NCBI GenBank assembly: GCA_030038395.1
Contig: JASHOZ010000051.1
Coordinates: forward strand, 1 to 55,709
Length of the DNA stretch: 55,709 nt
DNA from: Nitrososphaerales archaeon
Lineage (GTDB): Archaea; Thermoproteota; Nitrososphaeria; Nitrososphaerales; Gagatemarchaeaceae
Direction: 5' to 3'
Notes under the pieces: model-generated
The model's database searches: none
What the model was told of the DNA's origin: nothing
Seen by the model: the letters and a program-made list of their open reading frames with translations, nothing else
Shown: piece by piece, positions 1-55,709 of the stretch
Position numbering within the stretch: the stretch's first letter is position 1
Layout of the letters: every line of letters begins with the position of its first letter
Translations under genes and position numbers: made by a program

Positions 1-196
1 TGTTGATCAGCAGCCCGGCCACGATCGCGGTGTAGGTCGCACCTCCGGGACCGAGGAGGATGAAGCTGAGGCCCAACAGCGTCGCCTCCACAACGACCAA
101 GAGGTCGGTGATGGGCGGCGGGAGGATGGCTCCCATGACAAGCGAGATTATGACTCCGAACAAGGCAGCGGTCGCTAGCTTCCTTGTGTCGGCCAC
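1..196 (-). CDS. ECF-transporter S-component-like membrane protein (partial)
   Basis: The reading frame leaves the window at base 1, so only about 65 N-terminal residues are visible. It opens at a GTG (194-196) with a short polar stretch (VADTRKLATAA). A hydrophobic helix then leads to a PPP segment, followed by a second helix and a Gly/Ala-rich turn. This layout resembles the substrate-binding S subunits of ECF vitamin transporters, but too little is visible for a substrate. A TATA-like box at 220-228 on the minus strand lies about 28 nt upstream, so the transcript is probably leaderless. The gene is divergent from a BtuF-like receptor. Family assignment is by resemblance only. Confidence 0.5.
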   Translation of the reverse strand, partial: MADTRKLATAALFGVIISLVMGAILPPPITDLLVVVEATLLGLSFILLGPGGATYTAIVAGLLIN

Positions 197-219
197 GGTC
201 GCAGGCCGGTCGAACGAGG

Positions 220-228
220 ATATTTAAC
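220..228 (-). promoter_or_regulatory. TATA box for the partial membrane gene
   Basis: The minus strand reads GTTAAATAT, centred about 28 nt upstream of the GTG at 196. This is the archaeal TATA-to-start distance for a leaderless mRNA. Confidence 0.55.
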
Positions 229-293
229 GTTAGTTACACAGAATCGCCTTCCAAAGGCAAACCCTATTCCCCATCCGTGCATCCCCCGCGCAG

Positions 294-1130
294 TTGGTCA
301 AGCTCTACAACGAGGTGTTGGGCGCGGAGGTGGACTTGCCCGACGCTCCTGCGAGAATCGTGAGCTTCAGCCCTGCAGCGACCGAGACCGTCTTCCGGAT
401 AGGCCTCGGCGACGCCGTCGTCGGCGTCTCAGCCTTCTGCGCCCGTCCGCATGAAGCCAGCCTCAAGAGAAGGGTCGGAAGCTACAACACGGTGAGCAAG
501 GAGGTCCTCGATGGGATCAGGCCCGATCTCATTCTCACCGTCACAGGATACCAGAGGGACTTCGCGCTTGCAATGTCGAAACGCTACCCAGTATACCCAC
601 TGGAACTCCCCGTTTCTGTGGCCGGCATCGTCGACTTCGTGGTGAAAGTGGGGCTCGTCGTGGGGCTGCCGGATGAGGCGAGGGAGTTGGCGTCGTCGAT
701 GATTAGGCAGCTCTCGCGAATCCCTCCCGCGAAAGGCGTGAGGACGTATGTGGAGATCGATCTCGGCGGCCCGACCAGCTTCGGCGCTCACAGCTACATC
801 ACGGACGCGATCAGACTGCTTGGGTGCAGCAGCATCTTCGAAACCGAAAGGTGCGAGTGGCTGCGGCCTGACTTGAATCTCGTGCTTGAGGGCGACCCAG
901 ACGCGGTCGTCTATGAGGCCAAGATGTACTCCAAGTTCGTGGAAGGTGACCTGCGGAAGCTGATCGAATCCAGGGGATGGAAGGAGATGAGGGCGGTAGC
1001 GAACGGAAACCTCTTCCTGACGCCGGGGCCTCTCGACTTCCTTGCGCATCACGGGCCCTCGTTCATAACCGAAGTGATGCCCTGGCTGTCGCAACGTCTG
1101 ATTGGTGCAGGAGAGCGGTTGGGGAGGTGA
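294..1130 (+). CDS. BtuF/FecB-like metal-chelate receptor domain, no signal peptide
   Basis: A 278-residue protein with the helical-backbone periplasmic-binding fold. The N-terminal lobe contains the typical RIVSFSPAATETVFRIGLGD and VVGVSAFC segments. A DGIRPDLILT strand, a long central helix and a C-terminal lobe (YVEIDLGGPTSFG, WLRPDLNLVL) follow. Family members bind cobalamin, haem or siderophores for ABC importers. No signal peptide or lipobox is visible: the TTG start leads straight into the domain, and the in-frame sequence back to about base 228 has no ATG, GTG or TTG. It is therefore probably cytosolic. The sarcosine-oxidase gene begins 10 nt downstream behind GGGGAGGTGA, so the two are likely cotranscribed. 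Confidence 0.75.
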   Translation: MVKLYNEVLGAEVDLPDAPARIVSFSPAATETVFRIGLGDAVVGVSAFCARPHEASLKRRVGSYNTVSKEVLDGIRPDLILTVTGYQRDFALAMSKRYPVYPLELPVSVAGIVDFVVKVGLVVGLPDEARELASSMIRQLSRIPPAKGVRTYVEIDLGGPTSFGAHSYITDAIRLLGCSSIFETERCEWLRPDLNLVLEGDPDAVVYEAKMYSKFVEGDLRKLIESRGWKEMRAVANGNLFLTPGPLDFLAHHGPSFITEVMPWLSQRLIGAGERLGR

Positions 1131-1140
1131 CGAAGCGAGC

Positions 1141-2271
1141 ATGCGTCACTTTGACGCCGTCGTAGTGGGTTCTGGGGCGATGGGCTCGTTCGCCAGCTAC
1201 AATCTTGCCAAGAGGGGACTCAGGGTCCTTACGCTCGAACGGTTCAGCCTGAACCACGACAGAGGTTCTTCGCATGGTCAGACAAGGATCATCAGGCTCG
1301 CCTACTACGAGGACGAGCGCTACGTCCCTCTCCTGAAGAGGGCGCTTGCCGCGTGGAGAGAGCTGGAAGAGCTGTCGGGAAGGCGACTGCTGACCATGAC
1401 GGGAGGGTTGATGATTGGGAGGCCCGATGGGGAACTCGTGAGCGGCGTTTTGAGGAGTGCCAAGGTCCACGGGCTCCCGCACAGGGTGATGTCGTCCGCT
1501 GAAGCGACGGAGGAGTACAGCGCCTTCGAGCTAGACGAAGGCGTCTCGGTGGTGCAGGAGCAGAACGCGGGAATCCTGTATCCGGAAGCGTGCATCGAAG
1601 CAGCACACAGCATGGCTGCAGCCGCAGGGTGCGAGTTCCACTTCTCCGAACCCGCGACCCGCTGGCACAGAGAGGGCGACCGCCTTGTCGTCGACACGCA
1701 GCAGGGCGAGTACAACGCCGACAGAGTCGTCCTGGCGGCGGGCGCATGGAACACGTCCTTCGTCGGCGGCGCCATTCCCCTGGAGTGCGAGCGCCAAGTC
1801 CCGTTCTGGTTCCCCTCGACGGGAAAGAGGTGCTTCTTTCCCGATGAGATGCCTGTCTTCATTCTCGAGGAGGACCGCTCGCGCTTCTTCTACGGCATCC
1901 CGGACGTCGGGCACGGCGTCAAGGTGGCTCGGTCTCACCAGGGGCGAGTCGTCGACCCCGACTACGTGGACAGGGGAGTGAGCGAAGAGGACTTGGCCCC
2001 TGTGGAAGGGTTCGTGGCCCACAGGCTCCCAGAGCTCGGAAGGGTGCCAGTCGCTTCAGCATCGTGCCTCTACACCAACACGCCGGACAGAAATTTCGTC
2101 GTCGGGACCCACCCGTACGACCGCGCCGTGGTCGTGGTCAGCGCGTGTTCCGGACATGGCTTCAAGTTCGCGAGCGTACTCGGGGAGGTGGTGGCTGACA
2201 TAGCATCCGACCGAGCAGCACCCTATGACATCTCTTTCCTTGGCGCCGACCGATTCCTGGCGCGTCGCTGA
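1141..2271 (+). CDS. solA: FAD-dependent sarcosine / N-methyl amino-acid oxidase
   Basis: A 376-residue DAO-family flavoprotein of the monomeric sarcosine oxidase/N-methyltryptophan oxidase type. It would oxidise an N-methylated amino acid to the amine, formaldehyde and H2O2. The dinucleotide-binding motif VVVGSGAMGS lies at residues 7-16. The segment CLYTNTPDRNF near residue 309 matches the MSOX CMYTVTPDE region, whose Cys carries covalent FAD, and SGHGFK near the C-terminus is also conserved. ATG 1141 was chosen because GGGGAGGTGA lies 10 nt upstream and the mononucleotide fold starts immediately. The 3' end overlaps the convergent hyuB by 49 bp. Substrate is uncertain; sarcosine fits the neighbouring hydantoinase genes. 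Confidence 0.8.
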   Translation: MRHFDAVVVGSGAMGSFASYNLAKRGLRVLTLERFSLNHDRGSSHGQTRIIRLAYYEDERYVPLLKRALAAWRELEELSGRRLLTMTGGLMIGRPDGELVSGVLRSAKVHGLPHRVMSSAEATEEYSAFELDEGVSVVQEQNAGILYPEACIEAAHSMAAAAGCEFHFSEPATRWHREGDRLVVDTQQGEYNADRVVLAAGAWNTSFVGGAIPLECERQVPFWFPSTGKRCFFPDEMPVFILEEDRSRFFYGIPDVGHGVKVARSHQGRVVDPDYVDRGVSEEDLAPVEGFVAHRLPELGRVPVASASCLYTNTPDRNFVVGTHPYDRAVVVVSACSGHGFKFASVLGEVVADIASDRAAPYDISFLGADRFLARR

Positions 2272-3935
2272 GCAGCTCCGGCCCTCGTGCCATAAGCCCG
2301 CCTCGCTCGGGCGGGCGACAACAGCTCATCCTCAAGGTCTGAGGCGACAGCCGAAGCGCTGCGCTTGGACGGGGGCCCATATCCCCCTCCCCCCGCCGTC
2401 CATATCTCCACGACATCTCCGCCGCTGAGGGTGAGTCTGGACTTCGATGGGACGCTCGTTCTCTTCCCCCTATGAGCGAGCGTGACCCTCGTCCCTTCTC
2501 CATCCTGCCCGCCCAAGAGACCCCACGGACGGTGCCGCTCCCTCTCTGCCACGACGGTGAACGCCGTCCCGTCAGCGAGCGCCCTATACGCCCTGACCAA
2601 GCCGGAGCCGCCCCTGCGTTCACCCGCGCCCCCGCTGTCTGGTCTGAACTCATACCGGACCAGCATGATAGGATACGACCTCTCGAACTCTTCGATCGGC
2701 GTGTTCAGCGTGTTTGTCATGTTGCACTGGATGCCGTCAATACCGTCGAACCCCCGGCGTCCCCCGAGCCCCACCCCTATCGTCTCGTAGAACGCCCAGG
2801 GGCGTCCTCGAAATGTCCCCCCAGCCATCACGTTGTTCATCGAGCCCCCCGCAGCCGCTGGGACCAAGCCAGGCGCCGCATCGGCGAAAGCTCTGAACAG
2901 GACATCAGCGTTCCTTTGGCTCGTCTCCACGTTCCCACCCCCCACTGGATGGGGGCGGTCGGGATTGAGCAGACACCCTGCAGGCGCCTTGACGCTGATT
3001 GCAGAGAACGCCCCGTGGTTTGCAGGGATGTCGCTGCCGAGCAAGCATCTTAACACGAAATAGACCCCCGACAGCGTCACGCCGAAGACGGCGTTCAGCG
3101 GGTAGTCCACCTGTGCGTCGGTGCCCTGATAGTCGACCTCGATCCCCTTTCGCGACACGGTGACCTTCGACGCGAGCCTGAGGTCCTCTCCGTGCACCCC
3201 CTCGAGGAAGTCGCGTGCGGAGTATGTGCCAGGGGTCAGCCCAGCCATCCTCGTCGACGCCATGGCTCTCGAGTGCGCGAACGCGTCGTCGGAAGCCTCC
3301 CTGAATTCCTCCAGACCGTACTTCGCGATTGCCGCGCCAACCCTTCTGGCTCCAGTGAAGTTGGCCGCCACCTGTGCCTTGATGTCTCCCTTCCTCTCTC
3401 GCGGCGTCCTCGAGTGGGACGAGAACCTTGCGACGGTCTTTTCCACTATCTCGGACTTCCTCACGAGATACGCCGGCTCGAGGACGAACCCTTCTTCCTG
3501 GAGAGTCGTCGCGTCCATCGAAATGCTCCCTGGCGACACCCCTCCCACATCTGCGTGATGGGCCTTGTTGACGACGAGGGCCGCGAGCTCGCCCTTGTGG
3601 TAGATTGGAGCCACGACGGTGAGGTCGTTCAGGTGCGTCCCGGTGACGTAGGGGTCGTTCGACGCGACCATCGACCCTTCCTCAATGTCGACCCCCGAAC
3701 TGCGGCAGGCGTCCATCATATTGCGGAGCCCCCAGGGAAGAGAGCCTAGATGCACGGGGATGTGCTCTGCCTGCGCCAGCAGCCTCCCTTCCCTGTCGAA
3801 TACTGCCGCCGAGTGATCCATCCTCTCCCTGATGTTTGGGGAGAAGGCGGTATTCCGGAGTGCAAGCCCCATCTCCTCGCTGGCGTATGCGAGCGAGTTG
3901 CTGATCACCTGCAGAGTGACGCGGTCAGTTGTCAC
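2223..3935 (-). CDS. hyuB: Hydantoinase/oxoprolinase subunit B (HyuB)
   Basis: A 570-residue HyuB/acetone-carboxylase-alpha family subunit, which with HyuA forms an ATP-dependent N-methylhydantoinase or 5-oxoprolinase. Family landmarks are the N-terminal NTAFSPNIRERMD, MVASNDPYVTGTHL, the NKAHHADVGG metal-binding-like segment, PHPVGGGNVETSQR and a glycine-rich GGGGYGPP end. The GTG start (3935) overlaps the hyuA stop in a GTGA and has GGAGAGGTGAC nearby, which shows translational coupling. Its 3' end overlaps solA on the other strand. Length is normal for the family. The substrate cannot be read from sequence. Confidence 0.85.
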   Translation of the reverse strand: MTTDRVTLQVISNSLAYASEEMGLALRNTAFSPNIRERMDHSAAVFDREGRLLAQAEHIPVHLGSLPWGLRNMMDACRSSGVDIEEGSMVASNDPYVTGTHLNDLTVVAPIYHKGELAALVVNKAHHADVGGVSPGSISMDATTLQEEGFVLEPAYLVRKSEIVEKTVARFSSHSRTPRERKGDIKAQVAANFTGARRVGAAIAKYGLEEFREASDDAFAHSRAMASTRMAGLTPGTYSARDFLEGVHGEDLRLASKVTVSRKGIEVDYQGTDAQVDYPLNAVFGVTLSGVYFVLRCLLGSDIPANHGAFSAISVKAPAGCLLNPDRPHPVGGGNVETSQRNADVLFRAFADAAPGLVPAAAGGSMNNVMAGGTFRGRPWAFYETIGVGLGGRRGFDGIDGIQCNMTNTLNTPIEEFERSYPIMLVRYEFRPDSGGAGERRGGSGLVRAYRALADGTAFTVVAERERHRPWGLLGGQDGEGTRVTLAHRGKRTSVPSKSRLTLSGGDVVEIWTAGGGGYGPPSKRSASAVASDLEDELLSPARARRAYGTRAGAAQRRARNRSAPRKEMS

Positions 3936-6016
3936 CTCTCCACCCTCGTGCCGTAGCTCTCCGCGACCCACTTCCAATCCGGGTTCACCACGAGCGTGGA
4001 GTCGTACTCTTCTATGACGCACGGCCCCCTACCTTCATCCCCGACACGCAACGCGTCTCTCGTGAAGACATCCACCTGCTGCGTTGCCCCGCCGACCCAT
4101 GCGTCCCTCCTGTGCGGAGGGACGCGACGCGCGGGCGCCGCCATGCTCACTCCCTCTGGCTGCGCTCTCGCGGAGCGGGCCTTCACGCCGATGTTCACGA
4201 CCTGGACCGAATCAGAAAGCGAGTAGCCGTAGAGCGCCTTGTGCTTCTCATGGAAGGCCGTTGTCACGCGTTGGTCACCGTCGTACCGCAGCAGCAGCTC
4301 ATGGCCTTGGCCCGCGTACCTCGCTTCAATGAAGAGTTCGCTCGCAAACCGTGGGAACCCCTCTCGGGCCATCTCCCTCTCCACCTCGACCTGCAGCCGT
4401 TCGAACCTTGTCTTCAGACCTCCCGGCGCGGCCATGACCGGCGCAATGAAGGTCCTGGTGACGTCACCGGCCACCAAGCCGTACGCCGAGAAGACGCCGG
4501 CGTGCAGAGGAACAAGGATGCGTCTGACTCCGACCGCCTCCGCCAAGTCACAAGCGTGCACGGGGCCTGCTCCCCCGAAGGCGACCATGTCGAAGTCTCG
4601 CGGGTCGCGCCCTCGCTCGAAGCTGACGATGGAGATCGCCCTAGACATCTCATCGCTGACCAGCCTTATCACGTCCCGAGCGATCTCGGCGATTGGGGCG
4701 CCGTACCTGGAAGACAGACGGCGGAGTGCTCCTACGGCGAGCTCCCCATCGACCTTCATGTTCCCGCCAAGAAGGTGGTCCGGGCTGATGCGCCCCGATA
4801 CGACATCCGCGTCGGTTACTGTGGGCTCGGTCCCTCCCTTGCCGTAGCATGCCGGCCCTGGCTGCGACCCGGCGCTCCTGGGCCCAACCTGGAGCCGGCC
4901 CGCTTCGTCGAGCCACGCTATCGTGCCTCCCCCTGCGCTGACCTCGGCGATGTCGATGAACGAACCTCTCACGGTGTATCCGCTCCCCGTAATCGACCTT
5001 CCGCTGTGGACTCTCCCTGCGGCCTCGAACTCTCTGGTCACGTCCGGACTGGCACCGTCGATCGTGCATGCCTTCGCGGTCGTCCCGCCCATATCGAACG
5101 TGAGCACCCTTGGCAGACCTAGACGTGCCGCGAGCCTGCACGAAGCGACTACGCCTGCCGCGGGTCCCGACTCGATTGTCATGCTAGGACGGGCGGCCGC
5201 CCCCGCAGCCGTGCTCATCCCTCCGTCCGAGTTCATGACGCATAGGGGCGCACGAATCCCGAGCCCGCGAAGAAACGAACTCAGTTCTGAAAGGTAGCCG
5301 GCCATCATGGGGGCGAGGACGGCGTTGACGACCGTGGTGCTCGTCCGCTCGAACTCCCTGTACTCAGGGTCGACCTCGCTCGAGATGCTGACGTGCCCGG
5401 CGTAGCCCTCGGACTTGAGAGCATCCCGCATCAGGCGCTCGTGGGCCGGGTTGGCATAGCTGTTCAGGAAACTGATGGCGACGGCTTCGAACCCTCGCTC
5501 GACGATCAGCCTTGCTACGCCTCTCGCATCCTTCTCGTGCAACGGCTCGATTATGGCGCCGTTGTGTCCGACTCTCCCAGCGACCGTGAGCCTGTCCCTC
5601 CGGCGGACGAGCGGGTCCGGGCGCCTGGTCGACAGGTCATAGAGCTCCGGCCGCCGCTGCCTGCCGATCTCGAGGACGTCCCTGAACCCGCGGTTTGTCA
5701 CCAAGGCCGTCCGCGCCAACCCCGTGCGAGTGAGGAGCGAATTGGTCGCCAGGGTTGTCGCATGAGCCAGCAGGAGGACTTCGTCTGGCCTGATCGACAG
5801 CGCCCTGAGGCCGTGCAAGATGGCCTTCGAAGGCGCGGTCGAGGTCGGCAGCTTCAGTATCTTCAAGGATGCGCTGGAGCTGTCATAGACTACGATGTCG
5901 GTGAAAGTCCCACCCACGTCGACCCCCACCACCACTCGGCGTCTCGCCGTCGTCAGCCCTCTGCTTCGCCCGCGTAACGGCAGGCCGTCGGCTCCCCGCA
6001 CCGCTCTTCGGTTCAA
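3932..6016 (-). CDS. hyuA: Hydantoinase/oxoprolinase subunit A (HyuA)
   Basis: A 694-residue HyuA-type ATPase subunit of the acetate kinase/Hsp70 superfamily. The phosphate-binding loop GVDVGGTFTD lies near residue 31. MTIESGPAAGV and the adenosine/phosphate segment TFDMGGTTAKACTI follow, then AFGGAGPVHACDLA near residue 480. The C-terminal third carries the usual HyuA_C beta domain. The listed start is TTG 6016; GTG 6001 or GTG 5935 (VVVGVDVGG) are alternatives, and the first 20 Arg/Gly-rich residues are not typical of the family. It is cotranscribed with hyuB through a 4-nt overlap. It may use its own promoter (GTTAAC near 6049-6054) rather than dinB readthrough. Confidence 0.85.
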   Translation of the reverse strand: MNRRAVRGADGLPLRGRSRGLTTARRRVVVGVDVGGTFTDIVVYDSSSASLKILKLPTSTAPSKAILHGLRALSIRPDEVLLLAHATTLATNSLLTRTGLARTALVTNRGFRDVLEIGRQRRPELYDLSTRRPDPLVRRRDRLTVAGRVGHNGAIIEPLHEKDARGVARLIVERGFEAVAISFLNSYANPAHERLMRDALKSEGYAGHVSISSEVDPEYREFERTSTTVVNAVLAPMMAGYLSELSSFLRGLGIRAPLCVMNSDGGMSTAAGAAARPSMTIESGPAAGVVASCRLAARLGLPRVLTFDMGGTTAKACTIDGASPDVTREFEAAGRVHSGRSITGSGYTVRGSFIDIAEVSAGGGTIAWLDEAGRLQVGPRSAGSQPGPACYGKGGTEPTVTDADVVSGRISPDHLLGGNMKVDGELAVGALRRLSSRYGAPIAEIARDVIRLVSDEMSRAISIVSFERGRDPRDFDMVAFGGAGPVHACDLAEAVGVRRILVPLHAGVFSAYGLVAGDVTRTFIAPVMAAPGGLKTRFERLQVEVEREMAREGFPRFASELFIEARYAGQGHELLLRYDGDQRVTTAFHEKHKALYGYSLSDSVQVVNIGVKARSARAQPEGVSMAAPARRVPPHRRDAWVGGATQQVDVFTRDALRVGDEGRGPCVIEEYDSTLVVNPDWKWVAESYGTRVER

Positions 6017-6087
6017 CTAAGCTGGCCACAATTCGCCCTTCACCGTAGTTAACGCTTGCTCGACAGCTGCTCGCGTCGGCTGAGCCG

Positions 6088-7179
6088 TCAGGCCTTCATC
6101 CAGTCGTCGAGTCTTGACGGCTCAGAGGAGATGCGCTGCAGGTCAGAAATCCGCACCCCGATGAGCCTGAATGGGCGCTCGGACCCCTCGAACTCGTCGA
6201 GGAGGCTCTTGGCGACTTCCTGGAGGGCCTCCTCGCTGTCGGTGTGGCTCGTCAGTGCCTTTTCCCTCGTATGCGTCTCGAATCCTGTGAATCGCACCTT
6301 GATCCCGGCAACCCTGTATGCGAGCTTTGCCGACCTTGCCCGCCTGGCGAGTTCGGATGCGGCGTCGGAGGCCGCCTGCCTGACGGCCCGGAAGTCCGAT
6401 ACGTCCTCCTTGAACGTCCTTTCCACGCTCAGTGACTTCGGCATCTCCTGCTGCCGAACCTCCACGCTCTCCTCTCCGTGGATGACCCCCCAGAGCCACA
6501 CGCCGTTCTTCCCGAACCATGAGAGAAGCTGCTTCCCGCTCACCTTCTGCAGGTCTCCGATCGTCATGATTCCTCGGGTCTTTAGGAAGTCCTGCGTCTT
6601 CGGACCCACCCCCGGCACGGTCCCGACCGCCAGGGGAGACAGAAAGCCGGGGACGTCGTCGAAGGGGACGACGGTGAGCCCGTCGGGCTTGTTCCTGTCT
6701 GAGGCGATCTTAGCTGCCGACTTGTTAGGGGCCACGCCTACCGAGCATGTGAGCCCGTGCTTCACTCGCACCTGCCCTTTGACGTCTAGCGCCACCCCCT
6801 TCGCAGACTCCTCGTCCGACGCCCTGTCCGACACGTCGAGGAAGGCCTCGTCTATCGATGCCTGCTCGAACCGGTACGCGGAAGCCTTCAGCGTAGACAT
6901 GACCTCCTCCGACACACGCTCGTACAGGCTCCAATCCGGGCTGAGGTAGACGGCGTCCGGACACAGCTTGTATGCTTTCGATATGGGCAGCCCGGACCTG
7001 AGACCGAACCGCCTGGCTTCGTACGAGCACGCCACCACGACGCCCCTCCCCTTCCCTCCTTCCGGGTCTGCGCCTACCACCACTGGGACTCCCCTGAGTC
7101 TCGGTTGCTCCCGCACCTCCGCGGAGACGTAGAACGCGTCCAGGTCGACATGCAGGATAGCCCTGCGCCTGTTCGCCAC
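6088..7179 (-). CDS. dinB: Y-family DNA polymerase IV (DinB/Dpo4)
   Basis: A 363-residue translesion polymerase. Palm motifs are HVDLDAFYVS (metal-binding Asp, with Tyr at the steric-gate position) and ASIDEAFLDV. VACSYEARRFGLRSGLPI forms the fingers. The helix-hairpin-helix thumb (VPGVGPKT) follows, and the little-finger domain starts near residue 240. The C-terminus ends LDDWMKA, reminiscent of the LDKFF PCNA-binding tail of Dpo4. The start is GTG 7179, 7 nt after the stop of the DUF72 gene, so the two form an operon. Length matches archaeal Dpo4. Confidence 0.92.
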   Translation of the reverse strand: MANRRRAILHVDLDAFYVSAEVREQPRLRGVPVVVGADPEGGKGRGVVVACSYEARRFGLRSGLPISKAYKLCPDAVYLSPDWSLYERVSEEVMSTLKASAYRFEQASIDEAFLDVSDRASDEESAKGVALDVKGQVRVKHGLTCSVGVAPNKSAAKIASDRNKPDGLTVVPFDDVPGFLSPLAVGTVPGVGPKTQDFLKTRGIMTIGDLQKVSGKQLLSWFGKNGVWLWGVIHGEESVEVRQQEMPKSLSVERTFKEDVSDFRAVRQAASDAASELARRARSAKLAYRVAGIKVRFTGFETHTREKALTSHTDSEEALQEVAKSLLDEFEGSERPFRLIGVRISDLQRISSEPSRLDDWMKA

Positions 7180-7186
7180 GGCCTAG

Positions 7187-7990
7187 CTACCCCCCGAACA
7201 GCGTGGTCTGCTCGGTCCCCTGCGAGCGCCAGTTCAGCTCCATGAGTCCGAGCAGCCGGCGGAACTCGTTCCCTGACTCGGGGCTGAAACCAGCAAAGTG
7301 GTTGTTGAAGAAGACGTACCCGTCCTCGAACTTGTCGGACTTGTCCCTGACGATGTCGGCCCACCTCTGCATGTCCTCCGACCTGTCCTTCTGCACCGTC
7401 CCGAAGTCGGTGATCTCCCTGTCCCCGACCATGCGGAGATAGACGAAGTCTGCCGTCACTTCAGGGGGCGTCTCGAGATACTGGTTGAGCGACCAGACCA
7501 TGGCTATGTTGCTCTCCCGCAGGAGCGCGTACATCTCCGGCGAGAACCACGACTTGTGCCTGAACTCGATGGCGTGGCGGAACTCCGGGCTGAGCTTCGA
7601 GATGAACTCCTTCATCGTCTCCATATGAGTGCTGGCCTTGACGGAAGGAGGAAGTTGTATTGCTATCGGCCCGAGCTTCTCCTTCAGCTTGCTCACGACG
7701 CTGTAGAAGTACAGCAGCGTGGAGTCGATGCCCTCAAGCTTGTTCTCGTGGGTAACCTTCTTCGGAAGCTTAGGCGAGAAGGTGAAGCCAGGGGGTGTGC
7801 CCCTGCTCCACTGGGTTATCATCGACGGACTCGGAATCCGGTAGAAACTGGAGTCGATCTCGACGCAGTTGAACACGCTCGAATAGAACTTGAGGTAGTC
7901 CCTCGCTGGCAGGTCCTTGGGATAGAACGGTCCCGCCCAGTCCTTGTAAGACCAGCCGCTGCACCCAATCCTCAGCCCTTCCAGCTTCAA
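7187..7990 (-). CDS. DUF72 (YecE-like) TIM-barrel protein
   Basis: A 267-residue DUF72 protein with the family's N-terminal GCSGWSYKDWAGPFYP. Other family segments are EIDSSFYRIP, FTFSPKLPKKVTH, IQLPPS, AIEFRHKSW and VYFFNNHFAGFSP-like strands of the TIM barrel. The biochemical role of DUF72 is unknown; it often sits near DNA-repair genes, and here dinB follows after 7 nt. The last residues, QTTLFGG, resemble the first half of a PCNA-interacting QxxLxxFF box but lack the two aromatic residues. A TATA-like box (8016-8023, minus) about 28 nt from the ATG suggests a leaderless transcript. Confidence 0.85.
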   Translation of the reverse strand: MKLEGLRIGCSGWSYKDWAGPFYPKDLPARDYLKFYSSVFNCVEIDSSFYRIPSPSMITQWSRGTPPGFTFSPKLPKKVTHENKLEGIDSTLLYFYSVVSKLKEKLGPIAIQLPPSVKASTHMETMKEFISKLSPEFRHAIEFRHKSWFSPEMYALLRESNIAMVWSLNQYLETPPEVTADFVYLRMVGDREITDFGTVQKDRSEDMQRWADIVRDKSDKFEDGYVFFNNHFAGFSPESGNEFRRLLGLMELNWRSQGTEQTTLFGG

Positions 7991-8015
7991 TGTGCTTGCC
8001 GCGGGGCGGGCCGGC

Positions 8016-8023
8016 GATAAAAG
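8016..8023 (-). promoter_or_regulatory. TATA box for the DUF72-dinB operon
   Basis: CTTTTATC on the minus strand, centred about 28 nt from ATG 7990. It lies back to back with the plus-strand box at 8030-8038, so this intergenic stretch drives both directions. Confidence 0.5.
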
Positions 8024-8029
8024 CTCTCA

Positions 8030-8038
8030 ATATTTATA
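8030..8038 (+). promoter_or_regulatory. TATA box for the coiled-coil/SPFH operon
   Basis: ATATTTATA, the most AT-rich segment in the intergenic region, lies about 22 nt upstream of ATG 8056. Confidence 0.55.
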
Positions 8039-8055
8039 TCGATGCGGAGCGGCGA

Positions 8056-8610
8056 ATGACCGAACCTTCCTTGTCTCAGGGGAGTCCCGACATCAGGCAG
8101 CAGGTGGATGACAACAGGGGCGCGATGAAGAAGCTCGAGCTTCTGATACCGGGCCTCAGAGGGTACAGGACGAAGGAGGACCTCAGAGTATCTGACGAGA
8201 TGCTCCGGAACCAGGTGGCCGACAGGATGGACAAGGCGAAGACGAATTTGGACCTTCTCAGGAAACAGATGGCCGCCGGAGCCGACTTCACCAACCTGAC
8301 TAGCGTCGGGTCGCTTATCGCCCAAGTGCAGACCCTCAGCGGCGAGATAAGGCACGCCGCCCAGGGATACGCCGGGTGGGTTGCGCCCATCCAAGTCAAC
8401 GAGGACAAGCTGAACAAACTCTACGAGTACGACTACTCGTTCGTGACTGCTGTGTTCCAGCTCGAGGCGTCTACCGGGGGCCTGAGTTACGACAGCACCA
8501 ACCCGGGTTCGGTGCAGGTCGCCCTGGGGCAGCTCTCGAAGTCGATTGCCGACATCAGGCAGAAGTGGTCGTTGCGGCTGGAGACGATAGAAGGGATAGC
8601 CGTACAGTAG
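8056..8610 (+). CDS. Helical coiled-coil protein, partner of the SPFH/zinc-ribbon protein
   Basis: A 184-residue soluble, strongly alpha-helical protein with heptad-like stretches (for example NRGAMKKLELLIPG, QVADRMDKAKTNLDLL and LIAQVQTLSGEI). It has no membrane segment or known motif, and I do not recognise a family. ATG 8056 was chosen because a TATA box lies about 22 nt upstream; an in-frame upstream extension would start before the promoter. The SPFH/zinc-ribbon gene begins 17 nt after the stop, so the two form an operon and the proteins may act together. Function unknown. Confidence 0.75.
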   Translation: MTEPSLSQGSPDIRQQVDDNRGAMKKLELLIPGLRGYRTKEDLRVSDEMLRNQVADRMDKAKTNLDLLRKQMAAGADFTNLTSVGSLIAQVQTLSGEIRHAAQGYAGWVAPIQVNEDKLNKLYEYDYSFVTAVFQLEASTGGLSYDSTNPGSVQVALGQLSKSIADIRQKWSLRLETIEGIAVQ

Positions 8611-8627
8611 CGTGAGAGTGACAGCGA

Positions 8628-9701
8628 TTGTTCGGAAAGAAGTCTGATGCCGTCCCCGCGACCGGTGGGAGCGTCCTCGGTTCGACGACGATAGCGTGGG
8701 ACGACCAGTTCAAGCAGGGGAGCGCCCTCTGGAAGGTCCCCAGGAACATCAGGCTGAACGACAACATTGTCGTACGTGAGGACGAAATAGCGGTCTTCTA
8801 TAGGGACGGAAAGGTCCTCACCTACTTCGACCAGCCGAACAGGTACGCGCTCACCGACTTCAACGCCCCGATTGTCGGGAACCTCCTGAAGTTCTTCACC
8901 GGCGTGGTGCAAGAAGCGGAGGTCTACTACATCCCCAAGAGGTACATGGATGGGAAGTTCGGGAGCACCCAGCCCTACCAGTTCACCGACCCGACGTTCG
9001 GGATCGTCAGCCTCCGAGTGTTCGGCGAATACAGATGGAAGATTTCCTCTCCGGAGCTCTTCATCAACCAATTCGTAGGCACATTCAGCGCCGAGACTTC
9101 CGAAGACGTCGAGGGGAGGATGAAGGAACAGCTGGTGATCCTCCTCTACAGCGCTCTCGGCAAGATGAAGGCGCAGGGGCTGAAGGTGACCGACCTCGCG
9201 GCAAACCTGACCAACATCGAACAAATGGTCCTCGCCCAGGGACCGGACAACCTTGGTCAATACGGCGTGGAGATCAACAAGATCTCGGGCCTGACGATAA
9301 GCCTCCCAGACGACGTGCAGAAGGCGATTGACACTAGGTCAGAGATGCAGGTTCTGGGCGTGAACTACCTGCAGTACCAGACAGGGAAGGCGATTGACGA
9401 CGCCGCCAAGAACCCGTCAGGGGGGGCGGGCGTCTTCGCAGGACTGGGGGCTGGAATCGGCGCCGGGTCTGCGATAGGGGGACAGATGGCGCAGGGCATG
9501 ACCCAGGCGCAGATGAGGAGCTGCACGAACTGCGCGTCGATGATTCCGGCCAACGTGAAGTTCTGCCCGAACTGCGGAGCCACCCAAGAGGTGCCGCAAG
9601 GCCCCCCCTCTCCTGCCGGTGCAGCGAAGTTCTGCCCGAACTGCGGGAACGCGCTGGCGGCAGGCGCGAAATTCTGCCCGAACTGCGGCAAGCAGGTCTG
9701 A
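8628..9701 (+). CDS. SPFH-domain protein with C-terminal zinc ribbons (virion-core/YdjI-like)
   Basis: A 357-residue protein of the SPFH (stomatin/prohibitin/flotillin-like) family related to YdjI. Residues about 15-235 form the SPFH region (IAWDDQFKQGSALWKVP, GEYRWKISSPELFI, YGVEINKISGLTISLPDDVQKAID). A Gly/Ala-rich linker (FAGLGAGIGAGSAIGG) leads to four Cys-x2-Cys pairs, which can form two zinc ribbons (CTNCASMIPANVKFCPNCG and CPNCGNALAAGAKFCPNCG). The start is TTG 8628. It follows the coiled-coil gene. Family members form membrane-associated or vesicle-like assemblies in bacteria; the role here is unknown. Confidence 0.85.
   Translation: MFGKKSDAVPATGGSVLGSTTIAWDDQFKQGSALWKVPRNIRLNDNIVVREDEIAVFYRDGKVLTYFDQPNRYALTDFNAPIVGNLLKFFTGVVQEAEVYYIPKRYMDGKFGSTQPYQFTDPTFGIVSLRVFGEYRWKISSPELFINQFVGTFSAETSEDVEGRMKEQLVILLYSALGKMKAQGLKVTDLAANLTNIEQMVLAQGPDNLGQYGVEINKISGLTISLPDDVQKAIDTRSEMQVLGVNYLQYQTGKAIDDAAKNPSGGAGVFAGLGAGIGAGSAIGGQMAQGMTQAQMRSCTNCASMIPANVKFCPNCGATQEVPQGPPSPAGAAKFCPNCGNALAAGAKFCPNCGKQV
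9561..9688 (+). repeat. Threefold 17-nt repeat encoding FCPNCG zinc knuckles
   Basis: TTCTGCCCGAACTGCGG occurs identically at 9561-9577, 9630-9646 and 9672-9688. Each copy encodes FCPNCG. Identical codons suggest recent internal duplication of the zinc-ribbon unit. Confidence 0.8.
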
Positions 9702-9758
9702 GCGTCCGTAAGCCCTTCACTGTCAAACCAGATATAGCGACGCCACCATGGAAGCCGC

Positions 9759-9989
9759 ATGAGCACCGAGTCAGGAGTGCCGGTGAGGATACCATCCGAG
9801 GTGTGGCAGCACCTGATGGAGGTGAGGGCCCAGCTGGACTCTGAGTGCCCTGGCGCCCCGACCCCCATAGGGGAGATGCTCAAGGAAGTCGTGGACCATT
9901 ACAGGCGCTGCGACCGCGCCATGGACGAGGCTGATGACTTCTGCAAGAGGGCCCAGGCGTGGAAGAAGGGCTCCCAGGCCAAGGGATAA
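9759..9989 (+). CDS. Small ribbon-helix-helix-like protein
   Basis: A 76-residue protein. The N-terminal segment VPVRIPSEVWQHLMEVRAQLD resembles the beta-strand and first helix of ribbon-helix-helix DNA-binding proteins. A Pro/Gly-containing turn and the helix PIGEMLKEVVDHYRRC follow. The remainder is a charged helix ending in Lys/Gly. GATATAGCG at 9731-9739 lies about 24 nt upstream of ATG 9759, which supports expression. There is no partner toxin gene beside it; the next gene is a hydrolase. DNA binding is inference. Confidence 0.6.
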   Translation: MSTESGVPVRIPSEVWQHLMEVRAQLDSECPGAPTPIGEMLKEVVDHYRRCDRAMDEADDFCKRAQAWKKGSQAKG

Positions 9990-10016
9990 AGCTCCGAGCT
10001 GCCACAGCCCGTCGAG

Positions 10017-10877
10017 TTGCCGACGGTCGACGTGGAAGGAGGGAGCCTCTACTACGAGGAGAAGGGGACGGGGGCGACCTCGCTCTTCGTCCATGGCATA
10101 CCGACCGACTATCGGGCGTGGTCAGCACAGATGGAGCCGTTCTCCAGGACGCGCAGGGCAGTGTCCCTCAGCCGGCGCCTCGCAGCGCCGAACCGCTGGG
10201 AGGGAGACCCCGGACTCTCGACCGTCGAGAACAACGCGAACGACCTTCAGGCCTTCATCGAACGCGCCTGCGGTGGAAGGGTTGACCTCGTCGGGCACTC
10301 CTATGGTGGGTTCGCTGCTGCCTGGCTCGCTGCTAGCCACCCCGACATGGTCCGGTCCCTCATCCTGGTCGAGCCGGCCGTCTCCACCCTGCTTGTCGCC
10401 GACCAGAGCAACATGCTACAGCTGCTCGCCCTACTCCTGAGAGACCCCGCCGTCGCGCTGGCGGCGAGGAGGTTTCAGCGCGAGAGCCTGCTTCCTTCGC
10501 TGAGCGCACTCGAGTCAGGCGAACTACGGAGGGCTGTCGAACTGAATGTGGACGGCATCCAAGGAGCGAAGGGGTCCTTTGCGAGGATGTCAGAGAACAC
10601 GCGAGAGATGATGCTTGAGAACGTTAGAACAATCGCGGAGCTGAAGACGCGGTTCCCGAGGTTCACATCCGCGGACGCGAAGAGAATCTCCATCCCCACG
10701 CTCTTGGTGAACGGCGAGGCGAGCCCGCTCTGGCTCAGGAAGATAGGGACCCTGCTGTCGGATTCAGTCCCGGGCGCGGAGTCCGTCCGAGTGCCTGGCG
10801 CGCGGCACTTCCCGCACATGGAGAACAGTGACTTCTTCAACGAGAAGGTTCTAGCATTCTTGGCGAAGCAGAAATGA
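10017..10877 (+). CDS. Alpha/beta-hydrolase fold enzyme
   Basis: A 286-residue hydrolase. The oxyanion segment LFVHGIPTDYRAW lies near residue 23. The nucleophile elbow GHSYGG contains Ser95, LLVNGEASP is in the usual acid region, and the catalytic His is probably 264 or 267 in ARHFPHMENS. No signal peptide is visible, so it is cytosolic. A TTG start is preceded by GGATAAAGC (9984-9992) about 28 nt upstream, which suits a leaderless mRNA. The START-like gene overlaps its stop by ATGA. Substrate cannot be inferred; esterase and haloalkane-dehalogenase-like enzymes share the layout. Confidence 0.85.
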   Translation: MPTVDVEGGSLYYEEKGTGATSLFVHGIPTDYRAWSAQMEPFSRTRRAVSLSRRLAAPNRWEGDPGLSTVENNANDLQAFIERACGGRVDLVGHSYGGFAAAWLAASHPDMVRSLILVEPAVSTLLVADQSNMLQLLALLLRDPAVALAARRFQRESLLPSLSALESGELRRAVELNVDGIQGAKGSFARMSENTREMMLENVRTIAELKTRFPRFTSADAKRISIPTLLVNGEASPLWLRKIGTLLSDSVPGAESVRVPGARHFPHMENSDFFNEKVLAFLAKQK

Positions 10878-11293
10878 CAGATGTCGAGACCATCAGGCAG
10901 TCGGTAGTCATACACGCGACGCCCGAGGAGGTCTATGACGCCTACGTCGACCCGAAGAAGCACGCCGAATTCACAGCCACGCCCGTGACGGGTGTACCGA
11001 AGGTCGGAGGAAGGTTCACCGCGGGAGATGGTTACATTTCAGGCAGGTTCATCGTCCTCGAAAGGGGCAAGAAGGTCGTCCAGGAGTGGAAGACGACCGA
11101 GTGGCCCGCGGGGTCCCCACCCTCCCGACTTGAGCTCACACTTACGCCGAAAGACGCGCGGTCCACCGTGCTGACGATGGTCCACTCTGACATCCCGACA
11201 GGGCAGGGAGACTACTACTCGAAGGGGTGGAAGGACTATTATTGGGGCCCAATGAAGGAGTACTTCAGGGGCAAGAAGAAACGCCGACGATGA
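10874..11293 (+). CDS. AHSA1/SRPBCC (START-like) protein
   Basis: A 139-residue protein with the AHSA1-type helix-grip start (VVIHATPEEVYDAYVDPKKHAEFT). The beta strands GGRFTAGDGYISGRFI and VQEWKTTEWP follow, then a C-terminal helix (GWKDYYWGPMKEYF). Members bind small hydrophobic ligands or act as Hsp90 co-chaperones. It starts at ATG within the ATGA overlap with the hydrolase, so the two are translationally coupled. The basic tail (GKKKRRR) is unusual. A second START-like gene lies at 30887. Confidence 0.8.
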   Translation: MTDVETIRQSVVIHATPEEVYDAYVDPKKHAEFTATPVTGVPKVGGRFTAGDGYISGRFIVLERGKKVVQEWKTTEWPAGSPPSRLELTLTPKDARSTVLTMVHSDIPTGQGDYYSKGWKDYYWGPMKEYFRGKKKRRR

Positions 11294-11332
11294 GGCAGGC
11301 GGGAGTGATACAGCTGCCTCCCTTCAGACCAG

Positions 11333-11524
11333 TCAAACCAACTTCCGGAACTCGAACCCGCACTTCAGGCACCTCCGCATGCCTGGGACATCGCTGATGA
11401 CCTGCTTGGTCCCGCATCTCGGACACTCGACAGCTGCCTGCGCTGCCTTCACTGTGTTCTCGTGCTGCTGTCGAACCTTTTCGATCGAGTCGCTGTAGCT
11501 GCTCCGTCTGGGGCCACCACCCAT
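11333..11524 (-). CDS. Small zinc-ribbon protein
   Basis: A 63-residue protein. The N-terminal half is a Gln/Glu/Ala-rich helix (IEKVRQQHENTVKAAQAA). The C-terminal half carries one zinc ribbon, CPRCGTKQVISDVPGMRRC followed by LKCGF. TATA-like CTCTTTTAGC (about 11544-11553, minus) lies about 26 nt from ATG 11524. It is convergent with the START-like gene. No specific function is recognisable; similar small zinc ribbons are abundant in archaea and often bind nucleic acid or protein. Confidence 0.7.
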   Translation of the reverse strand: MGGGPRRSSYSDSIEKVRQQHENTVKAAQAAVECPRCGTKQVISDVPGMRRCLKCGFEFRKLV

Positions 11525-11563
11525 GTCGGAGGCGGCGGCGGCGGGAGCTAAAAGAGTGCGGGC

Positions 11564-11845
11564 TCACTTGGCCTCTTCAAGGGTGAAGGTGAACCTGGCT
11601 CCGGCAAACTCGCCCGTGCTGACCCTTTCCCAAGTAACCTTGTACGTCTTGGTGACGTTAGCCCCGATTACGCTGACCGTTGATGGGACTTCGGAGAAGA
11701 GCTTCTCGACCTTCGCTGGGTCCTTCGTGAAGATCAGACTCCTCCTCCTCTTCATCAGGTACTTGACTGCGACGTTCAGATGCGCGTGGCCTTCGACCGG
11801 TATCTTCTCCGTACCGGTGTCGATCGTGAACGCCCTCTTTGCCAT
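11564..11845 (-). CDS. Hypothetical 93-residue protein
   Basis: A basic N-terminal half (VAVKYLMKRRRSLIFTKDPAKVEKLF) is followed by beta-rich sequence ending RFTFTLEEAK. No cysteine, signal or membrane segment is present. CTATTTACC near 11875-11883 on the minus strand sits about 34 nt upstream of the ATG, compatible with a short leader. I do not recognise a family. Codon use matches the neighbours. Confidence 0.6.
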   Translation of the reverse strand: MAKRAFTIDTGTEKIPVEGHAHLNVAVKYLMKRRRSLIFTKDPAKVEKLFSEVPSTVSVIGANVTKTYKVTWERVSTGEFAGARFTFTLEEAK

Positions 11846-11939
11846 GCCCGGACCGACTGGGTGTTGGAGATCGCGGTAAATAGGTTCGCTGTCAAATAAC
11901 TTGCAGGATTTGCTCGAAGTGCCAAGCGCAGGTCGGTGC

Positions 11940-12272
11940 CTATTTGCGCTGGATGCTCGTGACGAGGAGCCTGAACTGGAGAGTCTTCCCGCTCATCGGG
12001 TGGCGGCCCGTCTTACCGTACGCCTTCTCCGGCGGGAGGGTGACCTCCTTGGACTCGTTGACTTTCATCCCCACCAGCGCCTCCTCGAAGCCGCTTATCA
12101 CCTGATGCGCCCCGAGCACCACCTGCAGCGGCTTGTAGTCCCTTGCCGGGCTGAACAGCCCCGCCTTCACCGCCTCCGCCTTCATGCTGGTGTCGAACAC
12201 TTTGCCGCCCGGGAACTTGCCCAGGTAGTGCACCGACACGGTGTCCCCCATCTGCGCCGTCAGGTCGCTCAT
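11940..12272 (-). CDS. FKBP-type peptidyl-prolyl isomerase
   Basis: A 110-residue FKBP. The isomerase core runs from MGDTVSVHYLGKFPGGKVFDTS through ARDYKPLQVVLGAHQVISGFEEALVGM to VTLPPEKAYG. The loop after YG is short, so the chaperone insert (IF domain) of many archaeal FKBPs is absent. TATA-like GTTAAAGA (12298-12305, minus) is 30 nt from ATG 12272 and 21 nt from ATG 12281, so either could be the start; a longer form to 12350 would run through the promoter. It would speed prolyl isomerisation during protein folding in the cytosol. Confidence 0.85.
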   Translation of the reverse strand: MSDLTAQMGDTVSVHYLGKFPGGKVFDTSMKAEAVKAGLFSPARDYKPLQVVLGAHQVISGFEEALVGMKVNESKEVTLPPEKAYGKTGRHPMSGKTLQFRLLVTSIQRK

Positions 12273-12297
12273 GTGACGCATGCTGGTCGCGAAAACG

Positions 12298-12305
12298 TCT
12301 TTAAC
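12298..12305 (-). promoter_or_regulatory. TATA box for the FKBP gene
   Basis: GTTAAAGA on the minus strand. It excludes the longer reading frame and favours ATG 12272 or 12281. Confidence 0.5.
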
Positions 12306-12873
12306 GGTTTGCGCCACAAGAAGCCGCCCCTCGCTGTCTTGTCTGTCCACTTCGAGCAGGGAGCAGAGCTCCTTCCGCGCTCCGCTCAGGCTTCGGACTC
12401 GTTTCGGGACTCGGTTCCTCCACCGCCCGAATATCGGTGCTAAGCATGAAGCTCCGCACCTGCCTCCTTTCGGTGGAAGGACGCTCCTCCTTCCGGAATC
12501 CTCTGCCCTCCTTAAGCGCGGTCGTCATCCCGCACCCCGCCCTCTTGAACACGAGACTGGGCCCCTGACCAAAGGGCGACCCGGAATATCCCCGGCCTCG
12601 CGCGTAGCCGGTATCGATTCGGATCACCTCTCCTGTCATCAGCCCCGCCAACAGCGAGAGAGCTGGCAACCAGCCTGCGCCCGCGGTTGTTATCCTGGCT
12701 TGGGGAAGCTTGATGACAAAGAGGGGATTTTATGTTGACACCGATATCACGCTGCCCAGGCTCTGCGAATGCATCGCGAACAGTGATACGGCGCGCCGGT
12801 TCACGAAGATAGACCGCAGATCCACTTCAGTAGAGCCGATAGGTGAAATTCTGCCCCCGCCCTCGCGCGTAGG
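12306..12873. other. Gene-poor stretch with a possible gene relic
   Basis: About 570 nt without a convincing complete gene. Reading frames on both strands have atypical composition. The only protein-like signal is a short-chain-dehydrogenase-like C-terminus on the minus strand at 12595-12729. I see no tRNA, RNase P RNA or SRP RNA signature here. Confidence 0.5.
12595..12729 (-). pseudogene. Possible relic of a short-chain dehydrogenase C-terminus
   Basis: The minus-strand frame reads LAGLMTGEVIRIDTGYARG. This closely follows the last strand of SDR enzymes (typically TGEVIRVDGGYA). Upstream in the same frame there is a stop within about 35 codons and no Rossmann GxxxGxG or YxxxK motif. If real, it is the decayed tail of a lost gene. 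Similarity over 20 residues could be chance. Confidence 0.25.
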
Positions 12874-13305
12874 ATGGCCGAGTCGGACAGACACCGTGCC
12901 ATGAAGGCGGTCGTCAGAGCGGACTTGGAGCGTGAGGGCTATGCAGTGGTCGAGGAGCCTCTCAGTTGCCTCGAGTGGAGAACGCACTGGAGCGGGTACA
13001 GGCCTGACCTCCTGGGGCACAAGTCAGAGGATGAGATAGAGTCGATCGCGCTTGTCGAGTGCGAGACCAGGCCGAGCACAGCGAGGCTGCTGTCGAAGCG
13101 GTTTCGGAGCGTGTGGTTCCAGCCTGTTCTGCTCAGGCGTGGCTGGGTGAGGAGAATCCTCGCAGTGCATCAGGGGCGGCTCGGTGGCATCGACATGTTG
13201 GTAAGGAGCGAGTGGGAAATCTGGATTGTCAACAGCACTCGCGTGCTGCAGCGATTGAGAAGCCTCCCCGAGCGGGGAACAAGATATGACCATGCCGCCC
13301 CCTAG
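12874..13305 (+). CDS. Small PD-(D/E)XK nuclease-like protein
   Basis: A 143-residue protein. After an N-terminal helix (HRAMKAVVRADLEREGYAVVEEP) it shows GYRPDLLG and, 12 residues later, IALVECETR. That is the spacing of the D and ExE/ExK motif of restriction-endonuclease-like folds, with Glu-Cys-Glu in place of the common E-x-K. A predicted helix (TARLLSKRF) and two strands (VWFQPVLL, EIWIV) follow. No methylase or specificity gene is nearby. It may be a nuclease or a catalytically altered relative. Confidence 0.65.
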   Translation: MAESDRHRAMKAVVRADLEREGYAVVEEPLSCLEWRTHWSGYRPDLLGHKSEDEIESIALVECETRPSTARLLSKRFRSVWFQPVLLRRGWVRRILAVHQGRLGGIDMLVRSEWEIWIVNSTRVLQRLRSLPERGTRYDHAAP

Positions 13306-13313
13306 GTCCCGGG

Positions 13314-14012
13314 TTGGCTACGCGGCCATTCCGTGACAGACCTGATGCGGGAAGGAGACTTGCCGCCGCCCTCGTAGATTTTGGAGGGAGGGACATCGTC
13401 GTCCTTGGGATTCCGAGAGGAGGGGTAGTAGTGGCCGCCGAGGTCGCCTCGGCGCTAGGCGTCCCGGTCGATGTCGTCGTGACGCGGAAGATAGAGGCTC
13501 CAGGAGAGCCCGAATACGCTCTCGGCGCGGTGACACAAGAGGGCGAAGCAATCGTCGACAGGCAGGCGGCGGAGTCGCTGGGCGCCGACGAGGAGTACAT
13601 CACCGCTCAGATAAAGCAGAAGAGAGCCGAGGTGGCCGAACGGGTCAGGCGGTATCGAGGGGACTCGCCGCAACCGACTCTGAAAGGGAAGACCGTGGTA
13701 ATAGTCGACGATGGCATCGCTACCGGGAGTTCGGTTGGAGCGGCGGTGATCTCTGTGAAGAAGGAGGAGCCTAAGGAGGTGATCGTAGCCGTACCAGTGG
13801 CGCCGAGAGATGTGGTGGAAGCTCTCAGATCAGATGGAAATGTCGTAGTCTGCCTGGAGACGCCAGGGCACTTCTTGGCGATCGGGGAATTCTACGACGC
13901 CTTCGAGCAGGTCAGCGACGCGGAGGTCATGAGGATTCTGGCTAGAGGAGCAGAAAGGCGGGTGGCTCAGGGGAGGCGTCGTGGGGCGGCGCATCGGGCG
14001 AGAGAAAAGTGA
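13314..14012 (+). CDS. Phosphoribosyltransferase-family protein
   Basis: A 232-residue protein of the stand-alone PRTase family. IVVLGIPRGGVVVAAEVASALG lies near the N-terminus and VVVTRKIEAPGEPEYALGAV follows. The PRPP-binding loop VVIVDDGIATGSS carries the two acidic residues and TGS. A basic Arg/Ala/Gly tail follows. The start is TTG 13314, 8 nt after the nuclease-like gene. The family binds 5-phosphoribosyl compounds, but its base substrate is unknown. It precedes pyrE, a classical PRTase, by about 125 nt; a TATA box between them argues for a separate transcript. Confidence 0.8.
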   Translation: MATRPFRDRPDAGRRLAAALVDFGGRDIVVLGIPRGGVVVAAEVASALGVPVDVVVTRKIEAPGEPEYALGAVTQEGEAIVDRQAAESLGADEEYITAQIKQKRAEVAERVRRYRGDSPQPTLKGKTVVIVDDGIATGSSVGAAVISVKKEEPKEVIVAVPVAPRDVVEALRSDGNVVVCLETPGHFLAIGEFYDAFEQVSDAEVMRILARGAERRVAQGRRRGAAHRAREK

Positions 14013-14051
14013 CCGGCGTGCGAGGGCGCTCCACTCTAACCGTCGAGAACA

Positions 14052-14059
14052 CTTATAAC
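14052..14059 (+). promoter_or_regulatory. TATA box for the pyrEDF operon
   Basis: CTTATAAC. Initiation is expected near 14080-14084, about 55 nt before the pyrE TTG, so this operon has a real leader unlike most genes in the window. Confidence 0.6.
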
Positions 14060-14081
14060 CGAAGTGTGAAGCAATAAAGCG

Positions 14082-14119
14082 TGGGTTCAAATTCTCGCCA
14101 GTGACCGTCTGAGAACCCA
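14082..14119 (+). promoter_or_regulatory. pyrE leader with alternative hairpins
   Basis: TGGGTTC (14082-14088) is perfectly complementary to GAACCCA (14113-14119). A second pairing, TTCTC (14092-14096) with GAGAA (14111-14115), uses overlapping bases and would exclude the first. The structure lies at the predicted 5' end of the mRNA, just before the AGGAGGGG ribosome-binding site (about 14126-14133). A regulatory role in pyrimidine control is inference. Confidence 0.4.
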
Positions 14120-14137
14120 GCAATCAGGAGGGGATCC

Positions 14138-14761
14138 TTGACCGCGGACGAGCCAACGAGGGCGAAGCTGGCCGAGTCTCTCTTCCGCATCGGGGCCCTC
14201 AGGTTCGGGAGGTTCACTTTGGCAAGCGGGAAGAGTAGCTCATATTATCTCGATCTAAGGACAGTCCCGAGTCACCCGCAGACCTACGAGCTGGTGATGT
14301 CTGCGTTCCGAGACATGGTCAAAGCGATCGGCGAGAGCAACTTCGATGTCATCGCAGGGGTCGCGACGGCAGGGGTCACAATCTCATCTCCACTGGCATT
14401 CCTGTTGAAGAAGCCCATGGTCTACGTGCGGAAGGAGGAGAAGGAACACGGTCTGCGGAAGTCGGTCGAGGGCGCGACGACGCCCGGGGAGAGGGCGCTC
14501 GTCATAGACGACCTGGTGACGACTGGAGGGAGCGTCGTATCCGCTGTGGAGGCCCTCCGGGGCGTCGGCTGCGTGGTAAAGGACTCGGCAGTGCTAGTCG
14601 ACCGGTTGGAGGGCGCCAAGGCGAACCTCGCCGAAGCCGGGGTAAGGCTCACAGCCTACGCGCCGGTCACGGCGCTTGCCGAGGTCATCTATGCTAAGGG
14701 GTTGATGACGAAGGGGAACTTTGAAGCGGTGCTGAAGCAGTCAGGAGGGAAGCGCCCCTGA
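14138..14761 (+). CDS. pyrE: Orotate phosphoribosyltransferase
   Basis: A 207-residue OPRTase converting orotate and PRPP to OMP in de novo UMP synthesis. Visible motifs are FTLASGKSSSYYLDLR (orotate loop), GVATAGVTISSPLAF, VYVRKEEKEHG (mobile catalytic loop with Lys) and the PRPP motif ALVIDDLVTTGGS. The TTG start has AGGAGGGG about 5 nt upstream. It is the first gene of pyrE-pyrD-pyrF; its TGA lies inside a CTGA that appears to start pyrD. Length is normal. Confidence 0.93.
   Translation: MTADEPTRAKLAESLFRIGALRFGRFTLASGKSSSYYLDLRTVPSHPQTYELVMSAFRDMVKAIGESNFDVIAGVATAGVTISSPLAFLLKKPMVYVRKEEKEHGLRKSVEGATTPGERALVIDDLVTTGGSVVSAVEALRGVGCVVKDSAVLVDRLEGAKANLAEAGVRLTAYAPVTALAEVIYAKGLMTKGNFEAVLKQSGGKRP
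14743..14760 (+). promoter_or_regulatory. Ribosome-binding site and CTG start of pyrD
   Basis: AGGAGG (14743-14748) lies 9 nt before CTG 14758-14760, which overlaps the pyrE TGA (14759-14761). The in-frame ATG at 14785 has no such site. This decides the unusual start. Confidence 0.6.
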
Positions 14762-15708
14762 GCGTTGACTCTGTTAGGGTCCAGATGGGGCGCGTCGAGC
14801 TTGCGAACCCGTTGGTCCTCGCGTCTGGCGTGCATGGAAGCTCGCTCGGGAAGGTGCTGGAAGCGCTGAAGTCCGGGGCCGGGGGCGCCGTCACGAAGTC
14901 CATCGGCCTCCAGCCGAGGGAGGGGTACAAGGAGCCGACACTGGCTGAAGTGGAGGGTGGGATCATCAACGCTGCTGGGCTCCCCAATCCTGGAGCCGAG
15001 GCCTTCTCCGCGGAACTCGCACCTCTCAGGGGGAAGAAGCTCTCAATCTTCGTCTCCATCTTCGGCGGCGATGAGCGTGAGTTCGCGGCCGTCGTAAAGG
15101 AACTCGACCCCAACGAATTCGTCGCGTACGAACTGAACCTCAGCTGCCCTCACGTCGCCGGCGTGGGGACAGAGGTCGGACACGACCCTGAGCTCGTGAG
15201 CAAGGTGGTGAGCGCTGTGAAGTCGAAGACCGAGAAGCCCGTATTCGTCAAGCTATCTCCGAACACAGACAAGCTTGTCGAGATAGCGCAGGCGGCTGTC
15301 GACTCTGGCGCCGACGGGCTCACGGCAGTCAACACGGTGAGGGCGATGACGATAGACATCTCATCGGGGAAGCCCGCGCTGTCAAACGGGTACGGGGGAC
15401 TGTCCGGCAGCGCCATCACGCCGATAGCGCTAAGGTGCGTCTACGAACTGAGAGAGTGGTTCGACGTCCCGATAATGGGGTGCGGCGGAGTATCCACGTG
15501 GGAGCACGCCGTCAGGTTCTTTCTTGCAGGCGCCGATGCCGTTCAGTTGGGGACGGCGACGATGCGGAGCTTCGCCATGTTTAACGACATCAACCTCGGC
15601 ATCGTCGACTATCTCGAGAAGAAGGGGTTCAAGAGCCTGAGGTCGATAGTCGGGGCCGCCCACCATAAGAGAGGCCTGGCCGACGCCGCCCGGGAGGGAA
15701 CGCAATGA
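14758..15708 (+). CDS. pyrD: Dihydroorotate dehydrogenase, class 1B-type catalytic subunit
   Basis: A 316-residue FMN enzyme oxidising dihydroorotate to orotate. The N-terminus SVDSVRVQMGRVELANPLVLASG matches family starts only if translation begins at CTG 14758; ATG 14785 would remove a conserved strand. Other motifs are the FMN/substrate segment NLSCPHVAG (class 1B-type), FVKLSPNT, TAVNTV, GGLSGSAI, GCGGVSTWEHA and GADAVQLGTA. The class 1B active base is a Cys, consistent with NLSCPH. No pyrK electron-transfer subunit is in the window. The end overlaps pyrF by ATGA. Confidence 0.9.
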   Translation: MSVDSVRVQMGRVELANPLVLASGVHGSSLGKVLEALKSGAGGAVTKSIGLQPREGYKEPTLAEVEGGIINAAGLPNPGAEAFSAELAPLRGKKLSIFVSIFGGDEREFAAVVKELDPNEFVAYELNLSCPHVAGVGTEVGHDPELVSKVVSAVKSKTEKPVFVKLSPNTDKLVEIAQAAVDSGADGLTAVNTVRAMTIDISSGKPALSNGYGGLSGSAITPIALRCVYELREWFDVPIMGCGGVSTWEHAVRFFLAGADAVQLGTATMRSFAMFNDINLGIVDYLEKKGFKSLRSIVGAAHHKRGLADAAREGTQ

Positions 15709-16433
15709 CCGGCTTCAAGGGCATGATGGAGGCTTCGGCGGCGGAGAGACGAAGCAAGGTCGTCTTGGCGCTCGACCTCTGGGGCCCCTACGACAGCCGG
15801 CTCGCGCGTGCTGAGGCTGTGCTTCAGGCCACGATGGATGGCATCGCCGGCGTCAAGGTGAACCAGCACCTCCTACTCCCGTACGGTCTCCAGGGACTCA
15901 AGGGAGTCATCGACACATGCCGGAAAGAGAGGCTACCACTGATCGCCGACCTCAAGCTCAACGACATCGAGGCGACAAACCTGAACGCGGTGGAGTCGCT
16001 GATCGACTTCGGGTTCAACGCTGTGATTGTCAATCCGTTCGTCGGCAGGGACGAGGGGCTCGGCAAGGTCGTGGAGTGGGTCCACTCGCGGGGAGGAGGG
16101 GTCATCTTCTTGGTGTACATGAGCCACGCAGGCTCGCGAGAAGGGTTCGGGCTGCGCCTTCAAGGAGGGGAGCCAGTCTACAGGGTGTTCGCGGAGCGCG
16201 CTAGAGGCTGGGGAGCCGACGGAGTGGTCGTGTCCGCGAAGTCGATCGAGACCATCGCAGAGGTACGCGGCGTCGTGGGTAAGGACTGTCTGATTCTCTC
16301 ACCGGGCATCGGAGCGCAGGGAGGCAAGGCGGACACATGGGCGACATCGCAAGCCGACTTCATGATGGTGGGGAGAGCGATAACCGAGTCGGACAATCCT
16401 GCTGGTGCCTTACGCTCCCTGACCGAGCGATAG
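15705..16433 (+). CDS. pyrF: Orotidine-5'-phosphate decarboxylase
   Basis: A 242-residue OMP decarboxylase, the last step to UMP. The catalytic DxKxxD motif is DLKLNDIE, with VVLALDLW at the first strand, and VNPFVGRDEG and ILSPGIGAQGGKAD as the phosphate-binding regions. ATG 15705 overlaps the pyrD TGA as ATGA, so the three genes are tightly coupled. The C-terminal phosphate strand FMMVGRAIT is present. Length is normal for archaeal enzymes. Confidence 0.93.
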   Translation: MTGFKGMMEASAAERRSKVVLALDLWGPYDSRLARAEAVLQATMDGIAGVKVNQHLLLPYGLQGLKGVIDTCRKERLPLIADLKLNDIEATNLNAVESLIDFGFNAVIVNPFVGRDEGLGKVVEWVHSRGGGVIFLVYMSHAGSREGFGLRLQGGEPVYRVFAERARGWGADGVVVSAKSIETIAEVRGVVGKDCLILSPGIGAQGGKADTWATSQADFMMVGRAITESDNPAGALRSLTER

Positions 16434-16441
16434 GGCGGAAG

Positions 16442-16843
16442 TCAAGTTGACGGTCGGCTGGGTGCGGGCGGACTGCCCCGATAGAAGTCCCATGTCCTGC
16501 GCTGCTCTCCCTGGAGGTATCGACGCTCGGCCTCCGAAAGCCTTGGGTCCGTCGATCTAACTCGTGCCCTGCGTAGCGCCACCGGGAGCGTGCAGTCGCA
16601 GAAGTAGCCTCCACCAGGAAATCGTGTGTCCTTCCTGACTACGATTGCGGCGAATCCGGGGGCGCCCCGTTCGTGCTCCCGCCTGTCTATCTCGCTGATG
16701 ACAGACGAGAGCGTCATGCCGCGCGATAAATGGTATCTCTTCATGAGCTCGCCGTAAGTCACGACCGTTCTTCGGCCGGCCGCCCGTAGCATGTCAGCCC
16801 TTACGCGTGCAAGGCGTCTCCGTGGGAGTTTCTTGGTCCCCAC
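16442..16843 (-). CDS. Hypothetical basic protein
   Basis: A 133-residue Arg-rich protein. The region TVVTYGELMKRYHLSRGMTLSSVISEIDRRE looks like a small helical (winged-helix-like) segment. GFAAIVVRKDTRFPGGGYFCDC then suggests a beta hairpin with two close cysteines. I have seen this YGEL-RG-EIDRRE-VVRKD-PG arrangement in uncharacterised bacterial proteins but cannot name it. Start GTG 16843. It is convergent with pyrF (8 nt apart). Confidence 0.6.
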   Translation of the reverse strand: MGTKKLPRRRLARVRADMLRAAGRRTVVTYGELMKRYHLSRGMTLSSVISEIDRREHERGAPGFAAIVVRKDTRFPGGGYFCDCTLPVALRRARVRSTDPRLSEAERRYLQGEQRRTWDFYRGSPPAPSRPST

Positions 16844-16874
16844 GCCGCCAGTCTCCGCCGACCAGAGCCAGAGC

Positions 16875-17387
16875 CTACGAGTCTAGGCTCTTAGCGACCT
16901 TGAACTGGTCGCCGACTATCGACCGCATGTTGAGCAGCCCGAACGGCTTTCCGTTGTCGGTGACGAAGAGCGTCCTGATGCGGTGCTTCGCCATCAGTCT
17001 GACGGCTTCCGCGAGGGGGGTGTCGGCGGTCACGGAGATCATCGGCGAGGTCATGATCTTTCTCACGGCAATCGTCGAGGAGAGCAGGTCGTCGGCGGCT
17101 ATCCTGTTCAGGATGTCGCGCTCGGTCAGGATTCCTTTCACTTCGCCCTGTATCAGCACCAGGACATTCCCCACGTGCTTGTCCCTCATCTCCCTCGCCG
17201 CCTTGAGCACAGATTCGTTCGCGTCGATCGTGAGCGGATCGGTTTTCACGAAGTTCCTTACCGTGGTTACGTTCGGCTCGGCAGCCTCCAGCCAGAATGT
17301 TAGGGAGTAGTGACAGTTGGGGCACTCGTCAGGCGTCACGTCGCCTTCGAATGTCTGGCCACAACGATAGCACTCCCACTTGGGCAT
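16875..17387 (-). CDS. Rubredoxin-like zinc ribbon with paired CBS domains
   Basis: A 170-residue protein. Residues 1-30 form a zinc ribbon (ECYRCGQTFEGDVTPDECPNC). Residues about 43-165 are two CBS motifs (FVKTDPLTIDANESVLKAAREM through GILTERDILNRI, and IMTSPMISVTADTPLAEAVRLM through GLLNMRSIV). A CBS pair usually binds adenosyl nucleotides as an energy or ligand sensor; the zinc ribbon may contact nucleic acid or protein. A TATA box at 17411-17419 is about 28 nt from ATG 17387, so the mRNA is leaderless. A CBS-only paralogue lies at 36809. Confidence 0.85.
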   Translation of the reverse strand: MPKWECYRCGQTFEGDVTPDECPNCHYSLTFWLEAAEPNVTTVRNFVKTDPLTIDANESVLKAAREMRDKHVGNVLVLIQGEVKGILTERDILNRIAADDLLSSTIAVRKIMTSPMISVTADTPLAEAVRLMAKHRIRTLFVTDNGKPFGLLNMRSIVGDQFKVAKSLDS

Positions 17388-17410
17388 ATCTTCTGAAAGG
17401 GGCTTCGTAG

Positions 17411-17419
17411 TATATTAAC
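17411..17419 (-). promoter_or_regulatory. TATA box for the zinc-ribbon/CBS gene
   Basis: GTTAATATA on the minus strand, centred about 28 nt from ATG 17387. Confidence 0.6.
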
Positions 17420-17474
17420 AGAACGTGAGGAGTCGGGAACTCAGCTAGGCGGTAGTCACTTCATGGGGGCGACT

Positions 17475-17747
17475 CTACTGGCTGGAGTCGGCCTTCTGGG
17501 ACTGCGCGATTAGCATTCGCGCTCTCTGCTGGCATCGTGCAGCCGTGTCCGCGTAGTACTTCCAGGCCGTATAGCTTTCTTCCACTTTGGCCAAGAGTAG
17601 CAGGATGTCGGCAGCCTGGAGGTACTTGGAGATGGCCGCCTCTGGCCGCCCACCCGTCTCGTCTGCGCCAGCATCAGACATCAGTTGCCCGGAGTACCAC
17701 CTAAGCTTTTGAGCTCTGGACATCTGGGGCTTCGCCGCTTCCTGCAT
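17475..17747 (-). CDS. Stand-alone MIT-like helical-bundle protein
   Basis: A 90-residue protein. After a short N-terminus, GRPEAAISKYLQAADILLLL and the C-terminal YYADTAARCQQRARMLIAQ give the pattern of MIT domains (a three-helix bundle with A-I-x-x-Y-x-x-A and a closing R-x-x-x-L helix). These occur at the N-terminus of Vps4/CdvC ATPases and bind ESCRT-III tails. No AAA domain is attached. TATA-like TATAAA (17793-17798, minus) places initiation near 17768, so ATG 17747 or TTG 17774 is the start. TPR-like helices are an alternative reading. Confidence 0.6.
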   Translation of the reverse strand: MQEAAKPQMSRAQKLRWYSGQLMSDAGADETGGRPEAAISKYLQAADILLLLAKVEESYTAWKYYADTAARCQQRARMLIAQSQKADSSQ

Positions 17748-17792
17748 CTGGGTCGTCCTGAACGCGACCGGCAAAAGACATGTGTGTCGCAT

Positions 17793-17798
17793 TTTATA
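17793..17798 (-). promoter_or_regulatory. TATA box for the MIT-like gene
   Basis: TATAAA on the minus strand. Initiation is predicted near 17768, which rules out the longer frame beginning at 17837. Confidence 0.5.
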
Positions 17799-17856
17799 GA
17801 CGAAACCGACAACGGCGTGATTGGCCAGACGCGGCACATCCCCCCGAGTTTGGGCG

Positions 17857-18486
17857 CTAGGTGGACTGCTTCGCTCCGCACTTCGGGCAGAATGCAGCTG
17901 ATTGGGACATCTGGGTACCGCAGTACGCGCACGCCCTCATCCCGGGAGGAGCGGGAGCGGCCGCTGATGGAGGCGGAGCGGGTCCTGCCATGGCCACTCG
18001 GCTGTCGTTGATTGAGAAGAATGCGATTATCTGGAAGATCGCCGCGATGAAGAGGACAATGAAGCCTACGAAGATGACGACCAGAATCGCGCCGACGAAG
18101 TAGAGTGTGCCTGCGGTGCGGAACGAGCCGATGCTCAGCCTCTCCCCCATCTTTCGGTACGCCCGCCGAATGAAGATCGAGGAGACTATCAGCGCGAGCC
18201 AGGCGACAAGGAGCCCGACGACGAGCCCGGCCACGGCGGAGGCGCTCAGCGTGAACGCGCCGAAGATCAGCCCCGAGTATATGATGAAGGCAGCAGCCGC
18301 CACCCCGACGATGCCTGCGATTACCGCGTAGAGCATGTCGTCGAAGATGGACTTGTCGCCGAGTTCGTCCGACACATACTTGCTCGCGACGAGGATCAGT
18401 ATGTAGCCGACGATGTTGACTCCGGGAATTAGAAGTAGAATTGAGCCGACTCCGCCGAGAATCTTGGCGTCCCCGAGTCTTCCCAT
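17857..18486 (-). CDS. DUF996 membrane protein with C-terminal zinc ribbon
   Basis: A 209-residue archaeal DUF996 protein. The family start LGGVGSILLLIPGVNIVGYILILVA is followed by KYVSDELGDKSIFDDMLYAVI. Four to five hydrophobic helices lead to a Pro/Ala-rich linker and a CAYCG-CPKCG zinc ribbon exposed at the C-terminus. Function unknown. The MIT-like gene lies 109 nt downstream on the same strand. TTATAA near 18515-18520 could serve as its promoter (about 32 nt from the ATG). Confidence 0.85.
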   Translation of the reverse strand: MGRLGDAKILGGVGSILLLIPGVNIVGYILILVASKYVSDELGDKSIFDDMLYAVIAGIVGVAAAAFIIYSGLIFGAFTLSASAVAGLVVGLLVAWLALIVSSIFIRRAYRKMGERLSIGSFRTAGTLYFVGAILVVIFVGFIVLFIAAIFQIIAFFSINDSRVAMAGPAPPPSAAAPAPPGMRACAYCGTQMSQSAAFCPKCGAKQST

Positions 18487-18601
18487 TCTCGCCCTCCCGA
18501 CATTGAAGAGTCGCCTTATAACTCAATGTCCTGCGATGCCGAACGAACTGGGAAGTTACTCCCAGTGGTTTTTTAAGGCGGCAACGAGGTTTCCGTCGCT
18601 C

Positions 18602-19234
18602 GTGTACGAAGCGCGGCGAGAGCCGGAGTCGTCGACCGAGCCTCCCTATGGCGAGATGAGCGGGAGAGATGCAGAGATTGTCCGGGCTATCGAAGATGAG
18701 GGGGTAGCCGTCTTCACGTTCGACGGACTGCGAAGAGTGACCGGCTCCCATCCCGAGACGCTGTCTAGAGCGCTCGACCGTCTCGAAGCAGACGGCCTCG
18801 TCGTCAGGTCACCCGAGGGATACAGCGCGACGAGCAAGTCGAAGGCCGCGGTCAGGCATGACGCAGGACGGGGGCCAGCGCGAAGCGTCCCCATACTCTT
18901 CACGTTCCTTCCGTACGCGACGAGCCTCGGCACGGTCGTTGCAGCCCTGAAGGGGAAATGGTTCGGGAAGATGCGCTGGTTCGGGATGTCCGAAGGGGCT
19001 GCGCGCGCGGTGATGAAGTGGGTCTCTGACGACGGGCAGGCAATCTTGGAAGCGAGCCTATCGCCAGGCGAGCTCCACATCGAAGCGCGGATTACGAAGG
19101 ACTCCGAGCTCCCAGGGGCAATTCTGGCGGCTCACCAGCTCGTGGGTAGAATCTCGCAGCTCTACGCCGGAAGCAGACCGGCAACGCGACATGCCCCGGT
19201 GAGGGTAGGCTACTTCATGCCTCTCGCAATGTGA
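18602..19234 (+). CDS. Winged-helix transcriptional regulator
   Basis: About 210 residues from GTG 18602. Residues about 18-75 form a winged helix (DAEIVRAIEDEGVAVFTFDGLRRV, HPETLSRALDRLEADGLVVRSPEGY). A C-terminal domain of about 120 residues, with FTFLPYATSLGTVVAALKGKWFG and beta strands, is unfamiliar and may bind a ligand. GGTTTTTTAAGG at about 18567-18578 centres 29 nt before GTG 18602. ATG 18536 is an in-frame alternative that would add 22 residues and then lie upstream of this promoter. Target unknown. Confidence 0.65.
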   Translation: MYEARREPESSTEPPYGEMSGRDAEIVRAIEDEGVAVFTFDGLRRVTGSHPETLSRALDRLEADGLVVRSPEGYSATSKSKAAVRHDAGRGPARSVPILFTFLPYATSLGTVVAALKGKWFGKMRWFGMSEGAARAVMKWVSDDGQAILEASLSPGELHIEARITKDSELPGAILAAHQLVGRISQLYAGSRPATRHAPVRVGYFMPLAM

Positions 19235-19302
19235 GCCGCTAACCTCGGACCCGCTCAACAATAACACGTAGTTCTGAACCTCACGCAGGTGAATGTATCA
19301 GA

Positions 19303-20220
19303 ATGACGTATGCAAACAACACGGAGCTGCTACAGTCAATCTCAAACGCTGTGGCTGAGCTCGCTGAACGGACCGCGCCATCGGTGGTGCACATAGGGTC
19401 AGGGGGGAACTCGGGGACGGGCATCGTGTGGGACCGCGAGGGGCATGTGGTGACCGCCAGCCACGTGGTGGGCGACGCCAGGTCTGTAGACCTCCGGCTT
19501 AGCGACGGCAGGAACCTTGAGGCAGAGGTCCGGGGGAAGGATAGGTACACGGACATCGCGTTGCTGAAGACACCCCAGTCGGCCGGGGTTCCAATCGCGA
19601 GAGAACAGGGCAGTGCGAAGGTAGGCCAGTTCGCGCTAGCGCTCGCCGATGTATTCGGCAACGGCGTGTCGGTGACTTCCGGCATAGTGACAAGTAGCGG
19701 CAGAAGCGTTCGTGGCTGGTTCGGCGCTGCGGTGGAAGGAGCCATCATCACAGACGCGAAGCTGAACCCAGGCTACTCCGGTGGACCACTGATTGATGCG
19801 ACCGGCAAGCTGCTCGGTATGAACATCGCCCAGTTTGCTGGGAGAGGTGTCGCAGTCCCCGAAGCGACACTAGAGGAAGTCGTCGGAAGCCTCGCGAAGG
19901 ACGGGCGGATCAAGAAGGGGTTCCTCGGTGTCATCGTCGAGCCTATCGAACTGCCGGCTGAACTGGCGCATCGCGAGGACGTCGGTCAGGAGACTGGCCT
20001 TCTGGTAAGGCTCGTCGAACCAAAGTCGCCTGCGAGGCGCGCCGGCGTTGCGATGGGGGACATCGTCCTGAAGCTCGGAGACTCCCGGACGACCGGATGG
20101 CAAGACCTCCACAAGGCGCTGTCAGCCGACTCCGTAGGAAGGACACTCAGCCTGTGGGTCCTCAGGGGCGAGCGACTCGCCGAGTTCAAGGTGCAACCAG
20201 AGGAGGCGAGGGAACACTGA
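19303..20220 (+). CDS. HtrA/DegP-like serine protease, cytosolic form
   Basis: A 305-residue trypsin-fold protease with one PDZ domain. The catalytic triad is visible: His54 in TASHVVG, Asp84 in YTDIALLK and Ser159 in NPGYSGGPL (usual GNSGGP, here with Tyr). The PDZ domain spans about 205-300 (GFLGVIVEP, GLLVRLVEPKSPARRAGVAMGDIVLKLG). No signal peptide or transmembrane anchor is present, unlike most HtrA proteins, so it should act in the cytosol on misfolded proteins. ATG 19303 has CAGGTGA about 11 nt upstream. Confidence 0.88.
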   Translation: MTYANNTELLQSISNAVAELAERTAPSVVHIGSGGNSGTGIVWDREGHVVTASHVVGDARSVDLRLSDGRNLEAEVRGKDRYTDIALLKTPQSAGVPIAREQGSAKVGQFALALADVFGNGVSVTSGIVTSSGRSVRGWFGAAVEGAIITDAKLNPGYSGGPLIDATGKLLGMNIAQFAGRGVAVPEATLEEVVGSLAKDGRIKKGFLGVIVEPIELPAELAHREDVGQETGLLVRLVEPKSPARRAGVAMGDIVLKLGDSRTTGWQDLHKALSADSVGRTLSLWVLRGERLAEFKVQPEEAREH

Positions 20221-20348
20221 GTACCCCTTCGGCCTCCTTCCCTCACGAGCCAGGATTCCCTGAGCCGCAGAGGCCGCGTGACCCCCTGCCGCCGCTTCAG
20301 CCACCACCGTAACGTCGGTGTCGAGGCCACCGAGCCGCCGGCGGAGCA

Positions 20349-21542
20349 TCATCGATGGAAGAAGGCGTCCATCCTTGCGGCCGCATCCGCCAGAGTGGAG
20401 TCCTTCTTCGAATAGCTGAACCGTACGAACCTCCTGCCTTCGCTGGGTCGCAAGTAGAAGCCTGAACCCGGGACTACCGCGACCTTGCCCTCAATCGTCA
20501 TCCAGTTCGCGAACTCGACTTCGGACAGGCTGCTCAGGTTGCCGAAGTCTGCGAAGATGTAGTATGATCCTTCGGGCACGAAGAACTCGAAACCCATGCG
20601 GCTGAGCCTCCTCACCATGAAGTCTCTCTTCTTTTGATAGGAAGCGGCCAGCTGAGTGTAATACGAGTGTGGGAGCAAGAGGGCTTGCGCGGCGGCCTCC
20701 TGCAAGGGTGTCGGGGCACAGACGGTCATGTAGTCGTGCACCTTCCTTATCGCTTCTGTCAACACATGGTCTGCTATAGTATAGCCCACCCTCCACCCCG
20801 TGACCGTGTAGGTCTTCGATATCCCGGAAATCGTGACGGTCCTGCCAGACATGTCGCCAAGCGTCGCGATGCTGACGTGCTCCCGGCCGTCGTATAGGAT
20901 GTGCTCATAGATTTCGTCCGTAACCGCGACTGCGCCGAAGTCCTCGCACAGGTCGGCGATTACCCTGAGATCTTCCTTCCTGAAGACCTTCCCCGTCGGA
21001 TTGTGAGGGGTGTTGACCAGGATCAGCTTGGTCCTCCTGTTGAAGGCGCCCTTCAAGGCCTCCTCGTCGATCGCGAAGCCATCCCCAAGTGCGAGCGGTC
21101 GCGGCTTCGCCCCGGCCAGGATGGCTGATGGCGCGTAGTTCTCGTATGCCGGCTCCAGGATTACTACCTCGTCTCCCCTGTCAGCCAGGGCCATCACGGT
21201 CGCCATCATCGCCTCCGTCGAGCCGCAGGTCACGGTGATGTCCTTGTCTTGGTCGGCCTGAATCCCGTTGAACCAGGCAGCCTTCTCTGCAATCGCCTTC
21301 CGCAGCTTCGGCGAGCCCCAAGTGACAGAGTACTGATTGAAGTCGCCCCGGATGGCAGCCAGCGCAGCTTCCTTCACCGCGCGCGGAGCTGCAAAGTCGG
21401 GGAAGCCTTGGGCGAGGTTGATGGCTCCGTGCGCGTTGGCGAGCCTCGTCATCTCCCTGATGAGAGACTCGGAGAGCTCGGCTGTCTTCCTTCCGACGCT
21501 ACTCTTCGCTGCTCTACCCTTCAATCCCGCGGGAGCCCCCAC
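20349..21542 (-). CDS. PLP-dependent class I/II aminotransferase
   Basis: A 397-residue fold-type I aminotransferase. The PLP lysine is Lys243 in SGISKTYTVTGWR. Other PLP/carboxylate contacts are Asn181 (NTPHNPTG), Asp209 and Tyr212 (TDEIYEH) and Arg251. The N-terminal INLAQGFPDFAAP is typical of the kynurenine/methionine/aspartate aminotransferase subgroup; the amino donor is not determinable. Start GTG 21542 overlaps the sugar-isomerase 3' end by 29 nt. TTG 21524 is an alternative and removes six residues. Confidence 0.9.
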   Translation of the reverse strand: MGAPAGLKGRAAKSSVGRKTAELSESLIREMTRLANAHGAINLAQGFPDFAAPRAVKEAALAAIRGDFNQYSVTWGSPKLRKAIAEKAAWFNGIQADQDKDITVTCGSTEAMMATVMALADRGDEVVILEPAYENYAPSAILAGAKPRPLALGDGFAIDEEALKGAFNRRTKLILVNTPHNPTGKVFRKEDLRVIADLCEDFGAVAVTDEIYEHILYDGREHVSIATLGDMSGRTVTISGISKTYTVTGWRVGYTIADHVLTEAIRKVHDYMTVCAPTPLQEAAAQALLLPHSYYTQLAASYQKKRDFMVRRLSRMGFEFFVPEGSYYIFADFGNLSSLSEVEFANWMTIEGKVAVVPGSGFYLRPSEGRRFVRFSYSKKDSTLADAAARMDAFFHR

Positions 21543-22335
21543 TGAAGTGCGATTTCAGCCTGGAGGCGGCAGCGACGACCTGGTCTTGCGAGTACTTGTG
21601 AGGATTTAGCTCGAGGCAGACGAACATCTCGCTCCCCTCGATTCGTTCGAACAGCTTCTGAAGCTTCACCGTCCCCTCGCCGGGGATTAGGTGGTCGTCG
21701 CTAGACCCTGAGTTGTCGCTCAGGTGGATTTCGGCGAGCCTCTCGCCGCCGAGCTCTGCGAACGCCAGCGGGTCTGTGCCGCTGACGTGGGCGTGACCGG
21801 TGTCCAGGGTGATCCTCGTGTCTTCCACCGCGTCGACTATCCTTTGCAGGGAGTCGGGAGTGGACGCCAACGGGTAATGATACATGTCGAAGCTCTTTGC
21901 CTGGTTCTCGACGCTGATCGCCAGCCGACCCCTCCCCGCCCTCACCATGCGATTAATTGTCTGCGAGGCGTTCTCTGCAGACTTCGGCACGAGTGCCTGG
22001 TTGTGGACGTTCCCTGGATGGACAGTTATCATCACCGCGCCGATTTCTGCGCCGAATTCTACGAACTTCTCCAGAGTCTCAGCGACTGCCCCTCTCACGG
22101 GCTGGAACGGGGAGGCGAGGTTGAGATCGGTGAATGGAGCGTGGAGCGTTACGGTCATGTCGTAGGAGGACAGGGCATCCCCAAGCCGCCCTCTGTCGAC
22201 CCAGTCATGGTAGGCGTGTGGGACCTCCCCCCAGAGCTCTATGTAGTCGAATCCCGCATCCCCGATGGCCTTGATGGCTACGTCGACATCGAGTTGGAGG
22301 AGCGACCAGGTGCTTATCCCGAATTTCACTGTCAC
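21514..22335 (-). CDS. Sugar-phosphate isomerase/epimerase (AP-endonuclease-2 TIM barrel)
   Basis: A 273-residue TIM-barrel protein of the xylose-isomerase-like family: KFGISTWSLLQLD, GFDYIELWGE, TLHAPFTDLNLASP, ITVHPGNV, LAISVENQA, ITLDTGHAHVSG, EIHLSDNSGSSDDHLIPGEGTV and FVCLELNP. The conserved His and Glu/Asp residues form the divalent-metal site of this fold. Related enzymes include hydroxypyruvate isomerases, sugar epimerases and endonuclease IV. Lacking Nfo-specific elements, this is more likely a sugar enzyme. It overlaps the downstream aminotransferase, so both are probably made from one mRNA. Confidence 0.85.
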   Translation of the reverse strand: MTVKFGISTWSLLQLDVDVAIKAIGDAGFDYIELWGEVPHAYHDWVDRGRLGDALSSYDMTVTLHAPFTDLNLASPFQPVRGAVAETLEKFVEFGAEIGAVMITVHPGNVHNQALVPKSAENASQTINRMVRAGRGRLAISVENQAKSFDMYHYPLASTPDSLQRIVDAVEDTRITLDTGHAHVSGTDPLAFAELGGERLAEIHLSDNSGSSDDHLIPGEGTVKLQKLFERIEGSEMFVCLELNPHKYSQDQVVAAASRLKSHFSGGSRGIEG

Positions 22336-22373
22336 TCACGCCAATTCCATGAAGCTGCTCACTTCGGCGGCGG

Positions 22374-22793
22374 CTATGAGTTGGGGGAACTCTGCGCCGC
22401 CCTGAGCCTCTTTACGAGTTCCTTCAGCATTCCGACTGCGAGCTCTGGATGCACCTTCAACAGGGAGGCGAAAGACCATGAGGTGATTGCCCAGCATCGG
22501 GTGGGTCGTACGGCCACGACGTCGGCAGACCTTGGCATGTCGTCTATCAACGACATCTCGCCAAAGAACTGGCCTTTCGATAGCGTCGCGACCGCTTTTC
22601 CACTCTTGCGGACTTCAGCCGAGCCGTCGAGGACGAGAAAGAAACCTACCCCGGAAGCGCCCTCGCTGACGATCGTGTCGCCCTCCTTGAACGCCATCTC
22701 CTTCCCCTGAGCGAGAAGCGCCTTCGTCGTCTTCGAGTCTAGGCCTCTAAAGAATGGGACGGAACTGAGCAGTGAACCGGTATCGGAAGACAT
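22374..22793 (-). CDS. Single-domain cyclic-nucleotide-binding protein
   Basis: A 139-residue CRP-type cNMP-binding domain without a DNA-binding domain. Beta-barrel strands are present (FKEGDTIVSEGASGVGFFLVLDGSAEV). The phosphate-binding cassette is GQFFGEMSLIDDMPRSADVVA, with the Glu and the Arg-Ser-Ala that hold the ribose and phosphate in CRP and PKA. A C-terminal helix (ELAVGMLKELVKRLRAA) ends the protein, so output must pass through a partner. TATA-like GTTTAAAT at 22824-22831 (minus) puts initiation within about 7 nt of the ATG. The isomerase gene follows 38 nt downstream. A paralogue lies at 47999 beside an adenylate cyclase. Confidence 0.9.
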   Translation of the reverse strand: MSSDTGSLLSSVPFFRGLDSKTTKALLAQGKEMAFKEGDTIVSEGASGVGFFLVLDGSAEVRKSGKAVATLSKGQFFGEMSLIDDMPRSADVVAVRPTRCWAITSWSFASLLKVHPELAVGMLKELVKRLRAAQSSPNS

Positions 22794-22823
22794 CGTTACC
22801 TGTGGTCACGCCCTTCATATCCG

Positions 22824-22831
22824 ATTTAAAC
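22824..22831 (-). promoter_or_regulatory. TATA box for the cNMP-binding gene at 22374
   Basis: GTTTAAAT on the minus strand, 30-35 nt from ATG 22793; probably also drives the isomerase and aminotransferase genes. Confidence 0.55.
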
Positions 22832-22843
22832 CCACCGACTCTC

Positions 22844-23479
22844 TCATCTAATTGGACAACGCGGAGTCCGAGTGCTCGAAGGCCCGAAGGGCTGATGGAG
22901 ACGCCGCCGAAGATAACGATCAGTCTCGGGGCGGTTTGTACGATGTTCAACGTCCGGATACTTTAGTCCTACTTTGGCCATCGGCCTCAGCGCCACCTTC
23001 TTCCTCGGCCCCAGCGACACGACGGCCCTTTCGTAAGCCGACCAGCTCACGCCCAACTTCCGCGCCACTATCTTCTCAATCGCGGTCGCGAACTCGTGCT
23101 CGTCTCTATACGGCGCCCTCGGGTCGTCGCCGGGCTCTGCGTCGACGGCATGCAGGTTCATGCGCCTCTCTTCCTCGTAAGCCATGTCGAAGGCGACGAC
23201 CTCACTGTCCGAGATGCCGCTCTTCTTGCACAGCTCGTACTCCACCAGTTCGTGAAGTGCAACGAGGAACATATATCTCTGGTCCTTCATCCTGCTGACC
23301 CTGATCTCAGTCGGCTTACCCGGAACCCAGTCGCCTACAGTCTCGTACCTCTGCCTGCCGTGAGGAACCTGCGAGATTACGAACTCTGCCTTCGGGGCGA
23401 CCTTTTCGAGGCGCCCCAGAGACCAGCGCCGCGAGTCTCCAATCCGAGAACGGTTCACTCTTGTGACGCGCCTCATCAT
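22844..23479 (-). CDS. Uncharacterised protein with HELVE motif
   Basis: About 211 residues. The core RYETVGDW, EIRVSRMKDQRYMFLVALHELVEYELCKK, VVAFDMAYEEER, EPGDDPRAPYRDEHEFATAIEK and LGVSWSAYERAV corresponds closely to an uncharacterised family of short bacterial and phage proteins. HELVE followed by FD and a His-Glu-Phe resembles a metal site, though it is not a canonical HExxH. The basic N-terminus is additional, and the C-terminal Arg/Pro-rich tail (after about residue 170) looks low-complexity. The start is uncertain (ATG 23479 or 23476, or TTG 23503). Possible horizontal origin. Confidence 0.65.
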   Translation of the reverse strand: MMRRVTRVNRSRIGDSRRWSLGRLEKVAPKAEFVISQVPHGRQRYETVGDWVPGKPTEIRVSRMKDQRYMFLVALHELVEYELCKKSGISDSEVVAFDMAYEEERRMNLHAVDAEPGDDPRAPYRDEHEFATAIEKIVARKLGVSWSAYERAVVSLGPRKKVALRPMAKVGLKYPDVEHRTNRPETDRYLRRRLHQPFGPSSTRTPRCPIR

Positions 23480-23676
23480 CGCTCTCGAAGGAGGACGCGG
23501 CAAAATTCGCTAAGGGCTAAGCTGTCTAAAGACCGCATCTCTTTGGTGAAGCGTTATTGAGCGAACCGCTGGGGCGCCTGCGTCCACGAGGGCGCTCCGA
23601 GGTCACTATGGGACAGGGCGCGATCTTGGTGACGAAGCGCGGCCTCTGGAGGCGGTCCAGGGGACCATCGTCCCTC

Positions 23677-24075
23677 CTACTTCGAAAGATCCCTGTCGTG
23701 AATGAGGGCCGCGGAGTTGATGCAGTATCGTAGTCCTGTCGGCCTCGGACCATCTTCGAACACGTGCCCCAGATGGACGCCGCAACTTGCACAACTCACT
23801 TCGGTCCTCACCATTCCAAAGCTGCGATCCACGTCTTCTCTGATACGACTCTTGTCGATAGGCTGGAAGAAGCTTGGCCAGCCAGTCCCCGACTCGAACT
23901 TCGTGTCCGAACTAAAGAGCGGGGTGCCGCATACGACGCAGTGGTAGACTCCGTTCGCATGTTCGTTCCAGTATCGTCCCGTGAATGCCCCCTCCGTCCC
24001 ACGATTGAAGCACACGTTCACAGCCTCCTTCGAGAGTTTGGCCTTCAGTTTCTCCCTCTCGGCGCTGTCCAGCAT
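23677..24075 (-). CDS. msrB: Peptide methionine-R-sulfoxide reductase
   Basis: A 132-residue MsrB. Two CxxC pairs (CVVCG and CASCG) bind structural zinc, [13 protein letters not shown] is the substrate pocket, and [11 protein letters not shown] carries the catalytic Cys. The usual resolving Cys position is not obvious, so reduction may rely on thioredoxin directly. It repairs methionine-R-sulfoxide in oxidised proteins. A TATA box at 24096-24105 (minus) is centred 26 nt from ATG 24075, so the mRNA is leaderless and monocistronic. Confidence 0.92.
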
Positions 24076-24095
24076 GAGTATGACTTCGACTCTCC

Positions 24096-24105
24096 TAGTA
24101 TAAAG
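24096..24105 (-). promoter_or_regulatory. TATA box for msrB
   Basis: CTTTATACTA on the minus strand, 26 nt from the start codon; one of the best TATA matches in the window. Confidence 0.65.
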
Positions 24106-24381
24106 TTGGCGCCGCGCGCTTGACCGCAGAAAGAGGCGGATTCCATCGCCAGCCAGTGAAGCGGCACCGCAGATGGGTCGTAAGTGACTGAACCCGTGAC
24201 GACGCCCGCCAGACAGCGCATGCAGCCCTCGTCCACTGTCCTTGCCCCCGAAACCCTGAGGAATTGCAAACAGCTGGGCGTCTGGTGATGGCGCGGCGAT
24301 GGATAGAGTCCAACGGAATCGCGTGCCCGTGGGGCGACTCGGATAGTCTTAAGAGGCCGAGTTTCATATGATGTATCAAAC
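24106..24381. other. Intergenic region between msrB and the ParB-like gene
   Basis: About 280 nt with no convincing gene. Short frames on the minus strand (for example one rich in Cys and Ala) lack a promoter or ribosome-binding site. TCTTAAGAG near 24346-24354 may be the TATA box for the ParB-like gene (start TTG 24382). Confidence 0.45.
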
Positions 24382-25284
24382 TTGGCAAGATTCCAAACCC
24401 CACAGGAGAGCTGGAAGGAGCAGTCCGGCACGGTAATGCAGGTCGAGTTGTCGAAGCTCTTTGTCGGGAAGACAAACGTCCGCAAGACCCCCGGAGACGT
24501 AGGCGACCTTGTCGACTCCGTGAAGGAAAAGGGCATTCTGGAACCGGTTCTAGCGAGGCCGATGGGGGGGCGTTACGAGCTTGTCGTAGGGTCCAGGAGG
24601 TTCGAAGCGGCGAAGATTGCAGGCCTGAAGCGCCTCCCAGCCGTGGTCCGGCCCATGACGGACGAAGAGGCGATAATTGTCTCTCTGGTCGAGAACATCC
24701 AGAGGAGAGACATCGAACCGGAGGAGGAGTACGACGCGCTGGTCGCACTCATGAAGGTCAATCCGAGGGCGTATGGAACGGTCGAACTGCTTGCGAGGGC
24801 AATCGGCAAGTCGAGGCGATATGTCGACGACAGGATAAACGCGGTCGAGGCCGTCAGGACGATCAGGAAGGAATCGGGGCCAGGGATCTCGGTCAGGCAG
24901 GCGCCCCACCAGGCGGAGCGACGGGAGGGCGTCCTACCCGTCAAGCACGCGACTTTCCTGCACAGGGCGGAGGAGGCGCCGGCAGTTCAGGAACTCCCGC
25001 GCAGAGAGCGCGCTTCCAAGATGAAGGAGCTGGCTGAGACAATCGCCCCGCTTCCGAGGCCGGAGGCAGAGAACGTGGTGGACCACTTCGTGATGGCGCC
25101 CCAGCGCCCCGTCGAGGACATCAGGAAGGAGGTCTCGACTCTCCGTGCCGTCAAGCTGGAGATACTGCTCGACCCTCGCGTCGCCGACGGGCTGAGAAGG
25201 GCTGCGGAGGAGAGGAACACGACGATGGAGGCCGTCGCATCTCTTGCGATACACTCGTGGCTGCGTCAGCAGCAGTATACCTGA
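24382..25284 (+). CDS. ParB/Spo0J-like protein without a ParA partner
   Basis: A 300-residue protein. Residues about 19-115 are the ParB/Srx N-terminal domain: VELSKLFVGKTNVRKTPG, GILEPVLARPMGGRYELVVGSRRFEAA and VENIQRRDIEPEEE (the ENxxR CTP/DNA box). A central HTH follows (TVELLARAIGKSRRYVDDRINA). The C-terminus (VKLEILLDPRVADGLRRAAEERNTTMEAVASLAIHSWL) looks like a ribbon-helix-helix or dimerisation region. ParB proteins slide on DNA after binding parS; no parA or parS-like palindrome is beside it. The start is TTG 24382; ATG 24436 is possible. It may be a regulator rather than a segregation factor. Confidence 0.8.
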   Translation: MARFQTPQESWKEQSGTVMQVELSKLFVGKTNVRKTPGDVGDLVDSVKEKGILEPVLARPMGGRYELVVGSRRFEAAKIAGLKRLPAVVRPMTDEEAIIVSLVENIQRRDIEPEEEYDALVALMKVNPRAYGTVELLARAIGKSRRYVDDRINAVEAVRTIRKESGPGISVRQAPHQAERREGVLPVKHATFLHRAEEAPAVQELPRRERASKMKELAETIAPLPRPEAENVVDHFVMAPQRPVEDIRKEVSTLRAVKLEILLDPRVADGLRRAAEERNTTMEAVASLAIHSWLRQQQYT

Positions 25285-25308
25285 GTGTCGCGCGGAGTCG
25301 ATCGGCGC

Positions 25309-26289
25309 TTAGTCGCCGATGCTCTCATCGGGCCGGTTCATCAGGATGTCTTCAATCCTCTGCGCCACGCCGTCGTCAATAGACCCCACGAAGTCTAGAG
25401 CCGCCATGTTCTCCCTGACCTGTTCGGGCGTCGTCGCGCCGGTGATGACCGTGCTTACGTTATCATTCCTGCGCGCCCATGCTATCGCCAGCTGCGCCAT
25501 CGTGCAGCCCAGCTCCTTCGCGACTGGCACGAGTCTCTTCACCCTCCCTATGTTCTCCGGCGTGATGACATGGTCCTTGAGCCAGCCGTAGCCTTCCAAG
25601 GCCGCGCGCGAATTAGGTGGAACCCCGTCGTTGTATTTCCCCGTTAGAAGCCCCGAAGCCAGCGGACTCCAGGTCGTCGTCCCAAGTCCTATCTCGCGGT
25701 AGAGCGGAAGATACTCCTTCTCGACCCTGTCCCTGTGGAGCATGTTGTATTGCGGCTGCTCCATCTGCGGTGGAGTCAGTCCGAGCTCCCTGGCGAGCGC
25801 ATACGCACGCATTATGTCTGCAGCGCTCCACTCAGAGGTCCCCCAGTACAGAATCCTCCCCTGATGAACCAGGTCGTCCATCGCCCTCACAGTCTCCTCG
25901 ATGGGAGTCGTAGAGTCGGGCCTGTGGCAGAAGAACAGGTCCAGGTATTCAAGCTGCAGTCTCCTCAGCGAGTTTCGGCATGCCTCGTAGATGTGCTTCC
26001 GCGAGAGCCCTTCGTCGTTCGGCCCCTTCCCTCCCCAGAAGACCTTGCTTGAGACGACTACGTCTTCACGCCGCCAGCCGAGTTTCCTGATCACGTTCCC
26101 CATCACCGTCTCGGCGTTGCCGTGCGCGTACCCCTCCGCGTTGTCGAAGAAGTTCACCCCGAGTTCGAACGCCGCGGACATGCACTTGGTGGCAACCTCC
26201 TCCCCCACCTGGCCTCCATACGTCACCCATGCTCCGAGCGAGAGCTCACTCAGCTTCAGGCCAGCCGCCCCGAGCCTTCTGTACTTCAT
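25309..26289 (-). CDS. Aldo/keto reductase, Kv-beta/YghZ type (AKR6-like)
   Basis: A 326-residue NADPH-dependent oxidoreductase. Catalytic residues are Asp and Tyr in [13 protein letters not shown], Lys in [10 protein letters not shown] and His in FCHRPD. The stretch [30 protein letters not shown] and [11 protein letters not shown] is strikingly close to the potassium-channel beta-subunit family. No channel gene is nearby. Cofactor-binding [10 protein letters not shown] and [12 protein letters not shown] are present. A second, more typical AKR is at 32826. Substrate unknown. Confidence 0.9.
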
Positions 26290-26374
26290 AGACGTGGGCC
26301 GAGCGGCCGGCGTTATTACTTTTCACGTCCACTCGCAGAGGAGTACGAAAGACATTGCGGGCCGAGCAAGGACT

Positions 26375-26383
26375 CCTTATGTA
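26375..26383 (+). promoter_or_regulatory. TATA box for the small membrane protein gene
   Basis: CCTTATGTA centred 27 nt from ATG 26406; leaderless arrangement. Confidence 0.5.
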
Positions 26384-26405
26384 GCGTGGCAGACCAACGT
26401 GCATC

Positions 26406-26591
26406 ATGAATTCAAGGATCGCCCTCCTGGTAGCGGTGCCGGTGATCGTAGCAGTCGTGTTGGTGCTCTCGCTTTTCGGCTTCTTCTCGTCCTACGCCGT
26501 CATCGCTGTCCTCGTGGTCCTCTACTTCGTGGTGAGTTGGGCGAACCGAAGAAAGTTTGCGAGGCAGCAGGAACAGCAGCAGGCGAAGTGA
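26406..26591 (+). CDS. Small two-helix membrane protein
   Basis: A 61-residue protein consisting of two hydrophobic segments (residues about 5-28 and 30-45) and a basic/Gln-rich tail (NRRKFARQQEQQQAK) that should face the cytosol. No family is recognisable. A TATA box exactly 27 nt upstream of the ATG supports that it is a genuine leaderless gene. The coiled-coil gene downstream has its own promoter. Confidence 0.65.
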   Translation: MNSRIALLVAVPVIVAVVLVLSLFGFFSSYAVIAVLVVLYFVVSWANRRKFARQQEQQQAK

Positions 26592-26640
26592 CGAAGGCGG
26601 AACTCCCGCGCGTCGATGGCGAGAAGACTTGCATGTCAGA

Positions 26641-26650
26641 AATAAATAAC
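26641..26650 (+). promoter_or_regulatory. TATA box for the coiled-coil gene at 26671
   Basis: AATAAATAAC centred 26 nt upstream of GTG 26671; fixes that GTG as a leaderless start. Confidence 0.55.
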
Positions 26651-26670
26651 AATCAGGCGCGGCGCTTCTC

Positions 26671-27024
26671 GTGAGCGACGAGCTGGTTAGCGCCCGAGAG
26701 AAGAAGCGTCAGACCGAAGAAAGGGCGAGGCAGCACTACGAAAAGATCACGCACGAGGAGTCCGAGGTGTCAGAGCTCAGGAAGGAGCTCACCTCGGCTC
26801 AGAGCAGGCTCGGCGAGTTGCAGCGACAGAAGTCGGACCTTGACAGGAGGATGGGCGACCTGCAGAACAGCCTGGACGCCACCGACAGGTCGATAAGCTC
26901 GATTCAAAGGGGCATCGAGAACCACCGTCAGAGCATCGCGTCCAACCACACGGAGATGGAAAGGCTCAACTCCGAGGTGCAGCGGCTCGACCACGTGATC
27001 GCCGACCTCATGAGGCGGCGCTGA
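26671..27024 (+). CDS. Coiled-coil protein
   Basis: A 117-residue protein that is almost entirely predicted coiled coil: heptads of Leu/Ile/Met with Glu, Gln and Arg (for example VSELRKELTSAQSRLGELQRQ, RRMGDLQNSLDATDRSI). No cysteine, membrane segment or globular domain is visible. The promoter 26 nt upstream of GTG 26671 indicates a leaderless gene. Likely an oligomeric scaffold, but the sequence gives no partner. Confidence 0.7.
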   Translation: MSDELVSAREKKRQTEERARQHYEKITHEESEVSELRKELTSAQSRLGELQRQKSDLDRRMGDLQNSLDATDRSISSIQRGIENHRQSIASNHTEMERLNSEVQRLDHVIADLMRRR

Positions 27025-27056
27025 AGCGAAGGCAGCTCGCTCCGCGGGGGGATCAG

Positions 27057-27284
27057 CTAGTAGCCCCTCCTGAACTCCTTGACCGCCCCGGTGGTCGCGT
27101 CGATCATCAGAAGGGCAGTTTCGGAGAACATCGCCTTCGGCTTCCTGAACTCGACGTCAACCTTCCAGAGTCCCTGTAGCTCGTCCAACTTCGCCGACCT
27201 GATGTCAAAGTCGTCGGCGTCGACCGCGGTCTTCAGGTGCGCGGCGACCCTAGACTTGACTTCGGCGAACGAGAGCGGCGGCAT
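27057..27284 (-). CDS. Small PepSY-like protein
   Basis: About 75 residues from ATG 27284 (MPPLSFAEVKSRVAAHL). The pattern of an N-terminal helix, then WKVDVEFRKP, LLMIDATTGAVKEFRRG matches single PepSY repeats, which end in a DxxTGxV strand. No signal peptide is present, so it would be cytosolic. TTATATC near 27316-27322 (minus) lies about 35 nt from the ATG and excludes a start at 27356. PepSY units often inhibit peptidases; a rhomboid protease gene lies immediately upstream on the same strand, but any link is speculative. Confidence 0.6.
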   Translation of the reverse strand: MPPLSFAEVKSRVAAHLKTAVDADDFDIRSAKLDELQGLWKVDVEFRKPKAMFSETALLMIDATTGAVKEFRRGY

Positions 27285-27342
27285 GTGGAAGGAGCTCGTC
27301 GAATCGCACCGCCGTGACGATATAAGGATGAAGCGTCTCGAG

Positions 27343-27930
27343 TCACAACTCTTCAACTCCTCGACCAGGACCGAGCAAGTATCCGGCGACGAGGCCGGCG
27401 ACGGCGCCGCCGAGATGGGCCTGCCAGTCGACGTAGGATAGCAGGAAACTGCTCAAGATGAAGACTGCAAGGAACCAGGCGACCAAGCTGTAGTTCACAC
27501 GCCGCTCCATAGCGTAGTCCCTGCCAATCGCCCCCGCGAGGAGTCCGAATATCCCCCCTGACGCTCCGAAGCTCGCCACGTTCGGTCCGCTGAAGAGGCT
27601 GGCAAGGTTGCCTACCAGAGCCGACAGAAGGAAGACGCCATAGTACTCGCGCTCTTCGAAGGCGTGGGCAAGTAGCCCGTCCAGCCAGATGACGGCCGCG
27701 GCGTTGAAGACGACGTCTATGACACCTAGCGGGCCCTCGGAGGAGAATGGGATCACGACGAAGATCGAGGTGAGGAGCTGCCAGAAGGCGCCGAGATACA
27801 CCGAATAGTTGTACTGGATCAGGAAGTATGGAAGAGGGGTGCCGTCAACGGCCACCGCCGAAGTAGCGAGACTGAATACCAAGCCCCCTACGATGGCGAT
27901 GGAGAGGTTCCTCCCCTGTGACGAAAGCAA
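27343..27930 (-). CDS. Rhomboid-family intramembrane serine protease
   Basis: A 195-residue membrane protein with about six hydrophobic segments. The catalytic Ser motif is FGASGGIFGLLAG (GASG) and the His is in WQAHLGGAVAGLVAGYLLG, the two-residue dyad of rhomboids. Loop-1-like WQLLTSIFVV is also present. It would cleave transmembrane segments of other membrane proteins. TTG 27930 is the start. The PepSY-like gene follows 58 nt downstream. Confidence 0.85.
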   Translation of the reverse strand: MLSSQGRNLSIAIVGGLVFSLATSAVAVDGTPLPYFLIQYNYSVYLGAFWQLLTSIFVVIPFSSEGPLGVIDVVFNAAAVIWLDGLLAHAFEEREYYGVFLLSALVGNLASLFSGPNVASFGASGGIFGLLAGAIGRDYAMERRVNYSLVAWFLAVFILSSFLLSYVDWQAHLGGAVAGLVAGYLLGPGRGVEEL

Positions 27931-28013
27931 CTAGCGGGCTTCACCACGCTCTCGCGGTGGTTGAGGAAGGCACCCTAGGATGGGGTGACTATGTGCTCGG
28001 AGAGAGCAACTGG

Positions 28014-28187
28014 TCACTTCGTCGGCTTACTTCCTATCTCGACGAGCTGGAAGTTCACTTGGTACCTCTTCCCCTTGACCTCCATCTTGGCCGAGGCGTA
28101 GTATCCTCGTGAGCCGGTGGAGAAGGTCTTCTCGTTCAGCGAGACCTCTCCCAGCTTATCGGAGCCTTCGAAGATTTCAGCGCGCAT
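28014..28187 (-). CDS. Small beta-rich protein (57 residues)
   Basis: A TATA box at 28209-28217 (minus) is centred exactly 26 nt from ATG 28187 and fixes the start, giving 57 residues: MRAEIFEGSDKLGEV, then strands ending VNFQLVEIGSKPTK. It looks like a small beta-barrel or beta-sandwich with alternating polar/hydrophobic residues. No family is recognisable. It is divergent from the M32 carboxypeptidase. Confidence 0.6.
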   Translation of the reverse strand: MRAEIFEGSDKLGEVSLNEKTFSTGSRGYYASAKMEVKGKRYQVNFQLVEIGSKPTK

Positions 28188-28208
28188 GTTCGTGCCGACC
28201 GGTACGCG

Positions 28209-28217
28209 ATATTTAAG
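28209..28217 (-). promoter_or_regulatory. TATA box for the 57-residue protein gene
   Basis: CTTAAATAT on the minus strand; decides ATG 28187 over a longer frame reaching 28286. Confidence 0.6.
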
Positions 28218-28285
28218 CAGGGAAAGGGCTGCCGAGAGCTTCGAGAAGGCGTAAATGCCGTCGCCGGAGCTTCTGGGAGGCAGCA

Positions 28286-29767
28286 TTGGCGCGAAGTCCC
28301 GTCGTCAAAGAAATCTTGGAGAAGTACCGCGCGGTCTGGGCACTGCACCACTCGATGGCGCTCTTGGAGTGGGACATGGAGACGCATATGCCGGAGGGCG
28401 GCGCAGCGTCTCGGGGGGCGGCTTCGGGGCAGCTCGCGATGATGACGCAGAAAGCGACGGTCAGTCTCGCACCCCTGCTCAGGAAGGCGGAGAAGAGTAG
28501 CGATCTCGATGATGAAAGCAAGGGGATAGTCAGGTCGCTTCGGCGGGAAGTGGACTTCTTCACGAAAATCCCGCCCGAACTGGTGGAGGAGAGGGTCAGA
28601 GTGACGACGGAGGCGACGGTGGTCTGGAGGAGGGCTCGGAAGACATCCGACTACAAACTCTTCGAACCCCACATGGAGAAGATATTGGAGATAACAAGAA
28701 GGGTGGCGGACTGCCTTGGATACGCCAAGCATCCATATGATGCTCTATTGGACCTTTACGAGGAAGACTTCACGGTCCGCGACGCCGACGCCGTCTTTTC
28801 ACGCCTCGTCCCCGGGTCGAAGAAGGTCCTTGAGCGCGTCGAGGCCGGCGGCGTCTACCCTTCACGCCACCCCCTCGAAGCGGTGAGGTACAGCACAGAC
28901 GCGATGGTCAGAGTGAACGAGGGGGTAATTTCGCTGCTCGGCATGCCCAAGGACAGGTTCAGGATGGACGTGTCCACCCATCCCTTCACAATCGGGATTG
29001 CGCCAGACGATGTGCGCATCACGACTAGATACGAGGGAGCCGACTTCAAGGCGGCCCTCTTCTCCACGATACACGAGTCAGGACACGCCCTCTATGAGCT
29101 CCAGTTGGGCGACAGCTTGAGGTTCACCCCCGCGGCCGGAGCGGCATCGCTCGGCTTCCATGAGTCGCAGTCACGCTTCTGGGAGAACGTTGTCGGGAGG
29201 AGCAGGGAGTTCTCCAAGCTCGTCCATCCGCTGGTCAGGAAGAACCTTGCTGAAGTGTCCAAGTACAGCGCTGAGGATCTCTACCTTTACTTCAACGCGG
29301 TGAGGAAGAGTTTCATACGAGTCGAGGCAGACGAACTGAGCTACAACCTACACATCGCACTACGTTACGATCTTGAGAAGAAGATGGTCTCTGGAGACGT
29401 CTCGGTGTCAGAGCTCCCCGAAGTGTGGAACGACGTGTTCGAAGACTATCTAGGAGTGAGGCCGAAGAAGGACTCGGAGGGCGTCCTTCAAGACATCCAC
29501 TGGAGCGGAGGCTCTCTAGGGTACTTCCCGACGTATTCCTTGGGGAACGTGATTCTGGGGATGATCTGGCACAAACTCGGCGACGGCGAGATGGTTAGAG
29601 AGTCGGTCCAGAAGAAGGATCTGACACAGCTCGAGAAGTGGCTGCAGGCCAACATTCACCGATGGGGTTCGACTTACTCCCCGAAGGTGCTGCAGGAGAG
29701 GCTCTTCGGCGACGCCTATAACCCCGACAGGCTGCTAAAGTACTACGAAGCGAAGTATCTGGGATAG
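28286..29767 (+). CDS. Thermostable carboxypeptidase, M32 family (Taq type)
   Basis: A 493-residue zinc carboxypeptidase. The active site is HESGH (His263, Glu264, His267) in TIHESGHALYE, followed by FHESQSR (about 292-297) supplying the third ligand and substrate contacts. N-terminal helices (MALLEWDMETHMPEGG, SRGAASGQL) and C-terminal DIHWSGGSLGYFPTYSLGN are also family hallmarks. Length is normal. The start is TTG 28286; CGTAAATGC near 28248-28256 lies about 33 nt upstream. It trims C-terminal residues from peptides in the cytosol. Confidence 0.95.
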   Translation: MARSPVVKEILEKYRAVWALHHSMALLEWDMETHMPEGGAASRGAASGQLAMMTQKATVSLAPLLRKAEKSSDLDDESKGIVRSLRREVDFFTKIPPELVEERVRVTTEATVVWRRARKTSDYKLFEPHMEKILEITRRVADCLGYAKHPYDALLDLYEEDFTVRDADAVFSRLVPGSKKVLERVEAGGVYPSRHPLEAVRYSTDAMVRVNEGVISLLGMPKDRFRMDVSTHPFTIGIAPDDVRITTRYEGADFKAALFSTIHESGHALYELQLGDSLRFTPAAGAASLGFHESQSRFWENVVGRSREFSKLVHPLVRKNLAEVSKYSAEDLYLYFNAVRKSFIRVEADELSYNLHIALRYDLEKKMVSGDVSVSELPEVWNDVFEDYLGVRPKKDSEGVLQDIHWSGGSLGYFPTYSLGNVILGMIWHKLGDGEMVRESVQKKDLTQLEKWLQANIHRWGSTYSPKVLQERLFGDAYNPDRLLKYYEAKYLG

Positions 29768-29826
29768 GCTCCTCTCACTCGACGCATTCCGGCCACGAAT
29801 GATAGCGCCGCTCCCCGTACGACGCT

Positions 29827-29836
29827 GATTAATATC
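29827..29836 (+). promoter_or_regulatory. TATA box for the DUF308 gene
   Basis: GATTAATATC centred 26 nt upstream of TTG 29857, marking that TTG as a leaderless start. Confidence 0.6.
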
Positions 29837-29856
29837 GGCGCGACAGTCCGGCGACG

Positions 29857-30864
29857 TTGGCAGACGAGCGGCCAGGCTGGCTGAGGACGCTTGAGATTCT
29901 TCTGGGGCTAGTCTCCATCGGCTTCGCGCTGGTCGCCGTATACAATCACGAGTACACCAGCGGAACCGTCCCTTCGCTATTGGTCTTCGCCATCCTGCTC
30001 AACGCGGTCAGGATCTTCTCAGAGGGAGGGATGAGACAGCTCCCTGCGTTCCTCCGGGGCGTCAGGCTCAGCCTAGGACTTGCGGCTGCCGCCGTCGCCG
30101 CGGCCGTGATCCTGCTCCCTGGCCTGAGCTTCACGACATTCACTCTGTTGATCGCAGTGGTCCTAGCCTTCCAGGGGTTCGACAGGCTCGCCAATGTCGT
30201 CCACCTTGCATTCCCGAAGTGGCTCAGGGCAGGAGCGCTCACCGTGGGCCTCGCGTCGCTTGTTTTCGGCGGGTTGCTCGTCGCCCTTCCCAGACTGACG
30301 ACGGTCACGCTCGTCGCGGTGCTCGCCCTCGCGGTCCTCATGAGCGGGATCGAAGGGATCGTGGTGGGCATCCAGCCCACGACGAAGAAGCAGCAGACAC
30401 TTGTGAAGCTCGTCGTGTTCGCCCTGTTCTACGGTTTCGTGAACGTGAACTGGATAGACCTCTACTACAACCGCGTCCCTGGCTACCACCTGTGGCTGAT
30501 AATGACCTACATGGCGCCTTTCGTGGTGCTGCTCGTTTTCCAAGGACTGAAAGACTGGCAGCTCGCGCTAAGTCTGGGCTTGCTCGTCTCGCTGGTGAAC
30601 GACCTCGGCTACTATGTGTCGGGAGACCTCATCTTCGGTTTCCACAAGAAGCTGATTCCGTGGCTTTACGGCCAGCTCGGGTTCGAAGGGAACAAGGACC
30701 TGTTCACCTTCCAAGGCGGCTTCTTCACCTTCCGGGTGACTTCGTACCTCATGGGGGCCTCGATCTACATCAGATTCGCCGTGGTCATCCTCATCCTCTA
30801 TCATTGGTGGAGGCAGCCAGCAGAAGGCCCGCAGCCCCCCAAGCCCTCATCTGCGTTTAAATGA
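29857..30864 (+). CDS. Polytopic membrane protein, DUF308/HdeD-like N-terminal half
   Basis: A 335-residue protein with roughly nine to ten hydrophobic helices. Residues 1-175 show paired helices with the HdeD/DUF308 cadence (LLGLVSIGFALVAVY, VLAFQGFDRLANVV, LAVLMSGIEGIVVG). The C-terminal half (WIDLYYNRVPGYHLWLIMTYMAPF, NDLGYYVSGDLIFG) is a different membrane module I do not recognise. It contains several acidic and His residues near helices, which could bind metal or water. TTG 29857 is supported by its TATA box. Function unknown. Confidence 0.7.
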   Translation: MADERPGWLRTLEILLGLVSIGFALVAVYNHEYTSGTVPSLLVFAILLNAVRIFSEGGMRQLPAFLRGVRLSLGLAAAAVAAAVILLPGLSFTTFTLLIAVVLAFQGFDRLANVVHLAFPKWLRAGALTVGLASLVFGGLLVALPRLTTVTLVAVLALAVLMSGIEGIVVGIQPTTKKQQTLVKLVVFALFYGFVNVNWIDLYYNRVPGYHLWLIMTYMAPFVVLLVFQGLKDWQLALSLGLLVSLVNDLGYYVSGDLIFGFHKKLIPWLYGQLGFEGNKDLFTFQGGFFTFRVTSYLMGASIYIRFAVVILILYHWWRQPAEGPQPPKPSSAFK

Positions 30865-30886
30865 ACCAAGCTGACTACGTTGGACG

Positions 30887-31342
30887 ATGGCGAAAGACAA
30901 GCTCAAGATAAGACAGTCGTACTACATTGGGGCTCCGCCTGACGTGGTGTTCGCCGCCCTGACCGACCCAAGCCAGCTCACGCGCTGGTTCCTGTCTAAG
31001 GCGAAGGTCGACCTTAGGAAGGGCGGCAGGGTCGAATTCACGTGGATGGGTGGCCACAAGATGACGGGGAAGGTCAAGGCCGTTGTCGCCGGGAAGGAGA
31101 TAGCCTATGCCTGGCATGACGAGATAGGCAAAGGCAAGAAAGCGAAGACGCTAGCAGAGTTCAGCGTGTCAAGGAAGGGCGAGGGCTCGATGCTCAAGCT
31201 CACACATAGCGGGTTCGGGGACAGCAAGGCATGGATTGAACTCTACGGAGCGATTCAGTCTGGGTGGGCTTACTACCTGACCAATCTGAAGTCTATCCTC
31301 TCAGGCGGAAAGGACCTCCGGTCTGCGTCTGATTGGTCCTAG
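30887..31342 (+). CDS. AHSA1/SRPBCC (START-like) protein
   Basis: A 151-residue START-like protein. The classic AHSA1 opening SYYIGAPPDVVFAALTDPSQLTRWFLSKAKVDLRKGGRVEFTW is followed by beta strands and the C-terminal helix GWAYYLTNLKSILSGG. GTTTAAATG at 30855-30863 is centred 28 nt upstream of ATG 30887. It may bind a hydrophobic ligand or assist a chaperone. It is only distantly related to the START-like protein at 10874. Confidence 0.85.
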   Translation: MAKDKLKIRQSYYIGAPPDVVFAALTDPSQLTRWFLSKAKVDLRKGGRVEFTWMGGHKMTGKVKAVVAGKEIAYAWHDEIGKGKKAKTLAEFSVSRKGEGSMLKLTHSGFGDSKAWIELYGAIQSGWAYYLTNLKSILSGGKDLRSASDWS

Positions 31343-31360
31343 CCCGGCCCGGAAGCCACG

Positions 31361-32050
31361 TCACCAGACCTCCTTCCGGCCGTACGGCAAGAAGAGGTCG
31401 AGTTCTTTCTCCCTTGCTCTGAAGTCTGGGCAGACGGTCCCGAGCCTCTTCCGGAACGCCCGAGAGTGGTTGAACTCTATGAGGTGCGTCAGCTCGTGCA
31501 GCACGACGTACTCCCTGATCGGCTCGGAGAGCGCAATGAGTTGCCAGCTAAATGATAGCCTGCCGCTGCGAGTGCAGTACCCCCACTTTGACATTTCTCG
31601 AACATCCACGCGTCTCGGGGACACGCCGAGGACCGCGCCGCACTCCCTGACCTTCTTGGTCACATAGGCGGACGTCTCCTTGAGGAACCAGCGCCTGACG
31701 AGTTCCTTGGCCCTTCGGCTGTCTGAAGCGCTGATGACGACTTCCCCGGCCTCAGGCCGTGGAGTCAGCCCCTCCTCCGGAGCCAACAGGTGAACCAGCT
31801 TCAGAGGCCGACCGTCGAACATCACGGAGTCTCGCGAGAGTATCCTCTTCGAGTCGGCTGCCCGCGCGTACTCCCGCGTTATCCAGTCGAGCCTTTCTCG
31901 GATCAGCGCTTCGACGTCAGTCCTCCTCCCCCTCGGCACGACCACTTCTAGAGCGAGGTCTGACCCGAACCGTAGGTAGGTGTAACGCCTGCTTGTCCCC
32001 CTCACCACCGAATACTGTATCCTGCGACCCCCTATCTCGAGCTGCGGCAC
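31361..32050 (-). CDS. YgjP-type (DUF45/WLM-related) zinc metallopeptidase
   Basis: A 229-residue protein with an N-terminal beta-rich DUF45 region (IQYSVVRGTSRRYTYLRFGSD). MSKWGYCTRSGRLSFSWQL follows, and then the zinc motif HELTHLIEFNHS (His185, Glu186, His189, with His195). YgjP relatives are found beside restriction systems and repair genes; the substrate is unknown. GTG 32050 is preceded by CTAATCTAT (32073-32081, minus) 27 nt upstream, inside the 3' end of tag. Confidence 0.88.
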   Translation of the reverse strand: MPQLEIGGRRIQYSVVRGTSRRYTYLRFGSDLALEVVVPRGRRTDVEALIRERLDWITREYARAADSKRILSRDSVMFDGRPLKLVHLLAPEEGLTPRPEAGEVVISASDSRRAKELVRRWFLKETSAYVTKKVRECGAVLGVSPRRVDVREMSKWGYCTRSGRLSFSWQLIALSEPIREYVVLHELTHLIEFNHSRAFRKRLGTVCPDFRAREKELDLFLPYGRKEVW

Positions 32051-32077
32051 AGCGCGCCACGCGCCAAGCGCGATAGA

Positions 32078-32689
32078 TTAGTATGGTTGTCTCTGGCTCG
32101 GGCCTGCCCGGACCCTGCCACCAAGCTCGCCGTACCGGAAGCAGTTCACAAGGTGGTCGTTCACCATCCCGGTCGCCTGCATGTGAGCGTAGACTATGGT
32201 GGGGCCAACAAAGCGGAACCCGCGCCCGATGAGTTCGCGGCTAGTCGCCTTTGACTCGGCTGTCGCGGCCGGGAGCTGCTCCAATTCCCGCCAGCGGTTG
32301 ACAATCGGCTTGCCGCCTACCATCCCCCAGATGAACACGTCGAAGCTGCCGAACTCTGCTTTGACGGCCAGGAAGGCCTTCGCGTTCGCGATTGCGGACT
32401 TGATTTTGAGAGGGTTTCTAATGATGCCGGAGTCGGCGAGCAGGCTCGCAACCTTGTGCGCGTCGTAGTTCGCGATTCTGGCGGGGTCGAACCCGTCGAA
32501 TGCCCTCCTGAAGTTCTCGCGTTTGTTCAGGATGGTGGCCCAGCTCAAGCCTGCCTGCATGCCTTCAAGCACGAGCATCTCGAAGAGGCGGCGGTCGTCA
32601 TGCAAGGGGACTCCCCACTCGGTGTCGTGATATGCGAGATACAGTGGGTTATTCAGAGGAGCCCACCCGCATCTCTTCTTCGAACTCAC
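32078..32689 (-). CDS. tag: DNA-3-methyladenine glycosylase I
   Basis: A 203-residue Tag enzyme excising 3-methyladenine. The N-terminal zinc Cys (RCGWA), YHDTEWGVPLHDD, the catalytic-pocket LEGMQAGLSWATIL (with the base-contacting Glu), GIIRNPLKIKSAI and the C-terminal zinc ligands in NDHLVNCF are all present. Length is normal. The C-terminus is short and basic. A degenerate relative lies at 53405. Confidence 0.93.
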   Translation of the reverse strand: MSSKKRCGWAPLNNPLYLAYHDTEWGVPLHDDRRLFEMLVLEGMQAGLSWATILNKRENFRRAFDGFDPARIANYDAHKVASLLADSGIIRNPLKIKSAIANAKAFLAVKAEFGSFDVFIWGMVGGKPIVNRWRELEQLPAATAESKATSRELIGRGFRFVGPTIVYAHMQATGMVNDHLVNCFRYGELGGRVRAGPSQRQPY

Positions 32690-32794
32690 GCGCGGGCTAC
32701 ATCCCCCGAGCGACGAGTAGTTCTCCCTTCCCGTCGCTCCGTCCGCGCCAACACATACTCACGCGGGGCTGAAGGCCGAGCAGTAGTCGGCTAA

Positions 32795-32803
32795 CCTTTA
32801 ACC
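32795..32803 (+). promoter_or_regulatory. TATA box for the AKR gene at 32826
   Basis: CCTTTAACC centred 27 nt from ATG 32826; leaderless arrangement. Confidence 0.5.
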
Positions 32804-32825
32804 GAGGCGAAGGTCGCGTCGCCGC

Positions 32826-33809
32826 ATGCGCTACACCGTCCTCGGGAAGACGCGTCTGAGAGTTTCGAGGCTCTGTATCGGCTGCATGAGCTTCGGGGGT
32901 CCAGGGTCGAAGGGCTTCGAGTGGACCCTCGGTTACGCCGACGCGAGGAAAGTGATCGAAAGGGCTATTGACCTTGGAGTCAACTTCTTCGACACCGCTG
33001 ACGTCTACTCAGGCGGGGAGTCGGAAAGGATCCTTGGGCGAACCCTCGAAGGGCGGAGGAACGACGTAGTAGTGGCGACGAAGGTAGGTCTGCCGACCGG
33101 CGCCGGAAAACACGCACGCGGTCTCGGCACCCTGCACATCCACCGCAACCTAAAGAACTCGCTTCGGAATCTCCGGACAGACCACGTCGACCTGTACCAG
33201 ATTCATCGGTGGGACTACGAGACGCCAATCGAAGACACGCTTAGGACACTGACAGATGCGGTCAGGAAGGATCATTCGGTCGACCACCTCGGGGCTTCCA
33301 GTATGTGGACCTGGCAGCTCGCCAAAGCCCTCTTCGCAAGCGAAGAGCATGGCTGGGCGCGCTTCGAGACGATGCAGAACCACTACAGCTTGGCGTACAG
33401 AGAGGAGGAGAGGGAGATGATCCCCTTCTGTCTAGAAGAGGGGGTCGCCATGATCCCGTGGAGTCCGCTGGCGAGGGGATTCCTCACAGGAAAGTACAGG
33501 CGCGGGACAGAACCAAAGAACATCAGATACAGGAGAGACAGCCTGGTAAGAGAGCGGTTCTTCAAGCCGGAGGACTTCGACGTCGTCGAAAGACTCAGAG
33601 AGGTCGCCGCGGAGATGGGATCGAAGCCGGCGCAGGTGGCGCTGGCGTGGCTGCTGGGGAAGCCCGGGGTCAAGGCGCCCATCGTGGGACCCACTTCGGC
33701 GAGCCAACTGGAGGAGTTGGTTGACGCTGTCGAGCTCAAGCTCACGCCCGACCAGGCGCGACGCCTCGAGGAGCCATACAAGGCCCACCCGGTATTGGGC
33801 CACAGATAG
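32826..33809 (+). CDS. Aldo/keto reductase
   Basis: A 327-residue NADPH-dependent aldo/keto reductase. Catalytic Asp/Tyr are in FFDTADVYSGGESE, Lys in VVATKVG and His in YQIHRWD. The cofactor segment is GPTSASQLEEL. It belongs to the YajO-like AKR11/AKR9 type rather than the Kv-beta type seen at 25309. GASSMWTWQL replaces the common GxSN motif, in which Asn contacts the nicotinamide. Monocistronic with its own TATA box. Substrate unknown. Confidence 0.9.
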   Translation: MRYTVLGKTRLRVSRLCIGCMSFGGPGSKGFEWTLGYADARKVIERAIDLGVNFFDTADVYSGGESERILGRTLEGRRNDVVVATKVGLPTGAGKHARGLGTLHIHRNLKNSLRNLRTDHVDLYQIHRWDYETPIEDTLRTLTDAVRKDHSVDHLGASSMWTWQLAKALFASEEHGWARFETMQNHYSLAYREEEREMIPFCLEEGVAMIPWSPLARGFLTGKYRRGTEPKNIRYRRDSLVRERFFKPEDFDVVERLREVAAEMGSKPAQVALAWLLGKPGVKAPIVGPTSASQLEELVDAVELKLTPDQARRLEEPYKAHPVLGHR

Positions 33810-33936
33810 TCCACCTAGCTCTGGCGACTTGCTTGGAGATGGGCGCTCTAACTCCTCGCCAAGGGACTGGCGATCGAAGAACTCGGGTCGCCCGTCCCCA
33901 GCCAGCTTCCCAGTTCCGTCAACAGGTTGCCAAAGT

Positions 33937-33942
33937 TTAAGT
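33937..33942 (+). promoter_or_regulatory. TATA box for the M61 peptidase gene
   Basis: TTTAAG centred 28 nt upstream of TTG 33967; shows that earlier in-frame starts within the AKR gene are not used. Confidence 0.5.
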
Positions 33943-33966
33943 CGCAAACCTGCCAAATGTCGCCGA

Positions 33967-35784
33967 TTGCCTCAGGAGCCCGTTAGGTACACACTGTCGA
34001 TGGCTCGTGCGAATGCTCACTACTTCGACGTGACTCTCGAGATACCCGTCCCCCCCGAAGAACGTGAGGGCGGGGTCGGACTTCGCATGCCGGTGTGGAC
34101 GCCGGGGCACTACCTGGTCGAAGACTTCGCGCGGCTGGTCACCGATGTGAGGGCGTACGACGCCCAAAGCGGCGCGGAGTTGGCGGTCACGAAGGTAGAG
34201 AAGAGCCTTTGGTCGGTTTCGTGCATGGGTTCGGCCAGAGTCAGGGTCGGGTACTCCGTCTACGCCTTCACGTACACGGTGGGAACGAGCTACATCGACA
34301 ACATTCACGCCATAGTCAACGGAGCGAGTGTTTACCTTTACTCCGAGCGAATGAAAAACGCGCCGGCGAGGCTGACGGTAGTTCCACGCGCAGAGTGGAA
34401 GGTCGTCTCGACCGGCCTGAAGCGCGTCTCTGACTGGGAGTTCGAGGCTCCCGACTACGACACCTTGGTCGATTCACCTCTAGAGATTGGGAACCAGGAA
34501 GTGCGCAAATTTGTCTCCGGGCCAGCGACGTACGAGGTATCCATGTTCGGGTCCGCCCCAACAGATGTGGAGAGGTTCGTGGGTGACATAAAGAGGGTCG
34601 TGGAACAGACTACGCCCGTCTTCGGCCACGTCCCGTACGAGAGATATGTCTTCTTGGTGAACTTCACGGACACCGTCGGGGGCGGGCTCGAGCATCTCAA
34701 CAGCACGGTGTGTTTCGTGCCACGTCTGAGGATGCTCCCGAAGGAGGAGTACGACAACTTGATGAGCCTCTTTTCGCATGAATTCTTCCATGCGTGGAAC
34801 GTCAAGAGACTGAGGCCCGCCGGCCTGGGTCCCTTCGACTACACTTCCGAGGTGTACACGAGGTCGCTGTGGATTGCCGAAGGCGTGACGAGCTACTACG
34901 ACGACCTGATCCTGAGAAGGGCTGGCGTCTATTCGGTGGAGGAATACTTAGACGCGCTCGCGCTAAACTTGAACCTGATGAGCTCCTTCCAAGGCAGTAC
35001 GTTCCAAAGCGCCGAGGAAGCGAGCTTTGACGCCTGGATAAAATACTACAAGCCGAACGAGAACTCGGCGAACGTAACAGCATCCTACTATACCCAAGGA
35101 GCGACGATTGGCTGGATGCTCGACATGGCTGTCAGGGAGTCGACGAAGGGCGGCATGAGCCTCGACGACGTCATGAGGAGGATCTATGGCGACGTATACC
35201 TCAAACAGAACCGGGGGTACACTGACAGGGAATTCGAGGAGGCGTGCGTGGCGATAGGTGGCCCGGGCGCCGGTAAGATATTCGATGCCAGGGTCAGGGG
35301 TCGGGAGAAGGTCGACTTCGGCCGGTACCTGGGGTACGCTGGGCTCAGCCTCCGCAGGAGAGACGAGCGGGCGGGAGAGAAAGGCTACCTCGGAGTCAAG
35401 CTGAAAACCGAGGGCGGCAGGACGATGGTTGCGTCGGTGCTAGCGGAGTCCCCGGCCGAAGCGATGGGCGTGTCGGCGAACGACGAGATTATCGCTGTTC
35501 ACGGCTACAGGATGGGGAGCGACAAGGTCTCATTCTCAATCGAGACTACCAAGCCGGGAGACGCGATTGACCTCACACTTGCGAGAAACGGCCGAATGAT
35601 GGACCTTGGGGGACAGGTCGGGAGCAGGCCCGCGTTCGAGTACAGGATCCAGCCGCGCGCGGACGCTTCGTCGGATGAGAAGGCGCTATTCAAGGGATGG
35701 CTTCTGGCGGAGTGGAGGCCGGAGCTCAAGTACCCGGAATATTCGAAGTCGCCTGACAGGAAACCTGCCTTCGACTACGTCTGA
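33967..35784 (+). CDS. M61 glycyl aminopeptidase-like protein with PDZ domain
   Basis: A 605-residue M61 peptidase. The N-terminal beta domain begins VRYTLSMARANAHYFDVTL with LRMPVWTPGHYLVEDFAR. The zinc site is HEFFHAWNVKRLRP (His271, Glu272, His275), with WIAEGVTSYYDDL supplying the third ligand. A PDZ domain lies near the C-terminus (GYLGVKLKTEGGRTMVASV, SPAEAMGVSANDEIIAV). No signal peptide is present, so it is cytosolic. TTG 33967 agrees with both the TATA box and family N-termini. It likely trims N-terminal Gly/Ala from peptides. Confidence 0.93.
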   Translation: MPQEPVRYTLSMARANAHYFDVTLEIPVPPEEREGGVGLRMPVWTPGHYLVEDFARLVTDVRAYDAQSGAELAVTKVEKSLWSVSCMGSARVRVGYSVYAFTYTVGTSYIDNIHAIVNGASVYLYSERMKNAPARLTVVPRAEWKVVSTGLKRVSDWEFEAPDYDTLVDSPLEIGNQEVRKFVSGPATYEVSMFGSAPTDVERFVGDIKRVVEQTTPVFGHVPYERYVFLVNFTDTVGGGLEHLNSTVCFVPRLRMLPKEEYDNLMSLFSHEFFHAWNVKRLRPAGLGPFDYTSEVYTRSLWIAEGVTSYYDDLILRRAGVYSVEEYLDALALNLNLMSSFQGSTFQSAEEASFDAWIKYYKPNENSANVTASYYTQGATIGWMLDMAVRESTKGGMSLDDVMRRIYGDVYLKQNRGYTDREFEEACVAIGGPGAGKIFDARVRGREKVDFGRYLGYAGLSLRRRDERAGEKGYLGVKLKTEGGRTMVASVLAESPAEAMGVSANDEIIAVHGYRMGSDKVSFSIETTKPGDAIDLTLARNGRMMDLGGQVGSRPAFEYRIQPRADASSDEKALFKGWLLAEWRPELKYPEYSKSPDRKPAFDYV

Positions 35785-35932
35785 CCGCCCCGGCCTTGGA
35801 GTCCGGTCGCTGGGCGGGTGACGGCCGCGAGCCTGCCAAGGTCGAGACCGGATACCCAAGACCTTTTCAACAACGCTGAGAGGGAGTCATTTCCTTGTTC
35901 GGGCCGAGGGCGAGTTCGGGGTACGTGACATT

Positions 35933-36616
35933 ATGCGCGCTAATCTCTCAGGTGCGGCCAAGTTGAAGGTCTTCCGCCGCGATGCCCGCCTGTCCGAGGG
36001 ACCTGCAGGCACGGAAGGAGGTTCATCGGACAGCACCGCGGCTGCAGGGGCTAACAGGCGGGTCGCCGCAGGAGTCGCCGTGGCGATTGTGGTGGTCGCG
36101 GCTGTCATTGCTCTAGTGGCCACGAGCGGACCCTCACCCTCTGCGACCGTGGGTACCAGCTCGACAACCTCGATCTCGGACTCGGCAGTTGCCATAGTGG
36201 CCTCGGTGGTTCAGGCAAGTCCGGCGGGGTTCTCGAATGAATCCTCGAAGGCGCGGCCATCCTCAACGGTCGACTGGGTCGAGCTCCAGAACATAAACGA
36301 CGGCTCTTCGGCGAATGTGACGGTGATGATATTCGCTAGCACGAACGAGTCGCTGACCTATTTCGGCAGGGTAGTTGCGGACGAAGGGGGCCTCCCCGGC
36401 TATTCGGTAATCAACTCCACCCTCGCGTCCTATCAGCAATATGGTTCATGCTACGCGTATGGGGAGGACACTTCGGATGGAATCTCCGTGGTCAACGGAC
36501 TCTGTACCAAGGGAAACGTGTTCCTCGAGGTCCATCTGATTTCCGGGATATCGTTCACTGCACTGGAGGACGACCTCACCACAATCATGGGGGCCGCCTA
36601 CCAGAGCGCAACGTGA
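35933..36616 (+). CDS. Single-pass membrane-anchored extracytoplasmic protein
   Basis: A 227-residue protein. A basic N-terminal cytosolic tail of about 42 residues is followed by one hydrophobic helix (RRVAAGVAVAIVVVAAVIALVA). A Ser/Thr-rich linker leads to an outside domain of about 140 residues with several N-glycosylation sequons (NES, NVT, NES, NST) and two cysteines (YGSCYAYG and NGLCTKG) that could form a disulfide. No family is recognised. No clear TATA box precedes the ATG, so the start is less certain. Confidence 0.65.
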   Translation: MRANLSGAAKLKVFRRDARLSEGPAGTEGGSSDSTAAAGANRRVAAGVAVAIVVVAAVIALVATSGPSPSATVGTSSTTSISDSAVAIVASVVQASPAGFSNESSKARPSSTVDWVELQNINDGSSANVTVMIFASTNESLTYFGRVVADEGGLPGYSVINSTLASYQQYGSCYAYGEDTSDGISVVNGLCTKGNVFLEVHLISGISFTALEDDLTTIMGAAYQSAT

Positions 36617-36776
36617 TGAGATGGGCGCCTGTGCAAGTCTGGCCTTTCAGGCGCGGGCCAGGCTTCACTTAGGTAGTGCGAACGCGCAGCAGTGTCTCCT
36701 CCTCGGCTCAGGTGCCGTGCCAGAGTCTGCTACTTGGACGCCGGCCGTGCCCTGCTCACGTCGGAGACCAGCACAG

Positions 36777-36785
36777 ACTTAAGAG
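36777..36785 (+). promoter_or_regulatory. TATA box for the CBS gene at 36809
   Basis: ACTTAAGAG centred 28 nt before TTG 36809; sets the start. Confidence 0.55.
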
Positions 36786-36808
36786 CGAACACGGTCCCAG
36801 TTCAGACC

Positions 36809-37252
36809 TTGTCGGTCTCTCTGGCGACGAAGGTCAGAGGCCTAGTCGTAGATGACGTGTTTCAGGTCGAACCCGAAGTGACTACCCGGGACGCCGCCGT
36901 ACAGATGGTGGAGAAGGGGGTAGGGAGCCTGCTGGTCTCCGGGGGCGGTGGACCGATTGGAATCGTGACGGACAGGGACATCCTGCGTAAGGTGACGGCC
37001 GCTGGAAGGGACTCCGGCAGGGTCAAAGTCAGAGACATCATGTCGCTCCCTCTCATTGGGGTGACACCTGAAGCGACAGTCGGAGACGCGGTAAAGGAGA
37101 TGGTTGGACATGGCGTCAAGAGGCTGGCCGTAGTGGAGGAGAGCGGCGCCTTCGTCGGTCTGATAACCATGACGGACATAGTGGCTTGGCTTGCTAGGCA
37201 GAAGGAGCTCTCGGATTCGCTGGTTGACTACTTCCTTTACGATCTTCCTTAG
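36809..37252 (+). CDS. CBS-domain pair protein
   Basis: 147 residues comprising two CBS motifs: VRGLVVDDVFQVEPEVTTRDAAVQM with GIVTDRDILRKV, and VRDIMSLPLIGVTPEATVGDAVKEM with GLITMTDIVAWLA. Such pairs form an adenosyl-ligand sensor. The TATA box at 36777-36785 picks TTG 36809; a longer frame from 36692 is Arg/Cys-rich and not conserved-looking. The RNase H-like gene starts 16 nt after the stop, so they may be cotranscribed. Confidence 0.85.
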   Translation: MSVSLATKVRGLVVDDVFQVEPEVTTRDAAVQMVEKGVGSLLVSGGGGPIGIVTDRDILRKVTAAGRDSGRVKVRDIMSLPLIGVTPEATVGDAVKEMVGHGVKRLAVVEESGAFVGLITMTDIVAWLARQKELSDSLVDYFLYDLP

Positions 37253-37267
37253 CGAGCGACGGCGGCG

Positions 37268-37693
37268 TTGACTGAAGAAACGCATCCGCCGAACGTCTTC
37301 GTCGACGCCAAGATTCTGAATATGCACGACAAGAGCCTCGGCACGGAGGCCTACGTCGGCTATCTCGTCAAGGAGACTGGCGCGAGGAAGGCGAAAGAGG
37401 TCGATGCAGGAGAGAGCGACGACGCCGAGATTCTTGCAGTAATATTCGCGATCGAGGATCTGAAGAGCACCTTCCCGAGGATGACGATTGTCTGCGACCA
37501 TCAGTCCGTCGTTTCGGAAGCGAAGAAAGGGTCAGTCCGAAAGCCGAGCCCGCATCTTGCGAGACTAAGAGAGCTGCTCAGCGACAATCCTGGGGTGGCC
37601 CTTGAGGCGCTTCAGAGCAATCTTGCTCACGGGGTCGTCACAGACTACGTCAACCGCGTGAAAGAGGCACGTGAAAGCCATGGCGACACTTAA
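37268..37693 (+). CDS. RNase H-like fold protein
   Basis: A 141-residue protein with the RNase HI secondary-structure order. VFVDAK (Asp13) is on strand 1, then DDAEILAVIFAIEDL (Glu54) on helix 1 and TIVCDHQSVVSEA (Asp77) on strand 4. These three positions match the D-E-D carboxylates of RNase H, although the usual DGS is DAK and the final His/Asp is unclear. It could be a divergent nuclease or a nucleic-acid-binding relative. TTG 37268 is the start, 16 nt downstream of the CBS gene. Confidence 0.7.
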   Translation: MTEETHPPNVFVDAKILNMHDKSLGTEAYVGYLVKETGARKAKEVDAGESDDAEILAVIFAIEDLKSTFPRMTIVCDHQSVVSEAKKGSVRKPSPHLARLRELLSDNPGVALEALQSNLAHGVVTDYVNRVKEARESHGDT

Positions 37694-37779
37694 TGAGCCC
37701 GAGGGCCGAACTGAACACCATGAGAGGACCGGGCCGTTCTGGGTCGCCGAACACCCGTTCTCTAGGATGGGATTAACTT

Positions 37780-37794
37780 GGGTGCCGTGCACCC
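37780..37794 (+). promoter_or_regulatory. 15-bp palindrome at the surface-protein start
   Basis: GGGTGCCGTGCACCC has 6-bp perfect arms around CGT. It lies between a TATA-like GATTAACT (37771-37778) and GTG 37795, where a bound repressor could block initiation. Confidence 0.45.
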
Positions 37795-39078
37795 GTGGCC
37801 GAGAAGAGGATGAAGGCGCCGAAAGGGTTGGCCGGAAGCGGAAACAGAGGGGGAGTCAGCCGCGCGAGGGTCGCGGTGTTTGGGCTGTCGCTAATGTTGC
37901 TCGCGTCCTCCTGGTTCGCCGCGTCTGCCGTCAGAGCAGCCACTTACAACAACGTCCAGGTCTTCGTCAGTCCAGAGGCCCAACTTCCATTCTCTTACAC
38001 CTTCACTGTCTATAACTCGACAGGGATGCAGGTTGGGGCCTATCAGGACTCGTATCCGGCGGCGGCGTTCGAGCTCCCGAGCGGAGTATACCTGTTCACG
38101 GTGAGTGCGATCTACCAGAACGACGTCTGTCTTGGCTGCTTGCAACCCGCGGCGTCGAACAACTCCTCAGCTGCGGGCGTAGCCGATGACCTCGCCATCG
38201 TGAACTCAACAGGGACCCAGGGGAACTCGACTGAGACTCAGAGTAACTCCACCGGGACGCTTGCCAACTCTACCGTGCTCCCCGTGGTCGTTGCACTGCA
38301 GTCGCAGTCAGAGTATGGGTACCAACTGTCGGATGTCACGGGTTCTCAGACCCTCAACCTGGTGCTTGCGAACGTGACGGACTACCCGACATCCAATGTC
38401 ACTGTCAGGGTCCTCTTCGCCAACGGGACGGGTGTGGCCAATGCCTCGGTGTCTGCCTCAATTGTGGGGCAGTGGTACTCTTGGTGGGGAGAAGGATACA
38501 ACGTCTCCATGTCGGCCGAGACCTCGGCGAACGGTACCGCCTCGCTTATCCTCCCCGCCGCACCTGCGGTGATCACGGCCTGGGACTGGGTCCCGGTCAA
38601 CCTCCCTCCGAACATGACGACGCCAGTCAACGTGGGAGGGCAGACAATCAATGTCACCGAGATATGGGAACCTGCCTACGTCGGACTTTCCGGCTCGGCA
38701 GACCTCATACCCCCTGAGAACAACGTCACTATTGCGCTCCAGTACCAGCAGCCGACCTATTGGGCCGAACCGGTCACGGTAGAGACGTCGACGCCCGTCA
38801 CGAGCGGAAGCACGAGCGGCACGGTCGCAAGCTCGCCTGCCGGCGTCCCGGCTGCCGTGAGCCAAGCCACGGCGAGCGGCTCCCAGAACGAATCCTATCA
38901 GCCGTCGCAAATCCCGGCGATGGAGGTGGGCGGGCTGAAGACGACCTCAAGCCAGCTCCTCGGGGGGGACGGTCTTGCAATCGTGACTGCCTCCGTTCTT
39001 GGGGCCGTCGTGTGCGCCACCGTGGGTGTGACCCTGGCAAAGAGACGGCGTCAGCAGGCTTCCGAAGCACGCGCCTGA
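37795..39078 (+). CDS. Glycosylated cell-surface protein with C-terminal anchor
   Basis: A 427-residue exported protein. A basic N-terminus precedes a signal sequence (VAVFGLSLMLLASSWFAASAVRAA). The outside region of about 340 residues is beta-rich and carries more than a dozen N-glycosylation sequons (NST, NNSS, NVT, NGT, NMT and others). A stretch near residues 135-160 repeats NST every few residues. A Ser/Thr/Gly-rich stalk leads to one C-terminal helix (GLAIVTASVLGAVVCATVGVTLA) and a basic tail. It looks like an S-layer-associated or adhesin-type protein. CLGCL near residue 113 may form a disulfide. Confidence 0.8.
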   Translation: MAEKRMKAPKGLAGSGNRGGVSRARVAVFGLSLMLLASSWFAASAVRAATYNNVQVFVSPEAQLPFSYTFTVYNSTGMQVGAYQDSYPAAAFELPSGVYLFTVSAIYQNDVCLGCLQPAASNNSSAAGVADDLAIVNSTGTQGNSTETQSNSTGTLANSTVLPVVVALQSQSEYGYQLSDVTGSQTLNLVLANVTDYPTSNVTVRVLFANGTGVANASVSASIVGQWYSWWGEGYNVSMSAETSANGTASLILPAAPAVITAWDWVPVNLPPNMTTPVNVGGQTINVTEIWEPAYVGLSGSADLIPPENNVTIALQYQQPTYWAEPVTVETSTPVTSGSTSGTVASSPAGVPAAVSQATASGSQNESYQPSQIPAMEVGGLKTTSSQLLGGDGLAIVTASVLGAVVCATVGVTLAKRRRQQASEARA

Positions 39079-39143
39079 GCAGGGTTCCCCTACTTCACTG
39101 AAGAGGGAGCAGCGGGGCCAGGGGCTCTGATATGTAGGCTGTA

Positions 39144-39152
39144 ACTTATATG
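39144..39152 (+). promoter_or_regulatory. TATA box for pdxS-pdxT
   Basis: ACTTATATG centred 27 nt from ATG 39175; the candidate operator follows directly. Confidence 0.6.
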
Positions 39153-39158
39153 TCCATC

Positions 39159-39175
39159 TGTGCCTGCCAGGCACA
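39159..39175 (+). promoter_or_regulatory. 17-bp perfect palindrome at the pdxS start (candidate operator)
   Basis: TGTGCCTGCCAGGCACA has 8-bp arms around one C. It starts 7 nt after the TATA box and ends on the A of the ATG, covering the predicted initiation site. This is a classic archaeal repressor position. Confidence 0.55.
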
Positions 39176-40125
39176 TGATTTCTCTGGCCGGAGAGCCGAA
39201 GACGGCTGCGGTGACCGCGCATGCGAGAGGGCAGGAGACGACGGGCACGACGACCGTCAAGCGCGGCTTTGCACACATGCTCAAGCACGGCGTCGTCATG
39301 GACGTCACCACAGTCGAGCAGGCACAGATTGCGGAAGAGGCGGGGGCAGTGTCGGTTATGGTTCTTGACAAACTGCCGTATGACATCAGGCAGCAGGGCG
39401 GAGTGGCCAGGACTGCCAGCCTGAGGGTAATTGAGGAGATCCTGGACCACGTCACGATTCCGGTGATGGCAAAGTGCAGGATAGGGCACTCCTACGAAGC
39501 CAAGGTCCTGCAGGAGACGGGAGTCGATATGATAGACGAGTCGGAAGTGCTGACCCCTGCCGACGAAGAGAGGTTCATCTGGAAGTGGGACTTCACGACC
39601 CCATTCGTGAGCGGCTGCAAGGACCTCGGCGAGGCCCTAAGACGGATCACAGAGGGAGCGTCGATGATCAGGACGAAAGGAGAGCCCGGGACGGGCAACG
39701 TCGCGGAGGCCGTCAAGCATGTGAGAATTCTGAACAAGGAGGTGAGGGGCGTCCGGGGCACATACGAATCAGGGGACACGCAGGAGCTCCTCAGGCTGTC
39801 GAGGGAGCTGAAGGTCCCGTTCGAACTGGTCGAGGAGACGGGCAGGCTCGGGAGGCTTCCGGTAGTCAACTTCGCCGCAGGAGGGATAGCGACGCCCGCA
39901 GACGCGGCACTCATGATGACGCTCGGCTGCGACGGTGTGTTCGTAGGCTCAGGGGTCTTCAAGGCAGAGGACCCTCGTGAGAGGGCCAGATCGATAGTCG
40001 TAGCCGTGACGTACCACGACGACCCAAAGGTCGTGGCAGAAGCGCAGAAGATGATAGACGAACGGAAGTCCATGATGGGTACGACCGATTCTCTCAGGAT
40101 GCAGGAGAGAGGTGTCAACGTCTGA
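39175..40125 (+). CDS. pdxS: Pyridoxal 5'-phosphate synthase subunit PdxS
   Basis: A 316-residue PdxS, which builds PLP from ribose 5-phosphate, glyceraldehyde 3-phosphate and ammonia. Motifs are [16 protein letters not shown] with the first-strand Asp, [12 protein letters not shown] (Schiff-base Lys), [36 protein letters not shown] and [16 protein letters not shown]. The ATG 39175 start is set by the TATA box. It forms a dodecamer with PdxT, whose gene overlaps its stop codon. Confidence 0.97.
40103..40124 (+). promoter_or_regulatory. Ribosome-binding site and CTG start of pdxT
   Basis: GGAGAGAGGTG (40104-40114 region) lies about 8 nt before CTG 40122-40124, which overlaps the pdxS TGA. GTG 40140 lacks such a site and would cut the first beta strand. 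Confidence 0.5.
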
Positions 40126-40745
40126 GCCTGCAGATAGGGGTGCTCGGCCTGCAGGGGGACGTCGAGGAGCACCTGTCGGCCACGCAGACGGCGCTCTCTA
40201 GGCTCGGACGGGAAGGGGAACCGACTCTCGTGAAGAGCGTGGAAGATGTGAGGAGGGTCAGCGCGCTGATCGTCCCGGGAGGCGAGAGCACCGTGATGGG
40301 AGGGCTGTCCTCGGTCAAGGGGATCATACCGGCTCTGCGGGAAAGAATCTCCGGTGGTCTCCCCACCCTGGGGACATGCGCCGGAATGATCGTGCTGGCG
40401 AGGAAGGCGCCGGACAGGGTCGTCGGCGAGACGAACCAAATCGTGCTCGGCGCGCTCGACATATCGGTCGAGAGGAACTCGTTCGGAAGGCAGCGCGAGT
40501 CGTTCGAAGCCGAGCTGAGACTCGAGCTCCCCGGGGGGGAGAGGTTCCGGGGAGTGTTCATCAGAGCCCCTGCCGTGAAGTCGATGGGCCCCGGCGTCAA
40601 GGAGTTGGCCAGGCTGGGCGAGAAGGTGGTGGCTGTTCAGCAGGGCAGGATAGTAGGTACGGCTTTCCACCCCGAGTTGAGCGAGAGCACCCTCGTGCAC
40701 GAGTACCTGATCAAGCTGGCGACTGGGCAGCCGGAAAGAGCGTAG
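40122..40745 (+). CDS. pdxT: Pyridoxal 5'-phosphate synthase glutaminase subunit PdxT
   Basis: A 207-residue glutaminase supplying ammonia to PdxS. The catalytic Cys is in [12 protein letters not shown], with His and Glu in [23 protein letters not shown] forms the oxyanion region and GVFIRAPAV a family strand. Family N-termini read [13 protein letters not shown]; this whole strand is encoded only if translation begins upstream of GTG 40140, and the sole coupled candidate is CTG 40122 ([11 protein letters not shown]). The start is therefore probable, not proven. Confidence 0.93.
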
Positions 40746-40812
40746 TCGCGAACAGTAGTTCAGACGGTGACAGCCGACTCTGGTGGCTTTGAGTCAGGCA
40801 GATACCCTGAGG

Positions 40813-41640
40813 CTACTCGGGCCTGAGGGCGCGCCGCGCCGCGAGATACCCCAGCATCCCGAGGAGCGAGGCGAATACAGTCAGATAAGCCACGTCCCAG
40901 CCGTAGGTTGCGAGCTGGCTTGAGGAGAGCGACCCGTTCACTATCAAGAGTCTTGCCGCGTCGTTCGCTTTGGTGACCGGATTGACGTTTGCGATGTCCA
41001 TGAGCCACGACGGGAAGGAAGACGCCGGGAAGAACGTGTTGCTCATGAACATGATCGGCAGCGTCAGGAAGTTGACGATCGCTACGAGTGAGTCGATGCT
41101 CCTGACCGTGAGGGCGAGCGCGGTGAAGATGAAAGACAACCCCAGGCCTAATAGCACGAAGGCGAGGAATACGCCCAAAAAGCTGATGATAGAGAACGAC
41201 CCTGGAAGCTTCAGACCGTTCGGGATGAAAAGGGCGACCACGAACGTCAGCACGGCGAGGATGAGCACCTTCACCAGGTTCTGAGCGACTCCCGAGAGGA
41301 ATATGGCCGCGCGTGGTATCGGGGCGGTGAGTAGGGAATTCAGGTAGCCGAGCTGCCTGTCGAGGACCAGGTCTATTCCCCCGAAGGCCATGTTGAAGAC
41401 CAGTATGACGCAGATGACCCCTGAAGTGAGGTAGGTGATGTAGGTCGGCGCACCGCCGAATGACGTCGGCAGAGAAGTGGAGGCGCCTGTGGACTGGGAC
41501 AGGAGGGCTGTAGGATTGAAGGAGTTCCCGAAGAGGAACAGATAGAACATCGCAGTGAACAGTCCGGGCATCACCGATGCGGGGTTGCGCACCCACTTCT
41601 TCAGGGCCCTGAAGGTGAGCGCTAGCGTCTCGCTGATCAT
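40813..41640 (-). CDS. ABC-2-type exporter permease (DrrB-like)
   Basis: A 275-residue permease with six hydrophobic segments of the ABC-2 family. It has the DrrB-like start (LTFRALKKWVRNPASVMPGLFTAMFYLFLFG), FGGIDLVLDRQLGYLNSLLTAPIPRAAI, and MFMSNTFFPASSFPSWLMDIANVNPVT before the last helix. It starts 2 nt after the ATPase stop. The pair would export a hydrophobic compound, lipid or polysaccharide. The first hydrophobic stretch has an unusually long Ser/Thr loop. Substrate unknown. Confidence 0.88.
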   Translation of the reverse strand: MISETLALTFRALKKWVRNPASVMPGLFTAMFYLFLFGNSFNPTALLSQSTGASTSLPTSFGGAPTYITYLTSGVICVILVFNMAFGGIDLVLDRQLGYLNSLLTAPIPRAAIFLSGVAQNLVKVLILAVLTFVVALFIPNGLKLPGSFSIISFLGVFLAFVLLGLGLSFIFTALALTVRSIDSLVAIVNFLTLPIMFMSNTFFPASSFPSWLMDIANVNPVTKANDAARLLIVNGSLSSSQLATYGWDVAYLTVFASLLGMLGYLAARRALRPE

Positions 41641-41642
41641 GC

Positions 41643-42641
41643 CTATCTGGTTCGCTCCATCCTGATGTTCTCCCAGGCCGAGTCGCTCTCGGGCGCCTCT
41701 TCATCGCGCATGGACCTCCCGACGACGTCGAGGAAGACTTGGTCCAGGGTGGGCTTGGAGAAGGAGATCTCGGAGATCCCCACTCCCTTCTGCACGACGC
41801 CCGCCACTATGGCGGGGAGCGCCCTCTCGGTCTTGGGGAGCTTTATCCTGTAGGTGTTCCCCTCTCTCGTCACGCCTTGGACGCCTTCGATTCCCGAGAA
41901 GAAGGGTGTCAGGTCGGCTGTCTCGTTCGAGAGGGTTAGCGTGACGATGTCGCCGCCGTGCGCCTCCTTGAGCTCGGATGGAGACCCAGACACCCTTATT
42001 GCCCCATGGTCCACGATTGCGATTCTGTCGCAAAGCGAGTCTGCCTCGTCTAGGTAGTGCGTGGTCATGAAGACGGTGAGTCCCCGGTCCTTGTTCAGTG
42101 CCTTGATGTAGTGCCACATCCTGCTGCGGGTCTGCACGTCCAGGCCGAGAGTTGGTTCATCCAAGAAGAGCACCTTCGGCTCGTGCAGGAGCCCCATGAC
42201 CAGTTGAAGTCTCCGCCGCATGCCGCCCGAGAAAGTCTTCACCTTCCTCCCTGCGGCCTCCTCCAGGTCGACGAGGCGGAGGAGGTTCGCTATCCGTGTC
42301 TTCGCGGTAGTCCCGTTCACCTGATGCAGCTTCGCCATCAGCATCATGTTCTCGGTCCCACTCAGCTCGTCGTCTGCGGTCAGCTCCTGCGGGACCACGC
42401 CGATGCTCTTCCGTACCGCGCCGGGATCCTTCTTGACGTCGTGGCCTGCGACCGTCGCCGTCCCATCGGTGATCGAGGCCAGTGTGTTAAGCATCTTAAT
42501 GGTGGTCGTCTTGCCAGCACCGTTCGGGCCCAGGAAGCCGAAGATTTCGCCCTCGGTCACGTGGAAGGTGATGTGATCGACGGCCTTGACCTTTCCTCCA
42601 TAGACCTTGGTCAGGTCCTTCGCGTCGATGATGGCCGACAC
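41643..42641 (-). CDS. ABC exporter ATPase (DrrA-like)
   Basis: 332 residues from GTG 42641. Walker A is GPNGAGKTTTIKM, the Q-loop VVPQE, the signature TFSGGMRRRLQL, Walker B VLFLDEPTLGLD and the H-loop TTHYLDEADSLCD, followed by the DrrA-type C-terminal regulatory domain. GACTTATG at 42667-42674 (minus) is 29 nt upstream and supports GTG 42641 over TTG 42659. It powers the permease encoded 2 nt downstream. Confidence 0.93.
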   Translation of the reverse strand: MSAIIDAKDLTKVYGGKVKAVDHITFHVTEGEIFGFLGPNGAGKTTTIKMLNTLASITDGTATVAGHDVKKDPGAVRKSIGVVPQELTADDELSGTENMMLMAKLHQVNGTTAKTRIANLLRLVDLEEAAGRKVKTFSGGMRRRLQLVMGLLHEPKVLFLDEPTLGLDVQTRSRMWHYIKALNKDRGLTVFMTTHYLDEADSLCDRIAIVDHGAIRVSGSPSELKEAHGGDIVTLTLSNETADLTPFFSGIEGVQGVTREGNTYRIKLPKTERALPAIVAGVVQKGVGISEISFSKPTLDQVFLDVVGRSMRDEEAPESDSAWENIRMERTR

Positions 42642-42666
42642 TCGTGTGACCTTACGCAAGGACCCT

Positions 42667-42674
42667 CATAAGTC
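42667..42674 (-). promoter_or_regulatory. TATA box for the ABC exporter operon
   Basis: GACTTATG on the minus strand, centred 29 nt from GTG 42641. Confidence 0.45.
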
Positions 42675-42755
42675 GTCGGCCCGCGGTCGCTGACAGCTTG
42701 CTGACCCAATCTTTACATCGGCTTCACTCTGGTCCGCTGGCAGGGGTTCTTCCCG

Positions 42756-43199
42756 ATGTCCGAAACCGTCATGAAAATAGTCAGGTTCTACGTGAACCGA
42801 CACTCAATCCTGTACGCGTCGACGGGAGCGGTAAACACGTTGATGATTGACGGCTTACTTTACCTTCTTAGGTTTCGCCTGTACCTCCCCTTGCCCATTG
42901 CCCTTCTCATGGCCGTCCTGACATCGATTCTGACCGACTACACGTGGAAAGCCGAAGTTGTCTTCCGTTCCCCGCTACTGTCACGCGAGCGCTTCTTCAA
43001 GTACTTCCTCAACGGCTCGGCTGCTACAGCCATACAGTACGTGCTGACGTTGCTTTTCTCGATCGTGATCTTCCCTACGATTGCCTACATCTTCGCTGTA
43101 GCGATCGGATTCCTCTTCGCTTACACCATTTCGCGACTGAAGATATGGAGACAATATGCTCCGGGGCAGCCCGCTATGGGTTCAGCGACGACTCGCTAG
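42756..43199 (+). CDS. GtrA-like membrane protein
   Basis: A 147-residue GtrA-family protein with four hydrophobic helices: FYVNRHSILYASTGAVNTLMIDGLLYLL, IALLMAVLTSILTDYTWKAEVVF, FFKYFLNGSAATAIQYVLTLL and IFAVAIGFLFAYTISRLKIW. GtrA proteins are thought to flip polyprenyl-linked sugars for cell-surface glycosylation. The neighbouring glycosyltransferase and the sequon-rich surface protein fit that role. TCTTTACAT near 42710-42718 is the likely promoter. Confidence 0.85.
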   Translation: MSETVMKIVRFYVNRHSILYASTGAVNTLMIDGLLYLLRFRLYLPLPIALLMAVLTSILTDYTWKAEVVFRSPLLSRERFFKYFLNGSAATAIQYVLTLLFSIVIFPTIAYIFAVAIGFLFAYTISRLKIWRQYAPGQPAMGSATTR

Positions 43200-43316
43200 C
43201 GGGCTTCCGTCAGTGAGTTCGAGGCTTCCTGACCGCCTACGACGGTTCTGCGCGCCTCGGTAGCGGTAGCGCACTGCTCACTTCTCGCGCGAACCGAGTT
43301 GGCGACTCGGCTAGGC

Positions 43317-44822
43317 TCAGTTCGGGCTCTCGGGCACTTGACTCGGTGGGCTCGGCGCCGCACCCTGCAGGTGCCGGCTCAGGTTCATCGACTTTAGGGT
43401 GAAGATGCCGAACCCGAAGAGCGACAGGGAGAGGAACCACACGCCATAGGCGAAGACAATCACGGCAAGCGCGATGCCGGCGACTGCCAGCGCACCCTCG
43501 ATGATCGCGTTTTTGTCGTTCGTCAGGCTCCGGAAGTAGGACTTCTTCGTCGCCTCTCCTGAGCCTCCGTGCGGAGTCCTGTACTTGAAGAACCCTGTCC
43601 TGTTGAACACGCCGTAGAAGAAAGCCACCGAACCAAGACTCAGCATGGCTCCGGTGGCGTAGCCGATCATGGGAATCAGGATGACGTTCCTCGCCGTCAT
43701 CAGCCCTTGCACCCAGAGGGCCCACGCCCCCGATGCAAGGGATATGGCGAATGGGACGGCGACCATCGCGACGTAGAACGGGTTGTTGAATATGGAGTTG
43801 GCAGGCTGGACAACGCCACCGATTACCGCGAAGGCGGAAAGAAACGTTACCAGTATCCAGCTGAATCCGGAGAAGGGGCCGAGGAGCATAAGCAGGAGGC
43901 CCGCCTTCGTCTTGAGATTCACGTCCGGGGCCTTCACGATGCTCTTCCAGTACTTGGCGATGCATCGCCACCACCCCTGCGACGTCCTAGCGACCTGTTT
44001 CTTCCAGGCTTCCAGCGTGGAGGGGTCTTCGCTCATTATCTTGACGCTGCTCAGATAGATTCCGCGTTTGCCGGCCAGGTACATCTTGATCGACACGTCG
44101 CCGTCGTCGGCGATGCGTTCGTTGGACCACTGGCCGACCCCCCTCAGGTCCTTAGACCTGACAAGTGCGAAGCCCCCTTGGAACGAGAATGGAGCGTCGA
44201 TTCGGTACGCCCCCATCTTCGACAGCGTGTCTCCCATGTCCTGGTAAAGCGCGAAGAGACGAGTGATGAGGTTGTAGTTCCTGTTGTAGTGTCCGTATCT
44301 GAACGAGACGAACGAAGCGCGCGGATGGCTCTCCATCGCGTCTATCCCCTTCGTGAGCAGGTCAGGAGGGACTATCGAGTCGGCGTCCAGTAGAAGGACG
44401 AACTCCCCCGTCACCTGGTCCATCGCCTTGTTTAGCGCTCCGCACTTGAAGTAGTCCCTGTTGGGACGCCTGGACACGACTGCCCTGACGCCACTGTCGT
44501 TGAGCTCGCGCACCTTGTCGTCGATTACCTGGACGGTCTGGTCGTTGGAGTCGTCTGCCACCACAATCTGCAGCCTTTCCTTTGGATAGTCCAAGTGCTT
44601 CAGAGCGTCGAGGGAACGGGCGATCACATACTTCTCGTTGAACGACGCTACCAACACGGAGACCGTCGGGTGACTAGATAGCTTGACGTCCTTGCCCTCG
44701 AGGTCTCTGGGATATTTTGTCGACATCCCAAGCAGGACGAGCCAGTAGTACTCCAGCCCAAGGACAGGGACTGTGATGACTAGTGTGATGACCTCTACTA
44801 GGAACCAGGGCTGGATTGCCAT
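43317..44822 (-). CDS. Membrane glycosyltransferase family 2
   Basis: A 501-residue processive-type GT2. A helix at the N-terminus (FLVEVITLVITVPVLGLEYYWL) precedes the GT-A domain: VSVLVASFNEKYVIARSL, IVVADDSNDQT, LLLDADSIV (DxD), FSFQGGFALVRS and ERIADDGDVSIKM, with a QVARTSQGWW motif like the QxxRW of synthases. Five or so C-terminal helices follow. The start ATG 44822 lies 1 nt after the MMPL stop. It probably makes an envelope glycan or glycolipid moved by the MMPL partner. Confidence 0.88.
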   Translation of the reverse strand: MAIQPWFLVEVITLVITVPVLGLEYYWLVLLGMSTKYPRDLEGKDVKLSSHPTVSVLVASFNEKYVIARSLDALKHLDYPKERLQIVVADDSNDQTVQVIDDKVRELNDSGVRAVVSRRPNRDYFKCGALNKAMDQVTGEFVLLLDADSIVPPDLLTKGIDAMESHPRASFVSFRYGHYNRNYNLITRLFALYQDMGDTLSKMGAYRIDAPFSFQGGFALVRSKDLRGVGQWSNERIADDGDVSIKMYLAGKRGIYLSSVKIMSEDPSTLEAWKKQVARTSQGWWRCIAKYWKSIVKAPDVNLKTKAGLLLMLLGPFSGFSWILVTFLSAFAVIGGVVQPANSIFNNPFYVAMVAVPFAISLASGAWALWVQGLMTARNVILIPMIGYATGAMLSLGSVAFFYGVFNRTGFFKYRTPHGGSGEATKKSYFRSLTNDKNAIIEGALAVAGIALAVIVFAYGVWFLSLSLFGFGIFTLKSMNLSRHLQGAAPSPPSQVPESPN

Positions 44823-44823
44823 G

Positions 44824-47469
44824 CTACTCGCTAGACCCTTCCCTTGGCGGCTGGGTCTGCCCCTCCTTATTTGAGTGAACCGGCGCGGCGGGATGGTCGC
44901 TTCCAACCCGCGGGTCTGCCCTGACCTTGCCCGGCCACCAGTTGTAGCTCTTGGCGATTCCCATGAGGGAAGGGACGAAGAACAGTATAACTATTCCGAC
45001 ATCCACGAGGACCGCCGAGGCCACGCTGACGCCGATCTCCTGAAAGAGACCGATTCCGCTCACCACCAGCGACGCGAACACGCTTGAGAGTATCAGTCCG
45101 AGCCCGAACAGCGTGACCCAGGTCTTGCCGACGGCGGTCCGAATCGCGTCGAAGTCAGACCGACCGTTCAAGGCTTCTTCCCTTATCCTGGTTACTAGAA
45201 AAATGTCGTAGTCTATCCCCACCCCCAGCATCGTGACGATCACGAAGAGCGGCGCCAACCCGACTATCGGAATCCCCAGAGCGTAGTAGAACGAGAGAGA
45301 AAGCAGGGCGAGGGCGAATGCTACGCTGCAAAGGATGGTGAAGATCAGGCGAAGAGGGGTGAAGATTGAACGCAGCTGCAAAAAGAGGATGAAGTAGACG
45401 CCCACTGCCAGTATCAGCAGAACTGTCGGCAGTACCCCGTTGATCAGGTTGAGGGTGTCGATCGTCGACTGGGTGGTCCCACCGTAAAGCACGGTGACGC
45501 CAGCAGGTAGAGCCAGGGCTCCCACCGCGCTCTCCACTCCGTCCAGTTCCGCAATCGCCTGCGGGCTCTGGGCGGGTGCCGAAAGACCTACTGTGATGAG
45601 GGCGGTTCTGTTGTTCAAGCCGATTTGCGAGTCAATCGCAGTTAGATACTGCTCGGCGACGGGTGACGGTAGCGTGCTCAGGTAGCTATAGTTGAACTCA
45701 GAGCCGTAGGGGCTGGTCGGACTGCTGACCGACTCCACGCCATCCGAGCCCGCGATTGCCGATGTGATTCTGTCGAGCGTGCCTAGTTGCGACTGATTGA
45801 AGCCGCCCCCTCCGTCAGTAATCGGCGAAGGGAAGGTCACTGCTATCTGGGTAGGCGCCACAGTGCCCCCTCCGAAATTGTTGTCGATGACGGTCAGGCC
45901 TTGGTTGCTCTCGAAGTTGGGGATGAGCCTGGTGATGTCAAAACCGCTCGGAGTCTCGTAGGTCAGGTAGAAAGCGCCGGCAGCTAGGAGGGTGATCGCC
46001 ACAGATATCACGACCTTCTTGCTGAGTGTGCGCTGGGTGAGCCTGTCAATCCTGGCGGTCTTGTCAGGCTTCACTTTCGGATGGAGATGAGCGGCGTCCC
46101 TCGGCCAGAACAGCCTGTCTCCGAACATGAGTTCGAGCGAAGGGAGGAGCGTCATTGAGGCGGCAAGAAGAATGGCGACCCCCAATGCAATGGCGGTCCC
46201 GACAGCGCCGAAGAACGGCACCTTCGTAACCGCCAAGACGATGTACGCGACAATCACGGTCGATCCGGCCGTCAGCACCGCCTGTCCGGCCCATCTCACG
46301 GAGACCGCCACGCTCTCATCGATGGACTTTCCTCCCGCTCTCCCCTCCTTCGTTCTTCTCAGTTGCAGCACTGAGTAGTCGACGGCGAGGCCGAGCATCG
46401 TCAGTATCATGAGGAAGGGGACGGCGAAGTTAATCTGCCCGTGCTGCACGACCACGATCAGGCCGTAGACACCCCCGAGTGAGATTCCGATGGCCAACCC
46501 GCCAATCAGGACCGGAACCAACGCTGCAACGGGAGAGAGGAACAACAGCCCCGCGACCAATATCGACAGAGCCAAGCCGGGGACTATGCTGTTGTCGAGG
46601 GCGGGCTGCGCGGCGTTCTCGAAGTCCGCCGTTATTACGGGCGAGCCCGTAACGTATACTGTGCCAAGCCCGGCGAGACTCGACGCATGCACGTCTGTCT
46701 TCGTCTCCGCTATCACTCCGTTGCTGGGAGGCGATGAGAAGTCGACCTCGAATATCATGGTGGTGTTCTGTGGACTCACGAAGTCCCTTGTCGTTATGGC
46801 GGAGAGCGCGTAGGGATAGTCGAGTATGCTTTCGGAGGCCAGCACGCCTGAGACTGCCGCCTGTATCTCCCCCGTCGTGCTGTTGGCATTCAGCCCTGCG
46901 AGTAGGCCGTACAGCGACGTGGCGTTCACCGTGAAGAGGGGCGAAGACGCGAAGGTCGATGCGGCCCTATCGGCCAAGGCCATGGCGGCTGTGTCCCACG
47001 CCGCACCCGCGTCGCTGGAGTTCGAGGCAGGTCCGATGCCTCCGGCAAGCTGGCCCACATAGCCAGGGACGGTCGAGTCAAGCAGGCTCGCCTCCACGCC
47101 GTAAACACTCTCCACCCCACTGAAGTTTGCAAGCTGCGGGTCCGCGGCCAGCGTCCTGTTGAGCGAAAGGATGCCCTCCTTTACGCCGGTCGAGTACACG
47201 TTTCCGTCTTGGAAGACTACTATGACGGGGCTTGACGTCGTGTTCATCGCGGGGAACTGAGCGTCGATCACCGCCTGCGCTCTCTCGGACTCGGAATTTG
47301 GCACGCTCAGCGCGTTCGAGTTTGCGACGTTGAATGAGATTGCGGAGAAGAAGCCGAGGATTAGCGGCGTCGATATCACCAGAGCAACTAGCCACGCGAC
47401 GACGATGGCGCGGTGACGCTTCTTGATGAAGGCGCTAAGCTTCCCAAATGGTGAGTGTTCTGCCGCCAA
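44824..47469 (-). CDS. MMPL/RND-superfamily transporter
   Basis: An 881-residue protein with the duplicated RND layout: helix 1, a large outside loop rich in NST-type sequons, five to six helices, then the same again. The paired GLAVDYSVLQLRR and GVGIDYDIFLVTRIREE are the Asp-Tyr motifs of MMPL and RND pumps; FPFLLI-like helices surround them. MMPL proteins export lipids or glycolipids. It sits directly upstream of the GT2 gene (1-nt gap), so the pair may build and export an envelope lipid. The start is TTG 47469. Confidence 0.9.
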   Translation of the reverse strand: MAAEHSPFGKLSAFIKKRHRAIVVAWLVALVISTPLILGFFSAISFNVANSNALSVPNSESERAQAVIDAQFPAMNTTSSPVIVVFQDGNVYSTGVKEGILSLNRTLAADPQLANFSGVESVYGVEASLLDSTVPGYVGQLAGGIGPASNSSDAGAAWDTAAMALADRAASTFASSPLFTVNATSLYGLLAGLNANSTTGEIQAAVSGVLASESILDYPYALSAITTRDFVSPQNTTMIFEVDFSSPPSNGVIAETKTDVHASSLAGLGTVYVTGSPVITADFENAAQPALDNSIVPGLALSILVAGLLFLSPVAALVPVLIGGLAIGISLGGVYGLIVVVQHGQINFAVPFLMILTMLGLAVDYSVLQLRRTKEGRAGGKSIDESVAVSVRWAGQAVLTAGSTVIVAYIVLAVTKVPFFGAVGTAIALGVAILLAASMTLLPSLELMFGDRLFWPRDAAHLHPKVKPDKTARIDRLTQRTLSKKVVISVAITLLAAGAFYLTYETPSGFDITRLIPNFESNQGLTVIDNNFGGGTVAPTQIAVTFPSPITDGGGGFNQSQLGTLDRITSAIAGSDGVESVSSPTSPYGSEFNYSYLSTLPSPVAEQYLTAIDSQIGLNNRTALITVGLSAPAQSPQAIAELDGVESAVGALALPAGVTVLYGGTTQSTIDTLNLINGVLPTVLLILAVGVYFILFLQLRSIFTPLRLIFTILCSVAFALALLSLSFYYALGIPIVGLAPLFVIVTMLGVGIDYDIFLVTRIREEALNGRSDFDAIRTAVGKTWVTLFGLGLILSSVFASLVVSGIGLFQEIGVSVASAVLVDVGIVILFFVPSLMGIAKSYNWWPGKVRADPRVGSDHPAAPVHSNKEGQTQPPREGSSE

Positions 47470-47567
47470 CCCCTCTCCCCTGTTTCTCCTGCCCCGTGCT
47501 TTTCGTGAGGTCTAAAAGCTGCACGCCGCCGGCCGGGACACGACTGACGGGTGGGCCGCAGGACCAG

Positions 47568-47577
47568 GGTTAAAATC
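47568..47577 (+). promoter_or_regulatory. TATA box for the small membrane gene at 47600
   Basis: GGTTAAAATC centred 28 nt upstream of ATG 47600. Confidence 0.5.
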
Positions 47578-47599
47578 CTGACCCCCGCGGGAAAGGCCG

Positions 47600-47905
47600 A
47601 TGGCTCTCCAGCTGTTCTTGCTTTGGTACTTCGCAGTCGGATTCCTTCTGGGCAACGGAGTCCCCCACTTCGCGTTCGGCGCAGCGGGCAAGGTTTTCAG
47701 GAGCCCATTCGGGCAGAGGTCCTCGCCGAGGACCAACGTCCTCTGGGGACTGTCGAACTTCATCGCGGCGACGGTGATTGCAGCGGCCCTGATCGCCCTG
47801 AACCTGTACAGTGACTACGCCTTGGTCGCCCTCCTGGCAGGGTTCTGGCTCATGATGCTAATGTTCGGGACTGGAATCAAGAGATTCCTGAGCGACCCGG
47901 TCTGA
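47600..47905 (+). CDS. Small membrane protein
   Basis: A 101-residue protein with three to four hydrophobic stretches (LFLLWYFAVGFLLGNGVPHFAFG, LSNFIAATVIAAALIALNLY, ALVALLAGFWLMMLMFG). The segment GNGVPHF and SPFGQRSSPRTNVLWGLSNF resembles an uncharacterised bacterial membrane family. The TATA box 28 nt upstream of the ATG makes it a leaderless gene. Function unknown. It lies between the MMPL gene and the cNMP locus and is convergent with the cNMP-binding gene. Confidence 0.7.
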   Translation: MALQLFLLWYFAVGFLLGNGVPHFAFGAAGKVFRSPFGQRSSPRTNVLWGLSNFIAATVIAAALIALNLYSDYALVALLAGFWLMMLMFGTGIKRFLSDPV

Positions 47906-47998
47906 GTCCCGCCTGACAACCGAGAACCGGCGTGCGCCGTTCGCGGAGACATCTCTAAGCCTGAGTGCGGCCGCGACGTGCGAAGGGAGACCGGTCGG

Positions 47999-48472
47999 CT
48001 ACCTGCTCTGCTCGGCGGGGAGGTTCTGCAGTTCGCTCAGGGTCCAGCTCGCCTGCCTGAGCCTTGCCGCCAGAAGCTGGATCACCGCCAGGGCAACATC
48101 GGGGTTCCGCCTCAGGAATGCCCGCCAAGCGACTCCTTTGACCCTCAGGCATCTGGTCTGGTCGCCTGCCATGACATCGGCACTCCGCCCTGTAGGCTCG
48201 TCATTCAGGACGGCCATCTCGCCGAAGAACTGACCGACGCCTAGCCTGGCGATTATTTTCCTTCTTTTCACGACTTCGACTCCGCCGTCCAATATGATGT
48301 AGAGGTCGGCAAGCCAGGATCCGTCCTTGATTATCACGCTGCCCGACTGGAAGCTTTCTTCTGTCGTGTCCTTCAGCAGCGATTTCAGGTCTTCGTCTGT
48401 GAGCTCACTGAACATCGGCACCCTGCGCAGAAGTCCAACCGTCTCCTTGCGTCCGCTCTTGGACTCCCCCAA
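47999..48472 (-). CDS. Single-domain cyclic-nucleotide-binding protein (cyclase neighbour)
   Basis: A 157-residue CRP-type cNMP-binding domain. FSELTDEDLKSLLKDTTEE is the N-terminal helix bundle, the barrel contains DLYIILDGGVEVVKR, and the phosphate-binding cassette FFGEMAVLNDEPTGRSADV has the conserved Glu and Arg-Ser-Ala. A C-terminal helix (ALAVIQLLAARLRQASW) is the lid; no HTH or other output domain follows. It is divergent from a bactofilin-like protein and an adenylate cyclase gene 264 nt away. TATA-like CTTTTAGAAAG (48497-48507) lies about 29 nt from the ATG. Confidence 0.9.
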   Translation of the reverse strand: MGESKSGRKETVGLLRRVPMFSELTDEDLKSLLKDTTEESFQSGSVIIKDGSWLADLYIILDGGVEVVKRRKIIARLGVGQFFGEMAVLNDEPTGRSADVMAGDQTRCLRVKGVAWRAFLRRNPDVALAVIQLLAARLRQASWTLSELQNLPAEQSR

Positions 48473-48672
48473 GGTCGGGGCAAGAGCGATGGCTTCTTTC
48501 TAAAAGCTTTTGGAATTGACCCCTGCCCCAAACCATCTCGGCCCTTCCGAACGCCAGCGCAGAGAGGCAGACGTGGCGGGAACGGCAGTCTAGGCGCGCG
48601 AAGCTCTCGCTGACCTACCGCTTTGGAGCGCCGGTGCATCGCGTCCGGAAGGACTCTGGTGGACTGCGAGAG

Positions 48673-48698
48673 TCACTACGAGTGATTACTTGTAGTGA
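48673..48698 (+). promoter_or_regulatory. 26-bp near-perfect palindrome before the solenoid-cyclase operon
   Basis: TCACTAC (48673-48679) and GTAGTGA (48692-48698) are exact inverted repeats. Inside them AGT (81-83) pairs with ACT (88-90), so 11 of 13 base pairs match. It ends about 4 nt upstream of the TATA box of the solenoid gene, as expected for an operator read by a dimeric regulator. Confidence 0.6.
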
Positions 48699-48701
48699 GC
48701 C

Positions 48702-48709
48702 AACTATAT
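48702..48709 (+). promoter_or_regulatory. TATA box for the solenoid-cyclase operon
   Basis: AACTATAT centred about 29 nt upstream of ATG 48736; fixes that start. Confidence 0.6.
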
Positions 48710-48735
48710 TACCCGAGGAGTGCCTCCTGACCGTC

Positions 48736-49902
48736 ATGAGCGACACAAGGGTCGGCGCGAGGCAGACAGTGCGGCTCGGCTTGGTCGAAGGAGACCTGCT
48801 TGTGGAGGATCACGCCAGGATTCAGCCGCTTGAAGGCAACCTGGTGGTCGTGAAGGGAGAAGCGTCCTTCGAAGGAAGCGTGGAGATAGACTGCGACTTC
48901 GAGTGCTCGTCGCTGCGCTCCAGGGATGGGATGGTCCGGATAGACGGGGGCTTGACCGTCCATGATGACATAGACGTCGATGTCGCCCTCTACGTTAGGA
49001 AGACTGCCAGCGCCAATAGTATTGACGTAGGAGGGAAGCTCTCCGTTGGATCCTTGCGGGCCAAGAGCGTCGATGTAGGTGGCTCGCTGGACGCCCAAGG
49101 CGAACTGTCTGCAGAGGTGGTAGACGTTGGAGGCTCCGTAGAGGCCGCTGGAGCGCTAGTCGCCAAGAGCCTAGACGTGGGCGGAAGGGTTGCGGTTGGG
49201 GGGGGCGAGGTGTCTGAACTGGCTGACGTGGGCGGCACGTTTGCATCGAGCAAGCCGCTGAAGTTCGCCAAGATTGACGTGGGCGGGACAGTCGAACTGG
49301 AGGGCGGGGAAGGGAAGATCATCGACGTCGGTGGGAGGCTAGTCTCGAAGGGAGATTTGACTTGCGATGAAATCGAAGCGGGCGGAGTGATCGACGTCGA
49401 AGGAAACCTGTCAGGCGGAAGTGTCGAGGTCGGGGGGAGGGTCAGGGTGTCCGGGGACGTCGCTCTGGCCAGGGAGCTCGAGGTCGGAGGAGAGGCGGAG
49501 ATCTCTGGCGTCCTTTCGGCGACGGATGTCGAAGTGGGGGGTCGCCTGAGGACGGCCAAAGGACTCGTGAAGGGTCAGGCAAAGATAGGCGGGGCGGTGG
49601 ACGCACCCCATGGACTCAAGGCGGCAGACATCGAGCTGGGAAGACACTCGCGGTGCACAGGGACATTGGTGGGGGGGCGCGTCCGCCTTGGGAGGGGCTC
49701 GGAAGTCCAAGACGTCTACTGCTCGGAACTGGATGCGGGGGCTGGTGCGAGGATGGGCAAGGTCTTCGCAGAGCGCGCGATACTAGGTGACGGCTGCGAA
49801 CTCGAAGCGTTGCTCTTCACACATGAGCTAAAGCAGGGAGCCGAGGTCAGGTGCACGACCCCGCCTCAGAAGGCTTCTGCGCTCCCCCCGTTCCCGCTAT
49901 AA
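48736..49902 (+). CDS. Bactofilin-like beta-solenoid with 17-residue DVGG repeats
   Basis: 388 residues from ATG 48736, set by the TATA box. After a beta-rich start of about 95 residues come roughly 13 tandem repeats with consensus x-(V/I/L)-(D/E)-V-G-G and a period of 16-18, mostly 17, residues (first at residue 97, last near 300). This is the rung spacing of right-handed beta-helices such as bactofilins. No signal peptide or membrane helix is present, so it is cytosolic and may polymerise. The end carries DGCELEALLFTHELKQGAEV. The adenylate cyclase gene follows 33 nt downstream. Confidence 0.75.
   Translation: MSDTRVGARQTVRLGLVEGDLLVEDHARIQPLEGNLVVVKGEASFEGSVEIDCDFECSSLRSRDGMVRIDGGLTVHDDIDVDVALYVRKTASANSIDVGGKLSVGSLRAKSVDVGGSLDAQGELSAEVVDVGGSVEAAGALVAKSLDVGGRVAVGGGEVSELADVGGTFASSKPLKFAKIDVGGTVELEGGEGKIIDVGGRLVSKGDLTCDEIEAGGVIDVEGNLSGGSVEVGGRVRVSGDVALARELEVGGEAEISGVLSATDVEVGGRLRTAKGLVKGQAKIGGAVDAPHGLKAADIELGRHSRCTGTLVGGRVRLGRGSEVQDVYCSELDAGAGARMGKVFAERAILGDGCELEALLFTHELKQGAEVRCTTPPQKASALPPFPL
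49024..49700 (+). repeat. Tandem 48-54-bp coding repeats (DVGG rungs)
   Basis: About 13 repeats encode GACGTxGGxGG-type DVGG rungs at residue spacings 16, 17, 17, 17, 17, 16, 17, 17, 18, 17, 17 and 17. DNA copies are diverged, so the array is old rather than a recent expansion. Confidence 0.8.
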
Positions 49903-49935
49903 GTCGGTCGCGAAGGCGGGGAGAAGGGCGCAGAC

Positions 49936-50760
49936 ATGAGTAGGACGACAAAGAGGTCAAAAGCAGATATCTACGCATCAATCCTCGAGGTGGTCAGGCG
50001 CACGCCAGGAGGGAGGCGAATCACACGGATGTCGTATGGCGCAGGCGTGCCCCTCGACAGGCTTCGGGGGATGGTTGACGACCTCATTGCCTTCGGTCCG
50101 CTCAGAGAGGTGAGTGCGGAGGGAGAGACGACCTATGCCGCGACGCAGAGAGGGGGGGAATTTCTGGAGACCTACTGGAAAATGAACGGCTTCCTGGAGT
50201 CATTCGAGGCGACGACCACGAGAGAGTTGGCCGCAATTATGTTCGAAGACCTGGTGGGCTACACGGCGATCACACAACAGAACGAGCAGCGCGCGTTAGA
50301 GCTCCTGGAGGAATACCGGAAGGTCACGCGGACCTCGCTCCCGAAATACCATGGGAGAGAAGTCAAGACCGTAGGGGACGCATTCCTAGTCGAGTTCACC
50401 AGCGCGCTCGAAGCATCCCAATGCGCAATCGACATCCAGAGGCGGATGTACGAACGGAACAAGGGTGTCTCAGCGCCCGAAAGGCTCTTCGTCCGCATCG
50501 GAATCCACATAGGAGACGTAGAGAGGAAGGGGAACGACATCCTGGGTGACGCCGTGAACATCGGGAGCCGGGTATACGCCTTCGCCGAGCCAGGGGGGAT
50601 CTGCATCACAAGGCAGGTCTTCGATCAGATTTGGAACAAACTGGGGAACCACCTCACTGAAATCGGGAGACGCGAAGCCAAGAACGTCGCCACGCCTGTG
50701 GATGTGTTCTCGATAGATTTGCCGTGGGCGACAGGAGCCGCCGGGAGCATCGCCGCATGA
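49936..50760 (+). CDS. Winged-helix (HTH_45-like)-class III adenylate cyclase fusion
   Basis: A 274-residue protein. Residues 8-88 match the archaeal HTH_45 winged helix (SKADIYASILEVVRRTPGG, RITRMSYGAGVPLDRLRGMVDDLIAFG, TQRGGEFLETYWKM). Residues about 96-260 are a class III cyclase: metal Asp105 (MFEDLVGYT) and Asp148 (VKTVGDAF), ATP-specifying Lys144 and Asp201 (NDILGDAVN), and transition-state Asn208 and Arg212. All catalytic positions are present, so it should form an active dimer making cAMP. It is cotranscribed with the solenoid gene; the MFS gene overlaps its stop by ATGA. The DNA-binding half suggests direct gene control. Confidence 0.9.
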   Translation: MSRTTKRSKADIYASILEVVRRTPGGRRITRMSYGAGVPLDRLRGMVDDLIAFGPLREVSAEGETTYAATQRGGEFLETYWKMNGFLESFEATTTRELAAIMFEDLVGYTAITQQNEQRALELLEEYRKVTRTSLPKYHGREVKTVGDAFLVEFTSALEASQCAIDIQRRMYERNKGVSAPERLFVRIGIHIGDVERKGNDILGDAVNIGSRVYAFAEPGGICITRQVFDQIWNKLGNHLTEIGRREAKNVATPVDVFSIDLPWATGAAGSIAA

Positions 50761-51998
50761 CGCTGAGCGGGAGGCTCTGGCGCCACTCGGACTTCAGGAA
50801 ATTCTGGACTGGCGACACGATTACACAGTTCACCGGTCAGATATCGGGACTCGCGATTCCGACAATCGCGATCCTGACGCTTCGGGTCACAGGCTTCCAG
50901 CTCGGTCTCCTTCAAGCGCTGGGCTTCGTCGCCTTCCCGACGCTCGGACTCTTCGTCGGCGTCTGGATGGACAGGATGAAGAGGAAGCCCGTGATGATTG
51001 TTGCCAACCTCATCCAGGTGGCAACGCTAGCGAGCGTGCCGGTGGCGTTCGCGTTCGGCGTCCTCGGCCTCTACCAGCTCTACGCCGTGTCATTCTCGAT
51101 GGGGGCCACCACCGTCTTCTTCGATGTTGCCTACCAGTCTTACCTGCCTAGCCTTGTGTCGAAGGATGACGTGGTCGAGGGGAACCAAAAACTCCAGACC
51201 AGCGCGTCTGCGGCGCAGGTCGTAGGCCCGAGCGTTGCGAGCGTGATGATGCAGCTCGTGGGGGCCGCGCTCTCGGTTGCGGCGGACTCGGTGGGGACGC
51301 TCATCTCAGTGTTCACCCTCGCATGGATTGAGAAGCCTGAGCCTGCGGTTGCGCCGCCCGAAACAAAGAAGGACTTCTTCGCGGAGATGAGGGAAGGCAT
51401 CAAGGTGGTAACCGGAAACCCCCTGCTATGGACGCAGGCAGGGTGCACGGCGATGTCCAATCTAGGGTCCAATATGTTCGGCGTTGCGGTCTTGCTTTAC
51501 GCGTATCTCACTCTGGGGATATCGAAGGGCGTGATAGGCGTTGCCTTCTCGATTGGAGCCGTCGGCTTTCTGCTCGGCGTGCTGATCACGCCATCTTTCA
51601 CCCGCAGGGTCGGGCTGGGGCGCGCGATAGCTCTCTCGATCGCCGGAAACTTCGCGCTTCTGCTCGTGCTGCTCGCAAGGGGCGACCTAGCTGTCGTCAC
51701 AATCGGCGTAGCATACTTTCTTTCGTCCATCGGAGTTCCAATCTACAACATCAACCAGGTGAGCCTGAGGCAGATCATAACGCCGAATAGACTTCAGGGG
51801 AGAATGAACGCCACTATGAGGACCATAGTGTGGGGGACGATTCCCATAGGGTCGCTCCTTGGAGGGGTGTTTTGCACGACAATCGGAGTTGTTCCCACGC
51901 TCGTGGTGGGAGCACTCATAGCAGGTTGTTCCGTGGTCTGGATCGTCCTCGGGCCAATCGTTGGCCTTCAGCGGCAACCTCAGCCAGCCGTCGACTAG
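50757..51998 (+). CDS. MFS transporter (EntS/MFS_3-like)
   Basis: A 413-residue major-facilitator protein with about 12 helices. FRKFWTGDTITQFTGQISGLAIPTIAI, the loop-2 segment GVWMDRMKRKPVMI (MFS GxxxDRxxRR-type) and YLPSLVSKDDVVEGNQKLQTSASAAQVVGPSVA are typical of the enterobactin-exporter-like group. ATG 50757 overlaps the cyclase TGA, so it belongs to the same operon. The natural guess is export of a small molecule; there is no evidence that it moves cAMP. Confidence 0.88.
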   Translation: MTLSGRLWRHSDFRKFWTGDTITQFTGQISGLAIPTIAILTLRVTGFQLGLLQALGFVAFPTLGLFVGVWMDRMKRKPVMIVANLIQVATLASVPVAFAFGVLGLYQLYAVSFSMGATTVFFDVAYQSYLPSLVSKDDVVEGNQKLQTSASAAQVVGPSVASVMMQLVGAALSVAADSVGTLISVFTLAWIEKPEPAVAPPETKKDFFAEMREGIKVVTGNPLLWTQAGCTAMSNLGSNMFGVAVLLYAYLTLGISKGVIGVAFSIGAVGFLLGVLITPSFTRRVGLGRAIALSIAGNFALLLVLLARGDLAVVTIGVAYFLSSIGVPIYNINQVSLRQIITPNRLQGRMNATMRTIVWGTIPIGSLLGGVFCTTIGVVPTLVVGALIAGCSVVWIVLGPIVGLQRQPQPAVD

Positions 51999-52099
51999 CG
52001 CCATACAGCCGAGACGGCGCCCGCTGGGTGGAGCCTCTTCTAGCACTCCGACTGTCTCAGAGGAAACGTACATATCTCTCTGATTTTGGTGGATTTACA

Positions 52100-53230
52100 A
52101 TGAGCAGCGCAAAGACACTCCATGCCTTCAAGGACGACTCCTTAGGCCTCGAAGCGCGAATCGTCGCCGCGATAAGCTCAGTCGGCCCCCGGAACGTGGC
52201 ACAGATTGCGAGGCTGACGGGCGCCCACCAGGAGACCATTCGCTACAAAGTCAAGAAGCAGTTTGCCGAGCGCGGGTTCAGGTTCCAGGCCGAGGTCGAC
52301 TACCGGAAACTCGGACTGCAATTGCAATGGGCCACGATTCGCATTAGCCCGCCATACCATGCGTCTGCGTCGCGGTTCTTCGATGCCCTGAACAAGACGG
52401 CGTACCTTGTCCACTACTCCAAGTTTCTGCCAGAGGGGAGCTTCGTTTCGTTGTTCGCCCCGCCCGCGGGCAGAGGATACGAGCTCGGCACGCTTCTGGA
52501 GGCGCTGAGAAGGAAGAAAGTAATTGAAGACTTCCAGCTCGACGCGGTCGTCGTCGAGCGGCACAAGCCGATGGACGTGAGGAACTTCGACTTCCAGAAA
52601 GCGAGGTGGGAGGTTGACTGGCAAAGGGTGAAACGGAGCGAAGGGCTGCCGCTGCCAGATGACCCGGTCGAGGCCGTCGGAGTCGCGGATGGGATCGACC
52701 TACGAATCATCAAGGAGCTTCAGATAGACGAGCTGCAGCACACGGTGGGGATTGCCCGGAAGCTGAGGATTAACGAGAAGACGTTGGAGTATCATTACCG
52801 CAACCATGTGAGAGGGAAGAGGCTCGTTCCTCGTTACAGGGTGAGATGGATGAGAGACTTCACGAGTGCTGTGACGCACCCTGCGCTCGTCGTGGTCATG
52901 AAATTCAGCATCCATGAGGAGAAGCTGTTCAGGCAGGTTCAGAGCGTGGTGAATAGTATCCCGTTCCTCTGGACCGAGTACAAGCTGAAGAACGGCGAAT
53001 ATGTCGCAATGCTCGGAGTGCCCCTAACTGAGCTAATGGAGATGATGGCTTTCATGGACGAGGTTCTTCCGCTCTCCAAGGCGAAGCCCGATGTGGGATA
53101 CATGAAGGTGGGAGAGTCGTTCAACTACACGATCCCCTATGCGCGATTTTCGGAGAGCGGCTGGGACTTCGACGCGCGCACGGCCAAGGAAGCCGTGCTG
53201 AAAGAGCTTTCAAGGAACGTCCAAAGGTGA
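52100..53230 (+). CDS. Double-HTH transcriptional regulator (Lrp/AsnC-like)
   Basis: 376 residues from ATG 52100. A first HTH (ISSVGPRNVAQIARLTGAHQETIRYKVKKQFAERG) is followed by an RAM-like sensor region (LQLQWATIRISPPYHASASRFFDAL, TAYLVHYSKFLPEGSFVSLFAPPAG). The pattern then repeats: a second HTH (DLRIIKELQIDELQHTVGIARKLRINEKTLEYHYRNHV) and a second sensor half. This tandem Lrp-like layout is common in archaea. GTACATATC near 52068-52076 lies 28 nt upstream. A longer frame reaching into the MFS gene is not the start. Confidence 0.8.
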   Translation: MSSAKTLHAFKDDSLGLEARIVAAISSVGPRNVAQIARLTGAHQETIRYKVKKQFAERGFRFQAEVDYRKLGLQLQWATIRISPPYHASASRFFDALNKTAYLVHYSKFLPEGSFVSLFAPPAGRGYELGTLLEALRRKKVIEDFQLDAVVVERHKPMDVRNFDFQKARWEVDWQRVKRSEGLPLPDDPVEAVGVADGIDLRIIKELQIDELQHTVGIARKLRINEKTLEYHYRNHVRGKRLVPRYRVRWMRDFTSAVTHPALVVVMKFSIHEEKLFRQVQSVVNSIPFLWTEYKLKNGEYVAMLGVPLTELMEMMAFMDEVLPLSKAKPDVGYMKVGESFNYTIPYARFSESGWDFDARTAKEAVLKELSRNVQR

Positions 53231-53404
53231 GGCGACCCCCTTCTCATCTGCGATGGGGATCCAAACCGGTCAAGTCCTGTGACGGAGGACTCGATGAGAC
53301 ACCGGAACAGCAGTGACGAGGGCATCGCGAATGGCGCGAGCATGATTACGAGCCTCACCTTGCAGCCGACGCTAACGGGCTAGGCCATGGCCGGTAGGTG
53401 CCCC

Positions 53405-53866
53405 TCACCTGTGATGTGCCTTAAGCCAGGCGCGCTCTTCCTTGGTTGGCGTGAGCTTATACCCCACCATCCAGAGGAACGTCCTGGCGGTCGAGGGGCC
53501 GACGTGCTTGAACCGGAGCTGTAGGTCCCTCTGCAGCCCGCTCTCGTCCTTCTCGAACGACCCGATGTACTTGCTCACGGATCCGAACTCCTGTCGCAGT
53601 TTGAGGACGGCGGCCGCGTTGTCGACAGTGGAACGGATCTTCTTCTCGTTCCTGATGATTCCGGCGTCGCTCATCAGCGCATGGACTTCCCTCTCGGAAA
53701 GCGTCGCAACCTTCCCCGGGGAGAACTTGGAGAAGGCCCTTACGAAGTTCGGCCACTTGTTCTCGACCATCTTCCAGTTGAGGCCGGCCATGAAGATCGC
53801 CTGAGAGAGCCGCTCGAGGTAACCAGCGTCGTCAGCGGGGGGATGCGTGTCGACGTCAGGGGCCAA
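53405..53866 (-). CDS. Degenerate Tag-like glycosylase-fold protein
   Basis: A 153-residue relative of 3-methyladenine glycosylase I. It retains MAGLNWKMVENKWPNFVRAF, GIIRNEKKIRSTVDNA and FKHVGPSTARTFLWMVGYK, but lacks the N-terminal Cys-His and the C-terminal His-x3-Cys zinc ligands. The base-contacting Glu of LEGxQAGLSW is replaced (AIFMAGLNW). It may have lost glycosylase activity or act on another lesion. Start TTG 53866 has GGGTAAAAAG (53888-53897, minus) 27 nt upstream. A complete Tag is encoded at 32078. Confidence 0.8.
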   Translation of the reverse strand: MAPDVDTHPPADDAGYLERLSQAIFMAGLNWKMVENKWPNFVRAFSKFSPGKVATLSEREVHALMSDAGIIRNEKKIRSTVDNAAAVLKLRQEFGSVSKYIGSFEKDESGLQRDLQLRFKHVGPSTARTFLWMVGYKLTPTKEERAWLKAHHR

Positions 53867-53897
53867 CGATCCAAGGGAGGAGGGCTCCGCTTTTTAC

Positions 53898-54267
53898 CCT
53901 TCGCGTTCGATAAGGAGCTGCGGCCCTCCCGAACTGTCTATTGTTCGTGCTTGCGGGCTTGCTCTGGCGATGGTCGGGCTCTGGGACTTTGACAGGGGCC
54001 AAGGCGAGGGCTGAGGAGGGTTGGTGGGCCTTCTCGGCGGGGTTGCAGGTCTTCTGGCGCTATCGACGACCACGTCGGTCTCTCCACAGCTGATTGGAGC
54101 CGCTTTCGCGGCAGGCATGCTTTCAAAGGGATCGCTGACGCGGCAGTCAGCCCTCCAGCGAACGCCGCGGGCACGTGCTAGGCCGCCGGAGCGACGGAAC
54201 CGGCTGCCGACCTCCTCAGTCAAAAACGAAGGGGTAGAGAGATGGAAACTGCATCGAGGGGGGTCCA
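53898..54267. other. Intergenic stretch without a convincing gene
   Basis: About 370 nt. A plus-strand frame from TTG 54021 begins hydrophobic (VGLLGGVAGLLALSTTTS) and then turns Arg/Pro-rich; it has no promoter or ribosome-binding site and ends in low-complexity sequence. I treat it as non-coding. Confidence 0.4.
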
Positions 54268-54651
54268 CTACTGCGACGTCGACGTCTGGCAGGTGACCTC
54301 GTTGACTTTCACCGTCGGTCTGACCATCAAGTAGTAGACTCCCTGGTCCACGGCTGCGCCCTGTCCTAGATAGCAGAAGGCTAGCGAACCGAAGGCCGAG
54401 GTGGAGTTCGACTCGACTGCGACCGCGGAGCCCTCTCCGATCCGGATTCCTGTAGCGATAGGGACCACCGGCACGAAGACGACGAACCCCACGGCCAGCA
54501 GGAGGCAGCATCCCAGTACAGAATAGCGCTTGAAGTTGCTCTCGAAGGCCCCTTCCCTGAGCGAGTCAGAGCAGCTCGCGCAGTCCCCGCACAGACATCC
54601 GTCAAAGTGCTTGCAGCACCCGCACCTGGCGGGTACCTCCTGGAACAACAT
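54268..54651 (-). CDS. Cys-rich single-pass membrane protein
   Basis: A 127-residue protein. The N-terminal cytosolic part has eight cysteines within about 20 residues (CGCCKHFDGCLCGDCASC), able to bind zinc or a cluster. A hydrophobic helix follows (YSVLGCCLLLAVGFVVFVPVVPIA), then a beta-rich outside domain with an NST sequon and two cysteines (FCYLG, VTCQTS). The layout suggests transmembrane sensing or redox contact, but no family is recognised. GCTATATACG (about 54682-54690, minus) lies about 35 nt upstream of ATG 54651. Confidence 0.7.
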   Translation of the reverse strand: MLFQEVPARCGCCKHFDGCLCGDCASCSDSLREGAFESNFKRYSVLGCCLLLAVGFVVFVPVVPIATGIRIGEGSAVAVESNSTSAFGSLAFCYLGQGAAVDQGVYYLMVRPTVKVNEVTCQTSTSQ

Positions 54652-54779
54652 TGCCCTCTATAGCCGCTTTTGAAGGGTTCGTATATAGCACTGACGCCTC
54701 GCTTTCAGCCACAGACTGCCTTCCGAGGAGTGAGGACTCGGCTTAGATATCACCGAGAGATGGAGACCGGCGCTTCAAC

Positions 54780-55271
54780 TTGGCATTGATTTCCAGGCTC
54801 CCTCCGGGGAGGTGGCGTGACTACAGGCGCCTCCGGCTGGAAGCACTTAGGAACGAGCCGTTGGCGTTCGGAAGCTCGTATGGAGAGGAGAGATGCCTCG
54901 GGGAGAAAGAGTGGAAGAAGAGGATCAGTGATACTTTCTTCGCCGTGCACGAAGGGGAGCCGGTAGGCATGATTGTCTGCTCCTTCAATGGAAGCGTCAA
55001 ATTCAGACACGTCGCTGAAATATTCAGCTTCTACGTCACACCGGCGCACAGGGGAGAGGGAGTCGGCGCTGCCCTCTTCGACCATGCCCTCCAGACCATC
55101 CAGAGACACAGGAGGATAGTGAAGGTGAGGCTCTACGTGAACCGCGAGCAGCGGGCTGCGGTCCAACTGTACAGGAGGGCGGGGTTCGTCACTACCGGCA
55201 CGCTAGAGAGGGAGATGAAGGTCGGCGGCAGATTCTACACCATGCTGATGATGGAGAAGGCGCTCCGTTAG
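54780..55271 (+). CDS. GNAT-family N-acetyltransferase
   Basis: A 163-residue acetyltransferase. RLPPGRWRDYRRLRLEALRNEPLAFGSS forms the first strand and helices, IFSFYVTPAHRGEGVGAALFDHAL is motif A with the acetyl-CoA-binding RGEGVG, and LYVNREQRAAVQLYRRAGFVTTGTLER is motif B. It resembles RimI/PhnO-type enzymes acting on amines or protein N-termini. The start is TTG 54780; CTTAGATATC (54742-54751) is about 34 nt upstream. It ends about 100 nt before the 3' end of the 23S rRNA gene on the other strand. Confidence 0.88.
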   Translation: MALISRLPPGRWRDYRRLRLEALRNEPLAFGSSYGEERCLGEKEWKKRISDTFFAVHEGEPVGMIVCSFNGSVKFRHVAEIFSFYVTPAHRGEGVGAALFDHALQTIQRHRRIVKVRLYVNREQRAAVQLYRRAGFVTTGTLEREMKVGGRFYTMLMMEKALR

Positions 55272-55374
55272 CGCCGCCGAGCACATGCAGCCGCGTTGTG
55301 TTTGGGCCAAAGCAGTCAGGGACGGCTGCCGTGCATAGGATTCATTGCGCCTCCGCCGGGAATAACTCATCCTG

Positions 55375-55709
<335 letters not shown>

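Follow-up and report, generated by a model that had tools for sequence, protein, structure and literature searches.

A conserved beta-solenoid and winged-helix gene pair with a promoter dyad in Thermoproteota, and fusion of the winged helix to a class III cyclase domain in one genus of Nitrososphaerales

The window, which is the whole stretch of 55,709 nucleotides analysed here from a Nitrososphaerales archaeon, contains an operon for a beta-solenoid protein, a winged-helix cyclase and an MFS transporter, with a divergent gene for a cNMP-binding protein. These four open reading frames were all located where a previous reading of the sequence alone had placed them. The end of the contig carries a match to LSU_rRNA_archaea, and the fused protein has three close named relatives, all from Nitrososphaerales/Thaumarchaeota MAGs. 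The features discussed below are as follows:

40813-41640, minus strand: ABC-2 permease, 69% identical to its counterpart in the transporter of genome G154
41643-42659, minus strand: DrrA-type ABC ATPase, 68% identical to its counterpart in the same G154 transporter
47999-48472, minus strand: stand-alone cNMP-binding domain protein of 157 aa, divergent from the operon (PF00027 profile match)
48673-48698, plus strand: operator, two abutting 13-bp dyads, TCACTACGAGTGA and TTACTTGTAGTGA, directly 5' of GCC-AA-TATA
48704-48711, plus strand: TATA box CTATATTA of the solenoid-cyclase operon, recognized by its sequence and by an operator-TATA spacing similar to that elsewhere
48736-49902, plus strand: beta-solenoid protein of 388 aa with a 17-residue period and a conserved C-terminal LPxxPL tail
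49936-50760, plus strand: fused protein of 274 aa, an HTH_45 winged helix followed by a class III adenylate cyclase domain
50757-51998, plus strand: MFS transporter, probably an exporter (PF07690 profile match)

The ATG of the MFS gene overlaps the stop codon of the cyclase gene as ATGA, in agreement with the sequence-only reading, whose description of the locus did not include the operator at 48673-48698. The solenoid reading frame opens with a GTG at 48634; as the homologues align from the ATG at 48736 and the TATA-like CTATATTA lies upstream of it, this ATG is the likely start, and its position about 25 nt downstream of the TATA box would make the transcript leaderless. The 17-residue repeat described earlier is borne out by a lag-17 self-identity of 0.191, which exceeds the highest value reached in 1000 shuffles over lags 3-59 (0.155), and the AlphaFold2 model of the protein is all beta (pLDDT 96.5).

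The solenoid resembles the bactofilins in being an all-beta solenoid with a weak profile match, but it differs from them in length (388 aa, against the 98 positions of the Pfam model PF04519) and in having a DNA-binding protein as its constant partner. Bactofilin membership of the window protein was rejected, as its PF04519 score of 20.3 bits is below the gathering cut-off of 27.9; the homologue in G154 scores 34.3 bits, above that cut-off, and the window's genome has no PF04519 match at E<=0.001. Searching the PDB with the model (Foldseek) returned no match at E<=0.001, the best being a curli subunit (E 0.21), with the bactofilin 6rib at E 5.5 and a TM of 0.42 on the target; the sequence profile gave a weak match to bactofilin A (E 0.026). 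The archaeal halofilins (HalA) are a further comparison beside the bactofilins. A PDB sequence match of the solenoid to the tail-fibre protein 9cuy (E 7.4e-12) was also seen and was taken as VGG-repeat similarity.

A comparison with related genomes revealed that the conserved unit is the solenoid together with a small Sso10a-like winged helix (HTH_45). Within the order, the winged helix lies directly downstream of the solenoid on the same strand at 29 of 30 loci, the remaining one being cut by a contig end, and only two other winged-helix matches occur in 476 kb of order DNA. In the wider class and phylum, a winged helix is found within 600 nt of the solenoid at 25 of 43 loci (13 downstream, 3 upstream and 9 divergent) and is absent within that distance at the other 18, two of which (L169 and L182) run to the contig end. 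Of the 43 other genomes with a solenoid match, four (G381, G497, G570 and G620) are absent from this class/phylum sample, as are second matches in G489, G617 and G624. Related genomes inflate the locus counts here and below; the solenoids of G151 and G172, for instance, are identical.

The winged helix of the fused protein (residues 6-84) matches HTH_45 (PF14947) at 35.9 bits, above the cut-off of 25.5, and stand-alone relatives reach 39.4 and 43.7 bits. The winged-helix profile covers residues 4-87 of Sso10a-2 (4hw0; E 3.9e-6) and also matches Sso10a (1r7j; E 3e-5). Searches of the PDB with the winged helices of L190 and L188 found no match. In the alignment of 26 winged helices, four of them fused and with G091, G151, G066 and G088 omitted, R28, T30, S33, Y34, P39, D41 and R42 are invariant. 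The protein is similar to the Sso10a family in profile; unlike that family, it has a solenoid partner and, in one genus, a cyclase fusion, and the NCBIfam Sso10a model NF053610 gives 31.1 bits, under the family cut-off of 60. Another combination of a DNA-binding domain with a predicted beta-helix in Thermoproteota is SegB of Metallosphaera (PMC12284271), but SegB has a ribbon-helix-helix fold, is a single polypeptide and acts in chromosome segregation. Literature searches pairing Sso10a with cyclase, and "polymer-forming cytoskeletal" with helix-turn-helix, found nothing, and among the titles listed for bactofilin and Thaumarchaeota none was on the subject.

Fusion of the winged helix to an adenylate cyclase domain was found in five genomes of one genus, and in all five the solenoid lies directly upstream; among the 29 complete pairs of the order, 24 lack the fusion. 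The fused cyclase domains form one clade (100/99) among 38. In the solenoid tree, two of the fused loci group with unfused ones, a single clade not being rejected (AU p 0.254). The cyclase was probably added to the solenoid/winged-helix regulator once, in one lineage. An AlphaFold model of the fused protein, built from four sequences, was poor (pLDDT 46.7).

Upstream of the solenoids, at fused and unfused loci alike, lies a conserved operator that is new here. Its consensus is the dyad TCAC-N5-GTGA, just upstream of the TATA box. An exact dyad is present in 15 of 26 order solenoid upstream regions (300 shuffles gave a mean of 0.06 and a maximum of 2), and no spacer other than N5 within 0-12 was seen at these 26 loci; the test leaves out G042b, G066, G075 and G088, where a contig end truncates the solenoid in each case. 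Of the 11 loci whose solenoid is not immediately preceded by an exact dyad, four carry one in front of a transporter at the head of the operon. At the class and phylum level, exact dyads occur at 16 of 43 loci from 10 families (shuffle mean 0.08) and one-mismatch dyads at 32 of 43 (shuffle mean 2.25), while random slices of these loci contain a mean of 0.32 exact dyads. The promoter of G088, outside the 26-locus test, surfaced in a search for the 12-base site.

The position and rarity of the operator bear on the possibility that the winged helix is an architectural DNA protein, tethered by a solenoid filament to the membrane or the poles. Such an anchor would fit the solenoid fold and the similarity to Sso10a, whose family members bend DNA, Sso10a1 also bridging it (PMC4941522); bactofilins tether ParABS in Myxococcus (PMC5703909), and similar anchoring has been raised as speculation for the beta-helix SegB (PMC12284271). 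However, the rarity of the operator and its location at promoters fit a dedicated regulator: the exact 12-base site, GTAATCAC-N5-GTGA (minus strand, 48673-48689), occurs once in the 1.49-Mb genome of the window, at the solenoid promoter. In 17 aligned promoters the operator keeps a similar distance to TATA, which likewise points to transcription, and we consider a chromatin anchor distinctly unlikely.

The operator is also present at some solenoids with no winged helix within 600 nt (among them L157, L159, L160, L161 and L165), so another regulator could bind TCAC-N5-GTGA, with the solenoid, the winged helix and the transporters as mere targets. Two observations argue against this. At the divergent pairs L176, L186, L190 and L193 the operator lies in or at the shared intergenic region, which is the usual layout of an autoregulator, and at two of the pairless loci (L157 and L159) a winged helix fused to a KaiC-like ATPase is encoded about 0.9-1.0 kb away. 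We therefore regard a separate regulator as unlikely and the winged helix as the candidate ligand of the operator.

The operator also extends to transporter genes. An exact copy precedes an operon-heading transporter in G154, G136, G064, G086, G083 and G057, and among eight exact 12-base sites off solenoid operons, four have an ABC ATPase gene starting no more than 90 nt away, three of these ATPases having a DrrA C-terminal domain; no transporter gene lies downstream of the other four. The MFS protein of the window matches PF07690 at 93.6 bits (cut-off 33.4), and its best NCBIfam models, TIGR00900 and MefA, are both under their cut-offs; it is probably an exporter. MFS genes 38% identical to it are present elsewhere in G091 and G010, with the operator upstream (two mismatches to the tandem form in G091, one in G010). 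An MFS-superfamily gene follows the fused cyclase in two of the five genomes (the window's and G010), and comparison of these two genes gave no match at E 1e-4. The ABC transporter at 40813-42659 of the window resembles the one that heads the solenoid operon of G154, with no exact operator upstream of it in the window. Efflux operons can be controlled by local repressors of the MarR, TetR or PadR type. The present system is similar to these in the proximity of a small regulator to transporters and in the promoter dyad, but differs in its Sso10a-like fold, its solenoid partner, an operator kept over a phylum and the optional fusion to a cyclase or a KaiC-like ATPase.

The cyclase domain (residues 97-232 of the fused protein) matches Guanylate_cyc (PF00211) at 59.1 bits, above the cut-off of 21.9, and the six catalytic residues are all in place, as reported previously: we take FEDLVGYT to hold the metal Asp, VKTVGD the Lys and the second Asp, and DILGDAVNIGSR the specificity Asp and the transition-state Asn and Arg. 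These motifs are present in all five fused cyclase domains. In class III cyclases, the Lys/Asp specificity pair predicts ATP as the substrate, and the fused enzyme is predicted to make cAMP. It resembles other class III adenylate cyclases in catalytic domain and residues, the archaeal Ma1120 being among its PDB matches; a winged helix precedes the domain here, in contrast to the TPR-linked cyclases of the same genome (TPR repeats were found in three of four others scanned). In total, the 1.49-Mb genome of the window has 15 PF00211 matches, two of them weak, and three cNMP-binding domains.

The cNMP-binding protein scores 59.1 bits against PF00027 (cut-off 27.5), and its phosphate-binding cassette, FGEMAVLNDEPTGRSA from residue 83, is intact as had been claimed, with the Glu and the Arg-Ser (FGE...RSA) in place. 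It was proposed that the cyclase, this receptor and the solenoid together form a cAMP pathway with the solenoid polymer as effector. In support of such a pathway, both domains, cyclase and cNMP-binding, seem functional, the genome has 15 cyclase and three cNMP matches, solenoid and cyclase share one operon in all five fused genomes, and in G010, G052 and G133 a cNMP gene has another cyclase gene within 1 kb. The neighbourhoods of the cNMP gene, however, led us to reject a conserved three- or four-gene locus that includes it. The gene is present at only one of the 30 order solenoid loci, no relative having been found at the other 29 solenoid stretches; it has its own TATA-like CTTTTAGA near 48500, and the operator is found at the promoter of the solenoid. 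A cyclase lies within about 1.5 kb at only two of 32 cNMP loci scanned (30 places from a longer match list, plus L009 and L011), to which the close pairs of G052 and G133 are additional; G083 and G086 have the solenoid/winged-helix pair and no PF00027 match, and most order pairs are without the fusion. As the constant partner of the solenoid is the winged helix, the comparison does not point to the solenoid as the output of cAMP but to a regulator later given a cyclase, and we judge the pathway quite improbable. Of the earlier proposal, the linked solenoid and cyclase in one operon, the intact-looking cyclase and the cyclase-rich genome stand, while a place for the cNMP receptor in the locus and a role of the solenoid as output are not supported.

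Our preferred reading, held with somewhat better than even confidence from sequence comparisons, is that 48673-51998 is an autoregulated exporter-control operon, built on a solenoid/winged-helix regulator that gained a cyclase in one lineage. The Sso10a-like winged helix would bind the tandem TCAC-N5-GTGA dyads at its own operon and at MFS and ABC transporter genes; as the dyads abut the BRE/TATA region, binding would most likely repress by blocking TBP/TFB. The bactofilin-like solenoid would most likely serve as a scaffold for protein binding, retaining the winged-helix protein or letting it go. The fusion of the winged helix to a class III adenylate cyclase, a kind that is expanded in these genomes, probably happened once, in one genus; through it the regulator could produce cAMP and so link its state, bound to DNA or to the solenoid, with a diffusible signal. 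A broader version remains tentative and is rather unlikely to hold in full: a phylum-wide system in which a beta-solenoid polymer senses or titrates the Sso10a-like factor, the operator is kept across Thermoproteota, the DNA-binding subunit acquired a fused adenylate cyclase or KaiC-like ATPase in separate lineages, and, in the genus of the window, cAMP from a promoter-bound cyclase signals what state the exporter regulon is in.

Transcription factors in archaea, like the sites and signals that go with them, are poorly mapped. Here a regulator can be read from sequence across a phylum, together with its likely operator, its solenoid partner and the transporters that are likely targets. The cyclase fusion may further offer a way into archaeal class III cAMP signalling. 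A 2021 paper states that very few predicted archaeal cyclases belong to class III (PMC8646023), against which the 15 class III-domain matches in this single genome, two of them weak, can be set.

As a whole contig (C4, 55,709 bases), the window belongs to an archaeal MAG of 1.49 Mb in 69 contigs, and it carries the end of an archaeal 23S gene at 55365-55709. The sequence-only reading had joined four of its genes into one cAMP locus, and all four are real and lie where they were placed; the list also gives an operator, which that reading did not mention:

47999-48472, minus strand, cNMP-binding domain protein
48673-48698, operator TCACTACGAGTGATTACTTGTAGTGA, in the cNMP-solenoid intergenic region
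48736-49902, plus strand, beta-solenoid protein
49936-50760, plus strand, winged-helix/cyclase fused protein
50757-51998, plus strand, MFS transporter

The solenoid repeat exceeds shuffled-sequence levels, and the AlphaFold model of the protein is all beta (pLDDT 96.5). Its C-terminus, encoded at 49863-49899, is a conserved proline-rich tail (about PPEKVxxLPxPPL) and is a candidate docking peptide. The fused protein has its close named relatives in three Nitrososphaerales/Thaumarchaeota MAGs. Near the solenoid operon, envelope/export genes occupy the minus strand at 40813-47469: an ABC-2 transporter pair, a family 2 glycosyltransferase and an MMPL transporter.

Among 300 Nitrososphaerales genomes, the solenoid is present in 27, at 30 places, and stretches of 3.8-19.7 kb around the remaining 29 were compared with the window's own locus. 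In 29 of the 30 loci, the solenoid gene is directly followed, in the same orientation, by a gene for a winged-helix protein, whose homology to the window's cyclase protein covers residues 1-90 of the latter; the sole locus without an adjoining winged helix, in G088, lies where the contig ends. The winged helix stands alone in 24 of the 29 pairs, as an ORF of about 90-145 aa that matches HTH_45 and is related to Sso10a by profile. None of the other 29 stretches was found to contain a cNMP gene; the proposed place of the receptor in the solenoid locus is not supported, and this locus does not tie the two together. Profile searches with the solenoid, the window's genome counted in, identified it in 15 of 300 genomes drawn from the class and 44 of 300 from the phylum. 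At the 43 loci from these wider draws, a winged helix lies within 600 nt of the solenoid in 25 (13 downstream, 3 upstream and 9 divergent) and in 18 none was found within that distance. The conserved unit is therefore the pair of solenoid and winged helix. At four loci (L177, L178, L179 and L181), the solenoid is split over two neighbouring genes, each encoding about 200-245 aa, with the winged helix after them.

The pair is accompanied by an operator. Of the 30 order loci, 26 were tested, and 15 of these have an exact TCAC-N5-GTGA dyad in the 160 nt ahead of the solenoid gene (300 shuffles: mean 0.06, maximum 2); no dyad with a spacer of 0-4 or 6-12 was found there. At the class and phylum loci, 16 of 43, from 10 families, have an exact match within 200 nt upstream, and 32 have one with at most one mismatch, compared with shuffle means of 0.08 and 2.25, 0.32 exact matches in random slices of the same loci, and 0-2 exact matches for other spacers. 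In 15 of the 27 order genomes with a solenoid, the operon promoter has a doubled operator with a 13-bp step (at most two mismatches). The distance between operator and TATA is similar across 17 promoters compared side by side; in the window, GCC-AA-CTATATTA directly follows the operator. In four divergent pairs, the site lies in or at the intergenic region common to both genes.

The same element is also found at other genes. A genome-wide search of the 27 genomes for GTAATCAC-N5-GTGA gave 21 exact matches, against 2 for a reversed-pattern control; solenoid operons account for 13 of the 21, and 8 are elsewhere. In four of these eight (G130, G151, G072 and G064), an ABC ATPase gene starts no more than 90 nt away; the other four are not followed by a transporter gene. 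The DrrA C-terminal domain is present in the ATPases of G130, G072 and G064 and absent from that of G151, which looks orthologous to the one in G072. Operons headed by a transporter have an exact site ahead of it (ABC in G154, G136, G064 and G057, MFS in G086 and G083). MFS genes 38% identical to that of the window bear the site in G010 (one mismatch) and G091 (two). A longer tandem pattern, with at most two mismatches, gave 47 rows (control, 3); the six without a mismatch all belong to solenoid operons. The operator at 48673-48698 holds the single exact 12-base site of the window's assembly, and none lies upstream of the ABC transporter at 40813-42659. In G136 (L253:3382-3543), an exact 12-base match lies about 160 nt 5' of an ORF of 501 codons whose N-terminus is twin-arginine-like.

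The winged helix is most likely an autoregulator of the solenoid operon and of exporters. The ends of the dyads are about 5-7 bp short of the TATA, over the presumed BRE, a placement that would favour repression. The solenoid may be a scaffold or titrating partner of this regulator, which we propose tentatively because it is co-conserved with the winged helix and not with the cyclase.

The fusion to a cyclase occurs in five genomes of the window's genus (the window, G148, G097, G010 and G091); in G091 a frameshift, which may be an assembly error, breaks the gene (L108:8403-9249) inside the winged helix. The five cyclase domains form one clade (support 100/99) in a tree of 38 cyclase domains from these genomes. 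In the solenoid tree the five loci are not grouped, and a single grouping is not rejected (AU p 0.254); the simplest reading is a single fusion event. As the winged-helix core is strongly conserved (26 aligned sequences, 4 of them fused) and the fused loci keep the same operator, the fused form has probably retained its DNA specificity. The residues that we take to be those for catalysis and ATP choice are kept in the window's fused domain, which could convert the regulator's state into cAMP. In another family, f57, the same winged helix is fused to a KaiC-like ATPase (L157:3026-4363 and L159:4388-5740), about 0.9-1.0 kb from the solenoid and flanked on its opposite side by an MFS gene; this is a second, different fusion.

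Every component belongs to known families. The literature searched, which excluded most subscription journals, yielded no account of a solenoid/winged-helix pair combined with a phylum-wide operator and a cyclase fusion. In our judgement, the system probably amounts to control of exporters by an autoregulator whose partner, the solenoid, is unusual; were the solenoid a sensor, this would be a new kind of system.

The window's cNMP-binding domain is a good domain with poor linkage to the solenoid: its best match (61%, in G154) is on a different contig from the solenoid of that genome, and PF00027 has no match in G083 and G086, though both carry the pair. A cyclase lies within about 1.5 kb at 2 of 32 cNMP loci scanned. 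Against this reading, cNMP genes are close to other cyclase genes in relatives, at most 1 kb away in G010, G052 and G133 and at most 3 kb away in G075, G103 and G064, so such receptors and cyclases may well work together, apart from the solenoid. These archaea may have cAMP signalling. The closest places involve stand-alone cNMP-binding genes (G010:C1:959937-961363, G052:C21:9754-10697 and G133:C98:893-2711). Class III cyclase matches number 15 (2 weak) in the window's genome and 9 in G010, a single contig of 1.5 Mb, and several of them belong to proteins of about 570-660 aa that join a cyclase to TPR repeats; three of four other cyclases scanned from the window's genome have TPR repeats. A second stand-alone cNMP-binding protein is encoded at 22374-22793 of the window (minus strand, 139 aa, PF00027 at 69.5 bits), and a third protein of this genome with such a domain is on contig C27.
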